DNA from: Papillibacter cinnamivorans DSM 12816
GTDB lineage: Bacteria; Bacillota; Clostridia; Oscillospirales; Oscillospiraceae
Assembly: GCF_900176335.1 (NCBI RefSeq)
Contig: NZ_FWXW01000004.1
Location: 248,001-312,000, forward strand
Length of the DNA: 64,000 nt
Direction of reading: 5' to 3'
Position 1 is the stretch's first letter; each line of letters starts with the position of its first letter. Of this stretch, positions 1-64,000 are shown piece after piece. The notes below the pieces were generated by a model that was not told the DNA's origin, did not search any database, and saw only the letters and a program-made list of their open reading frames with translations. Both the position numbers and the translations under genes were made by a program.

Positions 1-91
1 TATCCATGATCCTGCGTCTGAGGGCACCCGTCCCGGTGACTTTGGAAACCGTGACCGTACGCCCGCAGGGAATTTCCCTGAGTGTCTGCAT
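1..91 (-). CDS. feoA: FeoA-like ferrous iron transport protein, partial (3' end beyond window)
   Basis: Only the first 30 codons are visible (MQTLREIPCGRTVTVSKV, then TGTGALRRRIMD) before the left edge. The pattern of short hydrophobic strands with G-x-x-V-x-V is that of the SH3-like FeoA fold, a small cytoplasmic partner of the FeoB Fe(II) permease. It starts 23 bp after the stop of a complete feoA on the same strand, so the two should be co-transcribed. Tandem feoA genes followed by feoB are common in Clostridia, so feoB is expected off the left edge; that is inference. Confidence 0.75.
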   Translation of the reverse strand, partial: MQTLREIPCGRTVTVSKVTGTGALRRRIMD

Positions 92-114
92 AGCTGCTGC
101 TCCTTTCCGTATTT

Positions 115-327
115 TCAGATCAGTATCTTGTTTGCCATTTCCCGGCTGACGGCAACCCGGGAGTCCTTGACGCTGACAATCACGCTGCCGCCGTTTTCGG
201 CGATAACCGTGACGGCGCTCCCCGTCACAAAACCGAGGGACTCCAGAAACTGCCTGATTTCCGTCTTGCCGCCGATTCGCTTGATAGTAGCTTCTTCTCC
301 CGGTTTTGCCATAGTAAGAGGCACCAT
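115..327 (-). CDS. feoA: FeoA family ferrous iron transport protein
   Basis: Seventy residues, the usual FeoA size. The sequence MVPLTMAKPGEEATIKRIGG followed by an R-x-F-L-E-S-L-G-F segment and V-T-V-I-A-E-N-G-G-S-V-I-V is typical of FeoA, a cytoplasmic SH3-like protein that supports FeoB-mediated Fe2+ uptake. The open frame extends 21 codons further upstream, but the ATG at 327 has a purine-rich ribosome-binding site (AGGGGGGATGC) at the right spacing, and the extension would run through the operator region. It is first in an operon with a second feoA. Control by the DtxR-type regulator encoded divergently is suggested by two palindromes at 381-421. Confidence 0.85.
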   Translation of the reverse strand: MVPLTMAKPGEEATIKRIGGKTEIRQFLESLGFVTGSAVTVIAENGGSVIVSVKDSRVAVSREMANKILI

Positions 328-380
328 GCATCCCCCCTGAATTTTGGGGTATCCCGATGTTATTGAATACCCAATATAGG

Positions 381-431
381 TTAGGTTCATCTAACTAAAT
401 TAAGGTTAGCACAAACTAACCGGCTTGTCAA
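381..431 (-). promoter_or_regulatory. feoA promoter with two DtxR/IdeR-like operators
   Basis: On the minus strand TTGACA (426-431) is followed after 17 bp by TAACCT (403-408). Two palindromes overlap or flank this promoter: TTAGGTTCATCTAACTAA (381-398), close to the DtxR/IdeR consensus TTAGGTTAGNCTAACCTAA, and GGTTAG-N6-CTAACC (404-421), which lies between the -35 and -10 hexamers. Metal-dependent repression of feoA by the adjacent regulator is the natural reading. Confidence 0.7.
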
Positions 432-464
432 TACGGTTTTGGAAAAATCCGCAGGTTTCCTCCT

Positions 465-493
465 TTGCATTCCGAAGGATCCTGTGGTATCCT
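465..493 (+). promoter_or_regulatory. Promoter of the DtxR-family gene
   Basis: TTGCAT (465-470), a 17-bp spacer and TATCCT (488-493) sit 43 bp upstream of the regulator's start codon. Neither of the two feo palindromes overlaps these hexamers, so the regulator may not be autoregulated. Confidence 0.5.
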
Positions 494-535
494 ATGGGAA
501 AGAGGGTTTACCGGCCGTGAAAGGGGAGAGGCAGC

Positions 536-904
536 GTGAAGATGCAGGAATCCGCCCAAATGTATCTGGAGACCATACTGATATTAAGCCGCAGGCATCC
601 CCAGGTCAGATCCGTTGATATTGTCGGCGAGCTTGGATATAAAAAATCCAGCGTCAGCGTAGCCATGAAGCATTTACGGGAAAACGGCTATATTGAGATG
701 GACCACGACGGTTTTATCGCACTCACCGGAGAGGGGAAAAAGATTGCCGAAACCATGTACGAGCGGCATACGTTTTTATCCGACTGGCTGGTCAGCCTTG
801 GGGTGGACGGAGCCGTCGCCGCGGAGGACGCCTGCCGGATGGAGCACGTCATCAGCCCGGAAAGCTTCGGGGCCATCAAGCGGTATGTGGAGGAAAAACC
901 CTGA
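536..904 (+). CDS. DtxR/MntR-family metal-dependent transcriptional regulator
   Basis: The protein has 122 residues and begins at a GTG five bases after a GGGGAGAGG ribosome-binding site (an ATG two codons later is possible). Residues 1-60 form the DtxR winged helix: MKMQESAQMYLETILIL, then S-V-D-I-V-G-E-L-G-Y-K-K-S-S-V-S as the recognition region. Residues 65-118 form the dimerisation/metal-binding half, with E-R-H-T-F-L and A-C-R-M-E-H-V-I as likely metal ligands. There is no C-terminal SH3 domain, so it is the short MntR/IdeR-like type. It is divergent from feoA and faces two DtxR-type palindromes, which points to iron as effector, although manganese cannot be excluded. Confidence 0.85.
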   Translation: MKMQESAQMYLETILILSRRHPQVRSVDIVGELGYKKSSVSVAMKHLRENGYIEMDHDGFIALTGEGKKIAETMYERHTFLSDWLVSLGVDGAVAAEDACRMEHVISPESFGAIKRYVEEKP

Positions 905-930
905 CCGCAGCTTGAATTGTACTTTAAAAT

Positions 931-963
931 ACCGCTGTGAAGCTGTTATGGCCTCGCAGCGGT
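931..963 (+). terminator. Possible weak terminator after the DtxR-family gene
   Basis: ACCGCTG (931-937) pairs with CAGCGGT (957-963) and is followed by the T-rich stretch GTCTTGTTATTT. The loop is long (19 nt), so termination is uncertain. Confidence 0.35.
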
Positions 964-1014
964 GTCTTGTTATTTGATCAAAACTTTAAATCCTCTCAAA
1001 TGCCGCACAGGGTA

Positions 1015-1075
1015 TGTTTTTACAGAAACAAAAAATTACCCCCAGCGGGGAGCGCGTGCTCCCATCCGAAGCTTT
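1015..1075. repeat. Solo right end of the 660-670 bp non-coding repeat family
   Basis: TTACCCCCAGCGGGGAGCGCG (1036-1056) matches the right terminus of the elements at 1739-1760 and 48446-48467. The next bases (CCCATCCGAAGCTTTCG) also resemble those after the end at 1768 (CCCGTCTAAAGCCTTTACG). No corresponding left end is seen upstream, so this is a truncated or recombined copy next to the full copy that follows. Confidence 0.65.
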
Positions 1076-1113
1076 CGTAGTCAATCTTTTTTGTTAATAA
1101 GCTTTTTAAAGAG

Positions 1114-1775
1114 AACGGGTATTACGCGCCTCCGGCGGGGGTTCATTTTTCCACTCGCCGGGAAAAAGGAACGAAAAAGCGGCGCCAAGAGGCCCCGGCC
1201 CCTTGGATTCCTACGGAAAGGCTCGGTGTCAAATGAGCCTCCAAAAGAACCCGGCCATAACCGGAATGAACCGCAAAGACAGCTCATAATACAGGAGCTC
1301 TCATTTTCAGCCCGCGACCGGCCTTCCGAAAACTGGCCTTAAGCGGCTCAGAAAGTCTGCTAAAACCTTCTGCCTGTGACGTCTAAGAGGGGCTGTGCAT
1401 CAAATCCTGTTCCGATAGCGGGACATAATACATAAAAAGGCATGCGAAAACACTGAATTCCAGAAATGCTTCATAAGCCTGGAAGCTTGTAAAACAGTGA
1501 ATCTTCTAAACGTCGCGCAAAGTACGTTTTCGCAGACTCATTAAGCCCCACAACCTCAACCCCGGAGAGCTCCGATCGCGGGCTCAAAAACAGACCTCTT
1601 GCCATAGAGCTGTCCGTGCGTTTGAAACTGCCGAAAGTCAATTACTTATTAAGAGCGCCCATCGGAGCACCCTCTCCTGAGATCCAAGAGGGCGGAGCCT
1701 CCTGGTCCGTTTTTGGTGACTTTTTGCGGAATCAAAAAGTTACCCCCAGCGGGGAGCGCGTTTCTCCCGTCTAAA
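1114..1775. repeat. Non-coding repeat element, copy A (MITE-like)
   Basis: This 660-bp stretch is colinear with 47814-48487. Shared blocks include ACCGGCCTTCC, GCGGCTCAGAAA, GGGACATAATACAT (partly degenerate in the other copy), AAACGTCGCGC, TACGTTTTCG, GAGCTGTCCGTGCGTT, GAAACTGCCG, AGTCAATTACT and GAGATCCAAGAGG. The right end is GTTACCCCCAGCGGGGAGCGCG (from 1739). The left end (1114-1150, AACGGG then CGGCGGGGGTTCATTTTT) is a degenerate inverted counterpart, followed by the hairpin CCAAGAGGCCCCGGCCCCTTGG-type sequence at about 1186-1207. Short ORFs inside show no recognisable protein. It fills the gap between the regulator and the pyrimidine operon. Confidence 0.75.
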
Positions 1776-1797
1776 GCCTTTACGAAGAATTGGAATC

Positions 1798-1848
1798 AAA
1801 AAGCTCCCGCGAAGAAAACCGGCAAACCGGTCTCCGCGGGAGCTTTGA
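1798..1848 (-). terminator. Terminator of the pyrimidine-catabolism operon
   Basis: AAAGCTCCCGCG (1800-1811) pairs perfectly with CGCGGGAGCTTT (1835-1846), with an inner ACCGG/CCGGT hairpin. On the minus strand a TTTTTGATT run follows. It lies just after the stop of the amidohydrolase gene. Confidence 0.8.
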
Positions 1849-1860
1849 TTCGAAGCAGGA

Positions 1861-3087
1861 TTACATTTTGTCGATCAGCAGCAGGGTGCGCAGCAGCACG
1901 TTTGCCCCCTTCAGGCAGGCGGAAACCGGAGTGTACTCCAGTTCGCAGTGGCTGTGCCCTTCCACGCTGGGGACAAAGATCATGGTGGTGGGGATCACGT
2001 CCGCCACATACTGGGCGTCGTGACCCGGCCCGCTGTACATCCGCATGTTGGTATACCCGCATTCCTGGGCGCTCTTTTCCACGATGTCCACCAGCTCGGG
2101 CGCGTAGGCTACCGTCTTGCGGGACCAGGCCTCGGCGTAGCTCACCTTGCATTTTTCCACCTCGGGCGGGATTTTACGGATGATTTCCAGCACTTGGCGG
2201 AGGACGGCGGGATTCTGATGCCGCGCGTCCAGGGTAAACTTCACCTCGTCGGGGATGATGGTGTGGATATTGGGGTGACAGGAGATTTTCCCCGTAGTGT
2301 ACACCAGCTTGCCGTCCAGCTCGTCCAGCTCGTCGTGAAGATATTGAATGGTTTTCGCCGCGGCGTACAGAGCGTCCTTTCGGTATTTCATGGGAGTGGT
2401 GCCCGCGTGGTCCGCCTGACCCAGGAAGGTGAATTCGTAGTTGATCATTCCGCATACGCCTTCCACCACGCCGATGTCATACCCTTCGGCCTCCAGCACG
2501 GGCCCCTGCTCCACGTGCAGCTCCAACAGGGCCATGTGCTTGTCGGGGGAGAGCCGGTTTTTTTCATCTCCCGCGTATCCGCTTTCCCGGAGCGCCTGCC
2601 CAAAAGTATAATCCGGGATATCCTTGGCGACCGACTGGAGCATGGTTTCCTTGTCGAATTTTCCGCAGATGACTCCGGAGGACATCATGGCCGGCTCAAA
2701 ACGTGCGCCCTCCTCGTTGGTCCAGACTATCACGGTGATAGGGTGCCGGTGGGGAATGTTTTCCCGTACGATCGTTTCCGCCGCCTCCATGGCGGTGAGC
2801 ACGCCCAGGACCCCGTCGTAATTGCCCCCCTGCTTCACCGAGTCCAGATGGGACCCGGACAGGATGGCGGACAAGTTCTCGGAGCCGGGAAGGGTGGCGT
2901 ACATATTTGCCATGTCGTCCGTCACCACCTTGGCGCCGATGGCCTCCATCCTTTTTTTGAATTCCGCCCGGGCCGCCAGGGCTTCCGGCGACAGGGAAAA
3001 GCGGGTGATTCCTCCCCGCCCCGTATCCCCGAATTTGCTGAAGGTCCGGATTTTATCCTCCAGCCGCTCCAGACTGCACGATACCAT
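1861..3087 (-). CDS. M20-family amidohydrolase, probable N-carbamoyl-beta-alanine amidohydrolase (beta-ureidopropionase)
   Basis: At 408 residues it has the normal length for the allantoate/ureidopropionate amidohydrolase branch of peptidase family M20. Metal-site motifs are intact: G-S-H-L-D-S-V near residue 80, G-N-Y-D-G-V-L-G near 90, the E-E pair of N-E-E-G-A-R-F near 125, L-H-V-E-Q-G-P near 191 and Q-A-D-H-A-G-T-T-P-M, which holds the dimerisation-domain histidine. The second ATG (3087) is chosen because AAAGGAG lies nine bases before it; the upstream ATG abuts the ribosome-binding site. As last gene of the operon after the dehydrogenase and hydantoinase it should release beta-alanine, NH3 and CO2. 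Allantoate or N-carbamoyl amino acids are alternative substrates from sequence alone. Confidence 0.85.
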   Translation of the reverse strand: MVSCSLERLEDKIRTFSKFGDTGRGGITRFSLSPEALAARAEFKKRMEAIGAKVVTDDMANMYATLPGSENLSAILSGSHLDSVKQGGNYDGVLGVLTAMEAAETIVRENIPHRHPITVIVWTNEEGARFEPAMMSSGVICGKFDKETMLQSVAKDIPDYTFGQALRESGYAGDEKNRLSPDKHMALLELHVEQGPVLEAEGYDIGVVEGVCGMINYEFTFLGQADHAGTTPMKYRKDALYAAAKTIQYLHDELDELDGKLVYTTGKISCHPNIHTIIPDEVKFTLDARHQNPAVLRQVLEIIRKIPPEVEKCKVSYAEAWSRKTVAYAPELVDIVEKSAQECGYTNMRMYSGPGHDAQYVADVIPTTMIFVPSVEGHSHCELEYTPVSACLKGANVLLRTLLLIDKM

Positions 3088-3120
3088 GTGAAACATCTCC
3101 TTTAAAATTACCTGAAAAAA

Positions 3121-4623
3121 TTACTGATTTTTTGGAACCCGCGTACCCGGGGTGATCGCTCCGGCCGGGCATACGGTAAGGCACAGGTGGCAGCCCACGC
3201 ACCTGCGGGGGTTCAGAAGGGGCTTTCCGCTGCCGGGCTCCTGCCGGATCGCCTGATGCCCGCCGTCCAGGCACGACAGGTAGCACCTTCCGCACCCCAG
3301 ACAGTTTTCCCGGTGAAATTTGGGATAGCTGATGCTGTCCCTGTTCAGATCGTCCGCGGGAAGGATGTTGGGAAGAGCCTTTCCGATGATTTCGGAAACG
3401 GAGGAGTACCCCTGGGAAGCAAGGTAATACTTCATTCCCTCGACCATGTCTTCCACGATTCGGTATCCGTACTGCATGACGGCGGTGGTCACCTGGACGG
3501 TCCTGCAGCCCAGGGCGAGGAACTCCGCCGCATCCAGCCATGTTTCGATGCCCCCCATGCCGCTCAGCTCGGCTCCCCTGAGCTTTTCGCAGATAGACAA
3601 AGAGTGGATGAAGCGCAGGGCGATGGGCTTGACCGCCTTGCCGGAATATCCCCCCACGCTGGTTTTTCCGTCCACCTCGGGACCGGACACGAAGCTCCCC
3701 GGGTCCACGTTCAGAATGCTCTTGATGGTATTGATGGCGGCGATTCCGTCCGCTCCCGCCTCGTAAGCGGCGATGGCGGGGAGCTCCATATTGCCGAGGT
3801 TGGGGGTCATCTTTGCGAGAATGGGAAGATGCGTTCCCCGCCGGACGGCTCTGGTATATGCCGCCACCAGTTCGGGGTTCTGCCCCACGTCCGAGCCAAG
3901 GCCGTCGGCCGCCATGTGGGGACAGGAAAAATTGCACTCGATGACGTCCGCTCCCGCCTCGGTCATGAGACCGGACAGGACGGTCCATTCCTCCTCGCTT
4001 CTTCCCATGATGGAGGCCACGAGGATCTTGGTGGGAAAGTCCCGCTTCAGCTGCCGGATGCAGGAAAGATTTTCCGCCAGAGTGTGCTCCGAGATCTGTT
4101 CGATATTCTTGAAGCCCACAAAGGGAAGGGCTTCCTTTCGCAGAGCGTCGAACCGGGGGGAGACCTCCTTTGGGACAAAGGTGCCCACGGTCTTGAAGAC
4201 GGCGCCCGCCCAGCCGGTTTCAAAAGCCCGGGCGATCATCTCATAGTTGTTTGCCACCACCGAGGAGGAAAGGAAAAACGGGTTTTCACAGCGGAGATTG
4301 CAGAATTTGACCGTCAGGTCCGCTGCCCCCCCGGGCTTTTCCAGCGTGGAGGCGTATTCCATGACCCTGTCGATTTCCACGGGACCGGTGAGCTTTCCTT
4401 TCAGGCAGGCCCTCATGCAGTCCTTTGTGCGGCAGGTGCGGCAGGGCAGCTCCTCCGGCAGCCGGGCCGCGGCACCCATAGTATTTTCAAAGCGCAGGGC
4501 CCGGAGAATCCGGTCCGGCTCCAGACCAAAGGGGCAGGCGGCGGCGCAGGGAGCTCCGCTGCAGAGAAGGCAGCTCCCCGCCTCCCCCCGGAGGAGTATG
4601 TCTCTGTATGGTATCTCGCCCAA
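3121..4623 (-). CDS. preA: Dihydropyrimidine dehydrogenase-like protein: PreA barrel with extra N-terminal Fe-S domain
   Basis: The protein has 500 residues. The FMN-binding TIM barrel (about 103-410) carries D-V-I-E-C-N-F-S-C-P-H near 230 and G-S-D-V-G-Q-N-P, as in the PreA subunit that reduces uracil/thymine. The C terminus has a two-cluster ferredoxin (C441-C444-C447-C451 and C475-C478-C481-C485). Unusually, the N terminus adds C18-x2-C21-x4-C26-x3-C30-P and C61-x2-C64-x4-C69-x3-C73, resembling the Fe-S domain that begins PreT and eukaryotic DPD. The FAD and NAD(P)H domains are absent and no preT lies nearby, so the electron donor is unknown. It follows hydantoinase by 18 bp in the operon. 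Confidence 0.85.
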   Translation of the reverse strand: MGEIPYRDILLRGEAGSCLLCSGAPCAAACPFGLEPDRILRALRFENTMGAAARLPEELPCRTCRTKDCMRACLKGKLTGPVEIDRVMEYASTLEKPGGAADLTVKFCNLRCENPFFLSSSVVANNYEMIARAFETGWAGAVFKTVGTFVPKEVSPRFDALRKEALPFVGFKNIEQISEHTLAENLSCIRQLKRDFPTKILVASIMGRSEEEWTVLSGLMTEAGADVIECNFSCPHMAADGLGSDVGQNPELVAAYTRAVRRGTHLPILAKMTPNLGNMELPAIAAYEAGADGIAAINTIKSILNVDPGSFVSGPEVDGKTSVGGYSGKAVKPIALRFIHSLSICEKLRGAELSGMGGIETWLDAAEFLALGCRTVQVTTAVMQYGYRIVEDMVEGMKYYLASQGYSSVSEIIGKALPNILPADDLNRDSISYPKFHRENCLGCGRCYLSCLDGGHQAIRQEPGSGKPLLNPRRCVGCHLCLTVCPAGAITPGTRVPKNQ

Positions 4624-4641
4624 TGAAATCTCCCTCCGATT

Positions 4642-6012
4642 CTATCCGGAAGTCTCGCGCTTGACAAAGCGCCCGTATCCGGGCGTTCCCACGAAAGCTC
4701 CGTCTTTATATACCAGTTTTCCCCGCACATAGGTCTCTGCGGGATATCCTTGGAGGGTCTTTCCCTCCCAGATGGTGTGATCGTAGTCCGAATGCATGTT
4801 TTTTACCGAAACGGTAAAGGAAAGGTTGGGATCATACAAAACGATGTCCGCGTCCTTTCCCACCGTGAGGGAACCTTTTTGCGCGCAGCCGAAGATCCTG
4901 GCCGGGTTTTCCGCGCACAGCTCCACTGCCCGGCCGAAGGAGATTTTCCCCTCGTTGGCCGCCGAGAGCATGTAGGGATACAGGTTTTCGATACCGGCGC
5001 AGCCGTTGGGGATTTTGGTGAAGTCGTCTTTGCCCCAGTCTTTTTCATAGCTCATGAAGGGGCAGTGATCGGTGGCCACCGTGTCGATGTCGCCCTTCCG
5101 GATGGCGTCCCACAGGGCCTGCCGGCTCTCCTCGCCCTTCATGGGAGGGGAGCAGACGAAGTTCCTGCCGTCTTCCCGCTTGTAGACCTCGCAGGTGTAC
5201 TCCAGGTATTGGGGGCAGGTTTCAATGTAAATTTTGTGCCCCTCCCGTTTGGCGGCGACTGCCGCCTCCAGACCTTCCTTGTCGGCCATGTGCACGATAT
5301 AGAGGGGTGCGCCCACCGACTTGGCCCAGTGGACCGCCCGTTTGTCCGCCTCCGCCTCCACAAATTCCGGGCGGGAAAGATAGTGGTACCACGGCGAAGT
5401 CTTGCCCTCGGAAAGGAATTTTGCGATATTCATGTCGATAACGTCGGGGTTTTCCGCGTGGATATTGGTGATGGCGCCCGTCTCCTTGGCTTTCAGCAGG
5501 ACTTTGATAAGGGTGGCGTCGTCCACCATCATGCCTTCCTTCTTATAGACCAGAAAGCACTTGAAGCTGGTGACGCCGTAATCCACCGCCGCCTGGAATT
5601 CCTCCAGCAGCGCCCCGCCGTTGAGGTCGGTGATGCAGCAGTGGAAGGCGTAGTCCACGCAGGCCTCCGGCGCGCAGAGCTCCTGACGGGCCTTGACGGT
5701 TTCCAGGATCCCCTTGCCTTTTTTCTGCATGGGGTAGTCGAAGACGGTGGTGACCCCTCCGCAGGCGGCCGCCCGGGTCCCCGACAGATATCCGTCCGCG
5801 GAGACGGTCCCGCCGAAGGGCATGGCCAGGTGGGTATGTGCGTCGATGGCGCCGGGCAGGACATACTTTCCCTCCGCGTCCTTGATGGAGCCCCCCTCGG
5901 TTCCCAAATCGGCGCCGATGGCGGCGATGGTCCCGTTCCACACGCCGATGTCCGCCCGGTAGGTGACGGACGGGGTGACCAGAACGCCGTTTTTGATAAT
6001 CAGGTCGAACAA
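4642..6012 (-). CDS. hydA: Dihydropyrimidinase (D-hydantoinase)
   Basis: The protein has 456 residues, counted from a TTG start seven bases after GGAAGGAGG; the frame upstream has no better site. Amidohydrolase-superfamily signatures are complete: G-A-I-D-A-H-T-H-L (metal histidines 59 and 61), the carboxylated lysine in T-S-F-K-C-F-L near 151, N-I-H-A-E-N near 185 and A-T-D-H-C-P-F. It opens the ring of dihydrouracil or dihydrothymine to the N-carbamoyl-beta-amino acid in the cytoplasm. It lies between the TudS-like gene and the dehydrogenase, and its product is the substrate of the last gene of the operon. An allantoinase role is less likely because no other ureide gene is nearby. Confidence 0.92.
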   Translation of the reverse strand: MFDLIIKNGVLVTPSVTYRADIGVWNGTIAAIGADLGTEGGSIKDAEGKYVLPGAIDAHTHLAMPFGGTVSADGYLSGTRAAACGGVTTVFDYPMQKKGKGILETVKARQELCAPEACVDYAFHCCITDLNGGALLEEFQAAVDYGVTSFKCFLVYKKEGMMVDDATLIKVLLKAKETGAITNIHAENPDVIDMNIAKFLSEGKTSPWYHYLSRPEFVEAEADKRAVHWAKSVGAPLYIVHMADKEGLEAAVAAKREGHKIYIETCPQYLEYTCEVYKREDGRNFVCSPPMKGEESRQALWDAIRKGDIDTVATDHCPFMSYEKDWGKDDFTKIPNGCAGIENLYPYMLSAANEGKISFGRAVELCAENPARIFGCAQKGSLTVGKDADIVLYDPNLSFTVSVKNMHSDYDHTIWEGKTLQGYPAETYVRGKLVYKDGAFVGTPGYGRFVKRETSG

Positions 6013-6115
6013 TTTTAAGCCTCCTTCCAGTTTGATTTGCATACTCGTATATTGCATAGCGTCGTGATAAAAGAATGCGGAAACGGGGTCATGCCCCCGG
6101 GCCCCGCATATGGGG

Positions 6116-6148
6116 AGGGGCCTGCCTGCATACGGGCAGCAGGCCCCT
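6116..6148. other. Intercistronic hairpin between desulfidase and hydantoinase genes
   Basis: AGGGGCCTGC (6116-6125) pairs with GCAGGCCCCT (6139-6148). No T-run follows on the minus strand, so it is more likely an mRNA-stabilising or processing hairpin than a terminator. It sits in the only long gap (about 150 bp) in this part of the operon. Confidence 0.5.
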
Positions 6149-6159
6149 CTTTGAAGCGG

Positions 6160-6741
6160 TTAACTGCAGACGCCTTTGATGAATGCTTCGAAATCAGCCA
6201 GGATTGCGTCCATGTCGGCGGACTCGTCGTCCAGCGCCAGGCCGTAGAAGGGGGGCATTTTCAGTCCCGCCGCTTCTATGGCCGCCTTCAGCTCCTCCAT
6301 GAAAACGCCGGAGCCTTCCACCAGCGCGTCGTTGTAATTGAGCTCCACCGGGGATCCCCCCCAGTTTTCGTCCCAGCTGGTGACGGTGACGCCGCAGGTG
6401 GGCGAGCCGTCGCAGCTGAGAACGGCCACGGTCTCGTAACCCGCCTTTTCATATTCGGCCATGTAGATTGCCATTTGATCCGCGAGCTTCCTGCAATGGG
6501 ACCGGAAGCCGACGGAATCGTAAAGGTTTTTGGTGGTCCACCAGCGGTTGACGCCCATGTAAAGAGTCTCGGGACAGGGCATCTGATTGATTCCCAGGTC
6601 GTACTTGTGAAGGGTGTCGAACACTTCCTTGCACATGCCGGGGTAACGGCCCAGGCCCTTCACCTTGTTGTTTGTGTTCAGAAGACAGCTGGAAACAAAC
6701 ACCGATTTTTTGCTTCTGGCGTCTTCAAACCTGTCTTTCAT
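6160..6741 (-). CDS. TudS-related (DUF523-like) putative desulfidase
   Basis: The protein has 193 residues. S-S-C-L-L-N at 17-22 (Cys19), M-P-C-P-E at 54-58 (Cys56) and S-C-D-G-S-P-T-C-G at 109-117 (Cys110, Cys116) match the three-cysteine layout of the DUF523/TudS family, in which a [4Fe-4S] cluster removes sulfur from 2-thiouracil. Additional cysteines occur at 37 and 83. No signal peptide or membrane segment is evident. Its place between the ABC importer's binding protein and dihydropyrimidinase suggests it converts a thiolated pyrimidine to one the pathway can reduce. That role is inferred from family and context; the central region is divergent from classical DUF523. Confidence 0.7.
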   Translation of the reverse strand: MKDRFEDARSKKSVFVSSCLLNTNNKVKGLGRYPGMCKEVFDTLHKYDLGINQMPCPETLYMGVNRWWTTKNLYDSVGFRSHCRKLADQMAIYMAEYEKAGYETVAVLSCDGSPTCGVTVTSWDENWGGSPVELNYNDALVEGSGVFMEELKAAIEAAGLKMPPFYGLALDDESADMDAILADFEAFIKGVCS

Positions 6742-6764
6742 TGCCGATTGCCTCCCTTTCCGGT

Positions 6765-7823
6765 TCAGTTGCCCGTTGCCTCTTTCCAGTAGGTGGAATT
6801 GAAAGTGGTTTCATCCACCACGGGAGTGGCGGCGAGATCCTTGTTGTATTTGACGAGGTAGTCAGCGGTCTGCTGTACGGCGTCCATGTCGATATAACCG
6901 ATCTTGTTCGTATCGAAGCCTTCGGGGGCGACAAGCTTGGCCACTTCGGCTGCCATGTACTGCTGATGCGCTTCCGAGATGGAACCGCAGTAGTTGTAGC
7001 AGAGGGTTCCGGCGGCGTCGGTGTCGGCCAGGGCTTCTTTCCAGCCCTTGATGGAGGCCCGCAGGAACCGGACCAGGAGATCGTGGTTGGCTTCCGCCCA
7101 CTCGTTGGTACAGAACAGGCAGTCTTCCAGCATGGCCACGCCTTCCTCGTTCATATCGATCACATTGACTTCGTCCTCGGAGAAGCCCTCGTTGTAGAAC
7201 AGCTTCAGCTCATTGTAAGTCATGGCGGAAGCGGCGTCGATGCTGCCCTCGGCCACCTGGTCCATGGTGTAGTCCTGCTGGACCATGGTCACGGAATCCA
7301 TAAGGCCGTATTTTTCCAGGAGGGCGTATACCTCATATTCGTTGCCGCCGAACCAGCTGCCGATCTTCTTGCCTGCGAGATCGGCCGGAGAATTGATCCC
7401 GGAGGATTTTTTGGATACCAGCAGGAGGCCGGAATTCTGGAACATCTGGGCAACCTCCGTAAGATCGTACCCCTGAGCCTGGTAGGTCATAAGGCTGGAG
7501 ACCCAGGTGACGCCGATATCGGCCACGCCGTTGTACACGTTCTGCTCGGGAATGATGTCGCTGCCGCCGGCGAGGATCTCAATGTCGATGCCCTCGTCCT
7601 CGTAATAGCCTTTTTCCTTGGCCACCAGATACCCCATGAACTGGGAGTGGTCAATCCATTTCAGCTGCAGGGTGAGGTGATCCAGCTGCGTGCTTTCGGT
7701 GGGAGTTGCCTCCGGAGCGGCGGTGGGGGTTGCCGTTGCCGAGCCGGAGGAGCTGCTGCAGCCCGCAAGTAAGGTTGCGGCAAGCGCAAAGGACAGCAGC
7801 AGGGCCAGTAGTTTCTTTTGCAT
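6765..7823 (-). CDS. ABC transporter substrate-binding lipoprotein, NMT1/THI5-like (pyrimidine uptake candidate)
   Basis: The protein has 352 residues. A lipoprotein signal (MQKKLLALLLSFALAATL then L-A-G-C) is followed by a Thr/Pro/Ala-rich linker. The mature part has the NMT1/THI5 pattern seen in nitrate/taurine/thiamine-precursor binding proteins: L-Q-L-K-W-I-D-H-S-Q-F near 53 and Y-Y-E-D-E-G-I-D-I-E near 73. Members of this fold such as ThiY bind a pyrimidine, which fits the operon. It follows the two permease genes by 15 bp, so binding protein, permeases and ATPase form one importer. The ligand (uracil, thymine, thiouracil or a related base) is inferred. Confidence 0.85.
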   Translation of the reverse strand: MQKKLLALLLSFALAATLLAGCSSSSGSATATPTAAPEATPTESTQLDHLTLQLKWIDHSQFMGYLVAKEKGYYEDEGIDIEILAGGSDIIPEQNVYNGVADIGVTWVSSLMTYQAQGYDLTEVAQMFQNSGLLLVSKKSSGINSPADLAGKKIGSWFGGNEYEVYALLEKYGLMDSVTMVQQDYTMDQVAEGSIDAASAMTYNELKLFYNEGFSEDEVNVIDMNEEGVAMLEDCLFCTNEWAEANHDLLVRFLRASIKGWKEALADTDAAGTLCYNYCGSISEAHQQYMAAEVAKLVAPEGFDTNKIGYIDMDAVQQTADYLVKYNKDLAATPVVDETTFNSTYWKEATGN

Positions 7824-7838
7824 AAGACATTCTCCTTT

Positions 7839-8612
7839 TTATTTATTCTGCGAAGCATGCCATTTTACGGCTCTGCGCTCCACCAATGTAAGAACGGAAT
7901 ACAAAAGCATTCCGACCAGTGCCGCCATTACGATGCACGACCAGCCTTTCGCCATCATTGCCTTCCGGAGGTTGTCCTTGATGGAAAAACCCAGCCCGGC
8001 GGTGGAAGAGGCGAAGTATTCGCTGATCATGGCGGCGATGAGACCGTTTGCGATGTTGATTTTCAGCGCGGTGAAGATACTGGGAAGGCTGTTGGGCAGC
8101 CGCAGCTTGAAAAACTTGGCGGAGCCCGGCGCGGCGTAAGAGTCCATCAAATCCAGGGTAAAGGGCCGCAGATCGTTGAGCCCCCGGTAAGAGTTGATGG
8201 CCATGGTCGCCATGCATACGACAGTGACGACGCCCACCTTCTGGCCGAACCCGTCGTCAAACCAGCGGTTCATGATAGGGGACAGGGCCACGATGGGGAT
8301 GGCGTTGAAAAGCGATACGAGGGTCAGCCCCGGATACCCCCATTTCGGGAACATGGTGGCAATCACGGCCACCAGAAAGCCCAGCAGAGAGCCGATGATC
8401 ATTCCGGTTAAAGCGCCGGATGCCGTAATCCAGGTGTCGGAGAGCATTTTTGGAAGATTGTCGATCACCGTTTCCAGTATGGTGAGGGGAACGGGAAGCT
8501 GGAACGGTTTGAAATGCAGCAGCGCGTGGATCCCGCCCAGCTGCCAGACGGCGAGGAAAGCAACCCCTACGGCTAAGGGCCACAATACTTTTCCGGCTTT
8601 GCCTGCTGTCAT
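7839..8612 (-). CDS. ABC transporter permease (pyrimidine importer candidate)
   Basis: The protein has 257 residues with about six hydrophobic segments and the conserved BPD_transp_1 region (...A-P-G-S-A-K-F-F-K-L-R-L-P-N-S-L-P-S-I-F-T-A-L-K...) that contacts the ATPase. The ATG at 8612 follows GGAAGGAGG at proper spacing and sits 1 bp after the upstream permease stop, so the two are translationally linked. It belongs to the SsuC/TauC/ThiX-like permeases that pair with NMT1-type binding proteins. Two different permease genes here imply a heterodimeric channel. Confidence 0.85.
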   Translation of the reverse strand: MTAGKAGKVLWPLAVGVAFLAVWQLGGIHALLHFKPFQLPVPLTILETVIDNLPKMLSDTWITASGALTGMIIGSLLGFLVAVIATMFPKWGYPGLTLVSLFNAIPIVALSPIMNRWFDDGFGQKVGVVTVVCMATMAINSYRGLNDLRPFTLDLMDSYAAPGSAKFFKLRLPNSLPSIFTALKINIANGLIAAMISEYFASSTAGLGFSIKDNLRKAMMAKGWSCIVMAALVGMLLYSVLTLVERRAVKWHASQNK

Positions 8613-8613
8613 G

Positions 8614-9402
8614 TTAAGCCTCCTTCCGCCGGGCCCACGGGACAAATATCCGCTCCAGCGCGACCACGATGTAATAGCTGATAAGCCCCATAAATGCGCA
8701 CATCACCACGGCCGCCCAGAATAAATCCTTCAGTCCGCCGTAAAGGGAGTACATGAGCTGCACGCCGATCCCGCTGCTGGAACCCAGCATATCCACCAGG
8801 ATGGAGGCAGTCACCGAAAGGGGAGCCGCAATTTTAAGCCCCGCGAAGAGATAGGGCGCGGCAAAGGGCAGGTTCAGCTTCTGATAGATGGTGGGAGTTC
8901 CGGCGGCGTAGGAATACATCAGATCCTTTTTCAAGGGGTCCACCGCTTTCAGCCCGCTCAGGGTGTTCACCGCCACGGGGAAAAAAGTGATGTAAGCCGC
9001 GATTACGATTCTGGAGGTGTCCATATCCCGCACCAGAGTAAAAATAATGGGGGCAAGGCCCAGAACGGGGATCATCTGGGAAGCGATGAGATAGGGAAAG
9101 GCGATGTCCTCCATCGTCTTCGACAGGCTCATGAGGATTGCCAGGAAAAAGCCCACGGCCGTGCCGATCAGAAACCCGATAAGCGCCCGGGAATAGGTTA
9201 CCAGCATGGCGGAAAAAAGCTGCCCGGCGTAAGAAACAAGGCCCAGCACGACGGAGTGGAAATAGGGAAGCTTGGCCGGGGCCATGGGATCGTGGAGAAC
9301 TGCGTCGAGAGTATAGGCTCCCAGCTCCCAAAGCGCTATGATGGCAACGATCCAGACGGCCCAGACGACTGCTCTTTCCGCTTTTTTTGATTTTAGCCTC
9401 AT
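8614..9402 (-). CDS. ABC transporter permease (pyrimidine importer candidate)
   Basis: The protein has 262 residues; the ATG at 9402 overlaps the ATPase stop region and is preferred over a TTG two codons upstream. It is a polytopic membrane protein with the permease signature around D-L-M-Y-S-Y-A-A-G-T-P-T-I-Y-Q-K-L-N-L-P-F-A-A-P-Y-L, written here residue by residue. Together with the next gene it would form the membrane channel of the importer. The gene order ATPase, permease, permease, binding protein is compact and without promoters. Confidence 0.85.
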   Translation of the reverse strand: MRLKSKKAERAVVWAVWIVAIIALWELGAYTLDAVLHDPMAPAKLPYFHSVVLGLVSYAGQLFSAMLVTYSRALIGFLIGTAVGFFLAILMSLSKTMEDIAFPYLIASQMIPVLGLAPIIFTLVRDMDTSRIVIAAYITFFPVAVNTLSGLKAVDPLKKDLMYSYAAGTPTIYQKLNLPFAAPYLFAGLKIAAPLSVTASILVDMLGSSSGIGVQLMYSLYGGLKDLFWAAVVMCAFMGLISYYIVVALERIFVPWARRKEA

Positions 9403-9404
9403 TC

Positions 9405-10229
9405 TCAAACACCTTCAAAGCTGTTTCGGATTTTATTGACATACTCGTAAAATTCGGGCATCTGCTTTGTCTGAAGGCTCCTGGGCCTGGGGAGATCAAT
9501 ATCCACCACCGCCGACAGGCGGCCGGGATGGGGCGAGAGCACAACCACCCGGTCCGACAGGAAAACGGCCTCGGAAATGCTGTGAGTGACAAAGACGATG
9601 GTCTTCTGGGTCTTTTCCCAGATGGTCAGTAGATCCTCCTGAAGCTTTTCCTTGGTGAACTCGTCCAGGGCGGAAAAGGGTTCGTCCATGAGCAGGATCT
9701 CCGGCTTGACGGCCAGGGCCCGGGCGATTCCCACCCGCTGCTGCATGCCGCCGGACAGCTCGTGGGGATATTTCGTGCCGAAGTTGTACAGTCCCACCAG
9801 CTCCAGCATCTCGGTGACGGTGGCGGTGCGCTGCTTTTTGGGGATCCCCATAATTTCCATGGGCATGCAGACGTTTCTGCGCACCGTTCTCCAGTCGTAG
9901 AGCACCGGGCTCTGAAACACAATGCCGTACTTTTTCTGCATCCGGATCTCCCGTGGGAAGAGGCCCCGGACGATGATTCTCCCCGAGGTCGGCTGCTGCA
10001 GGTCCGCGATGGCACGCAGCAGGGTGGTTTTTCCGCATCCGGAGGGCCCCACCAAAGAGATGAATTCGCCCCGCCGGATATCCAGGCTGACATTGGAAAG
10101 GGCGACGACAGGCTCCCCGCCTTTATTGTCGGGAAACTGGACCGTAAGGTCTTCAATTCGTATTTCATTGCGGGGCGCGGCCGTACTTGTATGGCCGGTA
10201 TGTAAGGCGGCTTGTTCCGTCGTGCTCAT
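9405..10229 (-). CDS. ABC transporter ATP-binding protein (SsuB/TauB-like)
   Basis: The protein has 274 residues from the ATG at 10229, nine bases after AAGGAG; the frame upstream runs back through a hairpin and is not used. Walker A is G-P-S-G-C-G-K-T-T-L, the signature is L-S-G-G-M-Q-Q-R, Walker B is I-L-L-M-D-E-P-F and the switch histidine is in V-F-V-T-H-S. These features place it with nitrate/sulfonate/taurine-type importers. It energises the two permeases that follow. A strong hairpin with seven T residues lies directly upstream, so its expression may depend on read-through from the dehydrogenase gene. Confidence 0.9.
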   Translation of the reverse strand: MSTTEQAALHTGHTSTAAPRNEIRIEDLTVQFPDNKGGEPVVALSNVSLDIRRGEFISLVGPSGCGKTTLLRAIADLQQPTSGRIIVRGLFPREIRMQKKYGIVFQSPVLYDWRTVRRNVCMPMEIMGIPKKQRTATVTEMLELVGLYNFGTKYPHELSGGMQQRVGIARALAVKPEILLMDEPFSALDEFTKEKLQEDLLTIWEKTQKTIVFVTHSISEAVFLSDRVVVLSPHPGRLSAVVDIDLPRPRSLQTKQMPEFYEYVNKIRNSFEGV

Positions 10230-10249
10230 GTTTTTCTCCTTCCTGTGGT

Positions 10250-10280
10250 AAAAAAAGACGTAATGCTTTCGCATTACGTC
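10250..10280 (-). terminator. Intra-operon terminator/attenuator between Fe-ADH and ABC genes
   Basis: GACGTAATGC (10257-10266) and GCATTACGTC (10271-10280) form a perfect 10-bp stem with a TTTC loop; on the minus strand seven T residues follow. It ends 20 bp before the ATPase start codon. No clear promoter lies between it and the upstream gene, so it probably sets the ratio of enzyme to transporter transcripts. Confidence 0.75.
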
Positions 10281-10323
10281 TTTGTAATCGGAATGATGAA
10301 TGATAAAAGATCCGGAAGCTTTA

Positions 10324-11475
10324 TTACCAGAGCCGGCTGTACAGAAACAGCAAATCTTCCTCGGATACGAATTTGACGGTGTTGGACGGGCTTCCGCTGG
10401 CCATGGCGTCCTTTGCCATTTTGGGCGCGGCCCTGAAAAATTCTTCCTTTGAAATTCCGTAGTCCGCCAGGGTGGGGATTTCCAGAACCCGGCACAGCTC
10501 GCCCAGCGCTGTCAGAAAGCTCTCCGCCGCCGTCCGGTCATCGCACGAAGGCGGAGCCGCTCCGATAATGCGGGCAAGCTCGGCAAACCGCCGGGGACAT
10601 CCGTCCATCGCGAAAGACAGGCAGGTGTGGATCAGCATGGCGTTGGAAAGCCCGTGAGCCACGTGGAAGAGGGCGCCGATGGGCCGGCTCATGCCGTGGA
10701 CCAGCGTCACGGAGGCGTTGTTGATGCAGACTCCCGCCTCATACGCGGCCAGGGCCATCTCTTCCCGGGCTTTTAAATTCCCGCCGTCCCGGTATGCCTC
10801 GGGAAGAAAAGTGAAAATGCGGCGGACGGCGTCCAGGGCGTAGAGATCGGTGAGAGGGGTCGCCTTCCGGGAGGTATAGGATTCCACCGCGTGGGTCAGG
10901 GCGTCCATTCCCGTCGCAGCGGTGACGCCGGGAGGTGCGGACAGGGTAAAGTCAGGGTCCAGGACGGCAAGCTGCGGCAGGAGTGCGTCTCCCTTCAGGA
11001 GCATTTTGACATCCTTTTCCGTATCGGTGATGATGGTGAATTTCGTAGCCTCCGAACCGGTCCCCGCGGTGGTGGGGATGAGAACGACGGGAGGAAAATC
11101 GCCCCGGATCTCCTGTCCCATGAAGTCGGAGATTTTGCCCTTCAGCACCGTCATGGCTGCGATGGCCTTGGCGCTGTCCAGCGGGCTGCCGCCTCCGATT
11201 CCGATGAGAAAATCGCAGCCGTCCTCCCGATACCGGCGGACTCCCTCTTCAATCATCCGGTCCGTGGGTTCTCCGGTGATGCCGTCGAATACGCTGTACC
11301 CGATCTTCCGGGTATTTAGCAGTTCTGCAAGCTTTTTCATGGCATCGGTCGTGACGACGATCTTACCGGTCACCACAAGAGCTCGCCGGCCGAAGCCGGT
11401 TAAGATGTCCCCGCAGCCCTCCAGGGCGTTTTGTCCCACCAACGTGCGGCCGGGGAGCATAAATTGGTATGACAT
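10324..11475 (-). CDS. Iron-containing alcohol dehydrogenase, probable malonate-semialdehyde reductase
   Basis: The protein has 383 residues, standard for the group III Fe-ADH family. The NAD(P)-binding G-G-G-S-P-L-D (94-100) and the metal ligands D191, H195, H260 and H274 are all present in the expected D-x3-H ... H ... H spacing. It is the second gene of the operon, 15 bp after the class III aminotransferase. In reductive pyrimidine breakdown the aminotransferase would convert beta-alanine to malonate semialdehyde, and this enzyme would reduce that to 3-hydroxypropionate, regenerating NAD(P)+. The substrate is an inference from context; butanol- or ethanol-type activity cannot be excluded. 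Confidence 0.85.
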   Translation of the reverse strand: MSYQFMLPGRTLVGQNALEGCGDILTGFGRRALVVTGKIVVTTDAMKKLAELLNTRKIGYSVFDGITGEPTDRMIEEGVRRYREDGCDFLIGIGGGSPLDSAKAIAAMTVLKGKISDFMGQEIRGDFPPVVLIPTTAGTGSEATKFTIITDTEKDVKMLLKGDALLPQLAVLDPDFTLSAPPGVTAATGMDALTHAVESYTSRKATPLTDLYALDAVRRIFTFLPEAYRDGGNLKAREEMALAAYEAGVCINNASVTLVHGMSRPIGALFHVAHGLSNAMLIHTCLSFAMDGCPRRFAELARIIGAAPPSCDDRTAAESFLTALGELCRVLEIPTLADYGISKEEFFRAAPKMAKDAMASGSPSNTVKFVSEEDLLFLYSRLW

Positions 11476-11490
11476 GGCGTTTCCTCCGGA

Positions 11491-12816
11491 TTACAGCATC
11501 TCTTTGTCCACGATTCCCAGCACCTCGTCCAGCTTTGAAAGCTCTTCTGTAAGCTGGGCTTCCGTGATAATGAGGGGAGGGGCGACCAGGACGCAGTTTT
11601 CGTGGGAATAGGTCATGAACCGGCGGGCCGACAGGAGCTTTATGATTTTTCCCATGAGGCCCTCCGGGTCTTTGCCGTAAGGCACCAGAGGCTCCCGGGT
11701 TTTTTTGTCCCGTACCAGCTCCACCGCGGAAAACAGGCCGATATACCGGACGTCTCCCACGCAGGGGTGGGCTTCCTTCAGCTTTTCCAGGGTTTCTCCC
11801 AGTGCTTTTCCCACCCGGTTCACGTTTCCGAGAATATCCGCTTCGCCGTAATACCGTACGCAGGCGAGCCCTGCCGCGCAGGCCAGGGGGTGCCCGCTGT
11901 AGGTAAGGCCGCAGGAGAGAAGATTGTCGTCAAAGTATGCGGCAATGGATTTGCTTACCACGACGCCGCCCAGAGGCACATATCCGCAGGTGACGCCTTT
12001 GGCGAAGGTCACGATATCGGGTTTGACGCCGAAATGCTGGAAGGCGAACATGGTTCCCGTCCGGCACCATCCGGCCATCACCTCGTCGCAGATCATCAGG
12101 ATCCCGTATTTGTCGCACAGGGCCCGCACGCCGGGGAGATACCCCTTTGGAGGGATGATGACTCCGTTGGAGCCGGTGATGGTTTCCATGACGATAGCCG
12201 CCACCGAGCTTGCCCCTTCGTAGCCGAGCTGTTCTTCCAGTTTGGCAAGGTAATAGGCCGTTGCCGCTTCTTCGGATTCAAAGGAGATTGCTTCCCGGTA
12301 TATGTAAGGGTCGAAAAATTTCACAAAGCCCGGAATTCCGGGCTCCAGCGGAAACCGCCGGGGCTCGCCGGTGAGGTTGCCGGCTCCGAAAGAGGAGCCG
12401 TGATAACTTCGGTACCGGCTGAACACCTTGTTGCGGCCGGTGTACATTCTGGCCATCTTTATCGCGTTTTCATTGGCGTCGGCCCCCGCGTTGGTGAAAA
12501 ACACCTTTCCCATGTTGTCCGGCATGAGCCCGATGATGGTTTTTGCAAGCTCGCTTCTGGTTTCCACGGCGTAGGAGGGAGCCATAAAACAGAACCGATC
12601 CACCTGTGCCTTGATGGCGTCTCCGATGGCCCGGTTTCCGAAGCCCAGGTTCATATTCACCAGCTGGGACGACATGTCGGTATATCGGTTTCCGTCGTAG
12701 TCCCAGAAATAAATCCCCTCGGCTTTTTGCAGAGGAATGGGGTTAATGCTTTTTTGCCTGCTCCAGGACTGGAGATTATATTGTTTGTGCGCGCTTTTGA
12801 TTTCTTCCCCTGTCAT
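11491..12816 (-). CDS. Class III aminotransferase, probable beta-alanine transaminase
   Basis: The protein has 441 residues of the PLP fold-type I omega-aminotransferase family. The PLP aspartate lies in I-C-D-E-V-M (D244) and the Schiff-base lysine in T-F-A-K-G-V-T (K273); the cofactor-phosphate segment G-A-D-A-N-E-N-A is near 111. The ATG follows GGGAG by eight bases. It is the first gene of the catabolic operon, so it is well placed to remove the amino group of beta-alanine made by the last gene. The amino acceptor (pyruvate or 2-oxoglutarate) cannot be read from the sequence. A promoter and a leader hairpin lie just upstream. Confidence 0.87.
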   Translation of the reverse strand: MTGEEIKSAHKQYNLQSWSRQKSINPIPLQKAEGIYFWDYDGNRYTDMSSQLVNMNLGFGNRAIGDAIKAQVDRFCFMAPSYAVETRSELAKTIIGLMPDNMGKVFFTNAGADANENAIKMARMYTGRNKVFSRYRSYHGSSFGAGNLTGEPRRFPLEPGIPGFVKFFDPYIYREAISFESEEAATAYYLAKLEEQLGYEGASSVAAIVMETITGSNGVIIPPKGYLPGVRALCDKYGILMICDEVMAGWCRTGTMFAFQHFGVKPDIVTFAKGVTCGYVPLGGVVVSKSIAAYFDDNLLSCGLTYSGHPLACAAGLACVRYYGEADILGNVNRVGKALGETLEKLKEAHPCVGDVRYIGLFSAVELVRDKKTREPLVPYGKDPEGLMGKIIKLLSARRFMTYSHENCVLVAPPLIITEAQLTEELSKLDEVLGIVDKEML

Positions 12817-12831
12817 ATCAACATCTCCCTG

Positions 12832-12872
12832 AAAAAAACGCGCAGCAACGGAAAACGGGCTCCATTGCTGCG
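12832..12872 (-). terminator. Leader terminator upstream of the aminotransferase gene
   Basis: On the minus strand CGCAGCAATGG (12862-12872) pairs with CCGTTGCTGCG (12841-12851, one G-T pair), and CG plus seven T residues (12832-12838) follow. It lies between the promoter at 12898-12927 and the ribosome-binding site, so it would abort operon transcription unless bypassed. No gene ends just upstream except pucR (stop at 12985). Confidence 0.7.
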
Positions 12873-12897
12873 TTTTATCTCGCTATGCTTTAAATGA

Positions 12898-12927
12898 ATT
12901 ATAGATCGAAGTAACTTGCAAAATCAA
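12898..12927 (-). promoter_or_regulatory. Promoter of the pyrimidine-catabolism operon
   Basis: TTGATT (12922-12927, minus strand), an 18-bp spacer and a perfect TATAAT (12898-12903). The predicted transcript start is about 75 bp before the aminotransferase ATG, giving a short leader occupied by a terminator hairpin. Confidence 0.7.
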
Positions 12928-12942
12928 GGGTCAAAATGACAG

Positions 12943-12968
12943 AATTGCCTGTGCTTACGCACAATTCG
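12943..12968. promoter_or_regulatory. Palindrome upstream of the operon promoter (candidate PucR operator)
   Basis: TGTGC-TTAC-GCACA (12950-12963) flanked by GAATTG and AATTC. It is centred about 32 bp upstream of the -35 hexamer, a typical activator position, and just after the 3' end of pucR. Assignment to PucR rests only on position. Confidence 0.45.
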
Positions 12969-12984
12969 GAAAACAAAATTGCAA

Positions 12985-14142
12985 TTACAGGATGTCTTTG
13001 ATGTAAAGACTCAGGTAAAACTTTACCTTGTCCTCCAGCTCAAAGGGATTCAGACCCGTAATGGTTTCGATTTTTTTCAGCTGGTTCGTGACGGTGTTGC
13101 GGTGGGTATACTGCTTTTCGGATACCAGAAGAAGGCTCCCGTTGTTCTCCAGATAGATCCGGAGCGTCTGCATCAGCTTCGTGTTGTTGTCCCTGTCGTA
13201 CTGCTCCAGTTTTCCCATGACATCGCGGTAGTAGTCCCGGAGGATGGATTTGTCGTTGAGAGCATAGAGCATTTTGTAAACGCCCAGCCTGTCGTAGTAG
13301 GCGATCTTTTCGTTTCGCTTTTTTGCCATTTCCATGGCGGAAACGGCCTTTTCAAAATTGGCGCTCTGCTCGTGGATCCCGGTCTGGTTGGAGCTTACCC
13401 CCATGTGGAGCTGGAGCGCGGGAGCCTGCCGTTTCACTTCCTCCGAAAACCGTGTGAGGAAGCTGTCCATCTCCTCCTCCTCGTAATCGATCAGCACAAA
13501 AATGCGGTTTTCCTGATAGGGAAAGGTGATAAACGGTTCCCGGATGTCCTTTGCCGTTTTTTCCGCAATGGCCGTGATGAGGCTTCCTTTTTCCTCCGTG
13601 CCGGGCTCGATGCAGGAGATGCAAAGGCTGATAAAACAGAACCGGCTTTCCGCCTGATAGCCATACTGCCTGAGCTCGGCGATGCGGGATTCCGCATGGC
13701 CCGGGGAAAACAGGATGTCCTTCAGCGCGGAGACGATGTTGTTTTCCATCTGCTCGTTGCGCATAATACGGTGGCAGAAGTCCCTTGTCATGTCCACCAT
13801 TTTTGTTTCCCAGGGGATGGTGAAAAGCGGCATGTCGATCTCGTCGCAGTACTGTATAACAGCCCCGGGAATTTCCCGGGTATGCGGCCCGAGGTTTACC
13901 ACCATGGCGCTGGCCCCCGCCCGGTGCAGCCGCTGAGCAAAGCGCAGCATCCAATCCTCCCGGCGGTTCAGGATTCCGGCGGTGAAGACCAGTTCGCCGC
14001 CGTGCAGGAAGGATACGACGGTCTCGTCTTCGATGATGTGAACCCATTTGACCAGGTTGGAAAGGCCGCCTTTTCCGGCAAGCAGCTCCATCTTGTAGAG
14101 AAAACTTCCGTTTTTATACAATTTTTTCACCATAATTGCCAT
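12985..14142 (-). CDS. PucR-family transcriptional regulator
   Basis: The protein has 385 residues. Residues 1-115 match the PucR N-terminal (purine catabolism regulator-like) domain and the last 60 the PucR C-terminal helix-turn-helix (N-G-S-L-L-L-V-S-E-K-Q-Y-T-H-R-N-T-V-T-N-Q-L-K-K-I-E, residue by residue). The ATG at 14142 follows AGGTGA; the open frame continues 21 codons upstream only through a terminator hairpin. PucR proteins control purine, pyrimidine or amino-acid catabolism in response to metabolites. Being directly upstream of the pyrimidine operon and read in the same direction, it is its likely regulator. It has its own promoter and leader terminator. Confidence 0.88.
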   Translation of the reverse strand: MAIMVKKLYKNGSFLYKMELLAGKGGLSNLVKWVHIIEDETVVSFLHGGELVFTAGILNRREDWMLRFAQRLHRAGASAMVVNLGPHTREIPGAVIQYCDEIDMPLFTIPWETKMVDMTRDFCHRIMRNEQMENNIVSALKDILFSPGHAESRIAELRQYGYQAESRFCFISLCISCIEPGTEEKGSLITAIAEKTAKDIREPFITFPYQENRIFVLIDYEEEEMDSFLTRFSEEVKRQAPALQLHMGVSSNQTGIHEQSANFEKAVSAMEMAKKRNEKIAYYDRLGVYKMLYALNDKSILRDYYRDVMGKLEQYDRDNNTKLMQTLRIYLENNGSLLLVSEKQYTHRNTVTNQLKKIETITGLNPFELEDKVKFYLSLYIKDIL

Positions 14143-14161
14143 ACATATCACCTGAAAAATG

Positions 14162-14193
14162 AAAAAAGGCGCTGTAAATCCCTTTACAACGCC
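14162..14193 (-). terminator. Leader terminator upstream of pucR
   Basis: On the minus strand GGCGTTGTAAA (14183-14193) pairs with TTTACAGCGCC (14168-14178), loop GGGA, followed by six T residues. It lies downstream of the pucR promoter and ends about 20 bp before the ATG. It could also terminate transcripts of the M20 peptidase gene (stop at 14327). Confidence 0.7.
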
Positions 14194-14230
14194 TTTGTTT
14201 TGCATACCTTTTCTTCTATTATATTTGTGT

Positions 14231-14274
14231 ACTATACCACATTTGGCTCAAATCTGCAATACAATTTTTTGCAG
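14231..14274 (-). promoter_or_regulatory. pucR promoter with overlapping inverted repeat
   Basis: TTGCAG (14254-14259, minus strand), 17 bp, TATAGT (14231-14236). The -35 hexamer forms one arm of the inverted repeat CTGCAA-N9-TTGCAG (14254-14274), which would suit autorepression. Confidence 0.65.
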
Positions 14275-14326
14275 GGCCGGCCGTGAAGCGCCCAGGCAGG
14301 CGGTTTCGGCCGAAGAAAAAGGGGTT

Positions 14327-15445
14327 TCACTGCGTGCTTGTCATCAGAGTGAGGGTCAGCAGGGCTGCCCGGGCCAGTTCTTCCACGGTGGTATATTCAG
14401 ACAGGCTGTGGACCTCGTTCATGGCGCAGGCCGGGACGATGCCGGAAATCCCCTTTTTAGCCAGGGTGTTGTTGTCGCTGCCGCCAAAGGTGCTGATGAG
14501 AGACAGCGGCAGCCCGAGGCTCCGGGCGGCCTCTTCAAACCGCCGCACCACCGGACTGTCCGGGGGCGTCTGGTAGGCCTCGCTTACCACCTCGTGTTTG
14601 AAGCGGATCCCGGCGCCGTACTCCGCCGCGGCTTCTTCAAAGCGTTTGCCCACCGCGCGGATCCATTCCAGGGCTTTCTCATGGGAATAGCTCCGGACCT
14701 CCCCCCGGACGATACATCGGTCGGGTACGATATTGGTGGCGCCTCCTCCGGAAATGAACCCCGCGTTCAGCGTGGATTCTTCATCCGGGCGGCCGATGGG
14801 AAGAGCGGCGACGGCCTTCGCCGCTGCGGCCACGGCATGTATCCCGTCCTCCGGGGCAAAGCCCGCGTGGGAGGATTTCCCCAGCACCTCCGCCTCGTAG
14901 GAAATAATGGAGGGAGCCCGAAGGGCGGCCGTGCCCACGGGGCCGGACAGGTCCAGGACATAGGCCTCTTTGGACCGGAGCACGGAAGCGTCGAAAGCCT
15001 GGATCCCCCGGCAGTAAGCTTCCTCCGCGACGGAAAAAAGCACCTCGATGGGCCGGTGGGGAAGTTTTTCCTCCCGGATGACCCGGAGCGCTTCCAGAAT
15101 GGCCGCGACCCCCGAAAGATCGTCGGAGCCCAGTATGGTGTCCCCGCCGCTTCGGATAAAGCCGTCCTCTCCCAGCACCGCCCGCTTGCCGGAGGAGGTC
15201 TCCACCGTGTCCAGATGGGCGCAAAAGAGGAGGGGCTCCAAGGGAAGATTTCCCTCAAGAAAGCCGCGGATATTTCCGCAGTTACCGCCCAGAATGCTCC
15301 CGGCGCCGTCCTCCGAGACGGAAAATCCCAGACAGGCCAGAGAATTCTTGATCCGGTCCCCCAGCGTTCGCTCGCCGTAAGAGGGACTGTAGGTGGCCAC
15401 CATCTCCGAAAAATCCCGGATGAGTCTGTCCCGGTTGATCCCCAT
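14327..15445 (-). CDS. M20-family metallopeptidase (PepT-like)
   Basis: The protein has 372 residues. It shows the di-zinc M20 layout: F-C-A-H-L-D-T-V near 75, G-S-D-D-L-S-G-V-A near 106, S-V-A-E-E-A-Y near 140, D-L-S-G-P near 167 and S-H-A-G-F-A-P in the lid domain. The ATG at 15445 is nine bases after AAAGGAG; a TTG two codons earlier is too close to it. PepT-like enzymes cleave di- or tripeptides. It is 15 bp downstream of a PatB-type C-S lyase, and the pair could act in sequence on cysteinylglycine conjugates, an inference from pairing alone. A terminator hairpin at 14168-14193 follows. Confidence 0.82.
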   Translation of the reverse strand: MGINRDRLIRDFSEMVATYSPSYGERTLGDRIKNSLACLGFSVSEDGAGSILGGNCGNIRGFLEGNLPLEPLLFCAHLDTVETSSGKRAVLGEDGFIRSGGDTILGSDDLSGVAAILEALRVIREEKLPHRPIEVLFSVAEEAYCRGIQAFDASVLRSKEAYVLDLSGPVGTAALRAPSIISYEAEVLGKSSHAGFAPEDGIHAVAAAAKAVAALPIGRPDEESTLNAGFISGGGATNIVPDRCIVRGEVRSYSHEKALEWIRAVGKRFEEAAAEYGAGIRFKHEVVSEAYQTPPDSPVVRRFEEAARSLGLPLSLISTFGGSDNNTLAKKGISGIVPACAMNEVHSLSEYTTVEELARAALLTLTLMTSTQ

Positions 15446-15460
15446 AGCCAAAATCTCCTT

Positions 15461-16645
15461 TCATGATTCCGGAAGGCCGGAAAAAGCGCCGGCCAGACGC
15501 TCCATCGCCTCTTTCAGAACGGCTCTGGGGCAGGCGATGTTCATTCGCTGAAATCCCGCGCCTCCCGGGCCGAACATAGGCCCGTCGTCCAGCCACAACC
15601 CTGCTTTATAAAGGATCCGTTCCTTCAGCTCACAGTCCGAAAGGCCCAGTTCCCGGCAGTCGAGCCAAATGAGGTAGGTGCCCTCCGGTTCCACCAGCCG
15701 GACCCGGGGCAGGCGCTCTGAAAGAAACTGCCGGACAAAGGAAAGGTTGGAAAGCAGATACGCCTTCAGCTCCTCCAGCCAGGGTCCCCCGTGGGCATAG
15801 GCCGCCCGGCATGCGACAAGACCCATGGCATTGGGCAGACCGCAGCCTGTGCGTTCCACCTCATGCCGGAAGCGGTCACGGAGCTCCCCGTTGGAAATGA
15901 GTATATTGGAGATCTGGAGCCCGGCAAGGTTGAAGGTCTTGGTGGGAGCGGTACAGGTGACGGTGAGGTCCGAGAATTCCGGACGGAGGGAAGCGAACAC
16001 GCGATGCCGGCGGCCGGGGGAGACGAAATCGGCGTGGATTTCGTCGGATACCACCGGAACGTTATACTTAAGGCAGATCTCCCCCATGGCGGCGAGCTCC
16101 TCCTGCCGCCACACGCGCCCCACCGGGTTGTGAGGGCTACACAGGATAAAGAGCTTTACCCGGTTCTGCCGAATTTTTTCCTCAAAATCGGAAAAGTCAA
16201 TGGAGTAGCGTCCATCTTTGTAAACCAGCGGATTTACGGCCGGCTTCCGTCCGTTTTCCGATATAAGGCGTGCGAAGGGGTAATAGACCGGCGGTTGGAT
16301 CAGAACGCTCGCTCCCTCCCGTGTCAGCGCCCGTATGGCGGCGCTCACGGCGAAAACCACGCCGGGTGTCTTGACGAGCCATTCCGGGGAGAGCTCCCAG
16401 CCGAAGCGCTCCCGGTACCAGGCGGAAAGAGCCCCGAAATACTCCGGCCCGGCATCGTCGCTGTATCCGAAGATCCCGTGCCGGACCCTCGTCTCCAGCG
16501 CCCCCAGCACCTCCGGCGGCGAAGGGAAATCCATGTCCGCCACCCAGAGGGGGAGAATATCCGCGGGGTATCCCATCCGGCCGGCAAAGTCGTATTTGAT
16601 GGAATCGGTATTTTTTCGGTTGACGGCGGTGGCAAAAGAATACAT
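15461..16645 (-). CDS. MalY/PatB family cysteine-S-conjugate beta-lyase / aminotransferase
   Basis: The protein has 394 residues of PLP fold-type I. The start motif N-R-K-N-T-D-S-I-K-Y-D and W-V-A-D-M-D-F, together with P-G-V-V-F-A-V and the lysine region A-P-T-K-T-F-N-L-A-G-L, are hallmarks of PatB/MalY cystathionine beta-lyases. These cleave C-S bonds of cystathionine or cysteine conjugates to pyruvate, ammonia and a thiol. The ATG at 16645 follows GGGAG. It is transcribed with the M20 peptidase that follows. Some members are ordinary aminotransferases, so the activity is not certain. Confidence 0.85.
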   Translation of the reverse strand: MYSFATAVNRKNTDSIKYDFAGRMGYPADILPLWVADMDFPSPPEVLGALETRVRHGIFGYSDDAGPEYFGALSAWYRERFGWELSPEWLVKTPGVVFAVSAAIRALTREGASVLIQPPVYYPFARLISENGRKPAVNPLVYKDGRYSIDFSDFEEKIRQNRVKLFILCSPHNPVGRVWRQEELAAMGEICLKYNVPVVSDEIHADFVSPGRRHRVFASLRPEFSDLTVTCTAPTKTFNLAGLQISNILISNGELRDRFRHEVERTGCGLPNAMGLVACRAAYAHGGPWLEELKAYLLSNLSFVRQFLSERLPRVRLVEPEGTYLIWLDCRELGLSDCELKERILYKAGLWLDDGPMFGPGGAGFQRMNIACPRAVLKEAMERLAGAFSGLPES

Positions 16646-16809
16646 GATAAACACACTCCCGAAGGGCCCGGGATAAAAGGCGGCGGGGAAAACCTATTTC
16701 CCGCCGGAACAGACGGACGCTCCATAGAAAATGATAGGGATAAAAAACGGTTTTGTCAACCTCGGGAAATGCACGGCGTAGGTTCCGCCCGGAATCCCCG
16801 CACCGGAGC

Positions 16810-16838
16810 TTGACAGAAGGGCGGAGCGAACCTACTAT
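16810..16838 (+). promoter_or_regulatory. tcdA promoter
   Basis: TTGACA (16810-16815), 17-bp spacer, TACTAT (16833-16838), 51 bp upstream of the tcdA start codon. Confidence 0.75.
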
Positions 16839-16889
16839 AGAATTCAGAAGAGTATCGAAAGAAAAACCGCTGATGGAAAGGGAAATGGG

Positions 16890-17672
16890 ATGCAGAGCGA
16901 ATTTTCAAGAACGGAGCGGATCCTGGGGAAAGAGGCGGTGGAGAAGCTGAAGTCCTCCTCCGTCGCCGTTTTCGGCCTGGGGGGAGTCGGCTCCTGGACG
17001 GCGGAGGCCCTGGCCAGAAGCGGCGTGGGCGCCATTGCCCTTTTCGACGACGACAGTATCTGCCCGAGCAATATAAACCGCCAGCTACCGGCCACCCACA
17101 GTACGGTGGGCAGAAAGAAGACGGAGGTGATGAAGGACAGGATTCTGGACATCAATCCCCTTTGCGCCGTAACCGCCTGGGACTGCTTTTACTCGGCCCA
17201 AAACGCCGGCGACTATCCCCTGGATAAATACGACTATATCGTCGACGCCGTGGACACGGTGTCCTCCAAGCTTCTCCTGGTGGAGAGGGCGATGGCCGCC
17301 GGGGTTCCCATCATCAGCTGTATGGGGACGGGAAACAAGCTGGACCCCGCGCGGCTCGAGGTGGCGGATATCTATGAGACCTCCGTGTGCCCTCTGGCCA
17401 AGGTGATGCGCAAAGAGCTCCGGGCCCGGGGCGTGGACGCTTTGAAGGTGGTCTATTCCAGAGAGGAGCCCATAAAGCCCCTGGAGACCGGGGAGGAGGA
17501 CGGCTGCCCCGGCCCGGAAACGGCCGGAAACCATTCTCGACGGCGGCAGGTGCCGGGCAGCGTCTCCTTCGTCCCCCCGGTGGCGGGCTTTCTTCTGGCA
17601 TCCCGGGTGGTCCGGGATCTGATATCGGGATTGGAGCCAGTCGAAAAAGCTGAAAACGTCGGAGAGAACTAA
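16890..17672 (+). CDS. tcdA: tRNA threonylcarbamoyladenosine dehydratase TcdA (ThiF/E1-like)
   Basis: The protein has 260 residues. The nucleotide-binding loop V-F-G-L-G-G-V-G-S-W (27-36), F-D-D-D and N-I-N-R-Q identify an E1-like adenylating enzyme, and the length and lack of a C-terminal rhodanese fit TcdA (CsdL). TcdA cyclises t6A to ct6A at position 37 of ANN-decoding tRNAs. The C terminus keeps S-V-S-F-V-P-P-V-A-G. It is monocistronic with its own promoter and converges on the RCC1 gene; a palindrome-rich repeat fills the space between. The last codons contain a GTCGAAAAAGC stretch similar to the repeat end downstream, perhaps a relic. Confidence 0.9.
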   Translation: MQSEFSRTERILGKEAVEKLKSSSVAVFGLGGVGSWTAEALARSGVGAIALFDDDSICPSNINRQLPATHSTVGRKKTEVMKDRILDINPLCAVTAWDCFYSAQNAGDYPLDKYDYIVDAVDTVSSKLLLVERAMAAGVPIISCMGTGNKLDPARLEVADIYETSVCPLAKVMRKELRARGVDALKVVYSREEPIKPLETGEEDGCPGPETAGNHSRRRQVPGSVSFVPPVAGFLLASRVVRDLISGLEPVEKAENVGEN

Positions 17673-17706
17673 TTACACGTAATGCCGGGCAGCCGGCTGA
17701 ATAATT

Positions 17707-17962
17707 GAGCCGCCGCCCTTCCGGGTGGCGGCTCAGTCTGTCGAAAAAGCCTCGCAGAGTTCGCGCCGCGTACGGCGCGAATAAAATTATATCGTTTTTC
17801 CCGGCGACCTGAGCGTCGGGAAAAACACTTCTCGGCTTGTAAGTGTACGAATGGTTCGCCCTTGGCGGACGATTCGTGCGCGCAGCAAGCCGCATCCCAC
17901 TCGAAAAAGTGCCTTTGGCACTTTTTCGACAGTCTCAGCCGCCGCCCTTCCGGGCGGCGGCT
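17707..17962. repeat. Palindrome-rich intergenic element with inverted ends
   Basis: The inverted ends are CTGTCGAAAAAG (17738-17749) and CTTTTTCGACAG (17921-17932), each flanked on the outside by a near-identical GCCGCCGCCC-ttcc-GGGYGGCGGC hairpin (17707-17734 and 17938-17961). Inside are TTCGCGCC/GGCGCGAA (17760-17781), GTTTTTCCCG/CGGGAAAAAC (17794-17826) and AAAAAGTGCC/GGCACTTTTT (17904-17926). No ORF is present. It separates two convergent genes, and the outer hairpins could serve as their terminators. Confidence 0.75.
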
Positions 17963-17969
17963 TTGGATT

Positions 17970-19577
17970 TTATGGATTGTAGCCTGTGGTGGTTTCGATC
18001 TTGATGCTGCTGGTCGCAGAATCCCAGCTGACGCCGAAATCGATGCAGGCGGCCACGTCCCTCAGCTTGAAGTAATTGTTTCCGCCGATGGTGTAGGCTG
18101 AAAACTGGATCTGCTTTCCGTCGATGTAGACCGAGGAAGCCGAAGGCGTGGCGGCCTTTGCCTGCGTGCTGCCGGAGACCGCCATTTCCCCGCCCACAGG
18201 GGTATACGGCTGGGAGGTTGCGATGCTGATGGCCATGTTTGTTCCGTCCCAGCCTACGGAAAACTGCTTCTGAGTCCCGTTCAGGATATAGGCCAGATCC
18301 CGCAGCTTGAAGTAGTTGTAGCCGTTGATGGTATAGGCGTCGAAAGCCGTGACGGTCCCGTCCACCAGGACGGAGGAGCGGTTGGGAGTGGCCGTTATGG
18401 CAGTTCCGACGGGTATTTTAAATCCCGTGCCGATCTTCTGGAAGACGGACAGATCCTGGCTGTAATTCGAATTGCCCAGCTGGCCGCTGTCGTTTTGCCC
18501 GCAGGCCCAGAGGCTGCCGTCCTTCTTCACCATCAGGGTGTGCCGCCGCCCCGCGGCCACCGAGGCAACGTTGTCTGCGACCTTCACCGCCTGGCTGGGA
18601 GAGTCGTTTTTCATTACGCCGTTACCCAGTCTGCCGTTGAGTTCGCAGCCCAGGGCCCACAAAGTCCCGTCGGTTTTCAGTACCATCGCGTGCTCCTCGC
18701 CCACGGAGACCGAGGCGACCCCGCTCATAATTTTATAGGGCGTTTTCTGGGTTGCCGCGGCGCCCGAGGTAAGCACATTATATAGGTTGGTTCCCCATCC
18801 CCAGAGCGTGCCGTCCTTCTTTACCGCCATGGCGAAATACTGTACGCCGGTGGAAACTGAGGCCACGTTGTCCAGCACCTTCACCGGGGAATAGCGGCTG
18901 GTCTCTGTCCCGTCCCCCAGATGGCCGTAAGAGTTGTCCCCCCAGGCCCAGAGAGTTCCGTCCGCCTGGACGGCATAGGCGCTGGCGTACCCTACGCTGG
19001 AAGCGGAGACCGAGACCACGTTTTCCATGATCTTCACGGGCTCGGCGTGGACGTCGGTATCCATTTTCCCGATTCCCAGTTCACCCGTGATGTTTTCTCC
19101 CATGGTCCACAAGGAGCCGTCTGTCTTCACCACCATGGAAAAGCGGTTTCCCGCGGAAGCGGCCTTCACACCGGTGAGGATCAAACGGGGTGTGGAGGAG
19201 CTGATATAGGATCCGTATTGATCCTTATCGGGACCCAGCTGGCCCCATCCGGCAAGGCCCCAGCCGTAGAGCTTTCCGTCGTAGGTGACGGCCAGGACAT
19301 GGGTATCGGAAACAGACACGCTCACCACGCCGTCCAGCACTTTTTGGGGCGCCGGCTGCGCCGTATAGGTTTCCACTCCGTCCCCCAGCATACCGTACAC
19401 CTGGTTTCCCCAGCTCCAGAGAGAGCCGTCCTCCCGGATGGCATAGGAGACCGAAGACCCGGCGCTCACGGTGAGATACGAGTCGCCGAAAGCGGCCGCA
19501 TGGGGAGCGGAAATTGACAGTAGCATTGGAAATACGAGCGCCAGAATAAGAAAACGCATACGAAAGGATACTTTCAT
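17970..19577 (-). CDS. Secreted RCC1-repeat protein with two copper-amine-oxidase-N-like domains
   Basis: The protein has 535 residues from the ATG at 19577, nine bases after AAGGAG. A signal peptide (MKVSFRMRFLILALVFPMLL...A-H-A-A-A) precedes seven RCC1-type repeats, each with a D-G-x-L-W-x-W/M/L/C-G core and L-G-x-G ending, spanning about residues 38-400. Seven repeats are the number needed to close one beta-propeller. Two tandem copies of a domain with the I-N-G-Y-N-Y-F-K-L-R-D-L-A pattern follow (about 415-470 and 485-530), the motif called copper amine oxidase N-terminal or stalk domain in clostridial surface proteins. It is probably extracellular and adhesive or scaffold-like; the function is unknown. 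Confidence 0.82.
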   Translation of the reverse strand: MKVSFRMRFLILALVFPMLLSISAPHAAAFGDSYLTVSAGSSVSYAIREDGSLWSWGNQVYGMLGDGVETYTAQPAPQKVLDGVVSVSVSDTHVLAVTYDGKLYGWGLAGWGQLGPDKDQYGSYISSSTPRLILTGVKAASAGNRFSMVVKTDGSLWTMGENITGELGIGKMDTDVHAEPVKIMENVVSVSASSVGYASAYAVQADGTLWAWGDNSYGHLGDGTETSRYSPVKVLDNVASVSTGVQYFAMAVKKDGTLWGWGTNLYNVLTSGAAATQKTPYKIMSGVASVSVGEEHAMVLKTDGTLWALGCELNGRLGNGVMKNDSPSQAVKVADNVASVAAGRRHTLMVKKDGSLWACGQNDSGQLGNSNYSQDLSVFQKIGTGFKIPVGTAITATPNRSSVLVDGTVTAFDAYTINGYNYFKLRDLAYILNGTQKQFSVGWDGTNMAISIATSQPYTPVGGEMAVSGSTQAKAATPSASSVYIDGKQIQFSAYTIGGNNYFKLRDVAACIDFGVSWDSATSSIKIETTTGYNP

Positions 19578-19628
19578 TTTCTGCATCTCCTTTTTATTAC
19601 AGTGTCTGCTGTTGCATGCCAAACTGGA

Positions 19629-20105
19629 TTATGCCCGGTTCATTGCGTCGGCAAAGCGGGAAACGGCCTCCTCCCGGAGATTGATTGTATTCTGGGATGA
19701 ACCGGAAATCTTCCGGATGATGGAACGCTCCAGAAAATTCATTTTATCGAAGTTAAACTCGCCCCCCAGGCAGTCCTTTACGACGGCCGCGGACAGCAGA
19801 TCCTTGGGATAGGAAGAGGCGATCTGCTTTTCCGCGTACTCCCCCTCGCCCATCCCGCAGATAAAAAGCCCCAGCTTTTTCCCTTTGAGTGTTTCCAGAT
19901 ACTCGCGGCAGAACTTAGCGGCGGGGGAGCGGAGCTTGCCGGCATAGACGGAGGCTCCCACGATCACCTTGTCGTAGGACGCGGGATCCGGGCATCTGAC
20001 GCTCAGATCGCAGAGATCGGTTTTTCCCTCCAGCTTTGATGCCAGCCGTTCGGCGCATTGTTTGGTAAATCCGTGCTTTGTGGCATAGGCGATCAGCGTG
20101 CTCAT
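19629..20105 (-). CDS. Flavodoxin-domain protein
   Basis: The protein has 158 residues. The start MSTLIAYATKHGFTKQCAER carries the FMN phosphate-binding loop T-K-H-G-F-T, and K-V-I-V-G-A-S-V-Y-A-G-K is the second flavin-contact loop, as in the flavodoxin_5/HemG-like group. It is probably a cytoplasmic FMN electron carrier. It follows an FMN-binding-domain membrane protein by 18 bp, so the two probably form one redox unit. A menaquinone-linked protoporphyrinogen oxidase role is possible from the family but has no neighbouring haem genes to support it. Confidence 0.82.
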   Translation of the reverse strand: MSTLIAYATKHGFTKQCAERLASKLEGKTDLCDLSVRCPDPASYDKVIVGASVYAGKLRSPAAKFCREYLETLKGKKLGLFICGMGEGEYAEKQIASSYPKDLLSAAVVKDCLGGEFNFDKMNFLERSIIRKISGSSQNTINLREEAVSRFADAMNRA

Positions 20106-20123
20106 CCTTTACCTCCTTCGTCG

Positions 20124-20510
20124 TCAGCGGGTCAGGGCGTTTTCAATGGATTTGAGATAGGCCTTGCAGGTGACGGTGGCGCCGGAAACGGCGTCCACCC
20201 GGGTATCCTGGGCGGTGATGACTCTGGACAGCAGTTCGTCCGTCACGTCGTCCAACGGGAAAACGACGTCATTGACAATACGGATTTCGGTAATAGCCCC
20301 ATCCTTCACCGTGACGGCGACCTCGTTGGTCCACCGGCCCGCCTCATAGGTCCCGGCATAGGTTCCGTCCCGGACCGAGGATGGATCGACGCCCGAAAGG
20401 AGAAGTTTGCTCCCGGAATCCAGCCCCCGGGTCAGATATGCCATCCCTCCCGCAAAAACCAGCGCAATCACAGCCAGTGCAATCAGTATGATTTTAATGA
20501 TTTTTTTCAT
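20124..20510 (-). CDS. Membrane-anchored FMN-binding domain protein
   Basis: The protein has 128 residues from the ATG at 20510, just after AAAGGAGCGGAGGC; 37 upstream codons of the open frame lack a ribosome-binding site. One N-terminal transmembrane helix (residues 3-25) is followed by an extracellular FMN-binding domain with V-D-A-V-S-G-A-T-V-T-C near 100, where the threonine of S-G-A-T is the residue flavinylated in NqrC/RnfG-type proteins. It may pass electrons across the membrane to or from the flavodoxin encoded next. Confidence 0.8.
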   Translation of the reverse strand: MKKIIKIILIALAVIALVFAGGMAYLTRGLDSGSKLLLSGVDPSSVRDGTYAGTYEAGRWTNEVAVTVKDGAITEIRIVNDVVFPLDDVTDELLSRVITAQDTRVDAVSGATVTCKAYLKSIENALTR

Positions 20511-20638
20511 GCCTCCGCTCCTTTCATCCAATGAGGTGAAGGCCTCGGTATTTAGCGTTGGATTCCGCATATTGGAATCCAGCGCTATTATATTAGAAAC
20601 GCGGCGGGAAATCAATCGCATATCCGTCGTTTTCCGGC

Positions 20639-20680
20639 AATAAAACCGGGCACTCCCTGAGGGGAGTGCCCGGTTTTATT
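20639..20680 (-). terminator. Terminator of the metNIQ operon
   Basis: A 19-bp perfect stem: AATAAAACCGGGCACTCCC (20639-20657) with GGGAGTGCCCGGTTTTATT (20662-20680), loop TGAG. T-rich arms on both strands make it able to act in either direction. Confidence 0.9.
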
Positions 20681-20693
20681 AAATGAATCAGTT

Positions 20694-21551
20694 TTAGAAA
20701 GTGGGAACCACTGCTCCCTGATAGGTATCCTCGATGTACTGACGGACTTCGTCGCTCTGCAGAGCCTTAACCAGGGCCTGGAGATCCTCCCGGTTCTCGT
20801 CACCGGCACGGACGGCGATGATGTTGGCGAAGGTGGTGGCGGCCAGGGAGTCCTTTTCCTCTTTCGCCAGAGCGTCGGTGGCGGCGTTCAGGCCCGCCTG
20901 GATGGCGTAGTTGCCGTTGATGACGGCGATATCCACGTCGGGCAAAGACCGCGCCAGTTGAGCGGCTTCGATTTCGATGATGTCAAGGTTTTTGGGATTT
21001 TCTGCAATGTCGTTCTTGGTGGCCTTCAGTCCTGCGTCTGCCTTCAGCTTGATGAGACCCTGGGCTTCCAGCAGCAGAAGGGCGCGGGCTTCGTTGGTGG
21101 TGTCGTTGGGAACGGCCACCTTGGCTCCGTCTTTCAGAGCGTCCAGCGAGGTGGTTTTGCCGGGATAGATGCCCAGCGGTTCATAGTGGATTGCGCCGAT
21201 GGAGACCAAGTCGGTCTTGTTTTCGGCATTGAAGTCGTCCAGATAGGGCTGATGCTGGAAGTAGTTGGCGTCCAGATCGCCGCTTGCCAGAGCCAGGTTG
21301 GGCTGCACGTAATCGGTGAACTCCACGATTTCCAGATCATACCCTTCCTTGGCCAGGACCTCTTTGGCAACCGCCAGGATCTCCGCGTGAGGCGTGGGAC
21401 TTGCTCCCACAACGATTTTATTGAGTGCTTCGGTTGCCGTGGGAGAGGGGGCTGCGGTGGGTGTCGCCGTTGCGCCGGTAGAACCGGAGCAGCCTGCCAG
21501 AGTGCTTGCCGCCAGCAGGGATGCAATAAGGACAGCCGCGATTCTTTTCAT
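20694..21551 (-). CDS. metQ: MetQ/NlpA-family methionine-binding lipoprotein
   Basis: The protein has 285 residues. The lipoprotein signal (MKRIAAVLIASLLAASTL, then A-G-C) and the NlpA-family core (I-V-V-G-A-S-P-T-P-H-A-E-I, Y-F-Q-H-Q-P-Y-L-D, L-A-R-S-L-P-D-V-D-I-A-V-I-N-G-N-Y) identify the substrate-binding component of the MetNIQ importer for L- or D-methionine. It is the last gene of metN-metI-metQ, 48 bp after metI. Confidence 0.9.
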   Translation of the reverse strand: MKRIAAVLIASLLAASTLAGCSGSTGATATPTAAPSPTATEALNKIVVGASPTPHAEILAVAKEVLAKEGYDLEIVEFTDYVQPNLALASGDLDANYFQHQPYLDDFNAENKTDLVSIGAIHYEPLGIYPGKTTSLDALKDGAKVAVPNDTTNEARALLLLEAQGLIKLKADAGLKATKNDIAENPKNLDIIEIEAAQLARSLPDVDIAVINGNYAIQAGLNAATDALAKEEKDSLAATTFANIIAVRAGDENREDLQALVKALQSDEVRQYIEDTYQGAVVPTF

Positions 21552-21599
21552 TTCTCTTCCTCCTGTTTATACGAATTGATATTTCCGACCAGATTTGGT

Positions 21600-22259
21600 T
21601 TAGATTCGCTTATCTCCGATTTTTGCCAGACGCATGCCGATCTCCTGCAGAATCTGAACAATGATTACAAGAAGCGCCACGGTGACCAGCATGATGTTTG
21701 TCTGATACCGGTAATACCCGTAACGGATGGCGATGTCGCCCAGACCGCCGCCTCCCACGATCCCCGCCAGGGCGGAGTAGCTGAGAATGGTGGTGACCGC
21801 GATGGCGGCTCCCACCAGGAGAGAGGGCCGGGCCTCCGGCAGCATCACCTTCCAGACGATCTGGAAAGGGGACGCCCCCATGGACTGAGCCGCCTCGATA
21901 ACGCCCTTGTCGACCTCCTTGATGGAGCTTTCCACCAGCCTTGCGACAAAGGGGGCGGAGGCGATGACCAGGGGAACGATGGTCGCCGTGGGTCCCAGAG
22001 AAGTGCCCACGATCGCCCGGGTGACCGGGATAAGGGTGATGAGCAGGATCAGAAAGGGAACCGAGCGGAGGAGATTGATGATGACGCCCAGAATCTGATT
22101 GACAACCGGCTGGGGGCCCAGCCCGTTTTTATCGGTGATCACCAGGGCGATGCCCAGGGGCAGCCCGATCACATAGGCCAGCGCGGAGGAGACCAGCGTC
22201 ATATAGAGGGTGTCTACAACGCCCTGGGCGATCATTTTTACGACGACCTCACTGAACAT
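21600..22259 (-). CDS. metI: Methionine ABC transporter permease MetI
   Basis: The protein has 219 residues with five hydrophobic segments, the normal size for MetI. The coupling region E-A-A-Q-S-M-G-A-S-P-F-Q-I-V-W-K-V and the motif L-P-E-A-R-P-S-L are typical. Its start overlaps the end of metN by 11 bp, so the two are translationally coupled. It forms the homodimeric channel of the MetNIQ importer. Confidence 0.92.
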   Translation of the reverse strand: MFSEVVVKMIAQGVVDTLYMTLVSSALAYVIGLPLGIALVITDKNGLGPQPVVNQILGVIINLLRSVPFLILLITLIPVTRAIVGTSLGPTATIVPLVIASAPFVARLVESSIKEVDKGVIEAAQSMGASPFQIVWKVMLPEARPSLLVGAAIAVTTILSYSALAGIVGGGGLGDIAIRYGYYRYQTNIMLVTVALLVIIVQILQEIGMRLAKIGDKRI

Positions 22260-23268
22260 GCTCCCGCACCTCCTCCGCTGTGAGTCCCTGGGACCGCAGG
22301 TATTCCAGCATCTTATCCGCCACGTCGTCCGTTTCGGGAAGCTGGATGACGATCTGTCCGAAGGCGCGCCCGTCGATGTCCTTGGTGTCTGCGAAAATAA
22401 TATTCACCGTCCGGTGAAATTTAAGTACCATGTCGGCAATGACCGGCTGGAAGGAGGAATTGCCGTCGAACACGATGCGGCAGCGCCGGTTCCCCTTGAA
22501 GGAATCGGTCTGCATGCCGTCCGGGTAAAACATGCGCTTTGCCGCCGCCGATTTCGGCCGGAGGAACACCTCGTCCACGTTACCGATTTCGGCGATCCGA
22601 TGCTCATCGATAATCGCGACCCGCCTGCAGATCCCCTCGATGACCCCCATCTCATGGGTGATGACCACGATGGTTACCCCCAGGCGCCGGTTGATATCCC
22701 GGAGGAGCTCCAGAACACCCCGGGTGGTGGAGGGGTCCAGGGCGCTGGTGGCCTCGTCGCAGAGAAGGACCTGCGGGTCCGTGGCCAGGGCCCGGGCGAT
22801 GGCCACCCGCTGCCTCTGCCCGCCCGACAGCTGCGAGGGATAGGCCTTAGCCTTGTCGGGAAGCCCCACCAGATCCAGGAGCTTTTTTGCCTTTTCCGCT
22901 GCCTCCGCTTTTTTGACTCCCGCGATTTCCAGGGGAAAGCAGACGTTTTGCAGGGCATTTCTCTGCATCAGGAGGTTGAACTGCTGAAAAATCATTCCCA
23001 TGGACCGCCGCACCCGGTAAAGCTCCGGGAGAGAGAGCCTGGAAAGATCACGGCCGTCGAAATAGATGGCGCCGGTCGTGGGCTGCTCCAGAAAATTGAT
23101 GCACCTTACCAGCGTGCTCTTTCCGGCACCGCTCATTCCGATGATCCCGAAGATTTCACCGCGGCGGATTTCCAGGCTGATGTCGTCCAGCACCTTCACT
23201 ACGCCGCCGGAGGTGGGAAAGCTCTTGCCGAGCCCCTCAATCCTGATGATCGGTTCCAAATCGCTCAA
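22249..23268 (-). CDS. metN: Methionine ABC transporter ATP-binding protein MetN
   Basis: The protein has 339 residues. Walker A G-M-S-G-A-G-K-S-T-L, signature L-S-G-G-Q-R-Q-R and Walker B V-L-L-C-D-E-A-T are intact, and residues 260-339 form the C-terminal NIL (ACT-like) domain that binds methionine and gives trans-inhibition in MetN proteins. The start is a TTG six bases after AGGGAGGG. It is first in metNIQ. The promoter at 23377-23405 and an intrinsic terminator at 23309-23333 lie in the leader; no SAM-riboswitch-sized structure fits between them. Confidence 0.93.
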   Translation of the reverse strand: MSDLEPIIRIEGLGKSFPTSGGVVKVLDDISLEIRRGEIFGIIGMSGAGKSTLVRCINFLEQPTTGAIYFDGRDLSRLSLPELYRVRRSMGMIFQQFNLLMQRNALQNVCFPLEIAGVKKAEAAEKAKKLLDLVGLPDKAKAYPSQLSGGQRQRVAIARALATDPQVLLCDEATSALDPSTTRGVLELLRDINRRLGVTIVVITHEMGVIEGICRRVAIIDEHRIAEIGNVDEVFLRPKSAAAKRMFYPDGMQTDSFKGNRRCRIVFDGNSSFQPVIADMVLKFHRTVNIIFADTKDIDGRAFGQIVIQLPETDDVADKMLEYLRSQGLTAEEVREHVQ

Positions 23269-23308
23269 GACGATCCCTCCCTTCGCGCGTTATAAATTCT
23301 TCCCCCGC

Positions 23309-23333
23309 AAAAAAACCCGGCATGCTTCCGGGT
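23309..23333 (-). terminator. Intrinsic terminator in the metN leader
   Basis: On the minus strand ACCCGG-aagcatg-CCGGGT is followed by seven T residues (23309-23315). It falls about 40-60 nt after the predicted transcript start and 40 bp before the TTG start codon. Confidence 0.7.
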
Positions 23334-23376
23334 ATTGCCTTCAATTTCCTTCGTGCGCGGTGGGATTGTCCTCATT

Positions 23377-23405
23377 ATCTTAGGATAATCCGGAAGGTTT
23401 GTCAA
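23377..23405 (-). promoter_or_regulatory. metNIQ promoter
   Basis: TTGACA (23400-23405, minus strand), 17-bp spacer, TAAGAT (23377-23382). Confidence 0.75.
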
Positions 23406-23499
23406 CGAAGAAAACATACCGCCCGATATCCGGGCGGACATTCCGCTCCCTCCGGCGGGGATACGGCGCCGAAAGCCCAGGCGGAGTTTTCGGCGGGCT

Positions 23500-24432
23500 T
23501 TATTCGGAAAACATGGGAGTGGACAGATATCTCTCTCCGGTATCCGGAAAGATGACGACGATGGTCTTGCCCGCATTCTCCGGGCGCATTGCCAGCTGGG
23601 ACGCCGCCCAGGCCGCGGCACCGGAGGAGACGCCCACCAGCAGGCCCTCGGCCCTGGAAAGCTCGCGTCCCGTGCGGTATGCGTCCTCGGCTTTTACCCG
23701 GATGACTTCGTCATAGATATGGGTGTTGAGCACCCGAGGCACAAAGCCCGCGCCGATGCCCTGGATCTCATGAGGGCCGGAACGCCCTTCCGACAGAACC
23801 GGCGAATCCTCCGGCTCCACCGCCACAACCTGAAGCCCGGGATTTTTGGATTTGAGGTATTCTCCGGTTCCGGTAATCGTTCCTCCGGTACCCACGCCGG
23901 CAACCAGTATGTCCACCTTTCCGTCCGTATCCCGCCAGATTTCGGGACCGGTGGTTTCCCGGTGGGCTTTGGAATTGGCCGGATTCGTAAACTGGCCGGG
24001 GATATAGGCGCCAGGAATTTCTCCTGCCAGCTCCTCGGCCCTGGCGATGGCGCCGGACATGCCCTGGGCGCCGTCGGTAAGCACCAGTTCCGCCCCATAC
24101 GCCTTTAAGAGGTTTCGGCGTTCCACGCTCATGGTTTCGGGCATGGTGAGAATCACCCGGTATCCCCGGGCCGCCGCAACCGCGGCAAGCCCGATTCCGG
24201 TATTGCCGCTGGTGGGCTCCACTATAACCGAGCCGGGCTTAAGAATTCCTTTTGCTTCCGCGTCTTCAATCATGGACATTGCGATGCGGTCCTTGCTGCT
24301 GCCCGCCGGATTGAAGGATTCCAGCTTTGCCATGACCGTCGCCTTGAGATCGTATTTTTTTTCAAAATTGACGAGCTCCAGAAGGGGAGTGTTGCCGATA
24401 AGCTCATTTAAGCTCCTGTGTACGTTGGACAT
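23500..24432 (-). CDS. cysK: Cysteine synthase A (O-acetylserine sulfhydrylase)
   Basis: The protein has 310 residues from the ATG at 24432 after AGGAGG; a long upstream extension of the frame is not used. N-P-A-G-S-S-K-D-R carries the PLP lysine (K47), P-T-S-G-N-T-G is the substrate loop and V-G-T-G-G-T-I-T-G binds the PLP phosphate. It makes cysteine from O-acetylserine and sulfide. No cysE is adjacent. It has its own TTGACA/TATTAT promoter and lies upstream of metNIQ on the same strand, forming a small sulfur-amino-acid region. Confidence 0.95.
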
Positions 24433-24510
24433 GGCGTTACCTCCTGTATGTCGGCTGCCCCGAAACGATTCAAGTATATATTTCAAATGCCCCGGAAGAA
24501 AGCGTGTATT

Positions 24511-24539
24511 ATAATACCGTTGCGCCTTTTCGTTGTCAA
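24511..24539 (-). promoter_or_regulatory. cysK promoter
   Basis: TTGACA (24534-24539, minus strand), 17 bp, TATTAT (24511-24516), about 80 bp before the ATG. Confidence 0.8.
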
Positions 24540-24577
24540 TAGAAAAGCCGCTCTTTCCCGGGAGGTGCCCGAAGAAA

Positions 24578-24615
24578 GTCTTGTCCCGGATCGGTTTCGG
24601 GATCCGGGACAAGAC
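24578..24615 (-). terminator. Hairpin terminating the peptide-transport operon
   Basis: GTCTTGTCCCGGATC (24578-24592) pairs perfectly over 15 bp with GATCCGGGACAAGAC (24601-24615). It lies 16 bp after the stop of the last ATPase gene; TTTCTTC follows on the minus strand. Confidence 0.8.
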
Positions 24616-24631
24616 GGCTTGTTATCTGAGT

Positions 24632-25639
24632 TCACTGGGAAACACTGTCGGAATCGGCGCTGCCGACGAGTGTGTCGTACAGCCGGCAGGCCACCAGGTG
24701 TCCGTTCCCCACATCCCGGAGCGGGGGACAGATTCGGTCGCAGCCCTCAAAGACCTTGAAGCAGCGGGAGGCGAAGCGGCATCCCTCACCCGGATCGATG
24801 GGACTTGGCACATCCCCCTTGAGGATGATCCGTTCCTTTTTTCGGGTGACGTCGGTGACGGGAATGGCCGAGAGCAAAGCCTGGGTATAGGGGTTGAGGG
24901 GCTTTTCGTACAACTCCCGTTTGGAGGCGATCTCCATGAGTTTTCCCAGGTACATGACGCCCACCCGGTCGCTGATATGCTTGACCACGTTGAGCCCGTG
25001 AGCGATGAAGAGATAGGTCAGACCGAACTCGTCCTTCAGGTCGTGGAGAAGGTTCAGCACCTGGGCCTGGATGGACACATCCAGGGCGGACACCGGTTCG
25101 TCGCAGACGATGAGCTTCGGCTGTACCGCCAGGGCCCGGGCGATCCCGACCCGCTGGCGCTGTCCGCCGGAAAACTCGTGGGGATACCGGTTCCGGAGGT
25201 GGTTAGCCAGACCTACGCAGCCCAAAAGATAATTTACCCTTCCCTCCACTTCGGAGGAGGGAAGCAGATGGTTGATCCGGATGGGTTCGGCAATGATGTC
25301 CCCGATGGTCATCCGGGGATTGAGGGAGGCATAGGGGTCCTGAAAGATGAGCTGGATATCCCGGCAGCACTTTCTGCGCTCCTCCTCGTCCATGGCGGTG
25401 AGGTCGCGTCCGTCGAAGAGAATGGTGCCGGAAGTGGGCCTGTAGAGGTTCACCAGCATTTTTCCGATGGTGGTTTTCCCACAGCCGGACTCTCCTACGA
25501 GGCCGAAGGCCTCGCCCCGCCGGATTTCAAAAGAGACGTCGTCCACCGCTTTGAGGACCGACGTCGGCCGGCCGAAAAAGTCGGTCCTCACGGTAAAGTA
25601 TTTTTTCAGATTTTTGATTTGTACCAGCGGTTCATTCAT
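24632..25639 (-). CDS. Oligopeptide/dipeptide ABC transporter ATP-binding protein (OppF/DppF-like)
   Basis: The protein has 335 residues. Walker [10 protein letters not shown], signature F-S-G-G-Q-R-Q-R and Walker B L-I-V-C-D-E-P-V are complete, and the C terminus has the oligopeptide-transporter extension with C-R-F-A-S-R-C and a further Cys that in this family can hold an Fe-S cluster. Its start overlaps the preceding oppD-like gene by 8 bp. It is the last gene of the peptide operon and would pair with that ATPase. Confidence 0.92.
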
Positions 25640-26612
25640 GGCGGTCTTCCTCCACTTCTTCGCTGTACAAAAAGCACCGGACCTTGGAGCCGTTTACCGG
25701 AACCAGGGCGGGCATATGTTTTCTGCATTTTTCCATGCACCTGTCGCACCGGTCGGAAAAAGCGCAGCCCGGGGGCATATGCAGAGGATTGGGCACCATG
25801 CCCCGGATCATGGAAAGCCTCTCCCGCTCGTCGTCCAGCCGGGGGATGGATTCCAGCAGCCCCACGGTATAGGGATGCATCGGGGAAGTGAACAGGGTCT
25901 TCACGTCCGCCTCCTCCAGGATCTTTCCGCAGTACATGACGACGACCCTGTCTGCTGCTTCGGCCACCACTCCCAGGTCGTGAGTGATGAGAAGAACGGC
26001 CATGTTCAGTTTTTCCCGGAGGCTGTAAAGAAGCTCCAGGATCTGAGCCTGGATGGTCACGTCCAGGGCGGTGGTGGGTTCGTCCGCGATGAGAAGCTCC
26101 GGGCGGCAGGAGAGGGCCATTGCGATCATGACCCGCTGGCGCATGCCGCCGCTCATCTGATGGGGATAGTCGTTTGCCCGGGCCTCCGGCGAAGGGATCC
26201 CAACCAGGTCCAACATTTCCACGGTTCTGCGGAGAGCTTCCTCCTTGGTAAGCTTCATATGGGTCATGATGCTCTCCATAATCTGATCCCGGATCCGCTG
26301 CACCGGGTTTAGAGACGTCATGGGCTCCTGAAAAATCATGGAGATCTGATCTCCCCGGATCTTCTGCAGTTCGTGAAGGGGAAGGCGGGTGAGATCGTTC
26401 CCCTTGAAGAGGATTTCGCCTTTCGCGATCCGTCCGGGCGGGGAAATAAGCCCCATAATGGACAGCGAGGTGACGCTTTTCCCGGAGCCGGATTCTCCCA
26501 CGATGGCGAGGATTTCTCCCTTGTCCACGGAAAAGCTCACGTCGTCCACCGCGTTGACAACGCCTTTTTTCAGATGGAATTCAGTTGTCAGATGTTTTAC
26601 TTCCAGCAGCAT
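25632..26612 (-). CDS. Oligopeptide/dipeptide ABC transporter ATP-binding protein (OppD/DppD-like)
   Basis: The protein has 326 residues with Walker [10 protein letters not shown], signature M-S-G-G-M-R-Q-R, Walker B L-L-I-A-D-E-P-T and the C-terminal [13 protein letters not shown] peptide-transporter extension. It starts 16 bp after the second permease and overlaps the next ATPase gene, so stoichiometric expression is expected. It powers import by the DppBC-like permeases. Confidence 0.92.
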
Positions 26613-26628
26613 AGCCTTGTACCTGCCT

Positions 26629-27531
26629 CTATAGTTGCCTGGACTTGGGGTCCAGCGCGTCGCGCAGACCGTCGCCCAGCAGATTGAATGCCAGCACCGT
26701 GATTGTAATGGCGATGCCGGGGAAAATCAGGGTGTAGGGGGCGGAAAAGATAAAGCCCCTTGCCCTGCCCAGCATATCTCCCCATTCCGCGTAGGGCGGC
26801 TGAACGCCCAGACCCAGAAAACCCAGGGCCGAGGTGTCCAGCACTGCCGTGGAGATGCCCAGGGTGGCCCGGACCACAATGGAGGACAGGATGTTCGGCA
26901 TGATATGCTTGAAGATGATGCGCCCGTCCCGGTTGCCCACCACCCGGGCGGCCTGGACATAGTCGTTCTCCTTCACCGAGAGGATACAGCCCCGCACGAT
27001 CCGGGCGTATTCCGGTATGGAGACCAGGCCGATGGCGATGACCGCCTTGTCAAGGCCCTTGCCCAGGGCGGCCATGAAGGCGATCGCCAGCAGAATGGAG
27101 GGAATGGCCAGCATCATATCCATAAAGCGCATGATAACGGTGTCGGTTTTGCCGCCCCGGTAGCCGGCGACAGCGCCCAGGATAATTCCCGCCGTAAGGG
27201 AAATGGCTACGGCGGAAAGCCCTACCGTGAGAGATATGTGCGTACCGTAGATGATACGGGAAAAGATGTCCCTTCCCAGCTGATCGGTCCCGAACCAGTG
27301 CTCGGGTCCCGGAGGAAGAAAACTGGCGCCCATATCGGACAGATTCGGATCGTACGGCATGAGCCAGTGGCCGAAAACGGCGACGAAAATCAAAAACAGG
27401 ATGATGCCCAGTCCCACCAGGGCGCCTTTGTTGGACTTAAGAGCGTCCCACATTTCCCGTATCTGGGATTCCGGCTTTTCCAGAGGTTCGGCGGCGGCTG
27501 CCGCGGAAGTGTCAAACGGCTTGTCTTCCAC
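26629..27531 (-). CDS. Peptide ABC transporter permease (OppC/DppC-like)
   Basis: The protein has 300 residues. The N-terminal cytoplasmic tail, about six membrane segments and the motif [17 protein letters not shown] with [11 protein letters not shown] are typical of DppC/OppC. It begins 3 bp after the stop of the partner permease. DppC-type permeases carry di- or oligopeptides, and some family members carry nickel chelates. Confidence 0.92.
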
Positions 27532-27534
27532 GCT

Positions 27535-28551
27535 TCAGGCCTCCTCTCTGGTGTACTTGATCCGGGGATCGAGAAAAGCGTAGATGATGTCCACTACCAA
27601 ATTGATGATGACGAAGGTGATGGCTACCAGCATCACGACCCCCTGGACCACCGGAAAGTCGGACTTCAGGATACAGTTCACCGTATAGGAACCGATCCCG
27701 GGCCAGGAAAAGACCGTCTCCGTGAGAACCGCTCCTCCCAGAAGGGAGCCCAGCTGCAGGCCGATTACCGTGACGATGGGGATGAGGGCGTTTCGCAGCG
27801 CGTGCTTCCGGATGACCTTGCCCTCCGTGATTCCCTTGGCTCTGGCCGTCCGGATATAATCCTGCCCCAGAGTGTCCAGCATGGTGGAGCGGGTCATGCG
27901 GGCGATGATGGCCATGGAATACATACCCAGGGCGACGGTGGGGAGAATCAGGTGCCGCAGCGCATCCACAAAGGCCTTCATGTTTCCGGCCACCAGGCTG
28001 TCGATGAGATAAAAGCCGGTTACCGTGTCGGGCCGCAGCAGAGGATCGATCCTGCCCCCCGAGGGGAGAATGTGAAGAACGCCCGCAAAAAGGATGATGA
28101 GCAGAATGCCCAGCCAGAAGATGGGCATGGATACGCCCAGCAGCGCTGTGACCATTCCCGCGCTGTCCACCACGGTATTTTTCTTCACCGCCGAAACAGT
28201 CCCTATGACAATTCCCAGTATGGAGGCGAAAATGATGGAAGAGACGGCAAGCTCGATAGTGGCCGGAAACCGGGCCATGATTTCACGGATAACCGGCGTT
28301 TTTGTGTAATAGGAGGTGCCGAAATCTCCGGTAAAGACGCCCTTGATGAAATTCAGATATTGTATGTGTAAAGGAGCGTTCAGGCCGTTCGCCTCGCGCC
28401 AGGCCTCCGTGGCCGCAACGGTGGCGTGCTGCCCAAGGACGATGGGCGCAGGGTCGGGCGAAAACACCCGCATGATGACGAACACAATGATGGAGACCCC
28501 GATGAGAACCGGGATCAGCAGGAGAAGCCGCTTGATGATGAATTTGAGCAT
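27535..28551 (-). CDS. Peptide ABC transporter permease (OppB/DppB-like)
   Basis: The protein has 338 residues counted from the ATG at 28551 (10 nt after AGGAAAGG; two TTG codons just upstream are too close). The start M-L-K-F-I-I-K-R-L-L-L-L-I-P-V-L and the motif T-A-R-A-K-G-I-T-E-G-K-V-I-R-K-H-A-L-R-N-A-L are characteristic of DppB. A hairpin-rich 297-bp gap separates it from the binding-protein gene, probably lowering permease expression relative to binding protein. Confidence 0.9.
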   Translation of the reverse strand: MLKFIIKRLLLLIPVLIGVSIIVFVIMRVFSPDPAPIVLGQHATVAATEAWREANGLNAPLHIQYLNFIKGVFTGDFGTSYYTKTPVIREIMARFPATIELAVSSIIFASILGIVIGTVSAVKKNTVVDSAGMVTALLGVSMPIFWLGILLIILFAGVLHILPSGGRIDPLLRPDTVTGFYLIDSLVAGNMKAFVDALRHLILPTVALGMYSMAIIARMTRSTMLDTLGQDYIRTARAKGITEGKVIRKHALRNALIPIVTVIGLQLGSLLGGAVLTETVFSWPGIGSYTVNCILKSDFPVVQGVVMLVAITFVIINLVVDIIYAFLDPRIKYTREEA

Positions 28552-28725
28552 GGGCAACAAACCTTTCCTAAGGTATCGGACCGCAGTCTGGATTTGCCGG
28601 GGAAAACCGTCGGCCTGCCGTTTGCCTGACGGAAATCAGTGGATAAACCGCTTCCTCCTTGAGGAAGACGGCGGAAAGCTCTGGAAAAAGCGCGCCCGGA
28701 AAAAGAACCCGGAAAACCCGAAGCA

Positions 28726-28763
28726 TGCCTTGCATACGCCGGAAACCCGCCGCATGCAAGGCA
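28726..28763. other. Intercistronic inverted repeat, oppA-oppB gap
   Basis: TGCCTTGCAT (28726-28735) and ATGCAAGGCA (28754-28763) form a perfect 10-bp stem with an 18-nt loop. It lies within the 297-bp gap after the binding-protein gene and has no T-run. Confidence 0.55.
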
Positions 28764-28795
28764 CTGCCTCGCCGTTACAATCCGGCGCCCGGTCC

Positions 28796-28822
28796 GGAAT
28801 CCGCCCGTTTTGGGCGGATTCC
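28796..28822. other. Strong hairpin just after the peptide-binding protein gene
   Basis: GGAATCCGCCC (28796-28806) pairs with GGGCGGATTCC (28812-28822), loop GTTTT. It is 27 bp beyond the stop of the binding-protein gene. With no T-run it is more likely a 3' stabiliser or partial terminator that favours binding protein over permeases. Confidence 0.65.
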
Positions 28823-28848
28823 GGTCAGACGGACAGCCGGATAAGTGT

Positions 28849-30429
28849 TTAGTTGGTCTTGGACATCTGAGACAGGAAGATATTGCCCGTCACATGGTAA
28901 TAGTAACCCTGAACCTTGGGGCTGTATGCGGAGAGCAGTTTGGAGTGGGAAATCAGCAGCCACGGGTTCTCGTCCACCTGGATCTGCTCCAGCTGCTTGT
29001 AGATGGCGTCGCGGTCCGCGCCTTCGGGAGCGGCCTTGCCCTGGGCAATGAGATCGTTGTATGCGGCGTTGTCATAGCGGGCCACGTTCATGGCGGGATC
29101 CTTGTCGGACAGCAAAGACATGAAGTTGTCCGGATCGCCGTTGTCGCCGGTCCAGCCGTAGAAGCAGATGTCGTAATCGCCGGCCTTGACCTTTTCCTTG
29201 TAAGTGGTCCAGTCGAACACGTCGATGGTGCAGTCGACGCCCACCTTGGCGAGATAGCCCTGAATGGCCTCGGCAAGGACCTGCCCGGTAGCGGTGTTAT
29301 AGGGGCGGGGGTTGGAATAGGAGATCATATGCACCTTGGTGACGCCGGCAGCCGCGAGGGCCGTCTTGGCGGCGTCAGGATCATAGGAGACCTGCTTGAT
29401 GTCCGCGGAGAAGCCGGGGACAAAGCTGGGAAGAATGGTGTCGGCGGGAGAGGCGTAACCCTGATAGAGGCTCTGCACCAGTTCGGGAACGTTCACGGCC
29501 TGGGAGAATGCCTTGCGGGTTGCGGCATCCTTGAAGATGTCGGAGGTGGTGTTGTATGCCATGTAGTTGATGTTCATGCCGTCCGGCTGATCCACGATGT
29601 TGCCGGCAGCCGTGATCTCATCCACGACGGTTGCATCGATGCCGTCGATCATATCCACTTCGCCGTTGTTGAGGGCGACCACACGGGCGGAGTTATCCTT
29701 GATGATCCGGAAGATTACGTTTTCGGTGACCGCTTTGTCTCCCCAGTAGTCGTCGTTGCGGACAAGAACGATATCCTGCTCCTTGTCCCAGCGGACGAAC
29801 TTGTAGGGGCCGGTGCCCACGGGGTTCTCGTTGAGGTTGCCGTTGTATTCCTCAAGAGCCTTGGGGCTGACCATGGGAGCCGCCATGCTCATGGCGAGGT
29901 TGTACAGGAAGGGGGTGCAGACATCCTTCAGGGTGATGGCGACGGTGTAGTCGTCGATGACATCCACCTTGGTGACATAGCCGTAGACAAAGTCGGCGTA
30001 AGTCATATCCGTGGTGGCGTTGCCCTGCATCTGGCGCTCTACGTTGACCTTCACGGCCTCGGCGTTGAAGTCGGTGCCGTCATGGAACTTGACGCCCTGA
30101 CGCAGATGGAAGGTGTAAACCAGCCCGTCGTCGCTGACGTCCCAGGACTCGGCCAGACACGGCTCCAGCGCGGTGGAGTCTTTCGCGTACTTGAGAAGGC
30201 CTTCATAGATGTTGACGATGACTTTGGAGGATTCGCCGTCATCCACCATGGCGGGATCCAAGCCTCTGGGATCGGCGCCCTGGGCGAAGATCAGCGTATC
30301 CGCCAGGGTGGCCTCGGTGGGAGCCGGTGTGGCGGTAGTGGAAGCGGAGCCGCCGGAGCAGCCAGCCAGCAACCCGATACACAGAACCAGAGACAGTGCA
30401 AGAGCAAGGAACCTGTAATTTTTCTTCAT
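28849..30429 (-). CDS. Peptide ABC transporter substrate-binding lipoprotein (family 5, OppA/DppA-like)
   Basis: The protein has 526 residues from the ATG at 30429 after GAGGGAGAT; the frame extends 28 codons upstream through the leader RNA and is not used. Lipoprotein signal: MKKNYRFLALALSLVLCI then L-A-G-C, followed by a Thr/Pro/Ala-rich linker. The mature protein shows the SBP family 5 pattern (A-Q-G-A-D-P-R-G-L-D-P-A, L-R-Q-G-V-K-F-H-D-G-T-D-F). It delivers peptides to the BCDF components. It lies 138 bp after the prolidase gene, a gap filled by a switch-like RNA structure. Confidence 0.9.
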   Translation of the reverse strand: MKKNYRFLALALSLVLCIGLLAGCSGGSASTTATPAPTEATLADTLIFAQGADPRGLDPAMVDDGESSKVIVNIYEGLLKYAKDSTALEPCLAESWDVSDDGLVYTFHLRQGVKFHDGTDFNAEAVKVNVERQMQGNATTDMTYADFVYGYVTKVDVIDDYTVAITLKDVCTPFLYNLAMSMAAPMVSPKALEEYNGNLNENPVGTGPYKFVRWDKEQDIVLVRNDDYWGDKAVTENVIFRIIKDNSARVVALNNGEVDMIDGIDATVVDEITAAGNIVDQPDGMNINYMAYNTTSDIFKDAATRKAFSQAVNVPELVQSLYQGYASPADTILPSFVPGFSADIKQVSYDPDAAKTALAAAGVTKVHMISYSNPRPYNTATGQVLAEAIQGYLAKVGVDCTIDVFDWTTYKEKVKAGDYDICFYGWTGDNGDPDNFMSLLSDKDPAMNVARYDNAAYNDLIAQGKAAPEGADRDAIYKQLEQIQVDENPWLLISHSKLLSAYSPKVQGYYYHVTGNIFLSQMSKTN

Positions 30430-30459
30430 CGTTATCTCCCTCACTTTATTTTTTATATG

Positions 30460-30531
30460 AAAAAAGCGCCTGCCATAAACGGCAAGCACTTTGCTTGTTG
30501 TGACTAAAAGCACGTTTTAGCCGTTTATGCA
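30460..30531 (-). ncRNA. Candidate cis-regulatory leader RNA (three-way junction versus terminator)
   Basis: Read on the minus strand, CATAAACGG/CCGTTTATG (P1, 9 bp: 30521-30529 with 30474-30482) encloses two contiguous hairpins: CTAAAA/TTTTAG (P2, 30504-30520) and CAAGC/GCTTG (P3, 30483-30497), with only TCACAA between them. The alternative fold GTGCTTGCC-gtttat-GGCAGGCGC (30466-30489) followed by six T residues (30460-30465) is an intrinsic terminator that uses the 3' arms of P1 and P3. The two folds exclude each other, as in riboswitches and attenuators. The class is not recognised; ligand or protein unknown. Confidence 0.55.
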
Positions 30532-30567
30532 ATCCCTGCGGAATTGAAATTGTTCAGCCGGCCCGCA

Positions 30568-31647
30568 TTACAGGACGGTGATCTCCCTGGAAAAGGCGTT
30601 GAGGGTTTCACAGCCCGTTTCCGTGACCAGCACCAGGTCCTCGATGCGCACGCCCCCGATACCGGGCAGATAGATGCCGGGCTCGATGGAAAAGGTCATT
30701 CCCGAGGCGGCGGGGGTGTTGTTTGCGGCAGACACGTCGCCGGCCTCATGGACCTCGATCCCGATAAAATGTCCCAGGCGGTGGTTGAAATACTCTCCGT
30801 ACCCCGCCGCCCGGATGATTCGGCGGGCTTCTTCGTCGATCCTGCTCATGGGAACTCCCGGGCGGATGACGCTCCTGGCCGCCTCGTTGGCCCGCTTGAC
30901 CAGGGCATAAATTTCCCGCAGCCGGTCTGATACCTCTCCCAGGAAAAAGGTCCGTGTCATGTCGGAACAGTATCCGTCTTTGATGCATCCGATGTCCAGG
31001 ATTGCGCAGTCTCCGGGACGAAGAACGGTGCCGTCCGGCACGTGATGGCCCTCCGCCGCGTTGGCGCCGAAGGCGACGATGGGCTCGAAGGAAATGCCGT
31101 CCGCTCCCAGCCGCCGAAAAATCCTCGCTGTCTCTTCCGCAAGCTCCGTTTCGGAGATCCCCGCCCGGAGAGCCCGCGCGGCTTCCTCCATGGCTCTGTC
31201 GTTGAGGTGTGACGCCCTGCGCATCCGGCCGGCTTCCTCTTCATCCTTGCACTGGCGCACCGCGTCCGCGCAGACGGAGGCGTTGACATATCCCGATGCC
31301 GCTCCCAGTTCCATGAGGCGAAGGAGCACCCAGGAGCACATATTCCGGTCCACGCCCAGCGCTCTGGTGTTATCTGTGAGGCCTGCCAATATTTTTGCCG
31401 CGTCCTGCGTGTCGTCGTACGGTACGACATGGATATCCGGATCCGCCGGAGCCGGGAAAAGCCGGTTGATCATCAGAAAACAGCCGCTTATTTTTATGTA
31501 TAGAGCAAGCAGCCGTTCTCCGGAGTCGATTCGGCTTCCCGTGAGGTAAAAAATAGCGGCAGGGTCCGTAATTACCATTTGCTCAAGGCCCCGTCCCGCC
31601 AATTCGTTAAGTATCTTTTTCAGTCTGGTTTTATTCACTGCCGTCAC
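30568..31647 (-). CDS. M24-family Xaa-Pro peptidase (prolidase-like)
   Basis: The protein has 359 residues, starting at GTG six bases after AAAGG. An N-terminal creatinase-type domain (about 1-125) precedes the pita-bread peptidase domain with the metal ligands in D-I-G-C (Asp), S-D-M-T-R-T-F (Asp), G-H-F-I-G-I-E-V-H (His), S-I-E-P-G-I-Y (Glu) and V-R-I-E-D-L (Glu). All five are present. It should cleave Xaa-Pro bonds in imported peptides, which suits its position as first gene of the peptide-transport operon. Confidence 0.88.
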   Translation of the reverse strand: MTAVNKTRLKKILNELAGRGLEQMVITDPAAIFYLTGSRIDSGERLLALYIKISGCFLMINRLFPAPADPDIHVVPYDDTQDAAKILAGLTDNTRALGVDRNMCSWVLLRLMELGAASGYVNASVCADAVRQCKDEEEAGRMRRASHLNDRAMEEAARALRAGISETELAEETARIFRRLGADGISFEPIVAFGANAAEGHHVPDGTVLRPGDCAILDIGCIKDGYCSDMTRTFFLGEVSDRLREIYALVKRANEAARSVIRPGVPMSRIDEEARRIIRAAGYGEYFNHRLGHFIGIEVHEAGDVSAANNTPAASGMTFSIEPGIYLPGIGGVRIEDLVLVTETGCETLNAFSREITVL

Positions 31648-31750
31648 TTCTGCCTTTTAAAGGGATAAATTCTCCCGACACAAATCGGATGCGTCATTTC
31701 CAGATTTCCGGGAGATAGGACACGAATCCTGAAAGGCGATTCAGTTTATC

Positions 31751-31787
31751 AATGTGCTTATCATAGCACATTTCTCGTTTTTTTCAA
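31751..31787 (-). promoter_or_regulatory. Promoter and palindromic operator of the prolidase/peptide-transport operon
   Basis: TTGAAA (31782-31787, minus strand), 16 bp, TATGAT (31760-31765). The palindrome AATGTGC-N8-GCACATT (31751-31772) covers the -10 region, so repression is likely. The rest of the 31648-31965 gap contains no ORF and no further structure that I can defend. Confidence 0.6.
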
Positions 31788-31965
31788 TAGGAATTCCCAA
31801 ATTTGCAAATGTATTATTATTCATTTTGATGTATAAACAACAAATATCTGAAATTTGTCCGCGAGGGAAGGAAAACGTGAAAATACTTTCGGCTGGGAAA
31901 AAAACGGCTTCACATGCAGGCCGGAAAGCGGTTTCAGAAAATTATTATTCAAAAGAAAGAGCACA

Positions 31966-33381
31966 TCATCTGGATTCGGCCTGTGCCTGCGGAATGGGGG
32001 AAAGGGAATTCTCCGTTTCCCCGGGAGCGTCCAGCGGCAGGATTTTTTCCCGATAGACCAGGCGGAACAGCAGGGCGCAGAGAACGGTGGTCACAATGTC
32101 CGCCACGGGAAAAATGGCCCAGACCAGACCCGGAGGACCGAAACGGGTAATAAGGAAAGCTCCGGGCAGAATCAGAATCAACTGCCGCGTGATGGAAAGA
32201 CTCATGCTCAGAACGCCGTTTCCAAGGGCCTGAAAGGTGGAGGAAAAGACGAAAATCACGCTGGATATGACGAAGCTGATGCTCAGCATCCGGAGAGCGG
32301 GCACGCCCGCGGTCAGGGTGGCTTCCGAGGCGTCGAAAAGCAGCAGAAGCTGCCGGGGGAACAGCTGCATCACCGCGAGCCCCGCCAGCATGATAAAAAA
32401 CGACAGGAGGATCGACTGACGGACGGTGTCCGCGATCCGTTTCCGGTTCCGGGCCCCGTAGTTGTACGCCACGATGGGGATCGTGCTGTTGGTGATGCCG
32501 AAAACCGGCATGTAGACAAAGCTCTGAAGCTTGTAATAGATGCCCAGGACCAGAACCATGGTGTAGGAGATGTTCGCCAGAATCATGTTCAGTCCCGTGA
32601 TCATGACGCTCACCAGCGACTGCATGATGATGGAAGGAAGACCTACCCGATAGATTTCCAGGATGACTTTTCCGTCCGGGCGAAACCCCCGGAAGGAAAG
32701 CTGGATGTCGTGGTTGACCCTGAGATTCAGAATCATGCCCAGAACCATGGCAATGGACTGTCCCAGCACCGTGGCGATGGCCGCACCCGCCACTCCCATG
32801 GCAGGCACGCCAAAGTATCCGAAGATGAAGATGGGATCCAGAACGATGTTGATGGCCGCACCCGTTGCCTGTACGATCATCTGGTAAAAGGTATTCCCTG
32901 TGGACTGCATGAGACGCTCGGCGGCGAACTGGAGGAACATGCCCATGGAGAACACGGTGCAGATGGTGAGGTAATCCGTCCCGTAACGGATAATCTCCGG
33001 GTCCTCCGTAAACAGGTGAAAAAAGCGCCCGGCAAAGAAGAAGCCCAGGACTGCAAATAGAAGACCGCTGAGGATATAGACGAAAATACCGTTCATAGCG
33101 GCCCGGTTGGCGTCGTCAAACCTGTGCTCTCCCAGCCGGCGGGACAGCAGAGAATTGACGCCCACGCCGGTTCCCACCGCGAAGGCGATCATGAACATCT
33201 GCACCGGCAGGGCCAGAGAGAGCGCGGTGAAGGCGTTGTCGCTGATCCGGGAGACAAAGATGCTGTCCACCACGTTGTAAAGCGCCTGCATCAGCATGGA
33301 CGCCATGAGAGGAAGGGACATGCTGATGAGAAGCCGCCGGATCGGCATGACCCCCATTTTGTTTTCTCTCCGCTCTTCCAA
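31966..33381 (-). CDS. MATE family efflux transporter
   Basis: The protein has 471 residues and twelve hydrophobic segments. The start is a TTG eight bases after AAAGGAG, giving M-E-E-R-R-E-N-K-M-G-V-M-P-I-R-R-L-L, the usual opening of clostridial MATE proteins; the open frame upstream enters the GNAT terminator and gene. Motifs M-S-L-P-L-M-A-S-M-L-M-Q-A-L-Y-N-V-V-D-S-I (residue by residue) mark the N-terminal half, and the pattern repeats in the second half. It exports drugs or metabolites by Na+ or H+ antiport; the substrate is not predictable. Confidence 0.9.
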   Translation of the reverse strand: MEERRENKMGVMPIRRLLISMSLPLMASMLMQALYNVVDSIFVSRISDNAFTALSLALPVQMFMIAFAVGTGVGVNSLLSRRLGEHRFDDANRAAMNGIFVYILSGLLFAVLGFFFAGRFFHLFTEDPEIIRYGTDYLTICTVFSMGMFLQFAAERLMQSTGNTFYQMIVQATGAAINIVLDPIFIFGYFGVPAMGVAGAAIATVLGQSIAMVLGMILNLRVNHDIQLSFRGFRPDGKVILEIYRVGLPSIIMQSLVSVMITGLNMILANISYTMVLVLGIYYKLQSFVYMPVFGITNSTIPIVAYNYGARNRKRIADTVRQSILLSFFIMLAGLAVMQLFPRQLLLLFDASEATLTAGVPALRMLSISFVISSVIFVFSSTFQALGNGVLSMSLSITRQLILILPGAFLITRFGPPGLVWAIFPVADIVTTVLCALLFRLVYREKILPLDAPGETENSLSPIPQAQAESR

Positions 33382-33414
33382 TATGAATTCTCCTTTATAA
33401 GTTCTGAAAGTATG

Positions 33415-33450
33415 AAAAAGGCGGGGTTCCATACGGGAGGACCCCGCTTT
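33415..33450 (-). terminator. Terminator after the GNAT gene
   Basis: GCGGGGT (33421-33427) and ACCCCGC (33441-33447) form a stem; CTTTTT follows on the minus strand. It separates the activase/GNAT operon from the MATE gene. Confidence 0.65.
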
Positions 33451-33481
33451 CCTATGCGGCCCGGCGAAGGATAGTCCGGTA

Positions 33482-34012
33482 TCAGTGAATTGCGTATTCC
33501 AGCTCCCGGACGTACCGCAGGTCCACGCATACCCGGTCGGAAAAGGGAATGTCCACCGTACTGCCGTCCCAGGCGAAGCCCGCCCGACCGTAAAAACGCC
33601 TGGCGCCTTCGTTTTCCCGCAGCACCAGCACATAGCACCGGGAATATCCCAGCCCCTTCAGGGCGGAGAGCGCCCCGTCCATGAGAAGGGCGCCGTACCC
33701 TCGGCCGCACCGGTCCGGCAAGACATAGAAGGAAATGATCTCGCCCCAGCCGCCGTAGCCGCCGGCCCGGGCAGGACCGTAGCAGATGAAGCCCCGGGCC
33801 TCGCCGTTTTCCTTCAGCAGCAGACCCCGGACAGTGCCGTCTGCATGTCCCCGCGTATAATATTCCAACCAGTAATCGTCCGTAAGCCGCTCGAAGAAAT
33901 CGGGGGGAACCGCCTCGGCGTATGCCGCCCGCCAGCCCAGGGCGCAGATCCGGCTCATTGCGAGAAAATCCTCCGGCGTCTGAGCGCTTACGATTTTGCA
34001 TGAGATATCCAC
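33482..34012 (-). CDS. GNAT family N-acetyltransferase
   Basis: The protein has 176 residues from a GTG that follows GGAGGC; the open frame runs much further upstream but there it is only the shadow of the next gene. The acetyl-CoA loop appears as R-C-G-R-G-Y-G-A-L-L-M (Q/R-x-x-G-x-G/A), preceded by the beta-4 strand I-I-S-F-Y-V-L-P and followed by V-L-R-E-N-E-G-A-R-R-F-Y-G-R-A-G-F. It starts 5 bp after the stop of the dehydratase-activase-related gene, so it is in the same operon. The substrate is unknown. Confidence 0.85.
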   Translation of the reverse strand: MDISCKIVSAQTPEDFLAMSRICALGWRAAYAEAVPPDFFERLTDDYWLEYYTRGHADGTVRGLLLKENGEARGFICYGPARAGGYGGWGEIISFYVLPDRCGRGYGALLMDGALSALKGLGYSRCYVLVLRENEGARRFYGRAGFAWDGSTVDIPFSDRVCVDLRYVRELEYAIH

Positions 34013-34017
34013 CCGGG

Positions 34018-35346
34018 TTACGCCTCCGCCGAGGCCGGTTTGCCCGTATCCGGTCCCGGTTTGCCCGCCGAGGGCCCTTCCGCGGCCGTGCTTCTCCGTG
34101 CGTTGGCCAGCATCAGCTTGATGCGGTTTTCCTGATTGATCTTGGTGGCTCCCGGATCGTAGTCGATAGCCACGATATTGGAATGAGGGAAGTCGTCCTT
34201 GAGCCGCCGGATCATGCCCTTGCCCACCACGTGGTTGGGAAGGCAGCCAAAGGGTTGGGTGCAGACGATGTTCCCCGTGCCGCTTTCGATGAGCTCCAGC
34301 ATTTCCGCCGTGAGAAGCCATCCCTCTCCCATCTTGTTGCCCTCTCCCAGATAGCCGTGGATCAGCTCCTTCAGGTGGGAAAAGGGAACCGGCGCCCGGA
34401 AGGAGGAGTTGTTTCGGATGGAGGAGATCATGGCCCGCTGACATTTTTCCACATAGCGCTTGAAGATGCGCACCACGATTTTTTTAAGGAAACTCCCGCC
34501 GTACAGATCGATATCCACGTCCCGGTTGTCGATCTTGAAGATGATGAAATCGGTGAGGCCGGGGACCACAGGCTCCGCTCCCTCGGAGCGAAGGAAATCC
34601 TCCAGGTTGTTGTTCCCCAGGGGGGCGAATTTGATGTAGATCTCCCCCACGATGCCCACCCGGGGCTTGGAAGGACCCTCCAGGGGAATGGAGGCAAAAT
34701 CCCGGACGATTTTGTCGCAATTTTTCACCATGCCGGGATAGTTGAGTCCCTTGCCCTCCTTGAAGCCGTCGATAAGCCGCGCCATGCACCTCTCGATCAT
34801 TGCGTCCGTGGCTCCCGGTTCCTTCTCGTAGGGGCGGCACTGGTTTGCCACCTGGACGATGATGTCTCCGTACATCATGGAGAAGATCATCTGGCGGATC
34901 AGGGTGAGAGTGAGGGAAAACCCCGGGTTTTTTTCCAGCCCAGACAGGTTCACCGAAACCACGGGGATATAGTCCATTCCCGCCTTTTTCAGGGCCTTGC
35001 GCAGAAGGTGGATATAGTTGGACGCCCGGCAGCCTCCTCCGGTCTGGGTGATAAGAAGCCCCACCTTGTGCATGTCGTAACCCCCGTGCTTCACCGCGTC
35101 GATGAGCTGTCCGATGACCAGCAGGGCAGGGTAGCAGGTGTCGTTGTGAACGTATTTGAGCCCCTCGTCCACGATCCCCCGGTGATGGGTGGTGAGCATG
35201 TCCACCTTGTAGCCGGCCAGCTGCATGCACCGCTGCATCATGGAAAAATGCACCGGCAGCATCTGGGGCATGAGAAGGGTGTACTCCTGTTTCATCTCTT
35301 TGGTGAACAGGAGCCTTCCCGTTTCGTCGTAAACCAGTTTAGCCAT
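34018..35346 (-). CDS. 2-hydroxyacyl-CoA dehydratase-type activase-related protein (Cys-rich component)
   Basis: The protein has 442 residues. It resembles the DUF2229/HgdB-like half of large activase proteins: H-N-D-T-C-Y-P-A-L-L-V-I-G-Q, L-I-T-Q-T-G-G-G-C-R-A-S-N-Y and C-T-Q-P-F-G-C-L-P-N-H-V contain the cysteines expected to hold an Fe-S cluster. Its start overlaps the end of the 985-residue activase gene by 8 bp, so the two are translationally coupled and probably form a complex. No HgdAB-type dehydratase or CoA-transferase gene is nearby, so the target is not known. Confidence 0.78.
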   Translation of the reverse strand: MAKLVYDETGRLLFTKEMKQEYTLLMPQMLPVHFSMMQRCMQLAGYKVDMLTTHHRGIVDEGLKYVHNDTCYPALLVIGQLIDAVKHGGYDMHKVGLLITQTGGGCRASNYIHLLRKALKKAGMDYIPVVSVNLSGLEKNPGFSLTLTLIRQMIFSMMYGDIIVQVANQCRPYEKEPGATDAMIERCMARLIDGFKEGKGLNYPGMVKNCDKIVRDFASIPLEGPSKPRVGIVGEIYIKFAPLGNNNLEDFLRSEGAEPVVPGLTDFIIFKIDNRDVDIDLYGGSFLKKIVVRIFKRYVEKCQRAMISSIRNNSSFRAPVPFSHLKELIHGYLGEGNKMGEGWLLTAEMLELIESGTGNIVCTQPFGCLPNHVVGKGMIRRLKDDFPHSNIVAIDYDPGATKINQENRIKLMLANARRSTAAEGPSAGKPGPDTGKPASAEA

Positions 35347-38296
35347 TGGCTGCCTCCTTGGGCTTCGTTGCTGCCTTTTCCCTGGCGTCGATGGCGGCCA
35401 GCAGGCTCCGGATCCGGATCCGCACCGCGCCTAAGTTGTTGATATCGTCGATCTTCAGCTGGGTGTACAGCTTCCCGCAGCGCTCCAGGATGTCCCGCAT
35501 CTCGTCCCCGGTGATGGCGTCGATGCCGCAGCCGAAGGAGACCAGCTGCACCAGATGCATGTCCGGCTGGGTGCAGACATACCGGGCGGCGGAGTACATC
35601 CGTGCCTGGTAGGTCCATTGGTTTAAGACCTTCCGGCTCTCTTTGGAGACAAGGTGGGAAAGGGCGTCCTCGGAAATAAGGGCGAGATCAAAGGAGGTGA
35701 TAAGCTCGTCGATCCCGTGGTTGATCTCTGGGTCGATGTGATAGGGCCTGCCGGCCAGGACCAGAATCCGTTTCCCGTTTTCCCTGGCGAAGCGGATGAT
35801 TTTTTCCCCCTCCAGACGGATATCCTCCTTATAGGCGGCGTAGGCCTCGTAAGCCGCGTCCACCGCCGCCCGGGTCTCCCCTTTGGGGATCTGAAACTCT
35901 CGGAGGAAATACTTTTCCGCCCGGAGCTTAAAGTCCCGGGGCCGGTGAAGACCGAAATAGGGATTGAGGTACCGGATCTGCTTGAGCCTGGGGATGTTTG
36001 CCCCGATGAGCTCCGGGTAATAGGCCACCACGGGGCAGTTGTAATTGTTGTCGCCGCTTTTTTCGTCGAAGTTATAGGACATGCAGGGGTAGAAAATGGT
36101 GTCCGCTCCCATGTCCAGAAGGGCCTCCACGTGCCCGTGCATCAGTTTGGCCGGATAACACACCGTGTCCGAGGGGATGGTGTGCTGCCCCTTGATGTAG
36201 AGCTTCCGGGAAGATTCGGGAGACAGGACCACTTCAAATCCCAGCTTTGTGAAAAGAGCGTGCCAGAAGGGAAGGTTTTCATACATGTTCAGGCCGAAGG
36301 GGATGCCGATTTTTCCCCGGGGGCCGGGAATGCCCGTGAGCGAGCGGAGCTTTTCGTATTTGTAGCGCAGAAGATTGGGCATGGTGGAAGCAGCCTTGCC
36401 CAGGGGTCGCTGGCAGCGGTTTCCCGAGATGAACCGGCGTCCGTTGTCAAACTGGTTCACCGTAAGGCTGCAGTGGTTGGTGCACAGGCCGCAGGTGGCC
36501 GGTTTTGCAGTGTGAGTGAAGCCCTTCAGCTCTTCCGCCGTCAGAAGGGAGGTCTGAGTAAGCCCCAGATCCTTGGCGTAGAGAGCCGCGCCGTAAGCTC
36601 CCATGATTCCCGCGATGACGGGGCGGGTGACGTTGCGCTCAAGCTCCACCTCAAAGCTGCGAAGCACCGCGTCGTTTAGGAAAGTACCGCCCTGTACTAC
36701 GATGTGTTTTCCCAGATCGTCCGCGCTGGCGGCCCGGATGACCTTATAGACCGCGTTTTTCACGATGCTGATGGAAAGCCCTGCCGAGATTGCCTCGACG
36801 CTGGCGCCTTCCTTCTGGGCCTGCTTCACCGAAGAGTTCATGAATACGGTGCACCGGGAACCCAGATTCACCGGGTGCTCGGCAAAGAGCCCCAGCTTTG
36901 CAAAATCCGCGATGGAGTAGCCCAGGGCCCGGGCGAAGGTCTCGATGAAGGAGCCGCAGCCCGAGGAGCATGCCTCGTTGAGCATGATGCTGTCCACCGC
37001 GCCGTTTCGGATCTTGAAACATTTCATGTCCTGGCCGCCGATGTCGATGATGAAGTCCACGTCGGGATTGAAGTGCCGGGCCGCCCGGTAATGGGCGATG
37101 GTTTCCACGAGGCCCGCGTCTACCCGGAATGCGCTTTTGATGAGATCCTCGCCGTAGCCCGTCACGGCGCTGCCCCGGATATGGATCCGGTCTCCGCACA
37201 GCTCGTGAATCTTCTCCAGCTGGCCTTTGACCACCGAGACGGGATTTCCGGCGTTGGAGCTGTAATAGGTGTATAAGATCCCGCCTTCCGGCGTGATGAG
37301 CGTAAGCTTGGTGGTGGTGCTCCCCGCGTCGATGCCCAGATACGCGTCGCCCTCGTAGGTATCCGGATCTATCATCCCGGGAGCATTGGCGTTGTGCCTT
37401 TTGAGAAATGCGTCGTATTCCGCCCGGTCTTTGAAAAGGGGCGGGAGAGTGTCCGCCATGGAGGTGCTGTCCACCGCCTCCTCCAGCTTGCGGAACATGG
37501 TTTCAAAGGGCATGGGCTCATAGTCGGCGGCGCACAGGGCGGCGCCGATGGCGGCAAAGCAGTCCCCGTTCTCCGGGAAAATGGCGTGCTCCTCGTCCAG
37601 GTGCAGGGTCTCCGTGAAGCGCTCCCGCAGCCCTTTGAGAAAATGCAGCGGCCCACCCAGAAAGACCACTTTGCCGGAAAGCTCCCTGCCCTGGGTCAGG
37701 CCCGAGATGGTCTGGTCCACCACCGCCTGGAAGATGGAGGCCGCCACGTCCTCCTTGCGCCCGCCCTGGTTGAGGATGGGCTGGATGTCCGATTTGGCGA
37801 ACACGCCGCAGCGGGAGGCGATGGGATAGATCTTTTCGTGCTTTAAAGAAAGCGCATCCAGCTCCTCCACCGAGATGTTCATGAGGGTTGCCATCTGGTC
37901 GATGAAGGCGCCGGTGCCGCCTGCGCAGGAGCCGTTCATCCTCTCCTCCAGGCTGCCCTTGAAGAAGATGATCTTGGCGTCCTCGCCCCCCAGCTCGATC
38001 ACGGCGTCCGTGTCCGGGATATACTCCCGCACGGCCGCGGCGGTGGCGTACACCTCCTGGACGAAGGGAAGGGAGCTGGCCTTGGCCACGCCCAGGCCGG
38101 CCGAACCCGTGATCAGCATGCGCACCTGCCGCCCGGAAAGCATTTCCTGGATCCCCCGGAGGATCTCGCAGGTTTTTTCCCGAACCTTGGAAAAATGCCG
38201 CTCGTAGGAGCGGAACAGAAGCGTTCCGTCCCCGTCCAGCACCACCACCTTCACGGTGGTGGAGCCGATATCGATTCCTATTTTTAAATTCGTCAT
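35339..38296 (-). CDS. Large acyl-CoA dehydratase activase (double BadF/BcrA-type ATPase with DUF2229)
   Basis: The protein has 985 residues. Two ASKHA-fold ATPase domains are in tandem: I-G-I-D-I-G-S-T-T-V-K at 6 with C124 in N-G-S-C-A-G-G-T-G-A-F, and L-G-I-D-A-G-S-T-T-T-K at 320 with C443/C447 in N-E-A-C-S-S-G-C-G-S-F. These cysteines bridge a [4Fe-4S] cluster in HgdC-like activases, which use ATP to inject an electron into a partner enzyme. Residues from about 640 form the DUF2229 region with C-x2-C-x2-H-C. The length equals that of a known but poorly characterised clostridial family. It heads an operon of three genes and has palindromes upstream. Confidence 0.85.
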   Translation of the reverse strand: MTNLKIGIDIGSTTVKVVVLDGDGTLLFRSYERHFSKVREKTCEILRGIQEMLSGRQVRMLITGSAGLGVAKASSLPFVQEVYATAAAVREYIPDTDAVIELGGEDAKIIFFKGSLEERMNGSCAGGTGAFIDQMATLMNISVEELDALSLKHEKIYPIASRCGVFAKSDIQPILNQGGRKEDVAASIFQAVVDQTISGLTQGRELSGKVVFLGGPLHFLKGLRERFTETLHLDEEHAIFPENGDCFAAIGAALCAADYEPMPFETMFRKLEEAVDSTSMADTLPPLFKDRAEYDAFLKRHNANAPGMIDPDTYEGDAYLGIDAGSTTTKLTLITPEGGILYTYYSSNAGNPVSVVKGQLEKIHELCGDRIHIRGSAVTGYGEDLIKSAFRVDAGLVETIAHYRAARHFNPDVDFIIDIGGQDMKCFKIRNGAVDSIMLNEACSSGCGSFIETFARALGYSIADFAKLGLFAEHPVNLGSRCTVFMNSSVKQAQKEGASVEAISAGLSISIVKNAVYKVIRAASADDLGKHIVVQGGTFLNDAVLRSFEVELERNVTRPVIAGIMGAYGAALYAKDLGLTQTSLLTAEELKGFTHTAKPATCGLCTNHCSLTVNQFDNGRRFISGNRCQRPLGKAASTMPNLLRYKYEKLRSLTGIPGPRGKIGIPFGLNMYENLPFWHALFTKLGFEVVLSPESSRKLYIKGQHTIPSDTVCYPAKLMHGHVEALLDMGADTIFYPCMSYNFDEKSGDNNYNCPVVAYYPELIGANIPRLKQIRYLNPYFGLHRPRDFKLRAEKYFLREFQIPKGETRAAVDAAYEAYAAYKEDIRLEGEKIIRFARENGKRILVLAGRPYHIDPEINHGIDELITSFDLALISEDALSHLVSKESRKVLNQWTYQARMYSAARYVCTQPDMHLVQLVSFGCGIDAITGDEMRDILERCGKLYTQLKIDDINNLGAVRIRIRSLLAAIDAREKAATKPKEAANG

Positions 38297-38327
38297 ACTT
38301 TCACCTTAAACAATTGCCGTTTCTTTT

Positions 38328-38419
38328 ATACTGATATCCCGCTGAAGGGCGGAAAATTTCCTCGCAAAGATGCCTGCTTTTTAGTGGGATATCAGTATTA
38401 CAATGCTGATTGTAATACT
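38328..38419. promoter_or_regulatory. Two nested palindromes upstream of the large activase gene
   Basis: ATACTGATATCCC (38328-38340) is the perfect inverse of GGGATATCAGTAT (38386-38398), and AGTATTACAAT-gctg-ATTGTAATACT (38394-38419) is a perfect 11-bp inverted repeat sharing the middle arm. The gene starts at 38296. This looks like an operator array for an unidentified repressor. Confidence 0.6.
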
Positions 38420-38489
38420 AAACGAAATAAATTTGTTTTTCAACCATTCAATTTTATTTGTGGAATCGGGAACAGATGGTGAGACACTG

Positions 38490-38518
38490 AAAAACCGGGC
38501 GGCTGCTCAGCCGCCCGG
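38490..38518 (-). terminator. Terminator after the membrane-protein gene
   Basis: CCGGGCGGCT (38495-38504) pairs with AGCCGCCCGG (38509-38518), loop GCTC, with TTTTT on the minus strand. It is about 70 bp past the stop codon. Confidence 0.8.
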
Positions 38519-38588
38519 GTCAGCTTGCGGTAGTTTTCGTCCGCCTGCGCGGGCGAACAGCCCGTTGGTTAATCTGCCGCCTCCGCCG

Positions 38589-39383
38589 CTACATCATTTT
38601 GACGGTGTAATATACCGCTAGGACGAACAGATAGCCCACCAGGACAAATATGGCGTAATACGCTGCCGTCGCGCCGAACAGGAGCATTGCGGCCAGAGAG
38701 GCGGCGGAAAAAAGCAAAGTGGAAAAAAGGGATATGTAACTGGCTCCCGCGGGAAATATGGATACCGTTTTGTTCCCTAAACTCAGGGAACCCTTTCTGG
38801 CCCGAAGCAGGAGGAAGGCGATGAGGCAGAGTACCAGAACTGCGGCGAAAATCCCGGCGGCAAGATGGATCACCGTTCCCCAGATCTCGCTGCCGGTTCC
38901 CTTGCGGTAAAGCCACAGAACCAGGATTCCCGCTCCGATCAAAACCGAGCTTACGAAGAACTCCCGCTGGTAAAGGTAGTAGATAAGGGCCAGTATGGCG
39001 ACGATGGGGATCACGCCGCAGAGAATGATAATCCCGTTGGGATAAAAAGCGTTGATGAATAAAACGCAGAGGGAGGTGAGGCCGGACAGGACGGCCAGAC
39101 GGACGCCGTAGCGCGCCCTGCCTGCCTTTCTGGCCGCGATCGCCCATATGACGCCCGCCGCGGCGCCCGCCGCGCCCACATAGACCAGTTTGGTCATGAC
39201 GTGGTAGACGGCGACGATGGTGTCCGCGCTGGATTTTACGTAAAACTTATAGCAAAGCAGAAGCAGCAGCTCCGCCGCCACCGCGATGCCGAAAAGCCAT
39301 AGAATTTTGTTGAAAACCAGGTCGTCCCGTTCCTTTGTGGACATTTTCCTGTCTTTTTTTGCCGTCGCGGCCTTTTTTGTCAT
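38589..39383 (-). CDS. Multispanning membrane protein of unknown function
   Basis: The protein has 264 residues from the ATG at 39383, eight bases after GGAGG. A Lys-rich N terminus (MTKKAATAKKDRKMSTKERD) is followed by about eight hydrophobic segments and a short C-terminal Y-Y-T-V-K-M-M. I recognise no family motif. It has its own promoter and terminator, so it is a single-gene unit between the hydrogenase-like gene and the activase operon. Confidence 0.65.
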   Translation of the reverse strand: MTKKAATAKKDRKMSTKERDDLVFNKILWLFGIAVAAELLLLLCYKFYVKSSADTIVAVYHVMTKLVYVGAAGAAAGVIWAIAARKAGRARYGVRLAVLSGLTSLCVLFINAFYPNGIIILCGVIPIVAILALIYYLYQREFFVSSVLIGAGILVLWLYRKGTGSEIWGTVIHLAAGIFAAVLVLCLIAFLLLRARKGSLSLGNKTVSIFPAGASYISLFSTLLFSAASLAAMLLFGATAAYYAIFVLVGYLFVLAVYYTVKMM

Positions 39384-39446
39384 TCGGGTATCCTCCAAAA
39401 GATGAGGGCGGCAAAACAGCTTTGCCCCCTCAAAATCCATAGCAGC

Positions 39447-39475
39447 ATTGTATCAGATTCCCAGGGTGTTTGCAA
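39447..39475 (-). promoter_or_regulatory. Promoter of the membrane-protein gene
   Basis: TTGCAA (39470-39475, minus strand), 17 bp, TACAAT (39447-39452), about 65 bp before the ATG. Confidence 0.65.
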
Positions 39476-39599
39476 TACCAAAACAAGGCACCGAGCCTCG
39501 GAGCGGAAGAGCCGGGACGCTTGGACGAACGCGCATTGCGCGCCCCCGGGGAAACATGGGTATTCCCCTGCTCCCGCCGAAAAACATGATTTTCGGCGG

Positions 39600-40844
39600 C
39601 TAAAAGTTCCGGGTAAAGAGACCGTGCTCTTCCAGAAGGCCCTCTACCGTGTCGAATCCCAGCCGGTGAAGAAGATCGATGACATAGGGGTTGTCGATGG
39701 GAGTGGGATAGGCGGCGCCGTCCCCGTATTCGTTGACACTCTCCCGACCCTCCTCCCGGGGAAGGATGGCTTTGGGTCCGCCGACGCAGCCGCCGACGCA
39801 GCCCATGCCCTCGATGAAGTTTGCATCGTTGTCTCCGGCTAAAAGGGCTGACAGCAAGGCCCTGCAGCCGGGAATGCCGTCTGCCTGGCGGGCCTTCACC
39901 GTGATGGACCGGCCGGGATTGAGCCGCCGGACGGTCTCCTGCATCGCCTCGCTGACGCCGCCGGTCCGGGCGTAGATTCTGCCGCTTTTAGAGGAGTGGT
40001 CCCGGGAATCCTCTTCCATCTCGCCGGGGTTGATCTGGAAAAACTCGAAGATATCCCGCATCTCCTGGAAGGTGAGGACAAAGTCCACCGCGTCGGCGAT
40101 GTCCGGCTCCCGGGCCTCCGCCTTTTTGGCGATGCAAGGGCCTATAAAGATAGTGGTCGCGTTGGGCTCCAGCTTTTTCACCGCCCTGCCGCAGGCTACC
40201 ATGGGAGAGACGGCGCCGGGCAGATTGGGCACCAGCTGGTGGTATACCTTTCGGATCATTGCGATCCAGATGGGGCAGCAGCAGCTGGTGAGGAGAAAAT
40301 CCTTGTCCGTGAGGATGGTCCTGTCGAACTCCAGAGCCTCCTTGAGAGTGAGGATGTCCGCAAACAGGGCCACCTCCACCATGCCGGAAAACCCCAGCTT
40401 TTTAAAGGCGCTGCGCAGTTTTCCGGGGGTGACCGCAGGGCCCAGCTGTCCGATAAAGGCGGGGGCCACCAGGGCGTAGACGGGGCCTTCCGCCCGGTTG
40501 ACTGCGGCGAGGGCAGGCAGGATGTCCCGGCTTTCGATGAGGTTTTTCGCGTTGCACCGTTCGATGCACTCCCCGCAGCCTACGCAGCGATCCTTGTCCA
40601 CCACCATGTTGCCCTTTTCGTCCCTTTTCAGGGCGTCGAACAGGCAGTTGGCGGCGCAGGCGGCGTCTTCCCCGCAGCCGCATTCCCCGATACGCCAGAC
40701 GGGCGCGTGTTTTTCCGGACGGAACAGGCAGTCCAGATGGTGGGGATCGAAATCCTCCTTCCGGATCTGCTCCAGTTCCGCTTCCGTTCTGTTTTCCGCG
40801 GCGGCCTTTACCAGACGGCCGTATAACTCGTTGAAAGACTGCAT
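39600..40844 (-). CDS. [FeFe]-hydrogenase-like protein with N-terminal 2[4Fe-4S] ferredoxin
   Basis: The protein has 414 residues from the ATG at 40844 after AAAGGAAT. The N-terminal part carries C55/C57/C63/C67 and C87-x2-C90-x2-C93-x3-C97. The H-cluster domain shows L1 as T-S-C-C-C-P-I-W (186-193), L2 as F-I-G-P-C-I-A-K-K-A-E (C237) and L3 as E-G-M-G-C-V-G-G-C-V-G-G (C349, C353). All four H-cluster cysteines can be assigned, but L1 has one more cysteine than the usual T-S-C-C-P-x-W. No maturases or partner subunits are adjacent. It could be a group B/C-type or sensory hydrogenase; catalytic H2 turnover is not certain. Confidence 0.82.
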   Translation of the reverse strand: MQSFNELYGRLVKAAAENRTEAELEQIRKEDFDPHHLDCLFRPEKHAPVWRIGECGCGEDAACAANCLFDALKRDEKGNMVVDKDRCVGCGECIERCNAKNLIESRDILPALAAVNRAEGPVYALVAPAFIGQLGPAVTPGKLRSAFKKLGFSGMVEVALFADILTLKEALEFDRTILTDKDFLLTSCCCPIWIAMIRKVYHQLVPNLPGAVSPMVACGRAVKKLEPNATTIFIGPCIAKKAEAREPDIADAVDFVLTFQEMRDIFEFFQINPGEMEEDSRDHSSKSGRIYARTGGVSEAMQETVRRLNPGRSITVKARQADGIPGCRALLSALLAGDNDANFIEGMGCVGGCVGGPKAILPREEGRESVNEYGDGAAYPTPIDNPYVIDLLHRLGFDTVEGLLEEHGLFTRNF

Positions 40845-40919
40845 ATCCCGATTCCTTTCCCAATCCGTCCCGCGCATCGGCGGGAATGTTTATACCCGCC
40901 CGGCGGGGGCGGGTCTGAG

Positions 40920-41477
40920 TTACTTCCCTGTCCTGCAAAAGCAGGAGTTGATATGGTCGTTCACGATCCCCGTGGCCTGAAGGTGGGCGTAGACGACGGT
41001 GGAACCCATGAACTGAAAGCCCCGGGCCTTCAGATCCCGGCTCACCCGGTCGGAAAGCTCCGTTGTGGCGGGGATCTCGGCTATGCTCTCATAGTTTCCC
41101 GTGACCGGAATTCCATTCACAAAGCCCCAGATGTATCGGTCGAAGCTGCCGAATTCCCGCTGAATCTCCAGAAATCCTTTGGCGTTGGCGATGGAAGCCC
41201 GGATCTTCATCCGGTTCCGGATGATTCCGGGATCGGCAAGGAGCGCTTCCACCTTGGCCTCGTCATAGGCTGCCACCTTGACAGGATCAAACCCGTCGTA
41301 AGCTCTCCTGTAGTTTTCCCTCTTTTTGAGAACCGTAAGCCAGCTCAGGCCGGCCTGAGCCGCTTCCAGGACCAGAAATTCAAAGTGTTTTCTGTCGTCG
41401 TGAACGGGGATGCCCCACTCCTCGTCGTGATACCGGATGTAGAGCTCCCCGTTAAGGCACCAGGGACAGCGATTCAT
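40920..41477 (-). CDS. tag: DNA-3-methyladenine glycosylase I
   Basis: The protein has 185 residues. M-N-R-C-P-W-C, Y-H-D-E-E-W-G-I-P-V-H-D-D and F-E-F-L-V-L-E-A-A-Q-A-G-L-S-W are diagnostic of Tag, a zinc-containing base-excision glycosylase that removes 3-methyladenine; the C terminus keeps the second half of the zinc site (H-x16-H-I-N-S-C-F-C). Length matches the family. It is monocistronic. The 283-bp gap upstream to the fur-type gene is filled by consecutive inverted repeats. Confidence 0.95.
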   Translation of the reverse strand: MNRCPWCLNGELYIRYHDEEWGIPVHDDRKHFEFLVLEAAQAGLSWLTVLKKRENYRRAYDGFDPVKVAAYDEAKVEALLADPGIIRNRMKIRASIANAKGFLEIQREFGSFDRYIWGFVNGIPVTGNYESIAEIPATTELSDRVSRDLKARGFQFMGSTVVYAHLQATGIVNDHINSCFCRTGK

Positions 41478-41512
41478 GGCGGGTTCCTCCCTGCGGAATT
41501 AATTCATGACTG

Positions 41513-41754
41513 CTGAACCATTCAAAAACACAACAATACCAATGTTTAAACAGTGCTTTTGAATGATTCAGGTGCAAGGTTTTTGTGCGATTCCACTCAA
41601 AAACCGTGCACCGTGACTTTGCGGCGTGTGTCCGCAAAGTCACACAGGAAGTCAATCAATGCATCTGAAACGGAAAAACGCCCTCGTTTTGCCGTCAAAA
41701 AGAGCAACGGTTGCTCTTTTTGCAAATGCGTTTCAAAAAAACGCATTTGTTCAG
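41513..41754. repeat. Array of five consecutive inverted repeats
   Basis: In order: CTGAACCATTCAAAAACAC with GTGCTTTTGAATGATTCAG (41513-41571, two mismatches); GTGCAAGGTTTTTG with CAAAAACCGTGCAC (41572-41611, one mismatch); GTGACTTTGCGG with CCGCAAAGTCAC (41613-41643); AAAAAGAGCAA with TTGCTCTTTTT (41697-41721); CAAATGCGTTT with AAACGCATTTG (41723-41749). The whole stretch is bounded by CTGAAC and GTTCAG. The last two can terminate the fur-type gene; the others have no obvious role. No coding frame is credible. Confidence 0.8.
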
Positions 41755-41760
41755 TGGACA

Positions 41761-42198
41761 TTATTTTTCACGGCCCTTCTCCTGGCATTCCGGGCAGTAT
41801 CCGTAAATATCCAGCCGGTGCCCCGCAATGGAGTACCGGGTTTCGTCGGCAAGGGATTTTTCATAGGCCTCCAGGGGGCAGTGCCGGATGGACAGTATCT
41901 TTTTACAGCCAAGGCACACCAGATAATGGGTGTGGAGCATGCGGTTGAGTTCGAACAGCGCCCGGCCGTCCCCCGTGATGTGAAGCTTTGTGGCAAGACC
42001 CTTTTCCGCCAGAACCTCCAGGGTCCGGTACACGGTGGAGAGATTTGCGGAAACGCCCCTGTCTTTCAGCCGAAGGAAAACCTCCTCCGCCGCCAGGGGC
42101 TGGCTGCTCTGTCCCAGGATATCCAGCACGGCCACCCGATGCCTGGTGTTTTTCAAGCCGCTTTGTTTAAGATGCTCCCCGTAATCCGACGGCGTCAT
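41761..42198 (-). CDS. Fur-family metalloregulator
   Basis: The protein has 145 residues from the ATG at 42198, after GGGAGGG. The winged helix (about 12-85, R-V-A-V-L-D-I-L-G and V-S-A-N-L-S-T-V-Y-R-T-L-E-V-L) is followed by the dimerisation domain with H-T-H-Y-L-V-C-L-G-C and a C-terminal C-P-E-C, the structural zinc site with two C-x2-C pairs. It could be Fur, Zur or PerR; residues visible here do not decide. A 7-1-7 palindrome of Fur-family type overlaps its predicted transcript start, which implies autoregulation. Confidence 0.9.
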   Translation of the reverse strand: MTPSDYGEHLKQSGLKNTRHRVAVLDILGQSSQPLAAEEVFLRLKDRGVSANLSTVYRTLEVLAEKGLATKLHITGDGRALFELNRMLHTHYLVCLGCKKILSIRHCPLEAYEKSLADETRYSIAGHRLDIYGYCPECQEKGREK

Positions 42199-42310
42199 GG
42201 AAATCCCTCCCATCGATTGAAAACGCGCGGGTATCGGAGTAAGGCCGGAAACCGGTTTCCGGATGCGGCAGATTCCGCTGCGGATCCACAGTCCGGCGAA
42301 AACGGCCACT

Positions 42311-42325
42311 TGCGAATCATTTGCA
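42311..42325. promoter_or_regulatory. Fur-family box (7-1-7 palindrome)
   Basis: TGCGAAT-C-ATTTGCA. The AAT-N-ATT core and 7-1-7 geometry match Fur/Zur/PerR operators, but the outer bases differ from the Bacillus consensus of each. It lies about 13-27 bp downstream of the -10 hexamer, over the transcript start. Confidence 0.65.
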
Positions 42326-42337
42326 TTTAGAAATACT

Positions 42338-42366
42338 ATTTTATACCGGCTGGTGGATTCTGTCAA
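42338..42366 (-). promoter_or_regulatory. Promoter of the Fur-family gene
   Basis: TTGACA (42361-42366, minus strand), 17 bp, TAAAAT (42338-42343). Confidence 0.85.
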
Positions 42367-42440
42367 TATCGGAGGAAGAAAGAGGAAAGTTCAGATACTG
42401 TCCGGATACAAAATTTATAGAGTGTTCGTAGCAAATAGAA

Positions 42441-42473
42441 CGGGGAGGAAGAAATCTGATTTCTTCCTCCCCG
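42441..42473 (-). terminator. Terminator of the 3-hydroxyacyl-CoA dehydrogenase-like gene
   Basis: A perfect 15-bp stem from CGGGGAGGAAGAAAT (42441-42455) and ATTTCTTCCTCCCCG (42459-42473), loop CTG, 33 bp past the stop codon. Confidence 0.8.
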
Positions 42474-42505
42474 GTATTTGAGTGAAAAAACGGATTTGCC
42501 AGAAA

Positions 42506-43465
42506 TTAAAGTTTGCCGTGATATTTCAGCAGCTGAACCAGTCCGACATCGCGCCACTTGGCCAGCTCTTGGTCGTCCCGTCCGGTTCCGGGAGTCCTGT
42601 GCTTCAGCTCTTCGGCAACGCCCGGCACGGCGTAGTTGGCCGCATACCCCTCGGGGATTTCGGTCCAGGTTGCCATATCTTCATACCAGGCCTTGGTGGT
42701 GGGTCCGATATGATCCAGCAGGAATTTGATTCCGCCCTTGCCGCCGCCCAGCTCTCCGCAGAGGTGCGGGCCCATGAGGCCCCAGCGCAGGCCCGGACCG
42801 AACACGACGGCCTTGTCCACGTCTTCCACGGTGCAAACGCCCCGGAGCACCAGCTCGTAAGCTTCGCGGTTCACCGCCACCTGGATCCGGTTGCAGATAA
42901 AGCCCGGGCATTCCTTGTTGAGGACCACCGGCTCCTTGCCCATTTCGCGGTAGAAGGCTACCGCTTTGTCCAGGGCTTCCTGAGAGGTGTGTTTTCCTTT
43001 GACCAGCTCCACCAGGGGAATGAGGTGAACGGGATTGTAGGGATGGCCGCCCACGATGCGCTCCGGGTGCTTGGCATATGCCGCGATGTCCGAAACGAGA
43101 AGGCCCGAGGTGCTGGAACCGATGATGGCGTCCGGCTTGCAGTATTCTTCGATGGTTTTGATGATGGACTGCTTGATGGCGATGTTTTCCGGCCCGTTTT
43201 CCTGGATGAACTCGGCGTCCTTAACGGCTTCCTTTACGTCGCTGGTGTACTTTGCCCGCTTCACGCAGTCGGCGTACTGCGCGTCGTCAAGAACCTTCAT
43301 TTCCTTGTAGAAATCCAGCATGGCGGTAATCCGAGCCTTGGCGTCCGCCAGTTTGGCTTCGTCCAGATCGTACAGGGTTACGTTTACGCCCTTAATCAGG
43401 AAGTTGACTCCCCACGCGCTTCCGATGAGTCCCGTGCCGAAGCAGGTTACATTTTTGATACCCAT
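42506..43465 (-). CDS. 3-hydroxyacyl-CoA dehydrogenase family NAD-dependent oxidoreductase
   Basis: The protein has 319 residues. G-T-G-L-I-G-S-A-W (10-18) is the NAD-binding loop; Q-E-N-G-P-E-N, S-S-T-S-G-L and G-G-H-P-Y-N-P-V-H-L-I-P-L-V-E contain the catalytic Ser/His/Asn set of this family. The V-H-L-I-P-L form and single-gene context are nearer to L-carnitine dehydrogenase, L-gulonate dehydrogenase and lambda-crystallin-like enzymes than to fatty-acid oxidation. It has a consensus promoter and a leader of about 180 nt with a terminator-like hairpin. Confidence 0.85.
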   Translation of the reverse strand: MGIKNVTCFGTGLIGSAWGVNFLIKGVNVTLYDLDEAKLADAKARITAMLDFYKEMKVLDDAQYADCVKRAKYTSDVKEAVKDAEFIQENGPENIAIKQSIIKTIEEYCKPDAIIGSSTSGLLVSDIAAYAKHPERIVGGHPYNPVHLIPLVELVKGKHTSQEALDKAVAFYREMGKEPVVLNKECPGFICNRIQVAVNREAYELVLRGVCTVEDVDKAVVFGPGLRWGLMGPHLCGELGGGKGGIKFLLDHIGPTTKAWYEDMATWTEIPEGYAANYAVPGVAEELKHRTPGTGRDDQELAKWRDVGLVQLLKYHGKL

Positions 43466-43535
43466 AATGCTCCTCCTATTTCATATATACAGATACCGGC
43501 GGCCGCCGGGCGTTGCGCAAATGCCGCGGACATAG

Positions 43536-43561
43536 AAAAAACGCCTGAAGAAAGTCCGGCG
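43536..43561 (-). terminator. Leader terminator upstream of the 3-hydroxyacyl-CoA dehydrogenase-like gene
   Basis: On the minus strand CGCCGGA-ctttct-TCAGGCG (43542-43561, one G-A mismatch) is followed by six T residues (43536-43541). It lies between promoter and gene, roughly 100 nt into the leader. A second GC palindrome (CCGGCGGCCGCCGG, near 43497-43510) follows. Confidence 0.55.
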
Positions 43562-43650
43562 GTGGGGTTTGTGCCGTGGAGCGTTCCGCTTCTTTCTAAA
43601 AGGCGGCTGCGAAAAATCTCACCGAATAATGAACGGATTACAACAAAATT

Positions 43651-43679
43651 ATTATAGAATCCGCAGAAGAATTTGTCAA
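43651..43679 (-). promoter_or_regulatory. Full-consensus promoter of the 3-hydroxyacyl-CoA dehydrogenase-like gene
   Basis: TTGACA (43674-43679, minus strand), exactly 17 bp, TATAAT (43651-43656), within an AT-rich region. This is the only promoter in the window matching both hexamers perfectly. Confidence 0.9.
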
Positions 43680-43715
43680 ACGGATATCAGAAAATTTACA
43701 TTTTATCTAAAATAT

Positions 43716-43753
43716 CAGAAAAACAACCGCAGGGGCGTTTCATGTCCCTGCGG
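43716..43753 (-). terminator. recR terminator
   Basis: CCGCAGGG (43727-43734) and CCCTGCGG (43746-43753) form the stem and TTGTTTTTC follows on the minus strand. Part of it, CATGTCCCTGCGGCC (43741-43755), duplicates the last codons of recR (43847-43861), so the terminator may derive from a small duplication. Confidence 0.7.
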
Positions 43754-43840
43754 CCGGTCCGTCGAATAAGTCCGTCGCTTTTGCAGTTTTGCGCCCGGCT
43801 TTGTATCCCGGGACACAAAATCCCACTGAATGAAAAGCCC

Positions 43841-44440
43841 TTACATGTCCCTGCGGCCTTCCAGCGCCCGCAGCAGCGTCGCCTCGTCCGCGTATTCCAG
43901 ATGGCTTCCCACGGGGATGCCGTAGGCGAGCCGGGTCACCTTCACGCCGAAGGGTCTGAGAAGACGGGACAGATACATTGCGGTGGCCTCTCCCTCGGTG
44001 TCGGGGTTGGTGGCCATGATAACCTCGTCGACTCCCCCCGCCGCCACCCGTTCCAGAAGGGATTTGATCTGCAGGTCGTCGGGCCCCACATGGTTCATGG
44101 GAGAGATCACCCCGTGGAGCACGTGGTACCGGCCCCGGTATTCTTTTGTCCGCTCTATGGCCGCCACATCCTTGGGATCGGCCACCACGCAGACCACGGA
44201 CGGGTCCCGCTTGGGATTCCGGCAGATGGGGCACAGCTCTCCGTCGGTGAGATTGCGGCAGACGGTGCAGCACGTCACGGTGCGCTTTGCCTCCAGAATG
44301 GCGTTTGCGAAAGCCTCTGCCTCCTCCGGGGGAAGAGAAAGCATATACAGGGCTAGCCGCTGGGCCGATTTTGTCCCGATCCCGGGAAGGCGCGCAAACT
44401 GCTCGGTGAGCCTGTCCAGCGCGGCGGGAAAATACTGCAT
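43841..44440 (-). CDS. recR: Recombination mediator protein RecR
   Basis: The protein has 199 residues from the ATG at 44440, nine bases after GGGAGG; a second ATG three codons earlier abuts the ribosome-binding site. The helix-hairpin-helix (L-P-G-I-G-T-K-S-A-Q-R), zinc finger (C-x2-C ... C-P-I-C) and Toprim domain (V-V-A-D-P-K-D, T-N-P-D-T-E-G-E-A-T) are in the family order. RecR works with RecO/RecF to load RecA. The usual neighbours dnaX and ybaB are not upstream here; rpe is. Confidence 0.96.
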   Translation of the reverse strand: MQYFPAALDRLTEQFARLPGIGTKSAQRLALYMLSLPPEEAEAFANAILEAKRTVTCCTVCRNLTDGELCPICRNPKRDPSVVCVVADPKDVAAIERTKEYRGRYHVLHGVISPMNHVGPDDLQIKSLLERVAAGGVDEVIMATNPDTEGEATAMYLSRLLRPFGVKVTRLAYGIPVGSHLEYADEATLLRALEGRRDM

Positions 44441-44568
44441 GGATTTCATCCTCCCTGAATACGGATGCCCGGCAGGGCTCCGCCCGTGAAACAAATGTGT
44501 TGAAACGGGAACACCGGCAGATCCCGCCGGATAAACGGCCAAAAAAACAACCGGCCCTCAGAAATGCG

Positions 44569-45216
44569 TTACCCTTTCCGAAGCTCTGCAATCCTCGCCG
44601 GAATGTCCGCGGCTCCGTAAACCGAGCTGCCGGCCACCAGCACGTTCGCTCCCGCCTCGATGACGAGCCCCGCGGTGTCCGGGCCGATTCCGCCGTCCAC
44701 CTCCAGCTCGCACCCGGGATTATAGCGGTCTATCATCTCCCGTACGGCGCGGATCTTGGGAAGCTGATCGGCCATGAAAGCCTGTCCCCCGAAGCCCGGC
44801 TCCACCGTCATGACGAGTACCATGGAGATTCCCCGGATCCAGGGTAGCAGGGCCTCGGCGGAAGTGCGGGGCTTGATGGAAAGGGCGGGGCGGACTCCGG
44901 CGGCGCGGATGGCCTCCAGGGCGGCGGTGATCTGCTCCGGCGTGTCCGCTTCGGTGTGAACGGTGAGGATGTCCGCTCCGGCGTCGGCGAAGGCCTTGAT
45001 ATATCGCACCGGGCGGTCGATCATCAGGTGCACGTCCAGGGGCATCGCCGTGATCTTCCGGATGGAACGGACCACCGGCACACCGATGGAGATGTTGGGG
45101 ACAAAGATGCCGTCCATCACGTCCACATGGACGTAGTCCGCCGTGGAGATCCGGTCGATATCCCGCTTGAGATAGGCAAAATCGGCTGAAAGAAGGGAAG
45201 GGGCGATTTTGATCAT
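44569..45216 (-). CDS. rpe: Ribulose-phosphate 3-epimerase
   Basis: The protein has 215 residues. The TIM barrel shows M-I-K-I-A-P-S-L-L-S-A-D-F, H-V-D-V-M-D-G-x-F-V-P-N, D-V-H-L-M-I, M-T-V-E-P-G-F-G-G-Q and E-V-D-G-G-I, with metal ligands His/Asp/His/Asp all present. It interconverts ribulose-5-phosphate and xylulose-5-phosphate in the pentose phosphate pathway. It lies upstream of recR on the same strand with a 128-bp gap. Confidence 0.96.
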   Translation of the reverse strand: MIKIAPSLLSADFAYLKRDIDRISTADYVHVDVMDGIFVPNISIGVPVVRSIRKITAMPLDVHLMIDRPVRYIKAFADAGADILTVHTEADTPEQITAALEAIRAAGVRPALSIKPRTSAEALLPWIRGISMVLVMTVEPGFGGQAFMADQLPKIRAVREMIDRYNPGCELEVDGGIGPDTAGLVIEAGANVLVAGSSVYGAADIPARIAELRKG

Positions 45217-45428
45217 GGTTCAGTCCTCCCGGAGAAAAATCGTTGCGGTTCCCGCCTTTTCCGCTATGTTCCGCCCTTCCGCCTGCCGGCCTTCCCGGAA
45301 CGGCGCGGGCGGGGGAAGCATAGGATACAGAAGGCGGCGGGACCTTCGGCCGGCCGGCGGCATCCTTCTTGCCGCTCCCACAGAGCGTCCGGCCCTGACC
45401 GGCGGGCCGCGGAGCGCCGCTTCATATA

Positions 45429-45453
45429 GGGGACGGACGGACAGTCCGTCCCC
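45429..45453. other. Hairpin after ilvA
   Basis: GGGGACGGAC (45429-45438) pairs with GTCCGTCCCC (45444-45453). It is 24 bp past the ilvA stop and has no T-run; probable 3' end or partial terminator. The remaining 45217-45428 is GC-rich and shows no gene. Confidence 0.55.
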
Positions 45454-45476
45454 GCTGCGTTGTCAGGCTGTGTATG

Positions 45477-46700
45477 TCAGCAGCTGTATACGCTCTTGGA
45501 GGATACCACACGGGCTTCGTATCCGCCGTCGGCGAGAGCCTGCATGATGGCGTCCTTGTGCTCGTGGCCGAAGGCCTCCAGGGTGACCCGGAGCTCCACG
45601 GCGCTTTGCCGGTTGATGCTGATAAACTGGTTGTGGTCCAATTTTATGATGTTGCCCCGCTGCTCGGCGACGATGCGCGCCACGTTGAGAAGCTCGCCCG
45701 GCCGGTCGGGAAGAAGCACGGAGAAGGTGAAGACCCGGCCCCGGTTGATAAGCCCGTACTGCACCAGAGAGGCCATGGTGATGACGTCCATGTTTCCTCC
45801 GCTTAAAAGCGAGACCACGTTTTTGCCCTTGGCGTCCAGGTGGTGCAGAGCCGCCACCGACAGCAGCCCCGCGTTTTCCACGATCATCTTGTGGTTTTCC
45901 ATCACGTCCAGAAAGGCGTCCACCAGCTCGTCGTCCTCGATGGAGAGGATCTCGTCCACATATTTCTGGATATAGGGGAACACCAGATCTCCCGGCGTTT
46001 TCACCGCCACGCCGTCGGCAATCGTCTCCGCCTTGGGCAGAGAAACCACCTTGCCGGCCCGGACGGAGGCCAGCATGCAGGCTGCTCCCGCGGGTTCCAC
46101 GCCGATCACCCTCACGTTGGGGTTTAAAAGCTTGGAGAGGGTCGCAACCCCCGCGGCCAGACCGCCGCCGCCGATGGGGACAAGGATGATATCCGTGTCC
46201 GGCAGGTCCTTGAAGATCTCATAGGCGATGGTGCCCTGCCCCGTGGCCACGGTGAGATCGTTGAAGGGAGGAATGTAGGTGAGGCCCCGCTCCTCCGAAA
46301 GCGCCATGGCACAGGCGGCCGCGTCGTCAAAACTGCCGCCCTCCAGGATGACGTTGGCGCCGTACTCTTTTGTGCGGTTCACCTTCATGAGGGGCGTGGT
46401 GGTGGGCATGACGATGGTGGCATCAATCCCGCTTACCTGGGCGGCGTAGGCCACGCCCTGGGCGTGGTTCCCCGCCGAAGCGGTAATGAGCCCGCGGCGC
46501 TTCTGTTCCTCCGGAAGCGTGCTGATCTTGTAATACGCTCCCCGGATCTTGTAGGCACCCGTGACCTGCAGGTTTTCGGGCTTCAGGTACACGTTGTTGC
46601 CCGTTGCCTGAGAGAAGTACTTGCTGTAGACCAAATCGGTTTTCAGCAGCACTCCGGACAATGTCGCCCTGGCTTCCTTGAATTTTTCCAGCGTCATCAT
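45477..46700 (-). CDS. ilvA: Threonine ammonia-lyase with C-terminal ACT domain
   Basis: The protein has 407 residues. The PLP lysine is K51 in T-G-A-Y-K-I-R-G-A-Y, the phosphate loop is V-P-I-G-G-G-G-L-A-A-G, and residues about 325-405 form one ACT domain (P-D-R-P-G-E-L-L-N-V-A). The single-ACT form of about 400 residues is the clostridial type that may be biosynthetic (isoleucine) or catabolic (threonine to 2-oxobutyrate). No ilv or tdc genes are adjacent. A good promoter lies 37 bp upstream. Confidence 0.93.
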   Translation of the reverse strand: MMTLEKFKEARATLSGVLLKTDLVYSKYFSQATGNNVYLKPENLQVTGAYKIRGAYYKISTLPEEQKRRGLITASAGNHAQGVAYAAQVSGIDATIVMPTTTPLMKVNRTKEYGANVILEGGSFDDAAACAMALSEERGLTYIPPFNDLTVATGQGTIAYEIFKDLPDTDIILVPIGGGGLAAGVATLSKLLNPNVRVIGVEPAGAACMLASVRAGKVVSLPKAETIADGVAVKTPGDLVFPYIQKYVDEILSIEDDELVDAFLDVMENHKMIVENAGLLSVAALHHLDAKGKNVVSLLSGGNMDVITMASLVQYGLINRGRVFTFSVLLPDRPGELLNVARIVAEQRGNIIKLDHNQFISINRQSAVELRVTLEAFGHEHKDAIMQALADGGYEARVVSSKSVYSC

Positions 46701-46736
46701 GCCAAAGTCCCCTTTGTAATATTACTCAATTCTAAT

Positions 46737-46765
46737 ATGATATGCGAAAAACCGGCTCTTGTCAA
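46737..46765 (-). promoter_or_regulatory. ilvA promoter
   Basis: TTGACA (46760-46765, minus strand), 17 bp, TATCAT (46737-46742). Confidence 0.8.
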
Positions 46766-46872
46766 CGCACAGACCCGTTGGAACGCACGGAAAGAGAGGT
46801 TTTTCCGGGAAAAGGCGGCAGGGCCCGCCGGATGTATATATATGACGATACGGTTTTCGCGATTGTGTTTTC

Positions 46873-46901
46873 TTGACAGCCCGTCTGTCAGGATATACTA
46901 T
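46873..46901 (+). promoter_or_regulatory. Crotonase-gene promoter
   Basis: TTGACA (46873-46878), 17 bp, TACTAT (46896-46901), 50 bp before the ATG. Confidence 0.8.
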
Positions 46902-46951
46902 TAAAAAAGAATCAAACTGCCGGAATGCCGAATCGACGAAGGAGGATAAAA

Positions 46952-47728
46952 ATGGAGTATAAAACGATCCTTACGAGCAAGAAGGAGCATATCGCCACCA
47001 TTACCCTCAACCGGCCCGAGAGCCTGAACACCTTTTCCCTGGAGATGGCGGTGGAGCTGGACGCCGCCTTATGGGAGGCGGACAGGGATGACGACGTGTA
47101 TGTGGTAATCCTCAACGGCGCGGGAAAAGGCTTCTGCGCGGGCATCGACGTGAATATGATGAAGGGCCATTCGGCGGCCGAGCTTTACTGGTTCACCGGC
47201 CCCACCCAGGAGGCGAGCCTCACCATGTCCCGGATGGTAAAGCCGGTGATCGCCTCGGTACATAAAATCGCCGTTGCCAACGGGGCCGGGCTTGTGGCCT
47301 CGGCGGACCTCGCCGTCGCCGCCCGGAGCACCCGGTTCGGCACCACCGCGGTGAACGTGGGCCTGTTCTGCATGGGCCCCGCCATACCCCTGTCCAAGAG
47401 CGTGGGCCGCAAACGGGCCCTGGAGCTTTTGTTCACCGGGGACATCATCGACGCGGAGGAGGCCCTTCGCATCGGCCTCATCAATAAGGTGGTGGACGAC
47501 GACAAGCTGGAGGAGGAAACCTGGAAACTGGCTAAAAAGATCGCCGCCAAGAGTCCCCTGGGCGTCCAGATGGGCAAGCGCACCTTTTACGCCTGCGCCG
47601 ACCTGGAGTATTCCAAGGCCTACGACATGGCCAACGGCCAGTTCGCCATCCTGGGCAGCACCGAGGACGCCACCGAGGGCATCGACGCCTTCTTAAACCG
47701 CCGCGAGCCCAATTTTAAGCTGAAATAA
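46952..47728 (+). CDS. Enoyl-CoA hydratase/isomerase (crotonase) family protein, ECHDC3-like
   Basis: The protein has 258 residues from the ATG at 46952, six bases after AAGGAGG. The crotonase fold is clear: L-N-R-P-E-S-L-N-T-F, the oxyanion segment G-K-G-F-C-A-G-I-D-V and A-N-G-A-G-L-V-A-S-A-D-L-A-V. The two glutamates that catalyse hydration in classical enoyl-CoA hydratases appear to be missing: the second helix reads A-G-L-V-A-S-A-D and the third F-G-T-T-A-V-N-V-G-L-F-C, as in the ECHDC3 subgroup. Hydratase activity is therefore doubtful; hydrolase or isomerase action is possible. It stands alone between its own promoter and a strong terminator. Confidence 0.85.
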   Translation: MEYKTILTSKKEHIATITLNRPESLNTFSLEMAVELDAALWEADRDDDVYVVILNGAGKGFCAGIDVNMMKGHSAAELYWFTGPTQEASLTMSRMVKPVIASVHKIAVANGAGLVASADLAVAARSTRFGTTAVNVGLFCMGPAIPLSKSVGRKRALELLFTGDIIDAEEALRIGLINKVVDDDKLEEETWKLAKKIAAKSPLGVQMGKRTFYACADLEYSKAYDMANGQFAILGSTEDATEGIDAFLNRREPNFKLK

Positions 47729-47733
47729 AGATA

Positions 47734-47778
47734 AATAAAACCAGGGGGACAGTCAAAGACTGTCCCCCTGGTTTTATT
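47734..47778 (+). terminator. Terminator of the crotonase gene
   Basis: A 21-bp perfect stem: AATAAAACCAGGGGGACAGT plus C (47734-47754) against its complement (47758-47778), loop AAA, ending in TTTTATT. It can act in both directions. Confidence 0.93.
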
Positions 47779-47813
47779 TCTGGATTTAATACAGTGGGCC
47801 GTCCTTCGGAATA

Positions 47814-48487
47814 TGCTTACTGGAGCTCGAACGGGAGCTGCGCGCTCCCCGCTGGGGGTAACTTTTTGTTTCTGCAAAAAGTCACCAAAAACAGACCAAG
47901 GGGTTCCGACCCCTTGGATTCCCATAGGAGGGCTCTGCGGTAAACGCGCCTCCGGAAAGCCCCGGCCGTTGGCAGAATGAACCGCACGAGCAGCTCAAAA
48001 GGAGAAACTTTGTTTAAAACCCGCAACCGGCCTTCCAACAACCGGTTCCAGCGGCTCAGAAAATCTGAAAAAACATGCTGCTCCCAACGTTGAAGAGATT
48101 TTCCTGGCAAGGGACGTACCTTTTCAGTTAACATAATACATATAACAACTGGCGGGATCATTAAAATCCTGACATGTCCCAGAGCCGGAAATTTGAAAAA
48201 GCCGATCATCTTAAACGTCGCGCGAAATACGTTTTCGAAGACTAAATAAGCCCCACAAGCCAAAACCCAGAGAGCCCCGATTGCGGGCTGAAAAATGGAC
48301 TTCTTGCCACAGAGCTGTCCGTGCGTTCGAAACTGCCGATAGTCAATTACTAGCTAAGAGCGTCTACCGGAGCACCCTCCCCATGGAGATCCAAGAGGCC
48401 GGAGCCTCTTGGCATCCTTTTGGTGACTTTTCCTATGCAGGAAAAGTTACCCCCAGCGGGGAGCGCGCAGCTCCCGTTTGAACCCCG
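47814..48487. repeat. Non-coding repeat element, copy B (MITE-like, intact inverted ends)
   Basis: The element is 674 bp with no credible ORF. Its ends are exact inverted repeats over 30 bp (47833-47862 and 48446-48475, core CGCTGGGGGTAAC / GTTACCCCCAGCG), extended inwards with AAAAAGTCACCAAAA-type sequence and a CCAAG-GGG-hairpin at each side (47903-47924, 48399-48420 approximately). TTCGGAATA occurs directly repeated just outside (47805-47813, 48488-48496), a possible 9-bp target duplication. The interior is colinear with copy A at 1114-1775. It lies between the crotonase and galE genes, both ending into it. Confidence 0.8.
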
Positions 48488-48532
48488 TTCGGAATAAAGA
48501 ACATCTTGAAACTCAGCGGTATAATATTATTT

Positions 48533-49519
48533 TTATCCCCCATATCCCTCGGGATGAGCCTCATGCCACCGCCAGGCGTCGGCGATGATCTCTTCGATAT
48601 CCGGATGCTTCGGCTTCCAGCCCAGGACCTTTTCCGCCTTTTCGCTGGAGGCCACCAGGACGGCGGGATCTCCCGGGCGGCGGGGCGCCTCGCTCACGGG
48701 GATGGGTTTTCCCGTGACGCGCCGGGCGGCCTCGATGATCTCCCGGTTGGAAAAGCCCCGGCCGTTTCCCAGGTTGAAGGCGGCGCTGGGGTTTCCCGCC
48801 TCCAGGTATTGAAGGGCCAGGAAATGGGCGTCCACCAGGTCTTCCACGTGGATGTAGTCCCGCACGCAGGTCCCGTCTGGGGTGGGATAATCGGTCCCGA
48901 ATAAGGTGAGGCTCTCCCGCTTTCCCTGGGCGGCGGCCAGGACCAGGGGAATGAGATGGGTCTCCGGCCGGTGATCCTCCCCGATGCCTCCGTCCTCCCG
49001 GGCGCCGGCAACGTTAAAGTACCGCAGTGCCGCGTATTTGAGGCCGTGGGCGGCATCGAACCAGCGGAGCATCTCTTCCACGATGAGCTTGCTCTGCCCG
49101 TAAGGGTTGGTGGGGCTTTTCGGGTGCTCCTCGCCGATGGGGACCCTCTCGGGCTCCCCGTAGACCGCGGCGGTGGAGGAAAAGACCAGGCGGCGCACCC
49201 CAAACTCCGCCATGGTCTCCAGAAGGGACAGCCCCGCCATGCAGTTGTTGCGGAAGTATTTTTCCGGCACGGTCATGCTCTCCCCCACCAGAGAAAAGGC
49301 GGCGAAATGGATGACCGCGTCGATTTGCTCCTTTTCAAACACGCTCCGGAGAAAGGCCCGGTCGCCCACGTCTCCCACGTAAAGCCGGCCGCCCGACAGG
49401 GCCTCTTTATGCCCCTTGGAAAGATTGTCCACCACCACGGCGTCGCCGCCGCGGCGGGAAAGCGCAGAGACGCAGTGGCTGCCGATATAGCCCGCGCCTC
49501 CGGTAATGAGTATCGACAT
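48533..49519 (-). CDS. galE: UDP-glucose 4-epimerase
   Basis: The protein has 328 residues of the short-chain dehydrogenase type. G-G-A-G-Y-I-G-S (7-14) binds NAD, S-S-T at 114-116 and Y140-x3-K144 form the catalytic triad, and R-Y-F-N-V-A-G is the family signature. It interconverts UDP-glucose and UDP-galactose for galactose use or surface polysaccharide. It is monocistronic with respect to visible neighbours; the esterase gene upstream ends 26 bp before it on the same strand and could be co-transcribed. Confidence 0.94.
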   Translation of the reverse strand: MSILITGGAGYIGSHCVSALSRRGGDAVVVDNLSKGHKEALSGGRLYVGDVGDRAFLRSVFEKEQIDAVIHFAAFSLVGESMTVPEKYFRNNCMAGLSLLETMAEFGVRRLVFSSTAAVYGEPERVPIGEEHPKSPTNPYGQSKLIVEEMLRWFDAAHGLKYAALRYFNVAGAREDGGIGEDHRPETHLIPLVLAAAQGKRESLTLFGTDYPTPDGTCVRDYIHVEDLVDAHFLALQYLEAGNPSAAFNLGNGRGFSNREIIEAARRVTGKPIPVSEAPRRPGDPAVLVASSEKAEKVLGWKPKHPDIEEIIADAWRWHEAHPEGYGG

Positions 49520-49545
49520 GGTTTAGCCTCCCGTTTGTATCAATA

Positions 49546-50502
49546 TTACAGGTCCAGAAGAAAGCGCCCGATGCTGGAAACGGCCTCCCCCGCCTTTTTA
49601 ATGGGGAACATCTGGAAGAGATGCCACATGCCCTCCCAGACCTCCAGGCGGCAGGGCACCTGGGCCTGGAGCAGGCGCTCGTGAAGCAGAATCGAGTCGC
49701 TGTACAGGATCTCGTTTTCCCCCACCTGTAGAAAGACCGGCGGGAATCCCGTGAAATCCCCGAAAAGGGGAGAGACCAGGGGGTCCTTCAGGTCGTGCCC
49801 CCGGGTATAGGCCCGGACTGCGGAGGCAAGATAATCATTGGTGAGCATGGGGTCGATTTCGGCCCGTTCCTTCCGGGACTCTCCGGAGCCGGTGAGATCC
49901 GTCCAGGGAGACATGCAGATGAGCGCCCGGGGGAGTTTCCGTCCCTGCTGCCGGAGCTTGTGTGTAAGGGCGAGGGTCAGGTTGCCCCCCGCCGACTCCC
50001 CGGCCACCACCACCCGCCCGGCCCCGTAGCCCAGGTACATGAGATGGTCCCAGGCCCGCAGGACATCCTCCAGCTGGGTGGGGAAGGAAAACTCCGGGGC
50101 CAGCCGGTATTCGAAGAGCAGAACGTCGAAACCCGTGGCCGAGGCAAGCTTCGAGGCCAGGATCCGGGCGTAGCTCAGTCCGCCGCTTAAAAAACCGCCC
50201 CCGTGGCAGTATAAAATGGCGTTCTTGCGGCTGTGGCCCCGCTCCGGGCGGATCCAGGCCGCGGGCATCCCGTCGATGTCGAAGGGCTGATACTGCATCC
50301 CCAGCATGGGGGAGACCAGCTTGCCCAGAAGGCGCTGGGCCTGGCGCTGGCGCTCGAGGCCCATGTCGTCGATGGCGCTGTGCACGTTGCGAAGGGCGGC
50401 CATGATGGGCTGGAGCTTCTTTTCTCCCATTTGTTCCTTGTCGGTGGCTTTATCCTGCAGGACTTTGAAACCAAATCCCTCGGGAAACCAGCGGCTGCTC
50501 AT
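49546..50502 (-). CDS. Alpha/beta hydrolase, hormone-sensitive-lipase-type esterase
   Basis: The protein has 318 residues from the ATG at 50502, six bases after AGGAGG. H-G-G-G (100-103) forms the oxyanion hole, S170 in G-E-S-A-G-G is the nucleophile, and D269 and H294 (G-M-W-H) complete the triad. There is no signal peptide, so it is cytoplasmic. It hydrolyses short acyl esters in related enzymes. It is divergent from an acyltransferase gene, and the two could add and remove acyl groups on the same product; that is only a contextual guess. Confidence 0.9.
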   Translation of the reverse strand: MSSRWFPEGFGFKVLQDKATDKEQMGEKKLQPIMAALRNVHSAIDDMGLERQRQAQRLLGKLVSPMLGMQYQPFDIDGMPAAWIRPERGHSRKNAILYCHGGGFLSGGLSYARILASKLASATGFDVLLFEYRLAPEFSFPTQLEDVLRAWDHLMYLGYGAGRVVVAGESAGGNLTLALTHKLRQQGRKLPRALICMSPWTDLTGSGESRKERAEIDPMLTNDYLASAVRAYTRGHDLKDPLVSPLFGDFTGFPPVFLQVGENEILYSDSILLHERLLQAQVPCRLEVWEGMWHLFQMFPIKKAGEAVSSIGRFLLDL

Positions 50503-50627
50503 AAATAACCTCCTGTGCGCGTATGCGCGCAACCCAAATATAAAATCTCCCACACACAAGGGAGCGGTGCTTTCATTGCGGCCGTGCCGTATTGACGGAA
50601 AAGCCGGCGCCCTCCGGCGGCAGAGTG

Positions 50628-50645
50628 AAGATCCGCACGGATCTT
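50628..50645. other. Hairpin in the divergent region (esterase leader)
   Basis: AAGATCC-gcac-GGATCTT (50628-50645). On the esterase side a GCCGG/CCGGC stem (50603-50618) followed by TTTTCC comes next. The rest of 50503-50797 shows no gene. Confidence 0.45.
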
Positions 50646-50797
50646 ATCCGTCTGGGGGAGCTCTCTGAAACCCTCGCAGGTATCATACCACATTCCGGAA
50701 GAAAATAGAATCATTCTGATTTGCCGAATGTTTCTCCGTTTCTCTGGAAAAGCGCGCCTTTCGGCGGCGGAACCTTCGCCTGATTTGCCTGATAATA

Positions 50798-50826
50798 TTG
50801 CCTCCGCCGGATGGCAATGATACAAT
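50798..50826 (+). promoter_or_regulatory. Promoter of the acyltransferase/DUF6320 pair
   Basis: TTGCCT (50798-50803), 17 bp, TACAAT (50821-50826), about 70 bp upstream of the TTG start codon. Confidence 0.6.
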
Positions 50827-50895
50827 ACTGGTAAATGAGTTATCATACAGACCGGGGAAACGCGCCGGCCCGGTCAAAACAAAGGGGGCGGAAAG

Positions 50896-52212
50896 TTGCA
50901 GGAAAAAAACGGAGCGGAAAAAAGCCGCGGCTGGTATAGGCTGGATAATTCCGCCGCGGTCTATCCCGCTATCCAGCGGGACGATTATTCCGCGATTTAC
51001 CGGTTTTCCGCGGTGATGAAAAAACGAGTCGACCCCGCGCTTCTTCAGCGGGCAGTGGACCTCACGATGCCGAGATTTCCCGTTTTCAACGTGTGCATAA
51101 AAAAAGGGGTGTTCTGGTATTATCTCGAGCCGAACCTCAAGCCCGGCCCCTTTGTCAAGCCGGATATAGCCAATCCCTGCATGCCCGTGCGGTTCCGGGA
51201 GGATAACGGGTATCTGCTGAGAATCTATTTTTATGAAAAACGCATTTCCGTCGAGATGTACCATGCCCTTACCGACGGGGCGGGGGCGATGGTGTTTTTA
51301 AAGACTCTGCTGGCCGAGTACCTGCGCCTGCAGGGATATGAGATTCCCTGCACCCTTGGGGTCAAAGACGTAGCCGCGCCCCCGGAAGAGGAGGAAGCCG
51401 AGGACGCCTACATCCGGTACGCCACCTCCGAGACCCCGCGCGGGATGAAGGAGGACAAGGCTTATCCGGGCCTCGGGACCCGGGCTCCCTTTTATACTCT
51501 GAACGTAATTTCGGGTCTGGTGTCTCTGGACGAGCTCCGCCTGACGGCGAAAAGCTACGGCGCCTCCATCACGGAATACCTTTCGGCGGTCCTTATCCGG
51601 GTGCTGCTGGACAAGCAGAAGCGGGAGCAGCCCCACAGGCTCCGCCCCGTGGCCCTGGCGGTCCCCATCGACCTGCGGAGATTTTTTCCCTCGGACACCC
51701 TGCGCAATTTCATTCTCAACGTCTGTCCCGCCGTGAACCCCGGCATGGGGGAGTATACCTTCGAGGAAATCGTCCGCCAGGTGCACCATTACATGCGCCT
51801 GAACTTAAGCCGCCAGTACCTGCGCGCCAAGATGACCGGGAATGTGAGGCTCCGCTTCAACCCCTTTGTTTCCCGCATACCCCTGGTGATGAAAAATCCC
51901 CTTCTCTATATCAATTATCAGAGGATGGGCAACCGGCAGTATTCCGCGACCCTTACCAATCCGGGGGTTTTCCGGGTTCCCGCGGCCATGCGGGAGCACA
52001 TCCAGAGAGCCGAGATGATGCTGGGGCAGTCCTTTGCCGCAAGAGCAAACTGCGGCTGCATCAGTTTTGGAAACACGATGGCCATCACCTTTGCCGGCTC
52101 CATCGTGGAACCCGACGTGGAACGGGAATTTTTCCGGCGCCTGGTCCGGGACGGGATTCATGTCCGGGTGGAAAGCAACCGGGAGGAGGGAAACGGATGT
52201 CATACTGCGTGA
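50896..52212 (+). CDS. Condensation-domain-like / alcohol acyltransferase superfamily protein
   Basis: The protein has 438 residues from a TTG about seven bases after AAAGGGGG. H-A-L-T-D-G (123-128) is the H-x3-D-G active-site motif of CoA-dependent acyltransferases such as condensation domains, Pap-type and alcohol acetyltransferases. No carrier-protein or adenylation domain is attached, so it is not an NRPS module. The C terminus (N-C-G-C-I-S-F-G-N) is conserved-looking but of unknown role. It overlaps the following membrane-protein gene by 16 bp. The acyl acceptor is unknown; a lipid or glycolipid is plausible given the membrane partner. Confidence 0.75.
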   Translation: MQEKNGAEKSRGWYRLDNSAAVYPAIQRDDYSAIYRFSAVMKKRVDPALLQRAVDLTMPRFPVFNVCIKKGVFWYYLEPNLKPGPFVKPDIANPCMPVRFREDNGYLLRIYFYEKRISVEMYHALTDGAGAMVFLKTLLAEYLRLQGYEIPCTLGVKDVAAPPEEEEAEDAYIRYATSETPRGMKEDKAYPGLGTRAPFYTLNVISGLVSLDELRLTAKSYGASITEYLSAVLIRVLLDKQKREQPHRLRPVALAVPIDLRRFFPSDTLRNFILNVCPAVNPGMGEYTFEEIVRQVHHYMRLNLSRQYLRAKMTGNVRLRFNPFVSRIPLVMKNPLLYINYQRMGNRQYSATLTNPGVFRVPAAMREHIQRAEMMLGQSFAARANCGCISFGNTMAITFAGSIVEPDVEREFFRRLVRDGIHVRVESNREEGNGCHTA

Positions 52213-52904
52213 ACTGCGGCGTGGAGCTCCACGAAACGGCGGGGGAATGCCCCCTGTGCAAAACCCCCGTCCGCAATCCCAAGTGCCCCGCGGACACGGT
52301 TTCCCCGAAGCCCTATCCCGCGGACAAAGGGGAGGTTCCCCCCGTGAGCCGGCGGGAGATCGCCCTTATTGTCAGCGCGATGCTCGCCTCGGTCTCGGCG
52401 GCCTGCGGCCTTTTAAACCTTCTTGTGCTCAATCCAGGACGCGGCTGGTCCTTGTATATCATCGGCGCCTGCGTCATGCTCTGGGTGATTCTGGTGCCCC
52501 CCTTCCTCACCCGCCGGGCCCGGGGGCTGCCGCACATTCTCATGGACGGCTGCGCAGTCGCCCTCTATGTGGGGCTCATATCGTTGGATCTCCGGGGCGC
52601 AGACTGGTATACGGCGGTGGCCCTTCCCCTCATCGGGGGGGCGATGGTGTTCGTATCCTTGCTCTACCTGCTGCTGCACCGCCGCCGCCGGTCGCTGCTT
52701 ACCGGCATTATTTCCTATATCGGCGCCGCGGGGGTCTATTCTTTGGGGGTGGAATGGATCCTGGACCGGTATCTGATAGAAAGCCCCGGCGTCAGCTGGT
52801 CCTTGGTGGTGTGCACCATCTGTGCCGCCCTCATGATCCCCCTGATCGTCGTACGCCGCCGCCCCGCCCTCCGGGAAGAGGCGCGGCGAAGATTCCATGT
52901 CTGA
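52197..52904 (+). CDS. DUF6320-like membrane protein with N-terminal zinc ribbon
   Basis: The protein has 235 residues. The N terminus C4-x2-C7-x10-C18-x2-C21 is a zinc ribbon, followed by a Pro-rich linker (28-50) and six hydrophobic segments ending in an Arg-rich cytoplasmic tail. The ATG follows GGGAGGAGGG and lies inside the end of the acyltransferase gene, so the two are translationally coupled. The pairing of such proteins with H-x3-D-G acyltransferases suggests that the membrane protein localises the enzyme. I cannot assign a function. Confidence 0.7.
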   Translation: MSYCVNCGVELHETAGECPLCKTPVRNPKCPADTVSPKPYPADKGEVPPVSRREIALIVSAMLASVSAACGLLNLLVLNPGRGWSLYIIGACVMLWVILVPPFLTRRARGLPHILMDGCAVALYVGLISLDLRGADWYTAVALPLIGGAMVFVSLLYLLLHRRRRSLLTGIISYIGAAGVYSLGVEWILDRYLIESPGVSWSLVVCTICAALMIPLIVVRRRPALREEARRRFHV

Positions 52905-52914
52905 AAAAGCGTGC

Positions 52915-52955
52915 ATAATATGCATATTATAATGAATATACATGAATATATTCAT
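52915..52955. promoter_or_regulatory. ArgR-like operators upstream of the arginine operon
   Basis: Two AT-rich palindromes: ATAATATGCATATTAT (52915-52930) and ATGAATATATTCAT (52942-52955). The second, in the context ACATGAATATATTCATC, fits the ARG box consensus (C/T-ATGAATA-N2-ATTCA type). Spacing between centres is about 26 bp, near the two-to-three helical turns typical of paired ARG boxes. Confidence 0.7.
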
Positions 52956-53017
52956 CTGGGAATGGAGGAATAAGCATTATATACAAGAATATATGATGTA
53001 AAATAAGAAAGTTCGGC

Positions 53018-53046
53018 TTGCATAATCATTCACCCTGTGGTATTCT
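53018..53046 (+). promoter_or_regulatory. Promoter of the arginine operon
   Basis: TTGCAT (53018-53023), 17 bp, TATTCT (53041-53046), followed by a leader of about 90 nt. The ArgR-like palindromes lie 60-100 bp upstream, so a second promoter closer to them is possible. Confidence 0.5.
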
Positions 53047-53072
53047 TTTTAAAACGGAGCCATACAGCTGCG

Positions 53073-53136
53073 GTTCCCCGCCGCCCGCGGCGGGGACTGT
53101 AAATTCCGATAGAACTTGCCGCTGCGGCGGCGGAAT
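53073..53136 (+). other. GC-rich double hairpin in the arginine-operon leader
   Basis: CCCCGCCG (53076-53083) pairs with CGGCGGGG (53088-53095); next, ATTCCG (53103-53108) pairs with CGGAAT (53131-53136) around an inner GCCGC/GCGGC. The second stem ends directly at the GGAG ribosome-binding site of argG, so it could affect translation. Confidence 0.45.
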
Positions 53137-53145
53137 GGAGCAAAC

Positions 53146-54366
53146 ATGAAACAGATCAAAAAAGCCGTTCTGGCGTATTCCGGAGGACTGGATACCTCCA
53201 TCATCATCCCATGGCTGAAGGAAAATTACGGCTGCGAGGTGATCGCCGTCTCCGCCGACGTGGGCCAGGGGGACGAACTGGAGGGCCTGGAGCAGAAAGC
53301 TTTGAAAACCGGAGCCTCCAAGCTCTACATTCTGGACCTGGTGGACGAGTTTGTTAACGACTACATCATCCCCACCATGAAGGCGGGAGCGGTGTACGAG
53401 GACGGGTACCTCCTGGGTACCTCCTTCGCCCGGCCCATCATCGCCAAAAAGATAGTGGAGATCGCCAAGGCCGAGGGAGCCGACGCCATCGTCCACGGCT
53501 GCACGGGGAAGGGAAACGACCAGGTGCGCTTTGAGCTTACCATCAAGGCCTTCGCCCCCGAGATGACCATCATTGCTCCCTGGCGCATCTGGGATCTCAA
53601 AAGCCGCGACGATGAGATCGACTACGCCGAGGCCCACAACATACCCCTGAAGATCAACCGCGAGACCAACTATTCCAAGGACAAGAATCTCTGGCATCTG
53701 AGCCACGAGGGTTTGGACCTGGAGGATCCCGGCAACGAGCCGGACCTGGAGTCCATCCTGGAGATGGGCGTGACCCCGGAAGCCGCCCCCGACGAGCCGG
53801 CCTATGTCACCGTTGACTTCGACAAGGGTGTCCCCGTTGCGGTAAACGGGGAGGAGATGAGCGCCACAGAAGTGATTCGGCAGCTCAACGTTCTCGGCGG
53901 GGCCAACGGCGTGGGGATTCAGGACCTGGTGGAAAACCGCCTGGTGGGCATGAAGAGCCGCGGCGTGTACGAGACTCCCGGCGGCACCATTCTCTACCGG
54001 GCCCATACCGTCCTGGAGACCATCACCCTGGACAAGGAGACCCTCCGGGTGAAAACCCAGCTGGCCCAGAAATACGCCGACCTGGTTTACAACGGCCAGT
54101 GGTTCACCCCCCTGCGGGAGGCCCTGGATGCCTTTGTGGATAAGACCCAGCAAACCGTCACCGGCACGGTGCGTCTGAAGCTCTATAAGGGCAACGTCAT
54201 GAACGCCGGCGTCTGGTCCCCCTATTCCCTCTACAGCGAGTCGGTGGCCACCTTCGGGGAGAGCGATTATAACCAGAAGGATTCCGAGGGCTTTATAAAC
54301 CTCTTCGGCCTTCCGATCAAGGTGAAGGCGACCCTGGACGCTCAGCGGGAAGACGCCGTAAAATAA
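53146..54366 (+). CDS. argG: Argininosuccinate synthase
   Basis: The protein has 406 residues from the ATG at 53146 after [13 protein letters not shown] (10-18) is the ATP pyrophosphatase loop, and [12 protein letters not shown] and the S-P-Y-S-L-Y segment are family signatures. It condenses citrulline and aspartate with ATP to argininosuccinate. It is the first gene of argGHCJBDF, an order that puts the last steps first. Confidence 0.97.
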
Positions 54367-54390
54367 TACATCCCCAAAAGGAGAGCGCAT

Positions 54391-55779
54391 ATGAAACTGT
54401 GGTCGGGCCGGTTTCAGAAGGAGACCGACGGGAAAGTAAACGACTTCAACTCCTCCATCCGCTTTGACGCAAGGCTGTACCGGGAGGATATCCGGGGCAG
54501 CATCGCCCACGCTTCCATGATGGGAGAGCAAGGGATAATCTCCCCGGAGGAGGCGCGGAAGCTGGTATCGGGGCTCGAAGACCTCCTCGCGGACATCGAG
54601 GCCGGCAAGGTGGAGTTTTCCCCGGATAACGAGGATATCCACATGAACATAGAGGCCCTGCTGACCGAGCGCCTGGGGGAGACGGGAAAGCGCCTGCACA
54701 CCGCCCGGAGCCGGAACGACCAGGTGGCCGTGGACCTGCGGCTGTACTTAAAGCGGGAGATTCCGAAGGTTCTGGAACAGATCCTGGACCTTCAGAGGGT
54801 GCTGGTGAAAAAGGCGGAGGAGAACCTCGACACTGTCATGCCGGGCTACACTCATCTTCAGAGGGCCCAGCCGATTACCTTCGCCCATCACATGATGGCC
54901 TATGCCAACATGTTCTGCCGGGACGTGACCCGGCTGGAGGACTGCCTCGGGCGGATGGACCGTTCCCCCCTGGGCTCCGGCGCCCTGGCGGGTACCACCC
55001 ATCCTCTGGACCGCAGAAAAACGGCGGAGCTTCTGGGCTTTGCCGGGATCACGGAAAACAGTCTGGACGGGGTTTCCGACCGGGACTACGCCATAGAACT
55101 CTGCTCGGCCCTCTCCATCCTTATGATGCACCTGTCCCGGTTTTCCGAGGAGATCATCCTCTGGTGCTCCTGGGAGTTCAAATTCGTGGAGCTGGACGAC
55201 GCCTTTTCCACCGGCTCCTCCATCATGCCCCAGAAGAAAAACCCCGACGTTGCCGAGCTGGTGCGGGGAAAGACCGGACGGGTCTACGGCTCTCTCGTGA
55301 CCCTGCTCACGGTGATGAAGTCTCTGCCTCTGGCTTACAACAAGGATATGCAGGAGGACAAGGAGCCGGTTTTCGACGCTCTGGACACGGTGCGGCTCTG
55401 CCTCCCGGTATTCACCGGCATGGTGGACACCATGAAAGTGCGCCCGGATAACATGCGGAAGGCCGCCGAAAAGGGCTTTCTCAACGCCACCGACTGTGCC
55501 GACTACCTTGCCAAGCGCGGCGTTCCCTTCCGGGACGCCTATACCGCGTCCGGCCGCCTGGTGCGCGAGTGCGTCGAGGCCGGGAAAACCCTGGAGGAGC
55601 TTTCTCTGGAGGAACTCCGAAAATATTCCCCCGCCTTCGACGGGGACGTGTATCAGGCCCTCTCTTTGGACGAGTGCGTCGCCCAGCGGAAGACTGAGGG
55701 CGGCCCCGCGCCGGAGGAGGTGCGGCGGCAGATGGATCTGATTTTGAAATTTGTTGAGGCGAGAACGGGTGAAAAGTAA
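54391..55779 (+). CDS. argH: Argininosuccinate lyase
   Basis: The protein has 462 residues. [12 protein letters not shown] is the fumarase/aspartase superfamily signature loop, and [10 protein letters not shown] and T-H-L-Q-R-A-Q-P contribute substrate-binding and catalytic His residues. It cleaves argininosuccinate to arginine and fumarate. It starts 24 bp after argG and overlaps argC by 11 bp. Confidence 0.97.
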
Positions 55780-56701
55780 GGTTTTTATAGACGGCAGGGA
55801 GGGGACCACCGGCCTGCAGATCCAGGAAAGACTGGCCGGCCGGCGGGAGCTTGAGCTTCTTTCCATTTCCGACGCCCTGCGCAAGGACCCGGCCGAGCGC
55901 CGCAGGCTTTTGAACGAAGCCGACCTGGTGTTTCTCTGCCTGCCGGACGAGGCCGCCAGGGAAGCTGTTTCCATGATCGAAAACGGGAAAACCCGGGTGA
56001 TCGACGCCTCCACCGCACACCGGACGGCGGAGGGCTGGGACTATGGGTTCCCCGAGCTGTCTTCCGGACACAGAGCCGCCGTAGCGGCCTCACGGCGGGT
56101 GGCGAACCCCGGCTGCCACGCCACGGGCTTTATCTCCGTCGTATACCCCCTGGTGAAGATGGGGATCCTCTCCCCGGCAAGCCTTCTCTCCTGCCACTCG
56201 CTCACCGGTTACAGCGGCGGCGGGAAAAAGATGATCGCCGAGTACCGGGACCCCGGCCGGGCCGCCGAGTTTGCCGCTCCCCGGCAGTACGGTCTGAACC
56301 TTTCCCACAAGCACCTTCCGGAGATGAAAACCGTCTGCGGGCTGCACACACCGCCCGTTTTTTCCCCCATCGTGGCGGATTTTTACGCGGGTATGGCCGT
56401 CTTCGTCCCCCTGCATAAGGAGCTCACCGGGGGGCTGGGGGCCCGGGAACTCCGGGAAGCTCTGGCGGGGTATTACGCGGGGCAGCGGTTCGTTTCCGTC
56501 TCTCCCGAGGTGAAGACCGCCGGGATGCTGAGCCCCTTGGGCTTCGAAGGAACCAACCGCCTGGAGATCACCCTCTGCGGAAACGGGGAGCAGGCTGTGG
56601 CGGCTGCCCGGTTCGACAACCTGGGGAAAGGCGCCTCCGGTGCCGCCGTCCAGAACATGAACCTCATGCTGGGGCTGGACGAGGGCGCGGGACTGGAATA
56701 A
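55769..56701 (+). CDS. argC: N-acetyl-gamma-glutamyl-phosphate reductase (short, type 2)
   Basis: The protein has 310 residues, counted from a GTG inside the end of argH, nine bases after GAGG. The NADP loop D-G-R-E-G-T-T-G and the catalytic Cys116 in N-P-G-C-H-A-T-G are those of the short (about 310-residue) AGPR type, rather than the 340-350-residue form. It reduces N-acetylglutamyl phosphate to the semialdehyde. Translational coupling to argH is likely. Confidence 0.93.
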
Positions 56702-56736
56702 ACGAGTATCGCCGCATTTGGCGGGAGGAGATAGTT

Positions 56737-57954
56737 ATGCAGGAAATTACAGGGGGCGTCGCCGCTCCCATCGGTTTTACCGCGGCGGGGATCCACTGCG
56801 GAGTGAAAAATAAAAACCCGGAGAAAAAGGACGTGGCCCTGATATACTCAGAGGTTCCCTGCGCTGCCGCGGCGGTGTACACCAAAAACCGGGTCAAGGC
56901 CGCGCCCATCTGGGTTACCATGGAGAACCTGTCCGACGGAAAGGCTCAGGCGGTGATCTGCAACAGCGGCAACGCCAATGCCTGCGCTCCCGGAGGAACG
57001 GAAAACGCGAAGACGATGTGCAAAGCTGCGGCGAGGACCCTGAACATCCCGGAGAGCGACGTGGTGGTGGCCTCCACGGGGGTCATCGGCCAGCCGCTGA
57101 ACATCGGAGTGATCGAAGCGGGCATCCCCGCCCTGGTTTCCGCCCTGTCGAAAGACGGGTCGGACGCGGCGGCCAGGGCCATCATGACCACCGACCTTAT
57201 GAAAAAGGAGATCGCGGTGCGCTTTAACCTGGACGGTAAAACCGTCACCATGGGGGGCATCGCCAAGGGATCCGGCATGATCCATCCCAACATGGGAACC
57301 ATGCTTTGCTTCATCACCACCGACGCGGCGGTGGAGCCCGTTTACCTCAGAAAACTCCTCCTGGCCGCGGCGGAGCGTACTTTCAACCGTGTCAGCGTGG
57401 ACGGGGACACCTCCACCAACGACATGTGCGCCGTGCTGACAAACGGTCTGGCGGGAAATACCGTGATCGCGGCGGAAGGGAAGGACAGCGAAGCCTTTCT
57501 GGATGCCCTGGTCCATGTCTGCCGGTATCTGGCCCGGTGTATGGCCGAGGACGGGGAGGGCGCCACCCATCTGGTCACCGCCAAAGTCGGCGGAGCATCC
57601 GACAACGAGACCGCGGCGGCCCTTTCCATGGCGGTGGTCTCCTCTTCTCTGGTGAAGGCCGCCATGTTCGGCGCCGACGCCAACTGGGGCAGGGTCCTCT
57701 GCGCCATGGGTTACTCCGGCGCTGACTTCCGTCCCGAGGCGACCGACGTGTATTTCCGTTCCAAATCGGGAGAAATCCTGGTCTGCAGCGCGGGAACGGG
57801 GATTTCCTTCGACGAGGCCGAGGCCAAGCGCATCCTCTCGGAAAAGGAGATCATCATCGATATCCGCCTCAGTGAGGGCGGGGGAACGGGCGAGGCCTGG
57901 GGCTGCGACCTTACCTACGACTATGTCCGCATCAACGGAGATTACAGAACCTGA
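56737..57954 (+). CDS. argJ: Bifunctional ornithine acetyltransferase / N-acetylglutamate synthase
   Basis: The protein has 405 residues. ArgJ proteins cleave themselves before a catalytic threonine in a P-N-M-A-T-M-L context; here the site reads P-N-M-G-T-M-L (G187-T188), with K-G-S-G-M-I-H before it. The threonine is kept and only the preceding Ala is Gly. It recycles the acetyl group from N-acetylornithine to glutamate, which makes the pathway cyclic, so argA and argE are not needed and are indeed not present in this operon. Confidence 0.95.
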   Translation: MQEITGGVAAPIGFTAAGIHCGVKNKNPEKKDVALIYSEVPCAAAAVYTKNRVKAAPIWVTMENLSDGKAQAVICNSGNANACAPGGTENAKTMCKAAARTLNIPESDVVVASTGVIGQPLNIGVIEAGIPALVSALSKDGSDAAARAIMTTDLMKKEIAVRFNLDGKTVTMGGIAKGSGMIHPNMGTMLCFITTDAAVEPVYLRKLLLAAAERTFNRVSVDGDTSTNDMCAVLTNGLAGNTVIAAEGKDSEAFLDALVHVCRYLARCMAEDGEGATHLVTAKVGGASDNETAAALSMAVVSSSLVKAAMFGADANWGRVLCAMGYSGADFRPEATDVYFRSKSGEILVCSAGTGISFDEAEAKRILSEKEIIIDIRLSEGGGTGEAWGCDLTYDYVRINGDYRT

Positions 57955-58055
57955 AAAAACATGGAAGCTGGTATGAAATCGATATCCGCCGGCATACTGT
58001 GCCCGGCGGCGGACCCAATCCCAGCCGGCGCACAGCGGCGGAACGGAAGGTATAT

Positions 58056-58919
58056 ATGACCTATTCCCATGTGGACAGGGCGACGGTACTGGCCGAGGCC
58101 CTGCCCTATATTCAGAGATTCAACGGCAAGACCGTGGTGGTGAAGTACGGCGGCAACGCCATGATAAGCGAAGAGCTGCGCCAGGCGGTGATCAGCGACA
58201 TTGTGCTTTTAAGCTTAGTCGGTATCCGCGTCGTGGTGGTCCACGGGGGCGGCCCCGAGATCAGCGACATGCTGAAAAAGATCGGCAAGCCCTCCCGGTT
58301 TGTAAACGGCCTGCGCTACACCGACGGGGAAACCATGGACGTGGTGCAGATGGTCCTGTGCGGCAAGGTGAACAAGGATCTGGTGGCCACCATCAACCGC
58401 ATGGGAGGCAAGGCCCTGGGTCTTTGCGGCATGGACGGCGGCATGATGAAGGCCGTGAAGCTGCAGGACGGGGAAAACGACTACGGTCTCGTTGGGGAGA
58501 TCACCGAGGTCTGCCCCAACCCCGTGACCGACGCTCTGGAAAAGGGCTATATCCCGGTGATCTCCACCGTCGCCCTGGGCATCGACGCCGAGACCGCATA
58601 CAACATCAATGCCGACACGGCGGCGGCCAAACTGGCCGTGGCCCTGAAGGCGGAAAAGCTGATTCTGCTCACCGACGTCCGGGGCCTTCTGCGGGACCCC
58701 AAAAACGAGGAGACCCTGCTCCATGTGGTCCAGGTTTCCAGCGTTCCGGGCCTTGTCAAGGACGGGATTATCGGCGGCGGCATGATCCCCAAGGTGGACT
58801 GCTGCGTGGAGGCTGTCCGGTGCGGCGTGGAGCGCACCCATATCCTGGACGGCAGGATCCCCCACTCGATTTTAATCGAGATGCTCTCCGACGAGGGCAT
58901 CGGAACCATGATACTGTGA
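58056..58919 (+). CDS. argB: Acetylglutamate kinase
   Basis: The protein has 287 residues from the ATG at 58056, five bases after GGAAGG; the frame upstream is the 101-bp argJ-argB gap. V-V-K-Y-G-G-N-A-M, V-V-H-G-G-G-P-E-I and G-G-G-M-I-P-K are the amino-acid-kinase motifs. It phosphorylates N-acetylglutamate. In cyclic pathways this enzyme is normally the arginine-feedback-sensitive step, and the N-terminal helix region associated with sensitivity (residues 1-20) is present. Confidence 0.96.
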   Translation: MTYSHVDRATVLAEALPYIQRFNGKTVVVKYGGNAMISEELRQAVISDIVLLSLVGIRVVVVHGGGPEISDMLKKIGKPSRFVNGLRYTDGETMDVVQMVLCGKVNKDLVATINRMGGKALGLCGMDGGMMKAVKLQDGENDYGLVGEITEVCPNPVTDALEKGYIPVISTVALGIDAETAYNINADTAAAKLAVALKAEKLILLTDVRGLLRDPKNEETLLHVVQVSSVPGLVKDGIIGGGMIPKVDCCVEAVRCGVERTHILDGRIPHSILIEMLSDEGIGTMIL

Positions 58920-58952
58920 CGCCGGGTTTCCCGGACGGAAAGGACGATTGTC

Positions 58953-60128
58953 ATGACCTTTGAGCAGCTGAAGGCAAAAGACGTAGCCTATGTGCTGGCC
59001 ACCTATCCCAGATACCCCGTCGCCTTTGAGCGGGGGGAGGGCGCCCGCCTTTACGACCTTTCCGGTAAGGAGTACATCGATTTTTCCAGCGGTATCGGTG
59101 TTGCCAGCATCGGCCACGGCAACCAGAAGTGGGCCGAGGCCATCCTGGAGCAGGCCCTGAAGCTGGGCCATGTGTCCAATCTTTATTATACGCAGCCCTA
59201 CGCGGATCTGGCGGAGGTCGTCTGCCGCCGCAGCGGGATGAGCGGGGTCTTCTTCGCCAACTCCGGCGCGGAGGCAAACGAGGGCGCCATCAAACTGGCG
59301 AGGAAATACAGCTTCGACAAATACGGCAAGGGCCGGGGCACGATCATCACCCTGAAGCAGTCCTTCCACGGCAGGACCGCGGCGACCCTGGCCGCCACCG
59401 GGCAGGATGTCTTTCACAACTACTTTTTCCCCTTCCCCGAGGGGTTCCGGTACGCCGAACCCAATGATATCGAGAGCGTCCGGCGCGAGGGGGGACCCGA
59501 CGTCTGCGCGGTGATGCTGGAGCTGGTGCAGGGCGAGGGTGGCGTGTATCTTCTGGACCGGGAGTTTATTCACGCCCTGGCGGTTCTATGTGCCGAGCGG
59601 GACTGGCTGCTTATCGTGGACGAGGTCCAGACCGGCATCGGCCGCACCGGCACCTTCTTTGCATACCAGCAGTATGGTATTTTGCCCGATGTGGTGACCT
59701 TCGCCAAGGGCATCGCGGGAGGGCTTCCCCTGGGAGGGTTTCTCTGCAGCGAGCGCACCCGGGGGGTTCTCACTCCGGGGACCCACGCCACCACCTTCGG
59801 CGGAAACCCCGTCTGCTGCGCCGCGGCTCTCGCGGTGATGGACATTCTGGACGAGGAGGCCCTGGCTCAGGTGGAGGACAAGGGAAACTATATCCGGGAG
59901 AGCATCCGGGAGATGAAAAGTCCCTACATCGCGGAGGTCCGCGGCCTGGGGCTCATGATTGGAGTCAGGATTAAGGACATGACCCATAAGGAAGCGGTGA
60001 ACATGCTTCTGGCCAACGGCCTGGTCTGCCTCACCGCGGGGCAGGACACCCTGCGCCTTCTTCCGCCGCTCACCATCACCAAAGAGGAAATCGACAAGGG
60101 CCTGAAAATTCTGAAGGCCGTGCTGTAA
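58953..60128 (+). CDS. argD: Acetylornithine aminotransferase
   Basis: The protein has 391 residues of the class III aminotransferase type. K252 in F-A-K-G-I-A-G-G-L-P-L-G forms the PLP Schiff base; D223 in I-V-D-E-V-Q-T-G-I-G-R-T-G and N-S-G-A-E-A-N-E are standard. It converts N-acetylglutamate semialdehyde to N-acetylornithine. It is 33 bp after argB in the same operon. Confidence 0.95.
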   Translation: MTFEQLKAKDVAYVLATYPRYPVAFERGEGARLYDLSGKEYIDFSSGIGVASIGHGNQKWAEAILEQALKLGHVSNLYYTQPYADLAEVVCRRSGMSGVFFANSGAEANEGAIKLARKYSFDKYGKGRGTIITLKQSFHGRTAATLAATGQDVFHNYFFPFPEGFRYAEPNDIESVRREGGPDVCAVMLELVQGEGGVYLLDREFIHALAVLCAERDWLLIVDEVQTGIGRTGTFFAYQQYGILPDVVTFAKGIAGGLPLGGFLCSERTRGVLTPGTHATTFGGNPVCCAAALAVMDILDEEALAQVEDKGNYIRESIREMKSPYIAEVRGLGLMIGVRIKDMTHKEAVNMLLANGLVCLTAGQDTLRLLPPLTITKEEIDKGLKILKAVL

Positions 60129-60140
60129 AGGAGACCGGAT

Positions 60141-61076
60141 ATGAAAAAAGACCTGTTAAAGCTCCTGGATCTCAGCAAGGACGAGATCATCAAGATCCTG
60201 AATATGGGCGACCAGATGAAATACAACCAGAAGCACAAGCTGCCCCACGCCTATTTGGAGGGCAAGACCCTGGCTATGATCTTCGAGAAAAACTCCACCC
60301 GCACCCGGGTCTCCTTTGAGACCGGCATGTACCAGCTGGGTGGCCACGCACTTTTTCTCAGCGGAAAAGACTCTCAGATCGGCCGGGGAGAACCGGTGCA
60401 GGACACTGCCCGGGTTCTCTCCAGGTACTGCGACGGCATCATGATCCGCACTTTTGAGCAGCAGGTGGTGGAGGACCTGGCCAGATACGCCTCCATCCCG
60501 GTGATTAACGGGCTCACGGATTTTTCCCATCCCTGTCAGGTGCTGGCCGACCTCATGACCGTCCGGGAATACCTGTCCCGGCTGGAGGGCCTGAAACTTG
60601 CCTATGTTGGGGACGGGAACAACATGGCAAACTCTCTCATCGTGGGCGGCCTCAAATGCGGGATGCACGTATCCGTCGCCTGCCCCGAGGGCTACGAGCC
60701 CCACCCGGACGTGCTTGCTTTCGCCGAAACCGTCACCGAGACCAAGTTCACCCTCACCCGGAGCGTCCTCGAGGCGGCCGAGGGAGCAGACGTTTTGGTG
60801 ACCGACGTGTGGGCCTCCATGGGGATGGAAGCCGACGCAGAAAAACGCAGGCGGGATTTTAAGGGATATCAGATTAGCGAATCGGTGATGAAAAAAGCCT
60901 CGCCCCACGCCGTGGTGCAGCACTGCCTCCCGGCTCACCGGGGAGAGGAGATCACCGATGAGGTTTTCGAGGCCCACGCCAAGGAGATCTTTGACGAGGC
61001 GGAAAACCGCCTGCATGTTCAGAAAGCCGTCATGACTATGCTCATGGGCAAGGAGACAAACGGGAGCCGGATGTAA
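60141..61076 (+). CDS. argF: Ornithine carbamoyltransferase
   Basis: The protein has 311 residues. S-T-R-T-R (52-56) binds carbamoyl phosphate, H-P-C-Q and V-W-A-S-M-G bind ornithine, and H-C-L-P is the C-terminal signature with the catalytic Cys. It makes citrulline for argG. It is the last gene of the operon, 12 bp after argD, followed by a terminator. A catabolic (arginine deiminase pathway) role is unlikely in this operon. Confidence 0.96.
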   Translation: MKKDLLKLLDLSKDEIIKILNMGDQMKYNQKHKLPHAYLEGKTLAMIFEKNSTRTRVSFETGMYQLGGHALFLSGKDSQIGRGEPVQDTARVLSRYCDGIMIRTFEQQVVEDLARYASIPVINGLTDFSHPCQVLADLMTVREYLSRLEGLKLAYVGDGNNMANSLIVGGLKCGMHVSVACPEGYEPHPDVLAFAETVTETKFTLTRSVLEAAEGADVLVTDVWASMGMEADAEKRRRDFKGYQISESVMKKASPHAVVQHCLPAHRGEEITDEVFEAHAKEIFDEAENRLHVQKAVMTMLMGKETNGSRM

Positions 61077-61117
61077 ATCCCATCGCATATCAGTATAAGA
61101 CAGCCGTTTTTGGTTAA

Positions 61118-61149
61118 AAACGAAGCGGGGAAAGATCCCCGCTTCGTTT
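61118..61149 (+). terminator. Terminator of the arginine operon
   Basis: AAACGAAGCGGGGA (61118-61131) pairs perfectly with TCCCCGCTTCGTTT (61136-61149), loop AAGA, 41 bp past the argF stop. Confidence 0.88.
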
Positions 61150-61273
61150 CCTGCGGTCGTCCGGTGGGCACGGAAGGAAAGCCCCGGCCGTTCTCCGTCA
61201 TACGGTGTTTTCCGCCGCCGCGGTTCCCCCCGGCGCTATGCCCGGAGCGGTTTTCCTCTGGCCGGGTTTTGGG

Positions 61274-61302
61274 TTGACAAAGAAGTACCGGTATGGTATC
61301 AT
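61274..61302 (+). promoter_or_regulatory. Promoter of the tRNA-Ser pair
   Basis: TTGACA (61274-61279), 17 bp, TATCAT (61297-61302), 30 bp before the first tRNA. Confidence 0.8.
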
Positions 61303-61332
61303 TTCGCTTGTATCTGAAAAGATATGTAAAAT

Positions 61333-61420
<88 letters not shown>

Positions 61421-61454
61421 GACAATACGATTATATTTCTTATATTCGTCATCT

Positions 61455-61545
61455 GGAGAAGTACTCAAGAGGCCGAAGAGGCGCCCCTGCTAAGGGTGTA
61501 GGGCGGGAAACCGTCGCGAGGGTTCAAATCCCTCCTTCTCCGCCA
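61455..61545 (+). tRNA. tRNA-Ser (anticodon GCU)
   Basis: The RNA is 91 nt and class II. The acceptor stem GGAGAAG pairs with CTTCTCC, discriminator G, encoded CCA (61543-61545). The anticodon loop CTGCTAA gives anticodon GCT. The variable arm is long (GTGTAGGGCGGGAAACCGTCGCG region). It is 35 bp after the first tRNA-Ser and shares its promoter and the terminator that follows. Confidence 0.97.
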
Positions 61546-61586
61546 AAGGAAAACCCTGTAGTTTCAACGACTACAGGGTTTTCCTT
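61546..61586. terminator. Bidirectional terminator between tRNA-Ser and the S-layer gene
   Basis: A 17-bp perfect stem: AAGGAAAACCCTGTAGT (61546-61562) and ACTACAGGGTTTTCCTT (61570-61586), loop TTCAACG, T-rich on the plus side (CCTTTTTC) and on the minus side. Confidence 0.92.
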
Positions 61587-61632
61587 TTTCATTCACTCTG
61601 TTATTTGGGCGAATGTCTTTTCTTCATGTGGT

Positions 61633-62961
61633 TCAGCTTTCAATCATGCGTTGTAACATTACCGCGATCATCTTCGCAGCTTGTGCACGGGTGGCGTTTG
61701 CTGCGGGAGCGAAGCTGCCGTCATCGTTTCCTTCGATTATGCTGTTGTTCATAGCCCACTGGACGGATGCCTGAGCCCAGCTTGAAATACTGTCGTAGTC
61801 GGAAAATTCTCTCGCGGACATACCCTCCGCATTGGATACATCTCCCGCGTATTTGGCGTAGCGGTAGAGCATTACTGCCATCTGCTCGCGGGTGATCACC
61901 GCGTTTGGATTGAATTTGCCGTCATAGCCGGAGGCCGCGCCGTTTTCATACGCCCATTGAACCATGGCGAAGTACCAGTCGGATGACGTCACGTCGGTAA
62001 ACGAGGATGGTGTTGCTGTATAGCCGCTCAGATTGTCGCCGGACATCCGGGCGAGGATGGTCACGAATTCAGCTCTTGTAATGCTCGAGTCAGGTCTGAA
62101 TGCTCCGTTGTTTCCGCCGACGATGCCCCTTGCAGCAAGAAAAGCTACATAGTCCGCGTACCACGCGCTGTCGGAAACATCCGAGAAGCTCACGGGATTG
62201 TATGCGACCGCGAAGGTCGAAAAGTGAGTCGTCGTAAATACCATTTCAGCGGTGTGGGCATCGAAGACACAGTTTGGCATAATACCGGGCGCGCCGGAAT
62301 CTGTAATAAGGCAAATGACAAGCCGGTTTGCATCCTCGCCGCTGGCTAATGTATAGGGGATGCGCACCGTGGCCCAGCCTCCGCCGAAATAGGAAATCGT
62401 TGTATCGCCGGAGACGACGCGCAGATCATACACCGGACGGGAACCTATAAGCGCCTTCGCCGCGTCAGAAAGAGACGACACCGAAACTTCATTGGCCTTA
62501 ACGGTATAGCTCCCGTTAGTCTTTTCATTGAGCGCAGCCTGAGCCACGCTGTCAAAAGTAACGCTGACTTTTAACGCAGATGAACTGCCCGAACCGCTGC
62601 TCGATGTTCCGCTGCTTGACGATGTGTAAATCGTTATTTCCGCGCTCGCCGTCATGCTGCCGTTTCCGGCAACAAGCGTCAGCGTCCCGTCCGCCATTTC
62701 GGGCACCTTGAAGATCTGGCTGTAAGAACCGGACGCGTCGGACAAGACGGCGCTGAAATAGACGATGCTCCCGTCGCCGTCAAGTCCCCTGAGGCTGACC
62801 CAGGTATCGGCGGTCGTCGTGCCGCTGACGGTGAGCGTATCGCCCGCCTGCGCAGTCGCGGCGCTCACAGCTACCGTGATCGGGTCGGCCGCCAGGGCCG
62901 CTGTTTGGCAAACACATAAAAGCACCACAAGAATACAGAAAATTGAAAGTCCTCTTTTCAT
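61633..62961 (-). CDS. Secreted S-layer homology (SLH) domain protein
   Basis: The protein has 442 residues from the ATG at 62961 after GGGAG. A signal peptide (MKRGLSIFCILVVLLCVCQT...A-L-A-A) is followed by an Ig-like segment (about 27-120, V-S-G-T-T-T-A-D-T-W-V-S-L), a Ser/Gly linker (about 117-132), a beta-rich domain and three SLH domains at the C terminus (about 260-310, 322-372, 385-440), each with the F-S/T-D-V/Y ... W-A/Y ... G ... F-x-P-x-x-x-I/A-T-R pattern. It anchors to cell-wall polysaccharide by the SLH triplet. It follows a larger surface protein by 13 bp on the same strand. Confidence 0.9.
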   Translation of the reverse strand: MKRGLSIFCILVVLLCVCQTAALAADPITVAVSAATAQAGDTLTVSGTTTADTWVSLRGLDGDGSIVYFSAVLSDASGSYSQIFKVPEMADGTLTLVAGNGSMTASAEITIYTSSSSGTSSSGSGSSSALKVSVTFDSVAQAALNEKTNGSYTVKANEVSVSSLSDAAKALIGSRPVYDLRVVSGDTTISYFGGGWATVRIPYTLASGEDANRLVICLITDSGAPGIMPNCVFDAHTAEMVFTTTHFSTFAVAYNPVSFSDVSDSAWYADYVAFLAARGIVGGNNGAFRPDSSITRAEFVTILARMSGDNLSGYTATPSSFTDVTSSDWYFAMVQWAYENGAASGYDGKFNPNAVITREQMAVMLYRYAKYAGDVSNAEGMSAREFSDYDSISSWAQASVQWAMNNSIIEGNDDGSFAPAANATRAQAAKMIAVMLQRMIES

Positions 62962-62974
62962 ATTAAAATCTCCC

Positions 62975-64000
62975 TTATAATATCGTCGGGCTGCCGCCGG
63001 AATTGGACAGCGAATCGACAATATAAACCTCGATCACATCGCCGGGCCTGACGTTGAAGCCAGCGCCCGCGGTGCTTACTATATCAAAATCAGCAGTCAG
63101 GAAGCAGAACGCGATTTGCTGGTCGTTCCGTATCTGAACAAATACGCAGGTCTCCGCCCCGGCGTGTCCCGTATCTGTCGTAATATTGACCCTGACATAC
63201 TTAAAGCCCGTGACGCCGCTGTTCACCGTCAGCGTCGGGATGCCGCTGCCTGTGTAGCTGCCGATGTAAGCCCCGTCACCATCGGACGCGATGAGGTACG
63301 CGCCGTTCCCACAGTGCTCTTGGATCGTCAAGGTGAAGGTTTTCGTCGCGGTAAGGCTTGGATCGGACGCGTCCGTCACGGTGACGATAACGCTGTAGCT
63401 GCCGGCGCTGCTGTTGACGGGTTTGCCGGAAAGCACGCCGTCGGTGCTCAGCGTGATGCCTGAGGGCAGAGCGGAGCTTGTTGACCAGCTAAATGTGCCG
63501 CTGCCGCCGGTGGCAACAAGCGTCTCGCTGTAGTCTATGTACGCCACGCCGACAGGCAGGCTCGCTGTTGAGATGCTGATACACACAGCGATCAGCGTAT
63601 TGCTGTTCGACGTGTCGATTGTCCCCGCCGCCTTACAATAGGAGCCGTCATTATATGCATATACAGTTCCGTTGCCCTCCGGCAGCCAAAGGTATAAATA
63701 TCCGTTCGAGTCAGTCGCGCAAGAGAATTCAGCGCCGCCGTTATACGCACAGGTCATGTCGGTGCTTACATGCAGCCCGCTGACGACGGTTTTATACACC
63801 GCGGTTTCCTTTGCCGACGTCTGATACACGGTACCGGAAAAGTCTGCGTTTACCGAGCCGCCGCTGATATACAGGTCGCCGTCACCGGAGACGTTTGCGC
63901 CTTTTCCGATATCCGAGGCGCCATATGTACCACCGGTTGCCACTACCGTACCGCCGCTGATGATTACCGTACCACCCGCACCTGAATCGCCGCCGCCGAT
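62975..64000 (-). CDS. Cell-surface protein with Ig-like (He_PIG-type) domain, partial (5' end beyond window)
   Basis: The open frame reaches the right edge, so at least the first part is missing; 341 codons are visible. The visible N-terminal part has Gly/Thr/Val repeats (G-G-T-V-I-I-S-G-G-T-V-V-A-T-G-G-T-Y-G) as in bacterial surface parallel-beta structures. The segment with S-A-L-P-S-G-I-T-L-S-T-D-G-V-L-S-G-K-P near the middle is the putative-Ig (He_PIG) pattern. No membrane anchor or SLH motif is seen in the visible part. It ends 13 bp before the SLH gene, so the two form an operon and the SLH protein may tether it. Confidence 0.75.
   Translation of the reverse strand: MGGGDSGAGGTVIISGGTVVATGGTYGASDIGKGANVSGDGDLYISGGSVNADFSGTVYQTSAKETAVYKTVVSGLHVSTDMTCAYNGGAEFSCATDSNGYLYLWLPEGNGTVYAYNDGSYCKAAGTIDTSNSNTLIAVCISISTASLPVGVAYIDYSETLVATGGSGTFSWSTSSALPSGITLSTDGVLSGKPVNSSAGSYSVIVTVTDASDPSLTATKTFTLTIQEHCGNGAYLIASDGDGAYIGSYTGSGIPTLTVNSGVTGFKYVRVNITTDTGHAGAETCVFVQIRNDQQIAFCFLTADFDIVSTAGAGFNVRPGDVIEVYIVDSLSNSGGSPTIL

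Follow-up and report, generated by a model that had tools for sequence, protein, structure and literature searches.

The element described here resembles two kinds of described systems, namely 1) operon-internal (intercistronic) terminators and attenuators and 2) transcriptional ON riboswitches. Termination inside operons is already known; one study reports internal termination sites within 38% of the operons of an archaeon (PMC10450193). Like such systems, our locus has a terminator between co-directional genes of an apparent operon, with just 30 nt left to the start codon that follows; it differs from them in carrying an unusually long competing helix and in that its read-through is predicted from sequence alone. 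With the ON riboswitches it shares a compact junction that overlaps, in its 3' strand, the 5' arm of a terminator, but the conserved aptamer, covariation and family match of a riboswitch are missing. To our knowledge, the known riboswitch classes are conserved across species. The hairpins of ANTAR-type antiterminators have hexaloops with conserved A and G; a two-hairpin antiterminator of this type was set aside, the loops in the window being of five bases. In literature listings and the openings of abstracts, no description was seen of an element like this one ahead of a transporter linked to a prolidase.

The window, i.e., the whole analysed stretch of 64,000 nucleotides from Papillibacter cinnamivorans DSM 12816, contains the following features around the element:

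30568..31647, minus strand: M24 (prolidase/aminopeptidase-type) peptidase gene (Pfam Peptidase_M24 2.4e-69, Creatinase_N 5.6e-14)
30436..30440, minus strand: Shine-Dalgarno-like GGGAG before the binding-protein gene (from the sequence)
28849..30429, minus strand: family-5 solute-binding lipoprotein gene (DppA/HbpA-like), 526 aa (Pfam SBP_bac_5 1.1e-98; lipobox by eye)
27535..28560, minus strand: DppB-type permease gene (Pfam; NCBIfam DppB model below cut-off)
26629..27531, minus strand: DppC/OppC-type permease gene (Pfam)
25632..26612, minus strand: DppD-type ATPase gene (Pfam ABC_tran and oligo_HPY)
24632..25639, minus strand: DppF/OppF-type ATPase gene (NCBIfam matches strong but below cut-offs)

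The closest solved chains to the binding protein are heme-binding protein A and the dipeptide-binding protein, and it passes no NCBIfam cut-off. The peptidase and binding-protein genes are separated by a gap of 138 nt, which holds the whole element on the minus strand, the same as that of the neighbouring genes, so that the leader reads from 30531 to 30460. A first-pass annotation of this DNA had placed the element between a prolidase gene and transporter genes, and the Pfam assignment of a prolidase-type peptidase bears this out. In the order of transcription, the components of the element are the following:

30520..30529, minus strand: P1 5' arm CATAAACGGC (the 9-bp form drops the last C)
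30504..30520, minus strand: P2 hairpin CTAAAA-CGTGC-TTTTAG (present within the hairpin of predicted leader folds)
30483..30497, minus strand: P3 hairpin CAAGC-AAAGT-GCTTG (3' arm common to the 5' arm of the terminator)
30474..30483, minus strand: P1 3' arm GCCGTTTATG (covers the inner 5' arm, the loop and one 3'-arm base of the terminator)
30460..30492, minus strand: intrinsic terminator AAAGTGCTTGCC-GTTTAT-GGCAGGCGCTTT followed by a T run (12 bp, 6-nt loop, T6)

All helices proposed in the first-pass annotation, i.e., P1 of 9 bp, P2 of 6 bp and P3 of 5 bp with TCACAA as the joining strand of the junction, are present on the minus strand, and P1 (CATAAACGG/CCGTTTATG) has a longer form of 10 Watson-Crick pairs, in which 30529-30520 pair with 30483-30474. 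The terminator has the G+C-containing hairpin with a T run directly after it that defines an intrinsic terminator, and the hairpin alone has a predicted energy of -18.9 kcal/mol. Because its 5' arm reuses the 3' arm of P3 and the start of the 3' arm of P1, terminator and junction are mutually exclusive, as the annotation had claimed when it described a terminator competing with the junction through shared arms, and the alternative fold stands to the expression platform as it does in a riboswitch.

We consider it most likely that the feature is an ordinary, perhaps leaky, terminator rather than a new riboswitch. More specifically, with a probability of roughly one half, we read it as an operon-internal terminator between the prolidase-type and transporter genes that acts as a partial stop, with P1, P2 and P3 as a lineage-specific competitor. 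Such a terminator would halt part of the RNA polymerases, and the level of the transporter would then differ from that of the peptidase. P1 would form once the terminator loop is transcribed, ahead of the 3' arm, which could slow the formation of the terminator and increase read-through, and this effect would require neither a ligand nor a protein. If the competing fold is functional, the locus would be a simple example of an operon-internal terminator that gained an antiterminator and became regulated.

The part of this reading that concerns the operon draws on the terminator with its T6, on the gene order and weaker hairpin of one relative (described below) and on matches to the promoter consensus upstream of the prolidase gene, the first of which is:

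31760..31787, minus strand: predicted promoter TTGAAA, 16 nt, TATGAT, with TG before the -10 box, upstream of the prolidase gene (10 of 12 consensus matches)

The consensus scan at the prolidase promoter found this one match where 0.7 were expected, and at the equivalent position of the syntenic relative (L133, 6404-6432) there is a match of 9 of 12. Scanning of 30300-30800 gave no match, so that the 138-nt gap is free of them. One further match, the only one in 28400-31700, lies inside the prolidase gene at 30998-30969 (9 of 12), which is no more than chance would give (1 found vs 1.2 expected). The promoter scans are thus close to the shuffle expectation, which makes them weak evidence and counts against our reading. 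Nevertheless, the predicted promoter at 31760-31787 is likely that of the operon, and the promoter matches, taken with the gene order shared by one relative, speak for an operon that has a terminator within it. We infer that the peptidase and transporter genes are co-transcribed and that the terminator between them is probably operon-internal. The -10 box of the predicted promoter is also covered by an inverted repeat, AATGTGC-TATGATAA-GCACATT (31751-31772), which is a possible candidate for a repressor operator.

The case for P1 as a competitor comes from predicted folding and from its length. With RNA parameters, the 86-nt leader folds into the junction at -17.2 kcal/mol, compared to -20.6 kcal/mol for the terminator plus P2. 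In a model of the growing transcript, P1 is paired with a probability above 0.93 from the emergence of its 3' arm until the 3' arm of the terminator is nearly complete, and the terminator exceeds 0.97 after the last bases of its 3' arm appear. The annotation had named minimum-energy folding that never populates the junction as a result that would speak against it; in the model the P1 fold dominates until the terminator 3' arm is nearly complete, and many of the P1 states depart from the exact three-way junction, having the 10-bp P1 around another inner hairpin. A nested-path search on a longer leader places the barrier from P1 to the terminator at 19.7 kcal/mol, an upper bound as pseudoknotted strand exchange was disallowed. 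In the complete leader the terminator prevails at equilibrium, with a mean pairing of 0.90-0.998 depending on the 5' end, and this value is near that obtained when the upstream sequence is shuffled (0.948 vs 0.951 in shuffles with 39 nt upstream; 0.916 vs 0.933 with 75 nt upstream), which argues against our reading. Since the upstream sequence hardly weakens the terminator at equilibrium, any effect of P1 would rest on kinetics, which could favour read-through.

As a background for the length of P1 we collected, by one rule, 88 terminators from the window and 396,713 further bases of the same genome (461 kb). The Watson-Crick competitor at the P1 site, with 10 pairs, is the longest among the 88, the next two having 8 pairs, and it is the sole one of at least 9; it also ranks first among the 20 terminators placed mechanically between two same-strand ORFs. 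In terms of Watson-Crick length the P1 alternative fold is therefore an outlier, unusual in its own genome. Hairpins like P3, of at least 5 bp, accompany 5 of the 88 terminators (the P3 site included). When the 75 nt upstream were shuffled and the terminator kept, a Watson-Crick helix of at least 10 bp with the terminator arose in 24 of 4000 shuffles. Helices of this length are not rare when G-U pairs are allowed, which again weighs against our reading: shuffling the 75 nt upstream produces them 396 times in 4000, and 4 of the 88 terminators have them, with the P1 site among the four. The 86-nt leader has a folding z of -2.88 (1 of 200 shuffles as good), and a 140-nt stretch has a z of -1.59 (13 of 200 as good), which is not significant. 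At the stage before the 3' arm of the terminator, the transcript with 39 nt upstream reaches -19.9 kcal/mol compared to a shuffle mean of -11.8, with 4 of 1000 shuffles as low, and with 75 nt upstream 74 of 1000 shuffles are as low. The tests were devised after the site was seen, and 14 of the 88 terminators lie inside the window; consequently, the significance that remains after multiple testing is modest.

The genus of the window is represented by one genome, the window's own, and homologues were sought in the family and the order. The binding protein was found at E 1e-150 or better only in its own genome and in one other (G218) of 400 family genomes, at 1e-120 only in G218 among 6 genomes of the genus of G218, and at 1e-180 only in its own genome among 296 relatives that overlap with the 400 family genomes. 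G218 is the sole syntenic relative found; its binding protein is 77% identical and the gene order is the same. The corresponding gap in G218, of ~90 nt, contains a weak terminator-like hairpin (AAAAGCG/CGCTTTT arms, 13-base loop, -6.1 kcal/mol) that the consensus scan does not count as a terminator, and the leader lacks P1 and P2. The absence of P1 and P2 speaks against our own reading, and against the proposal of a riboswitch in the terms of the first-pass annotation, which had held that homologous loci without either of the alternative folds would refute it; the leader of G218 is one such locus in a close homologue.

More widely, the leaders of binding-protein orthologues were read at 44 loci, namely 43 of at least 80 named relatives (L019 to L062 without L057, where the contig starts inside the gene) and, in addition, L100; loci L063-L098, of at most 41% identity, were scanned only with the hairpin model R2 introduced below. 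Under a lax rule, some terminator-like hairpin lies within 250 nt in 13 of the 44, and some of these hairpins may belong to upstream genes. An M24 gene lies upstream in only one of the 44, that of G218 (several loci have short flanks), and the binding protein was found in the flanks of none of 11 other M24 homologues from 394 genomes of the order. A DNA homology search of 300 family genomes matched 10, namely the window's own and nine with short matches, which were rejected as homologues when read, being generic terminators or unrelated stretches.

A terminator-like leader hairpin does recur in orthologues from Caproiciproducens, Ruminiclostridium and relatives, and these hairpins form a third group with which the locus can be compared. 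By eye, the hairpin is conserved directly after a promoter-like sequence in five named loci, and 2 of its 11 pairs have changes on both sides among the five sequences. A model of the hairpin, R2 (alignment A3, built without the window), recovered unprompted a further orthologue leader, L189. The hairpins are located as follows:

L019:2868-2915, L020:2842-2890, L021:2889-2934, L023:2834-2882, L024:2859-2906 and L189 near 1501 (minus strand): orthologue leader hairpins

As in the window, AAGC...GCTT stands at the 5' flank of the hairpin; in all six loci the AAGC-N6-GCTT overlaps its 5' arm, and the predicted mRNA would begin with the hairpin. Unlike the window terminator, these hairpins directly follow what looks by eye like a promoter, and in the five measured the distance to the gene is 72-122 nt. 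They are candidates for a promoter-proximal attenuator or 5'-end stabiliser, and by comparative evidence they are better supported than the window junction. The window terminator is the top match of R2 in 480 kb, yet at 16.2 bits and E 3.2. We rejected its homology with the orthologue hairpins as unproven, given this E value and the higher scores of unrelated terminators in the order: at E 0.05 or better R2 has 23 matches in 21 of 187 order genomes, one of them beside the binding-protein gene, and 22 matches of at least 27.7 bits in the order are not beside that gene. The window's own genome has no R2 match at E 0.05.

The main rival of the operon-internal reading, which has an appreciable chance of being correct while falling well short of even odds, is that the hairpin is an ordinary end-of-gene terminator of the prolidase gene, with a transporter promoter that the scan missed and with P1, P2 and P3 as coincidental complementarity. 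P3 would then have a plain origin, as the AAGCAAAG flank that makes it is the reverse complement of the CTTTGCTT tail that two-way terminators can carry. The plus strand of the hairpin can likewise be read as a terminator, with the tail TTTGCTT, and several R2 matches in the order that lie away from the binding-protein gene show a TTTGCTT tail or a AAGCAAAG flank (R2 itself selects that flank), which makes this origin of P3 possible; the TGCTT tail is, however, not common in the window's own genome, where 7 of the 88 terminators carry it. The missing P1 and P2 in G218 and the frequency of P1-length helices with G-U pairs fit coincidence as well. On the other hand, there is no promoter match in the 138-nt gap, the T run is only 30 nt from the ATG, P1 has more Watson-Crick pairs than the competitor of any other of the 88 terminators, and hairpins like P3 are found at 5 of them.

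An undescribed small-molecule riboswitch, in which a ligand would bind the three-way junction, keep P1 and P3 and block the terminator, with the transporter ON, is unlikely in our estimation. In its favour are the compact junction that is mutually exclusive with a terminator and the folding at the stage before the terminator 3' arm, which with 39 nt upstream surpasses 996 of 1000 shuffles. A riboswitch would also be expected to have an aptamer conserved across species with covarying helices, and none was seen with a junction covariance model (R1) built from the single sequence and run over 400 family genomes with strict filters, a design that limits sensitivity and may lose weak matches. R1 matched 3 of the 400 genomes, namely its own site and two others, neither of them a gene leader, and no covariation could be counted as no homologues of the junction were found. 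The first of the two (L135, in G182) has P1-like arms, a hairpin and then a GGCGC-T-rich stretch at E 3.8e-5 per genome (~0.015 over 400 genomes by a rough calibration), and it is the strongest result against reading the extra matches of R1 as chance; we rejected it as a chance match, since the ORFs on its two sides converge and it extends into one of them, so that it is not a leader. The second (L136, E 0.005) is a plain terminator and was likewise attributed to chance. Neither in 8 named orthologue loci nor at that of G218 did R1 find a leader match, and in the own-genome stretches nothing elsewhere was better than E 0.98, the opposite strand of the site itself having E 0.0016. Rfam 15 detects only two tRNAs in the whole window and no riboswitch in 18 related loci; at a relaxed threshold the leader has six matches, all far below the gathering scores, and the best of them (Atu_C9, 16.9 bits compared to a gathering score of 40) was rejected, being on the plus strand over the bare hairpin. 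The conservation of known riboswitch classes across species, mentioned above, points the same way, as does the spaced pair of P1 arms, which occurs once in the genome. The latter also led us to reject the P1 repeat as a DNA operator, as CATAAACGGC is not enriched (20 occurrences vs 18 for the reversed control). With P1 and P2 absent from G218, only two non-leader matches of R1 and no Rfam match at threshold, the riboswitch reading of the first-pass annotation does not find support, and a ligand-gated riboswitch is a possibility that these results leave unsupported. A junction that sensed a peptide or an amino acid would represent a new class of riboswitches for peptide uptake. For the present, the locus chiefly shows that a good-looking junction and terminator in one genome, without relatives, are no evidence of a riboswitch.

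We likewise assign a low probability to a recent, species-specific attenuator in which a 10-bp antiterminator with nested hairpins would be stabilised by a peptide-uptake signal (dipeptide, amino acid or RNA-binding protein), so that production of the transporter would be tied to expression of the peptidase. As to the substrate of the transporter, sulfur-containing peptides are as plausible as proline peptides, because the genes that come next, 3' of the transporter genes (22249-24435, minus strand), are those for cysteine synthase A (above the NCBIfam cut-off) and a MetN-like ATPase (below its cut-off). G218 has a different gene at this position, threonine-aldolase-like by eye.

Least likely of all is an attenuator run by a trans-acting protein, an sRNA or leader-peptide translation instead of a metabolite: the geometry suits an antiterminator/terminator pair and a TTG-initiated frame of 28 codons spans the leader (by eye), but, again by eye, the Shine-Dalgarno spacing of that frame is poor and its codons form no telling run, none of the 11 neighbouring proteins scanned belongs to an antiterminator family (one has no Pfam match), and G218 has no comparable leader.

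Two further features of the window, both on the minus strand, are of separate interest. At 34018-38296, two large adjacent ORFs resemble what we take to be a 2-hydroxyacyl-CoA dehydratase activator-type pair, the smaller of them having no Pfam match at 1e-5. Right behind the stop codon of the binding-protein gene (by eye), at 28794-28824, there is a perfect hairpin of 13 bp without a T run, which is possibly an mRNA 3' stabiliser or processing site that would keep the binding protein in excess over the permeases.
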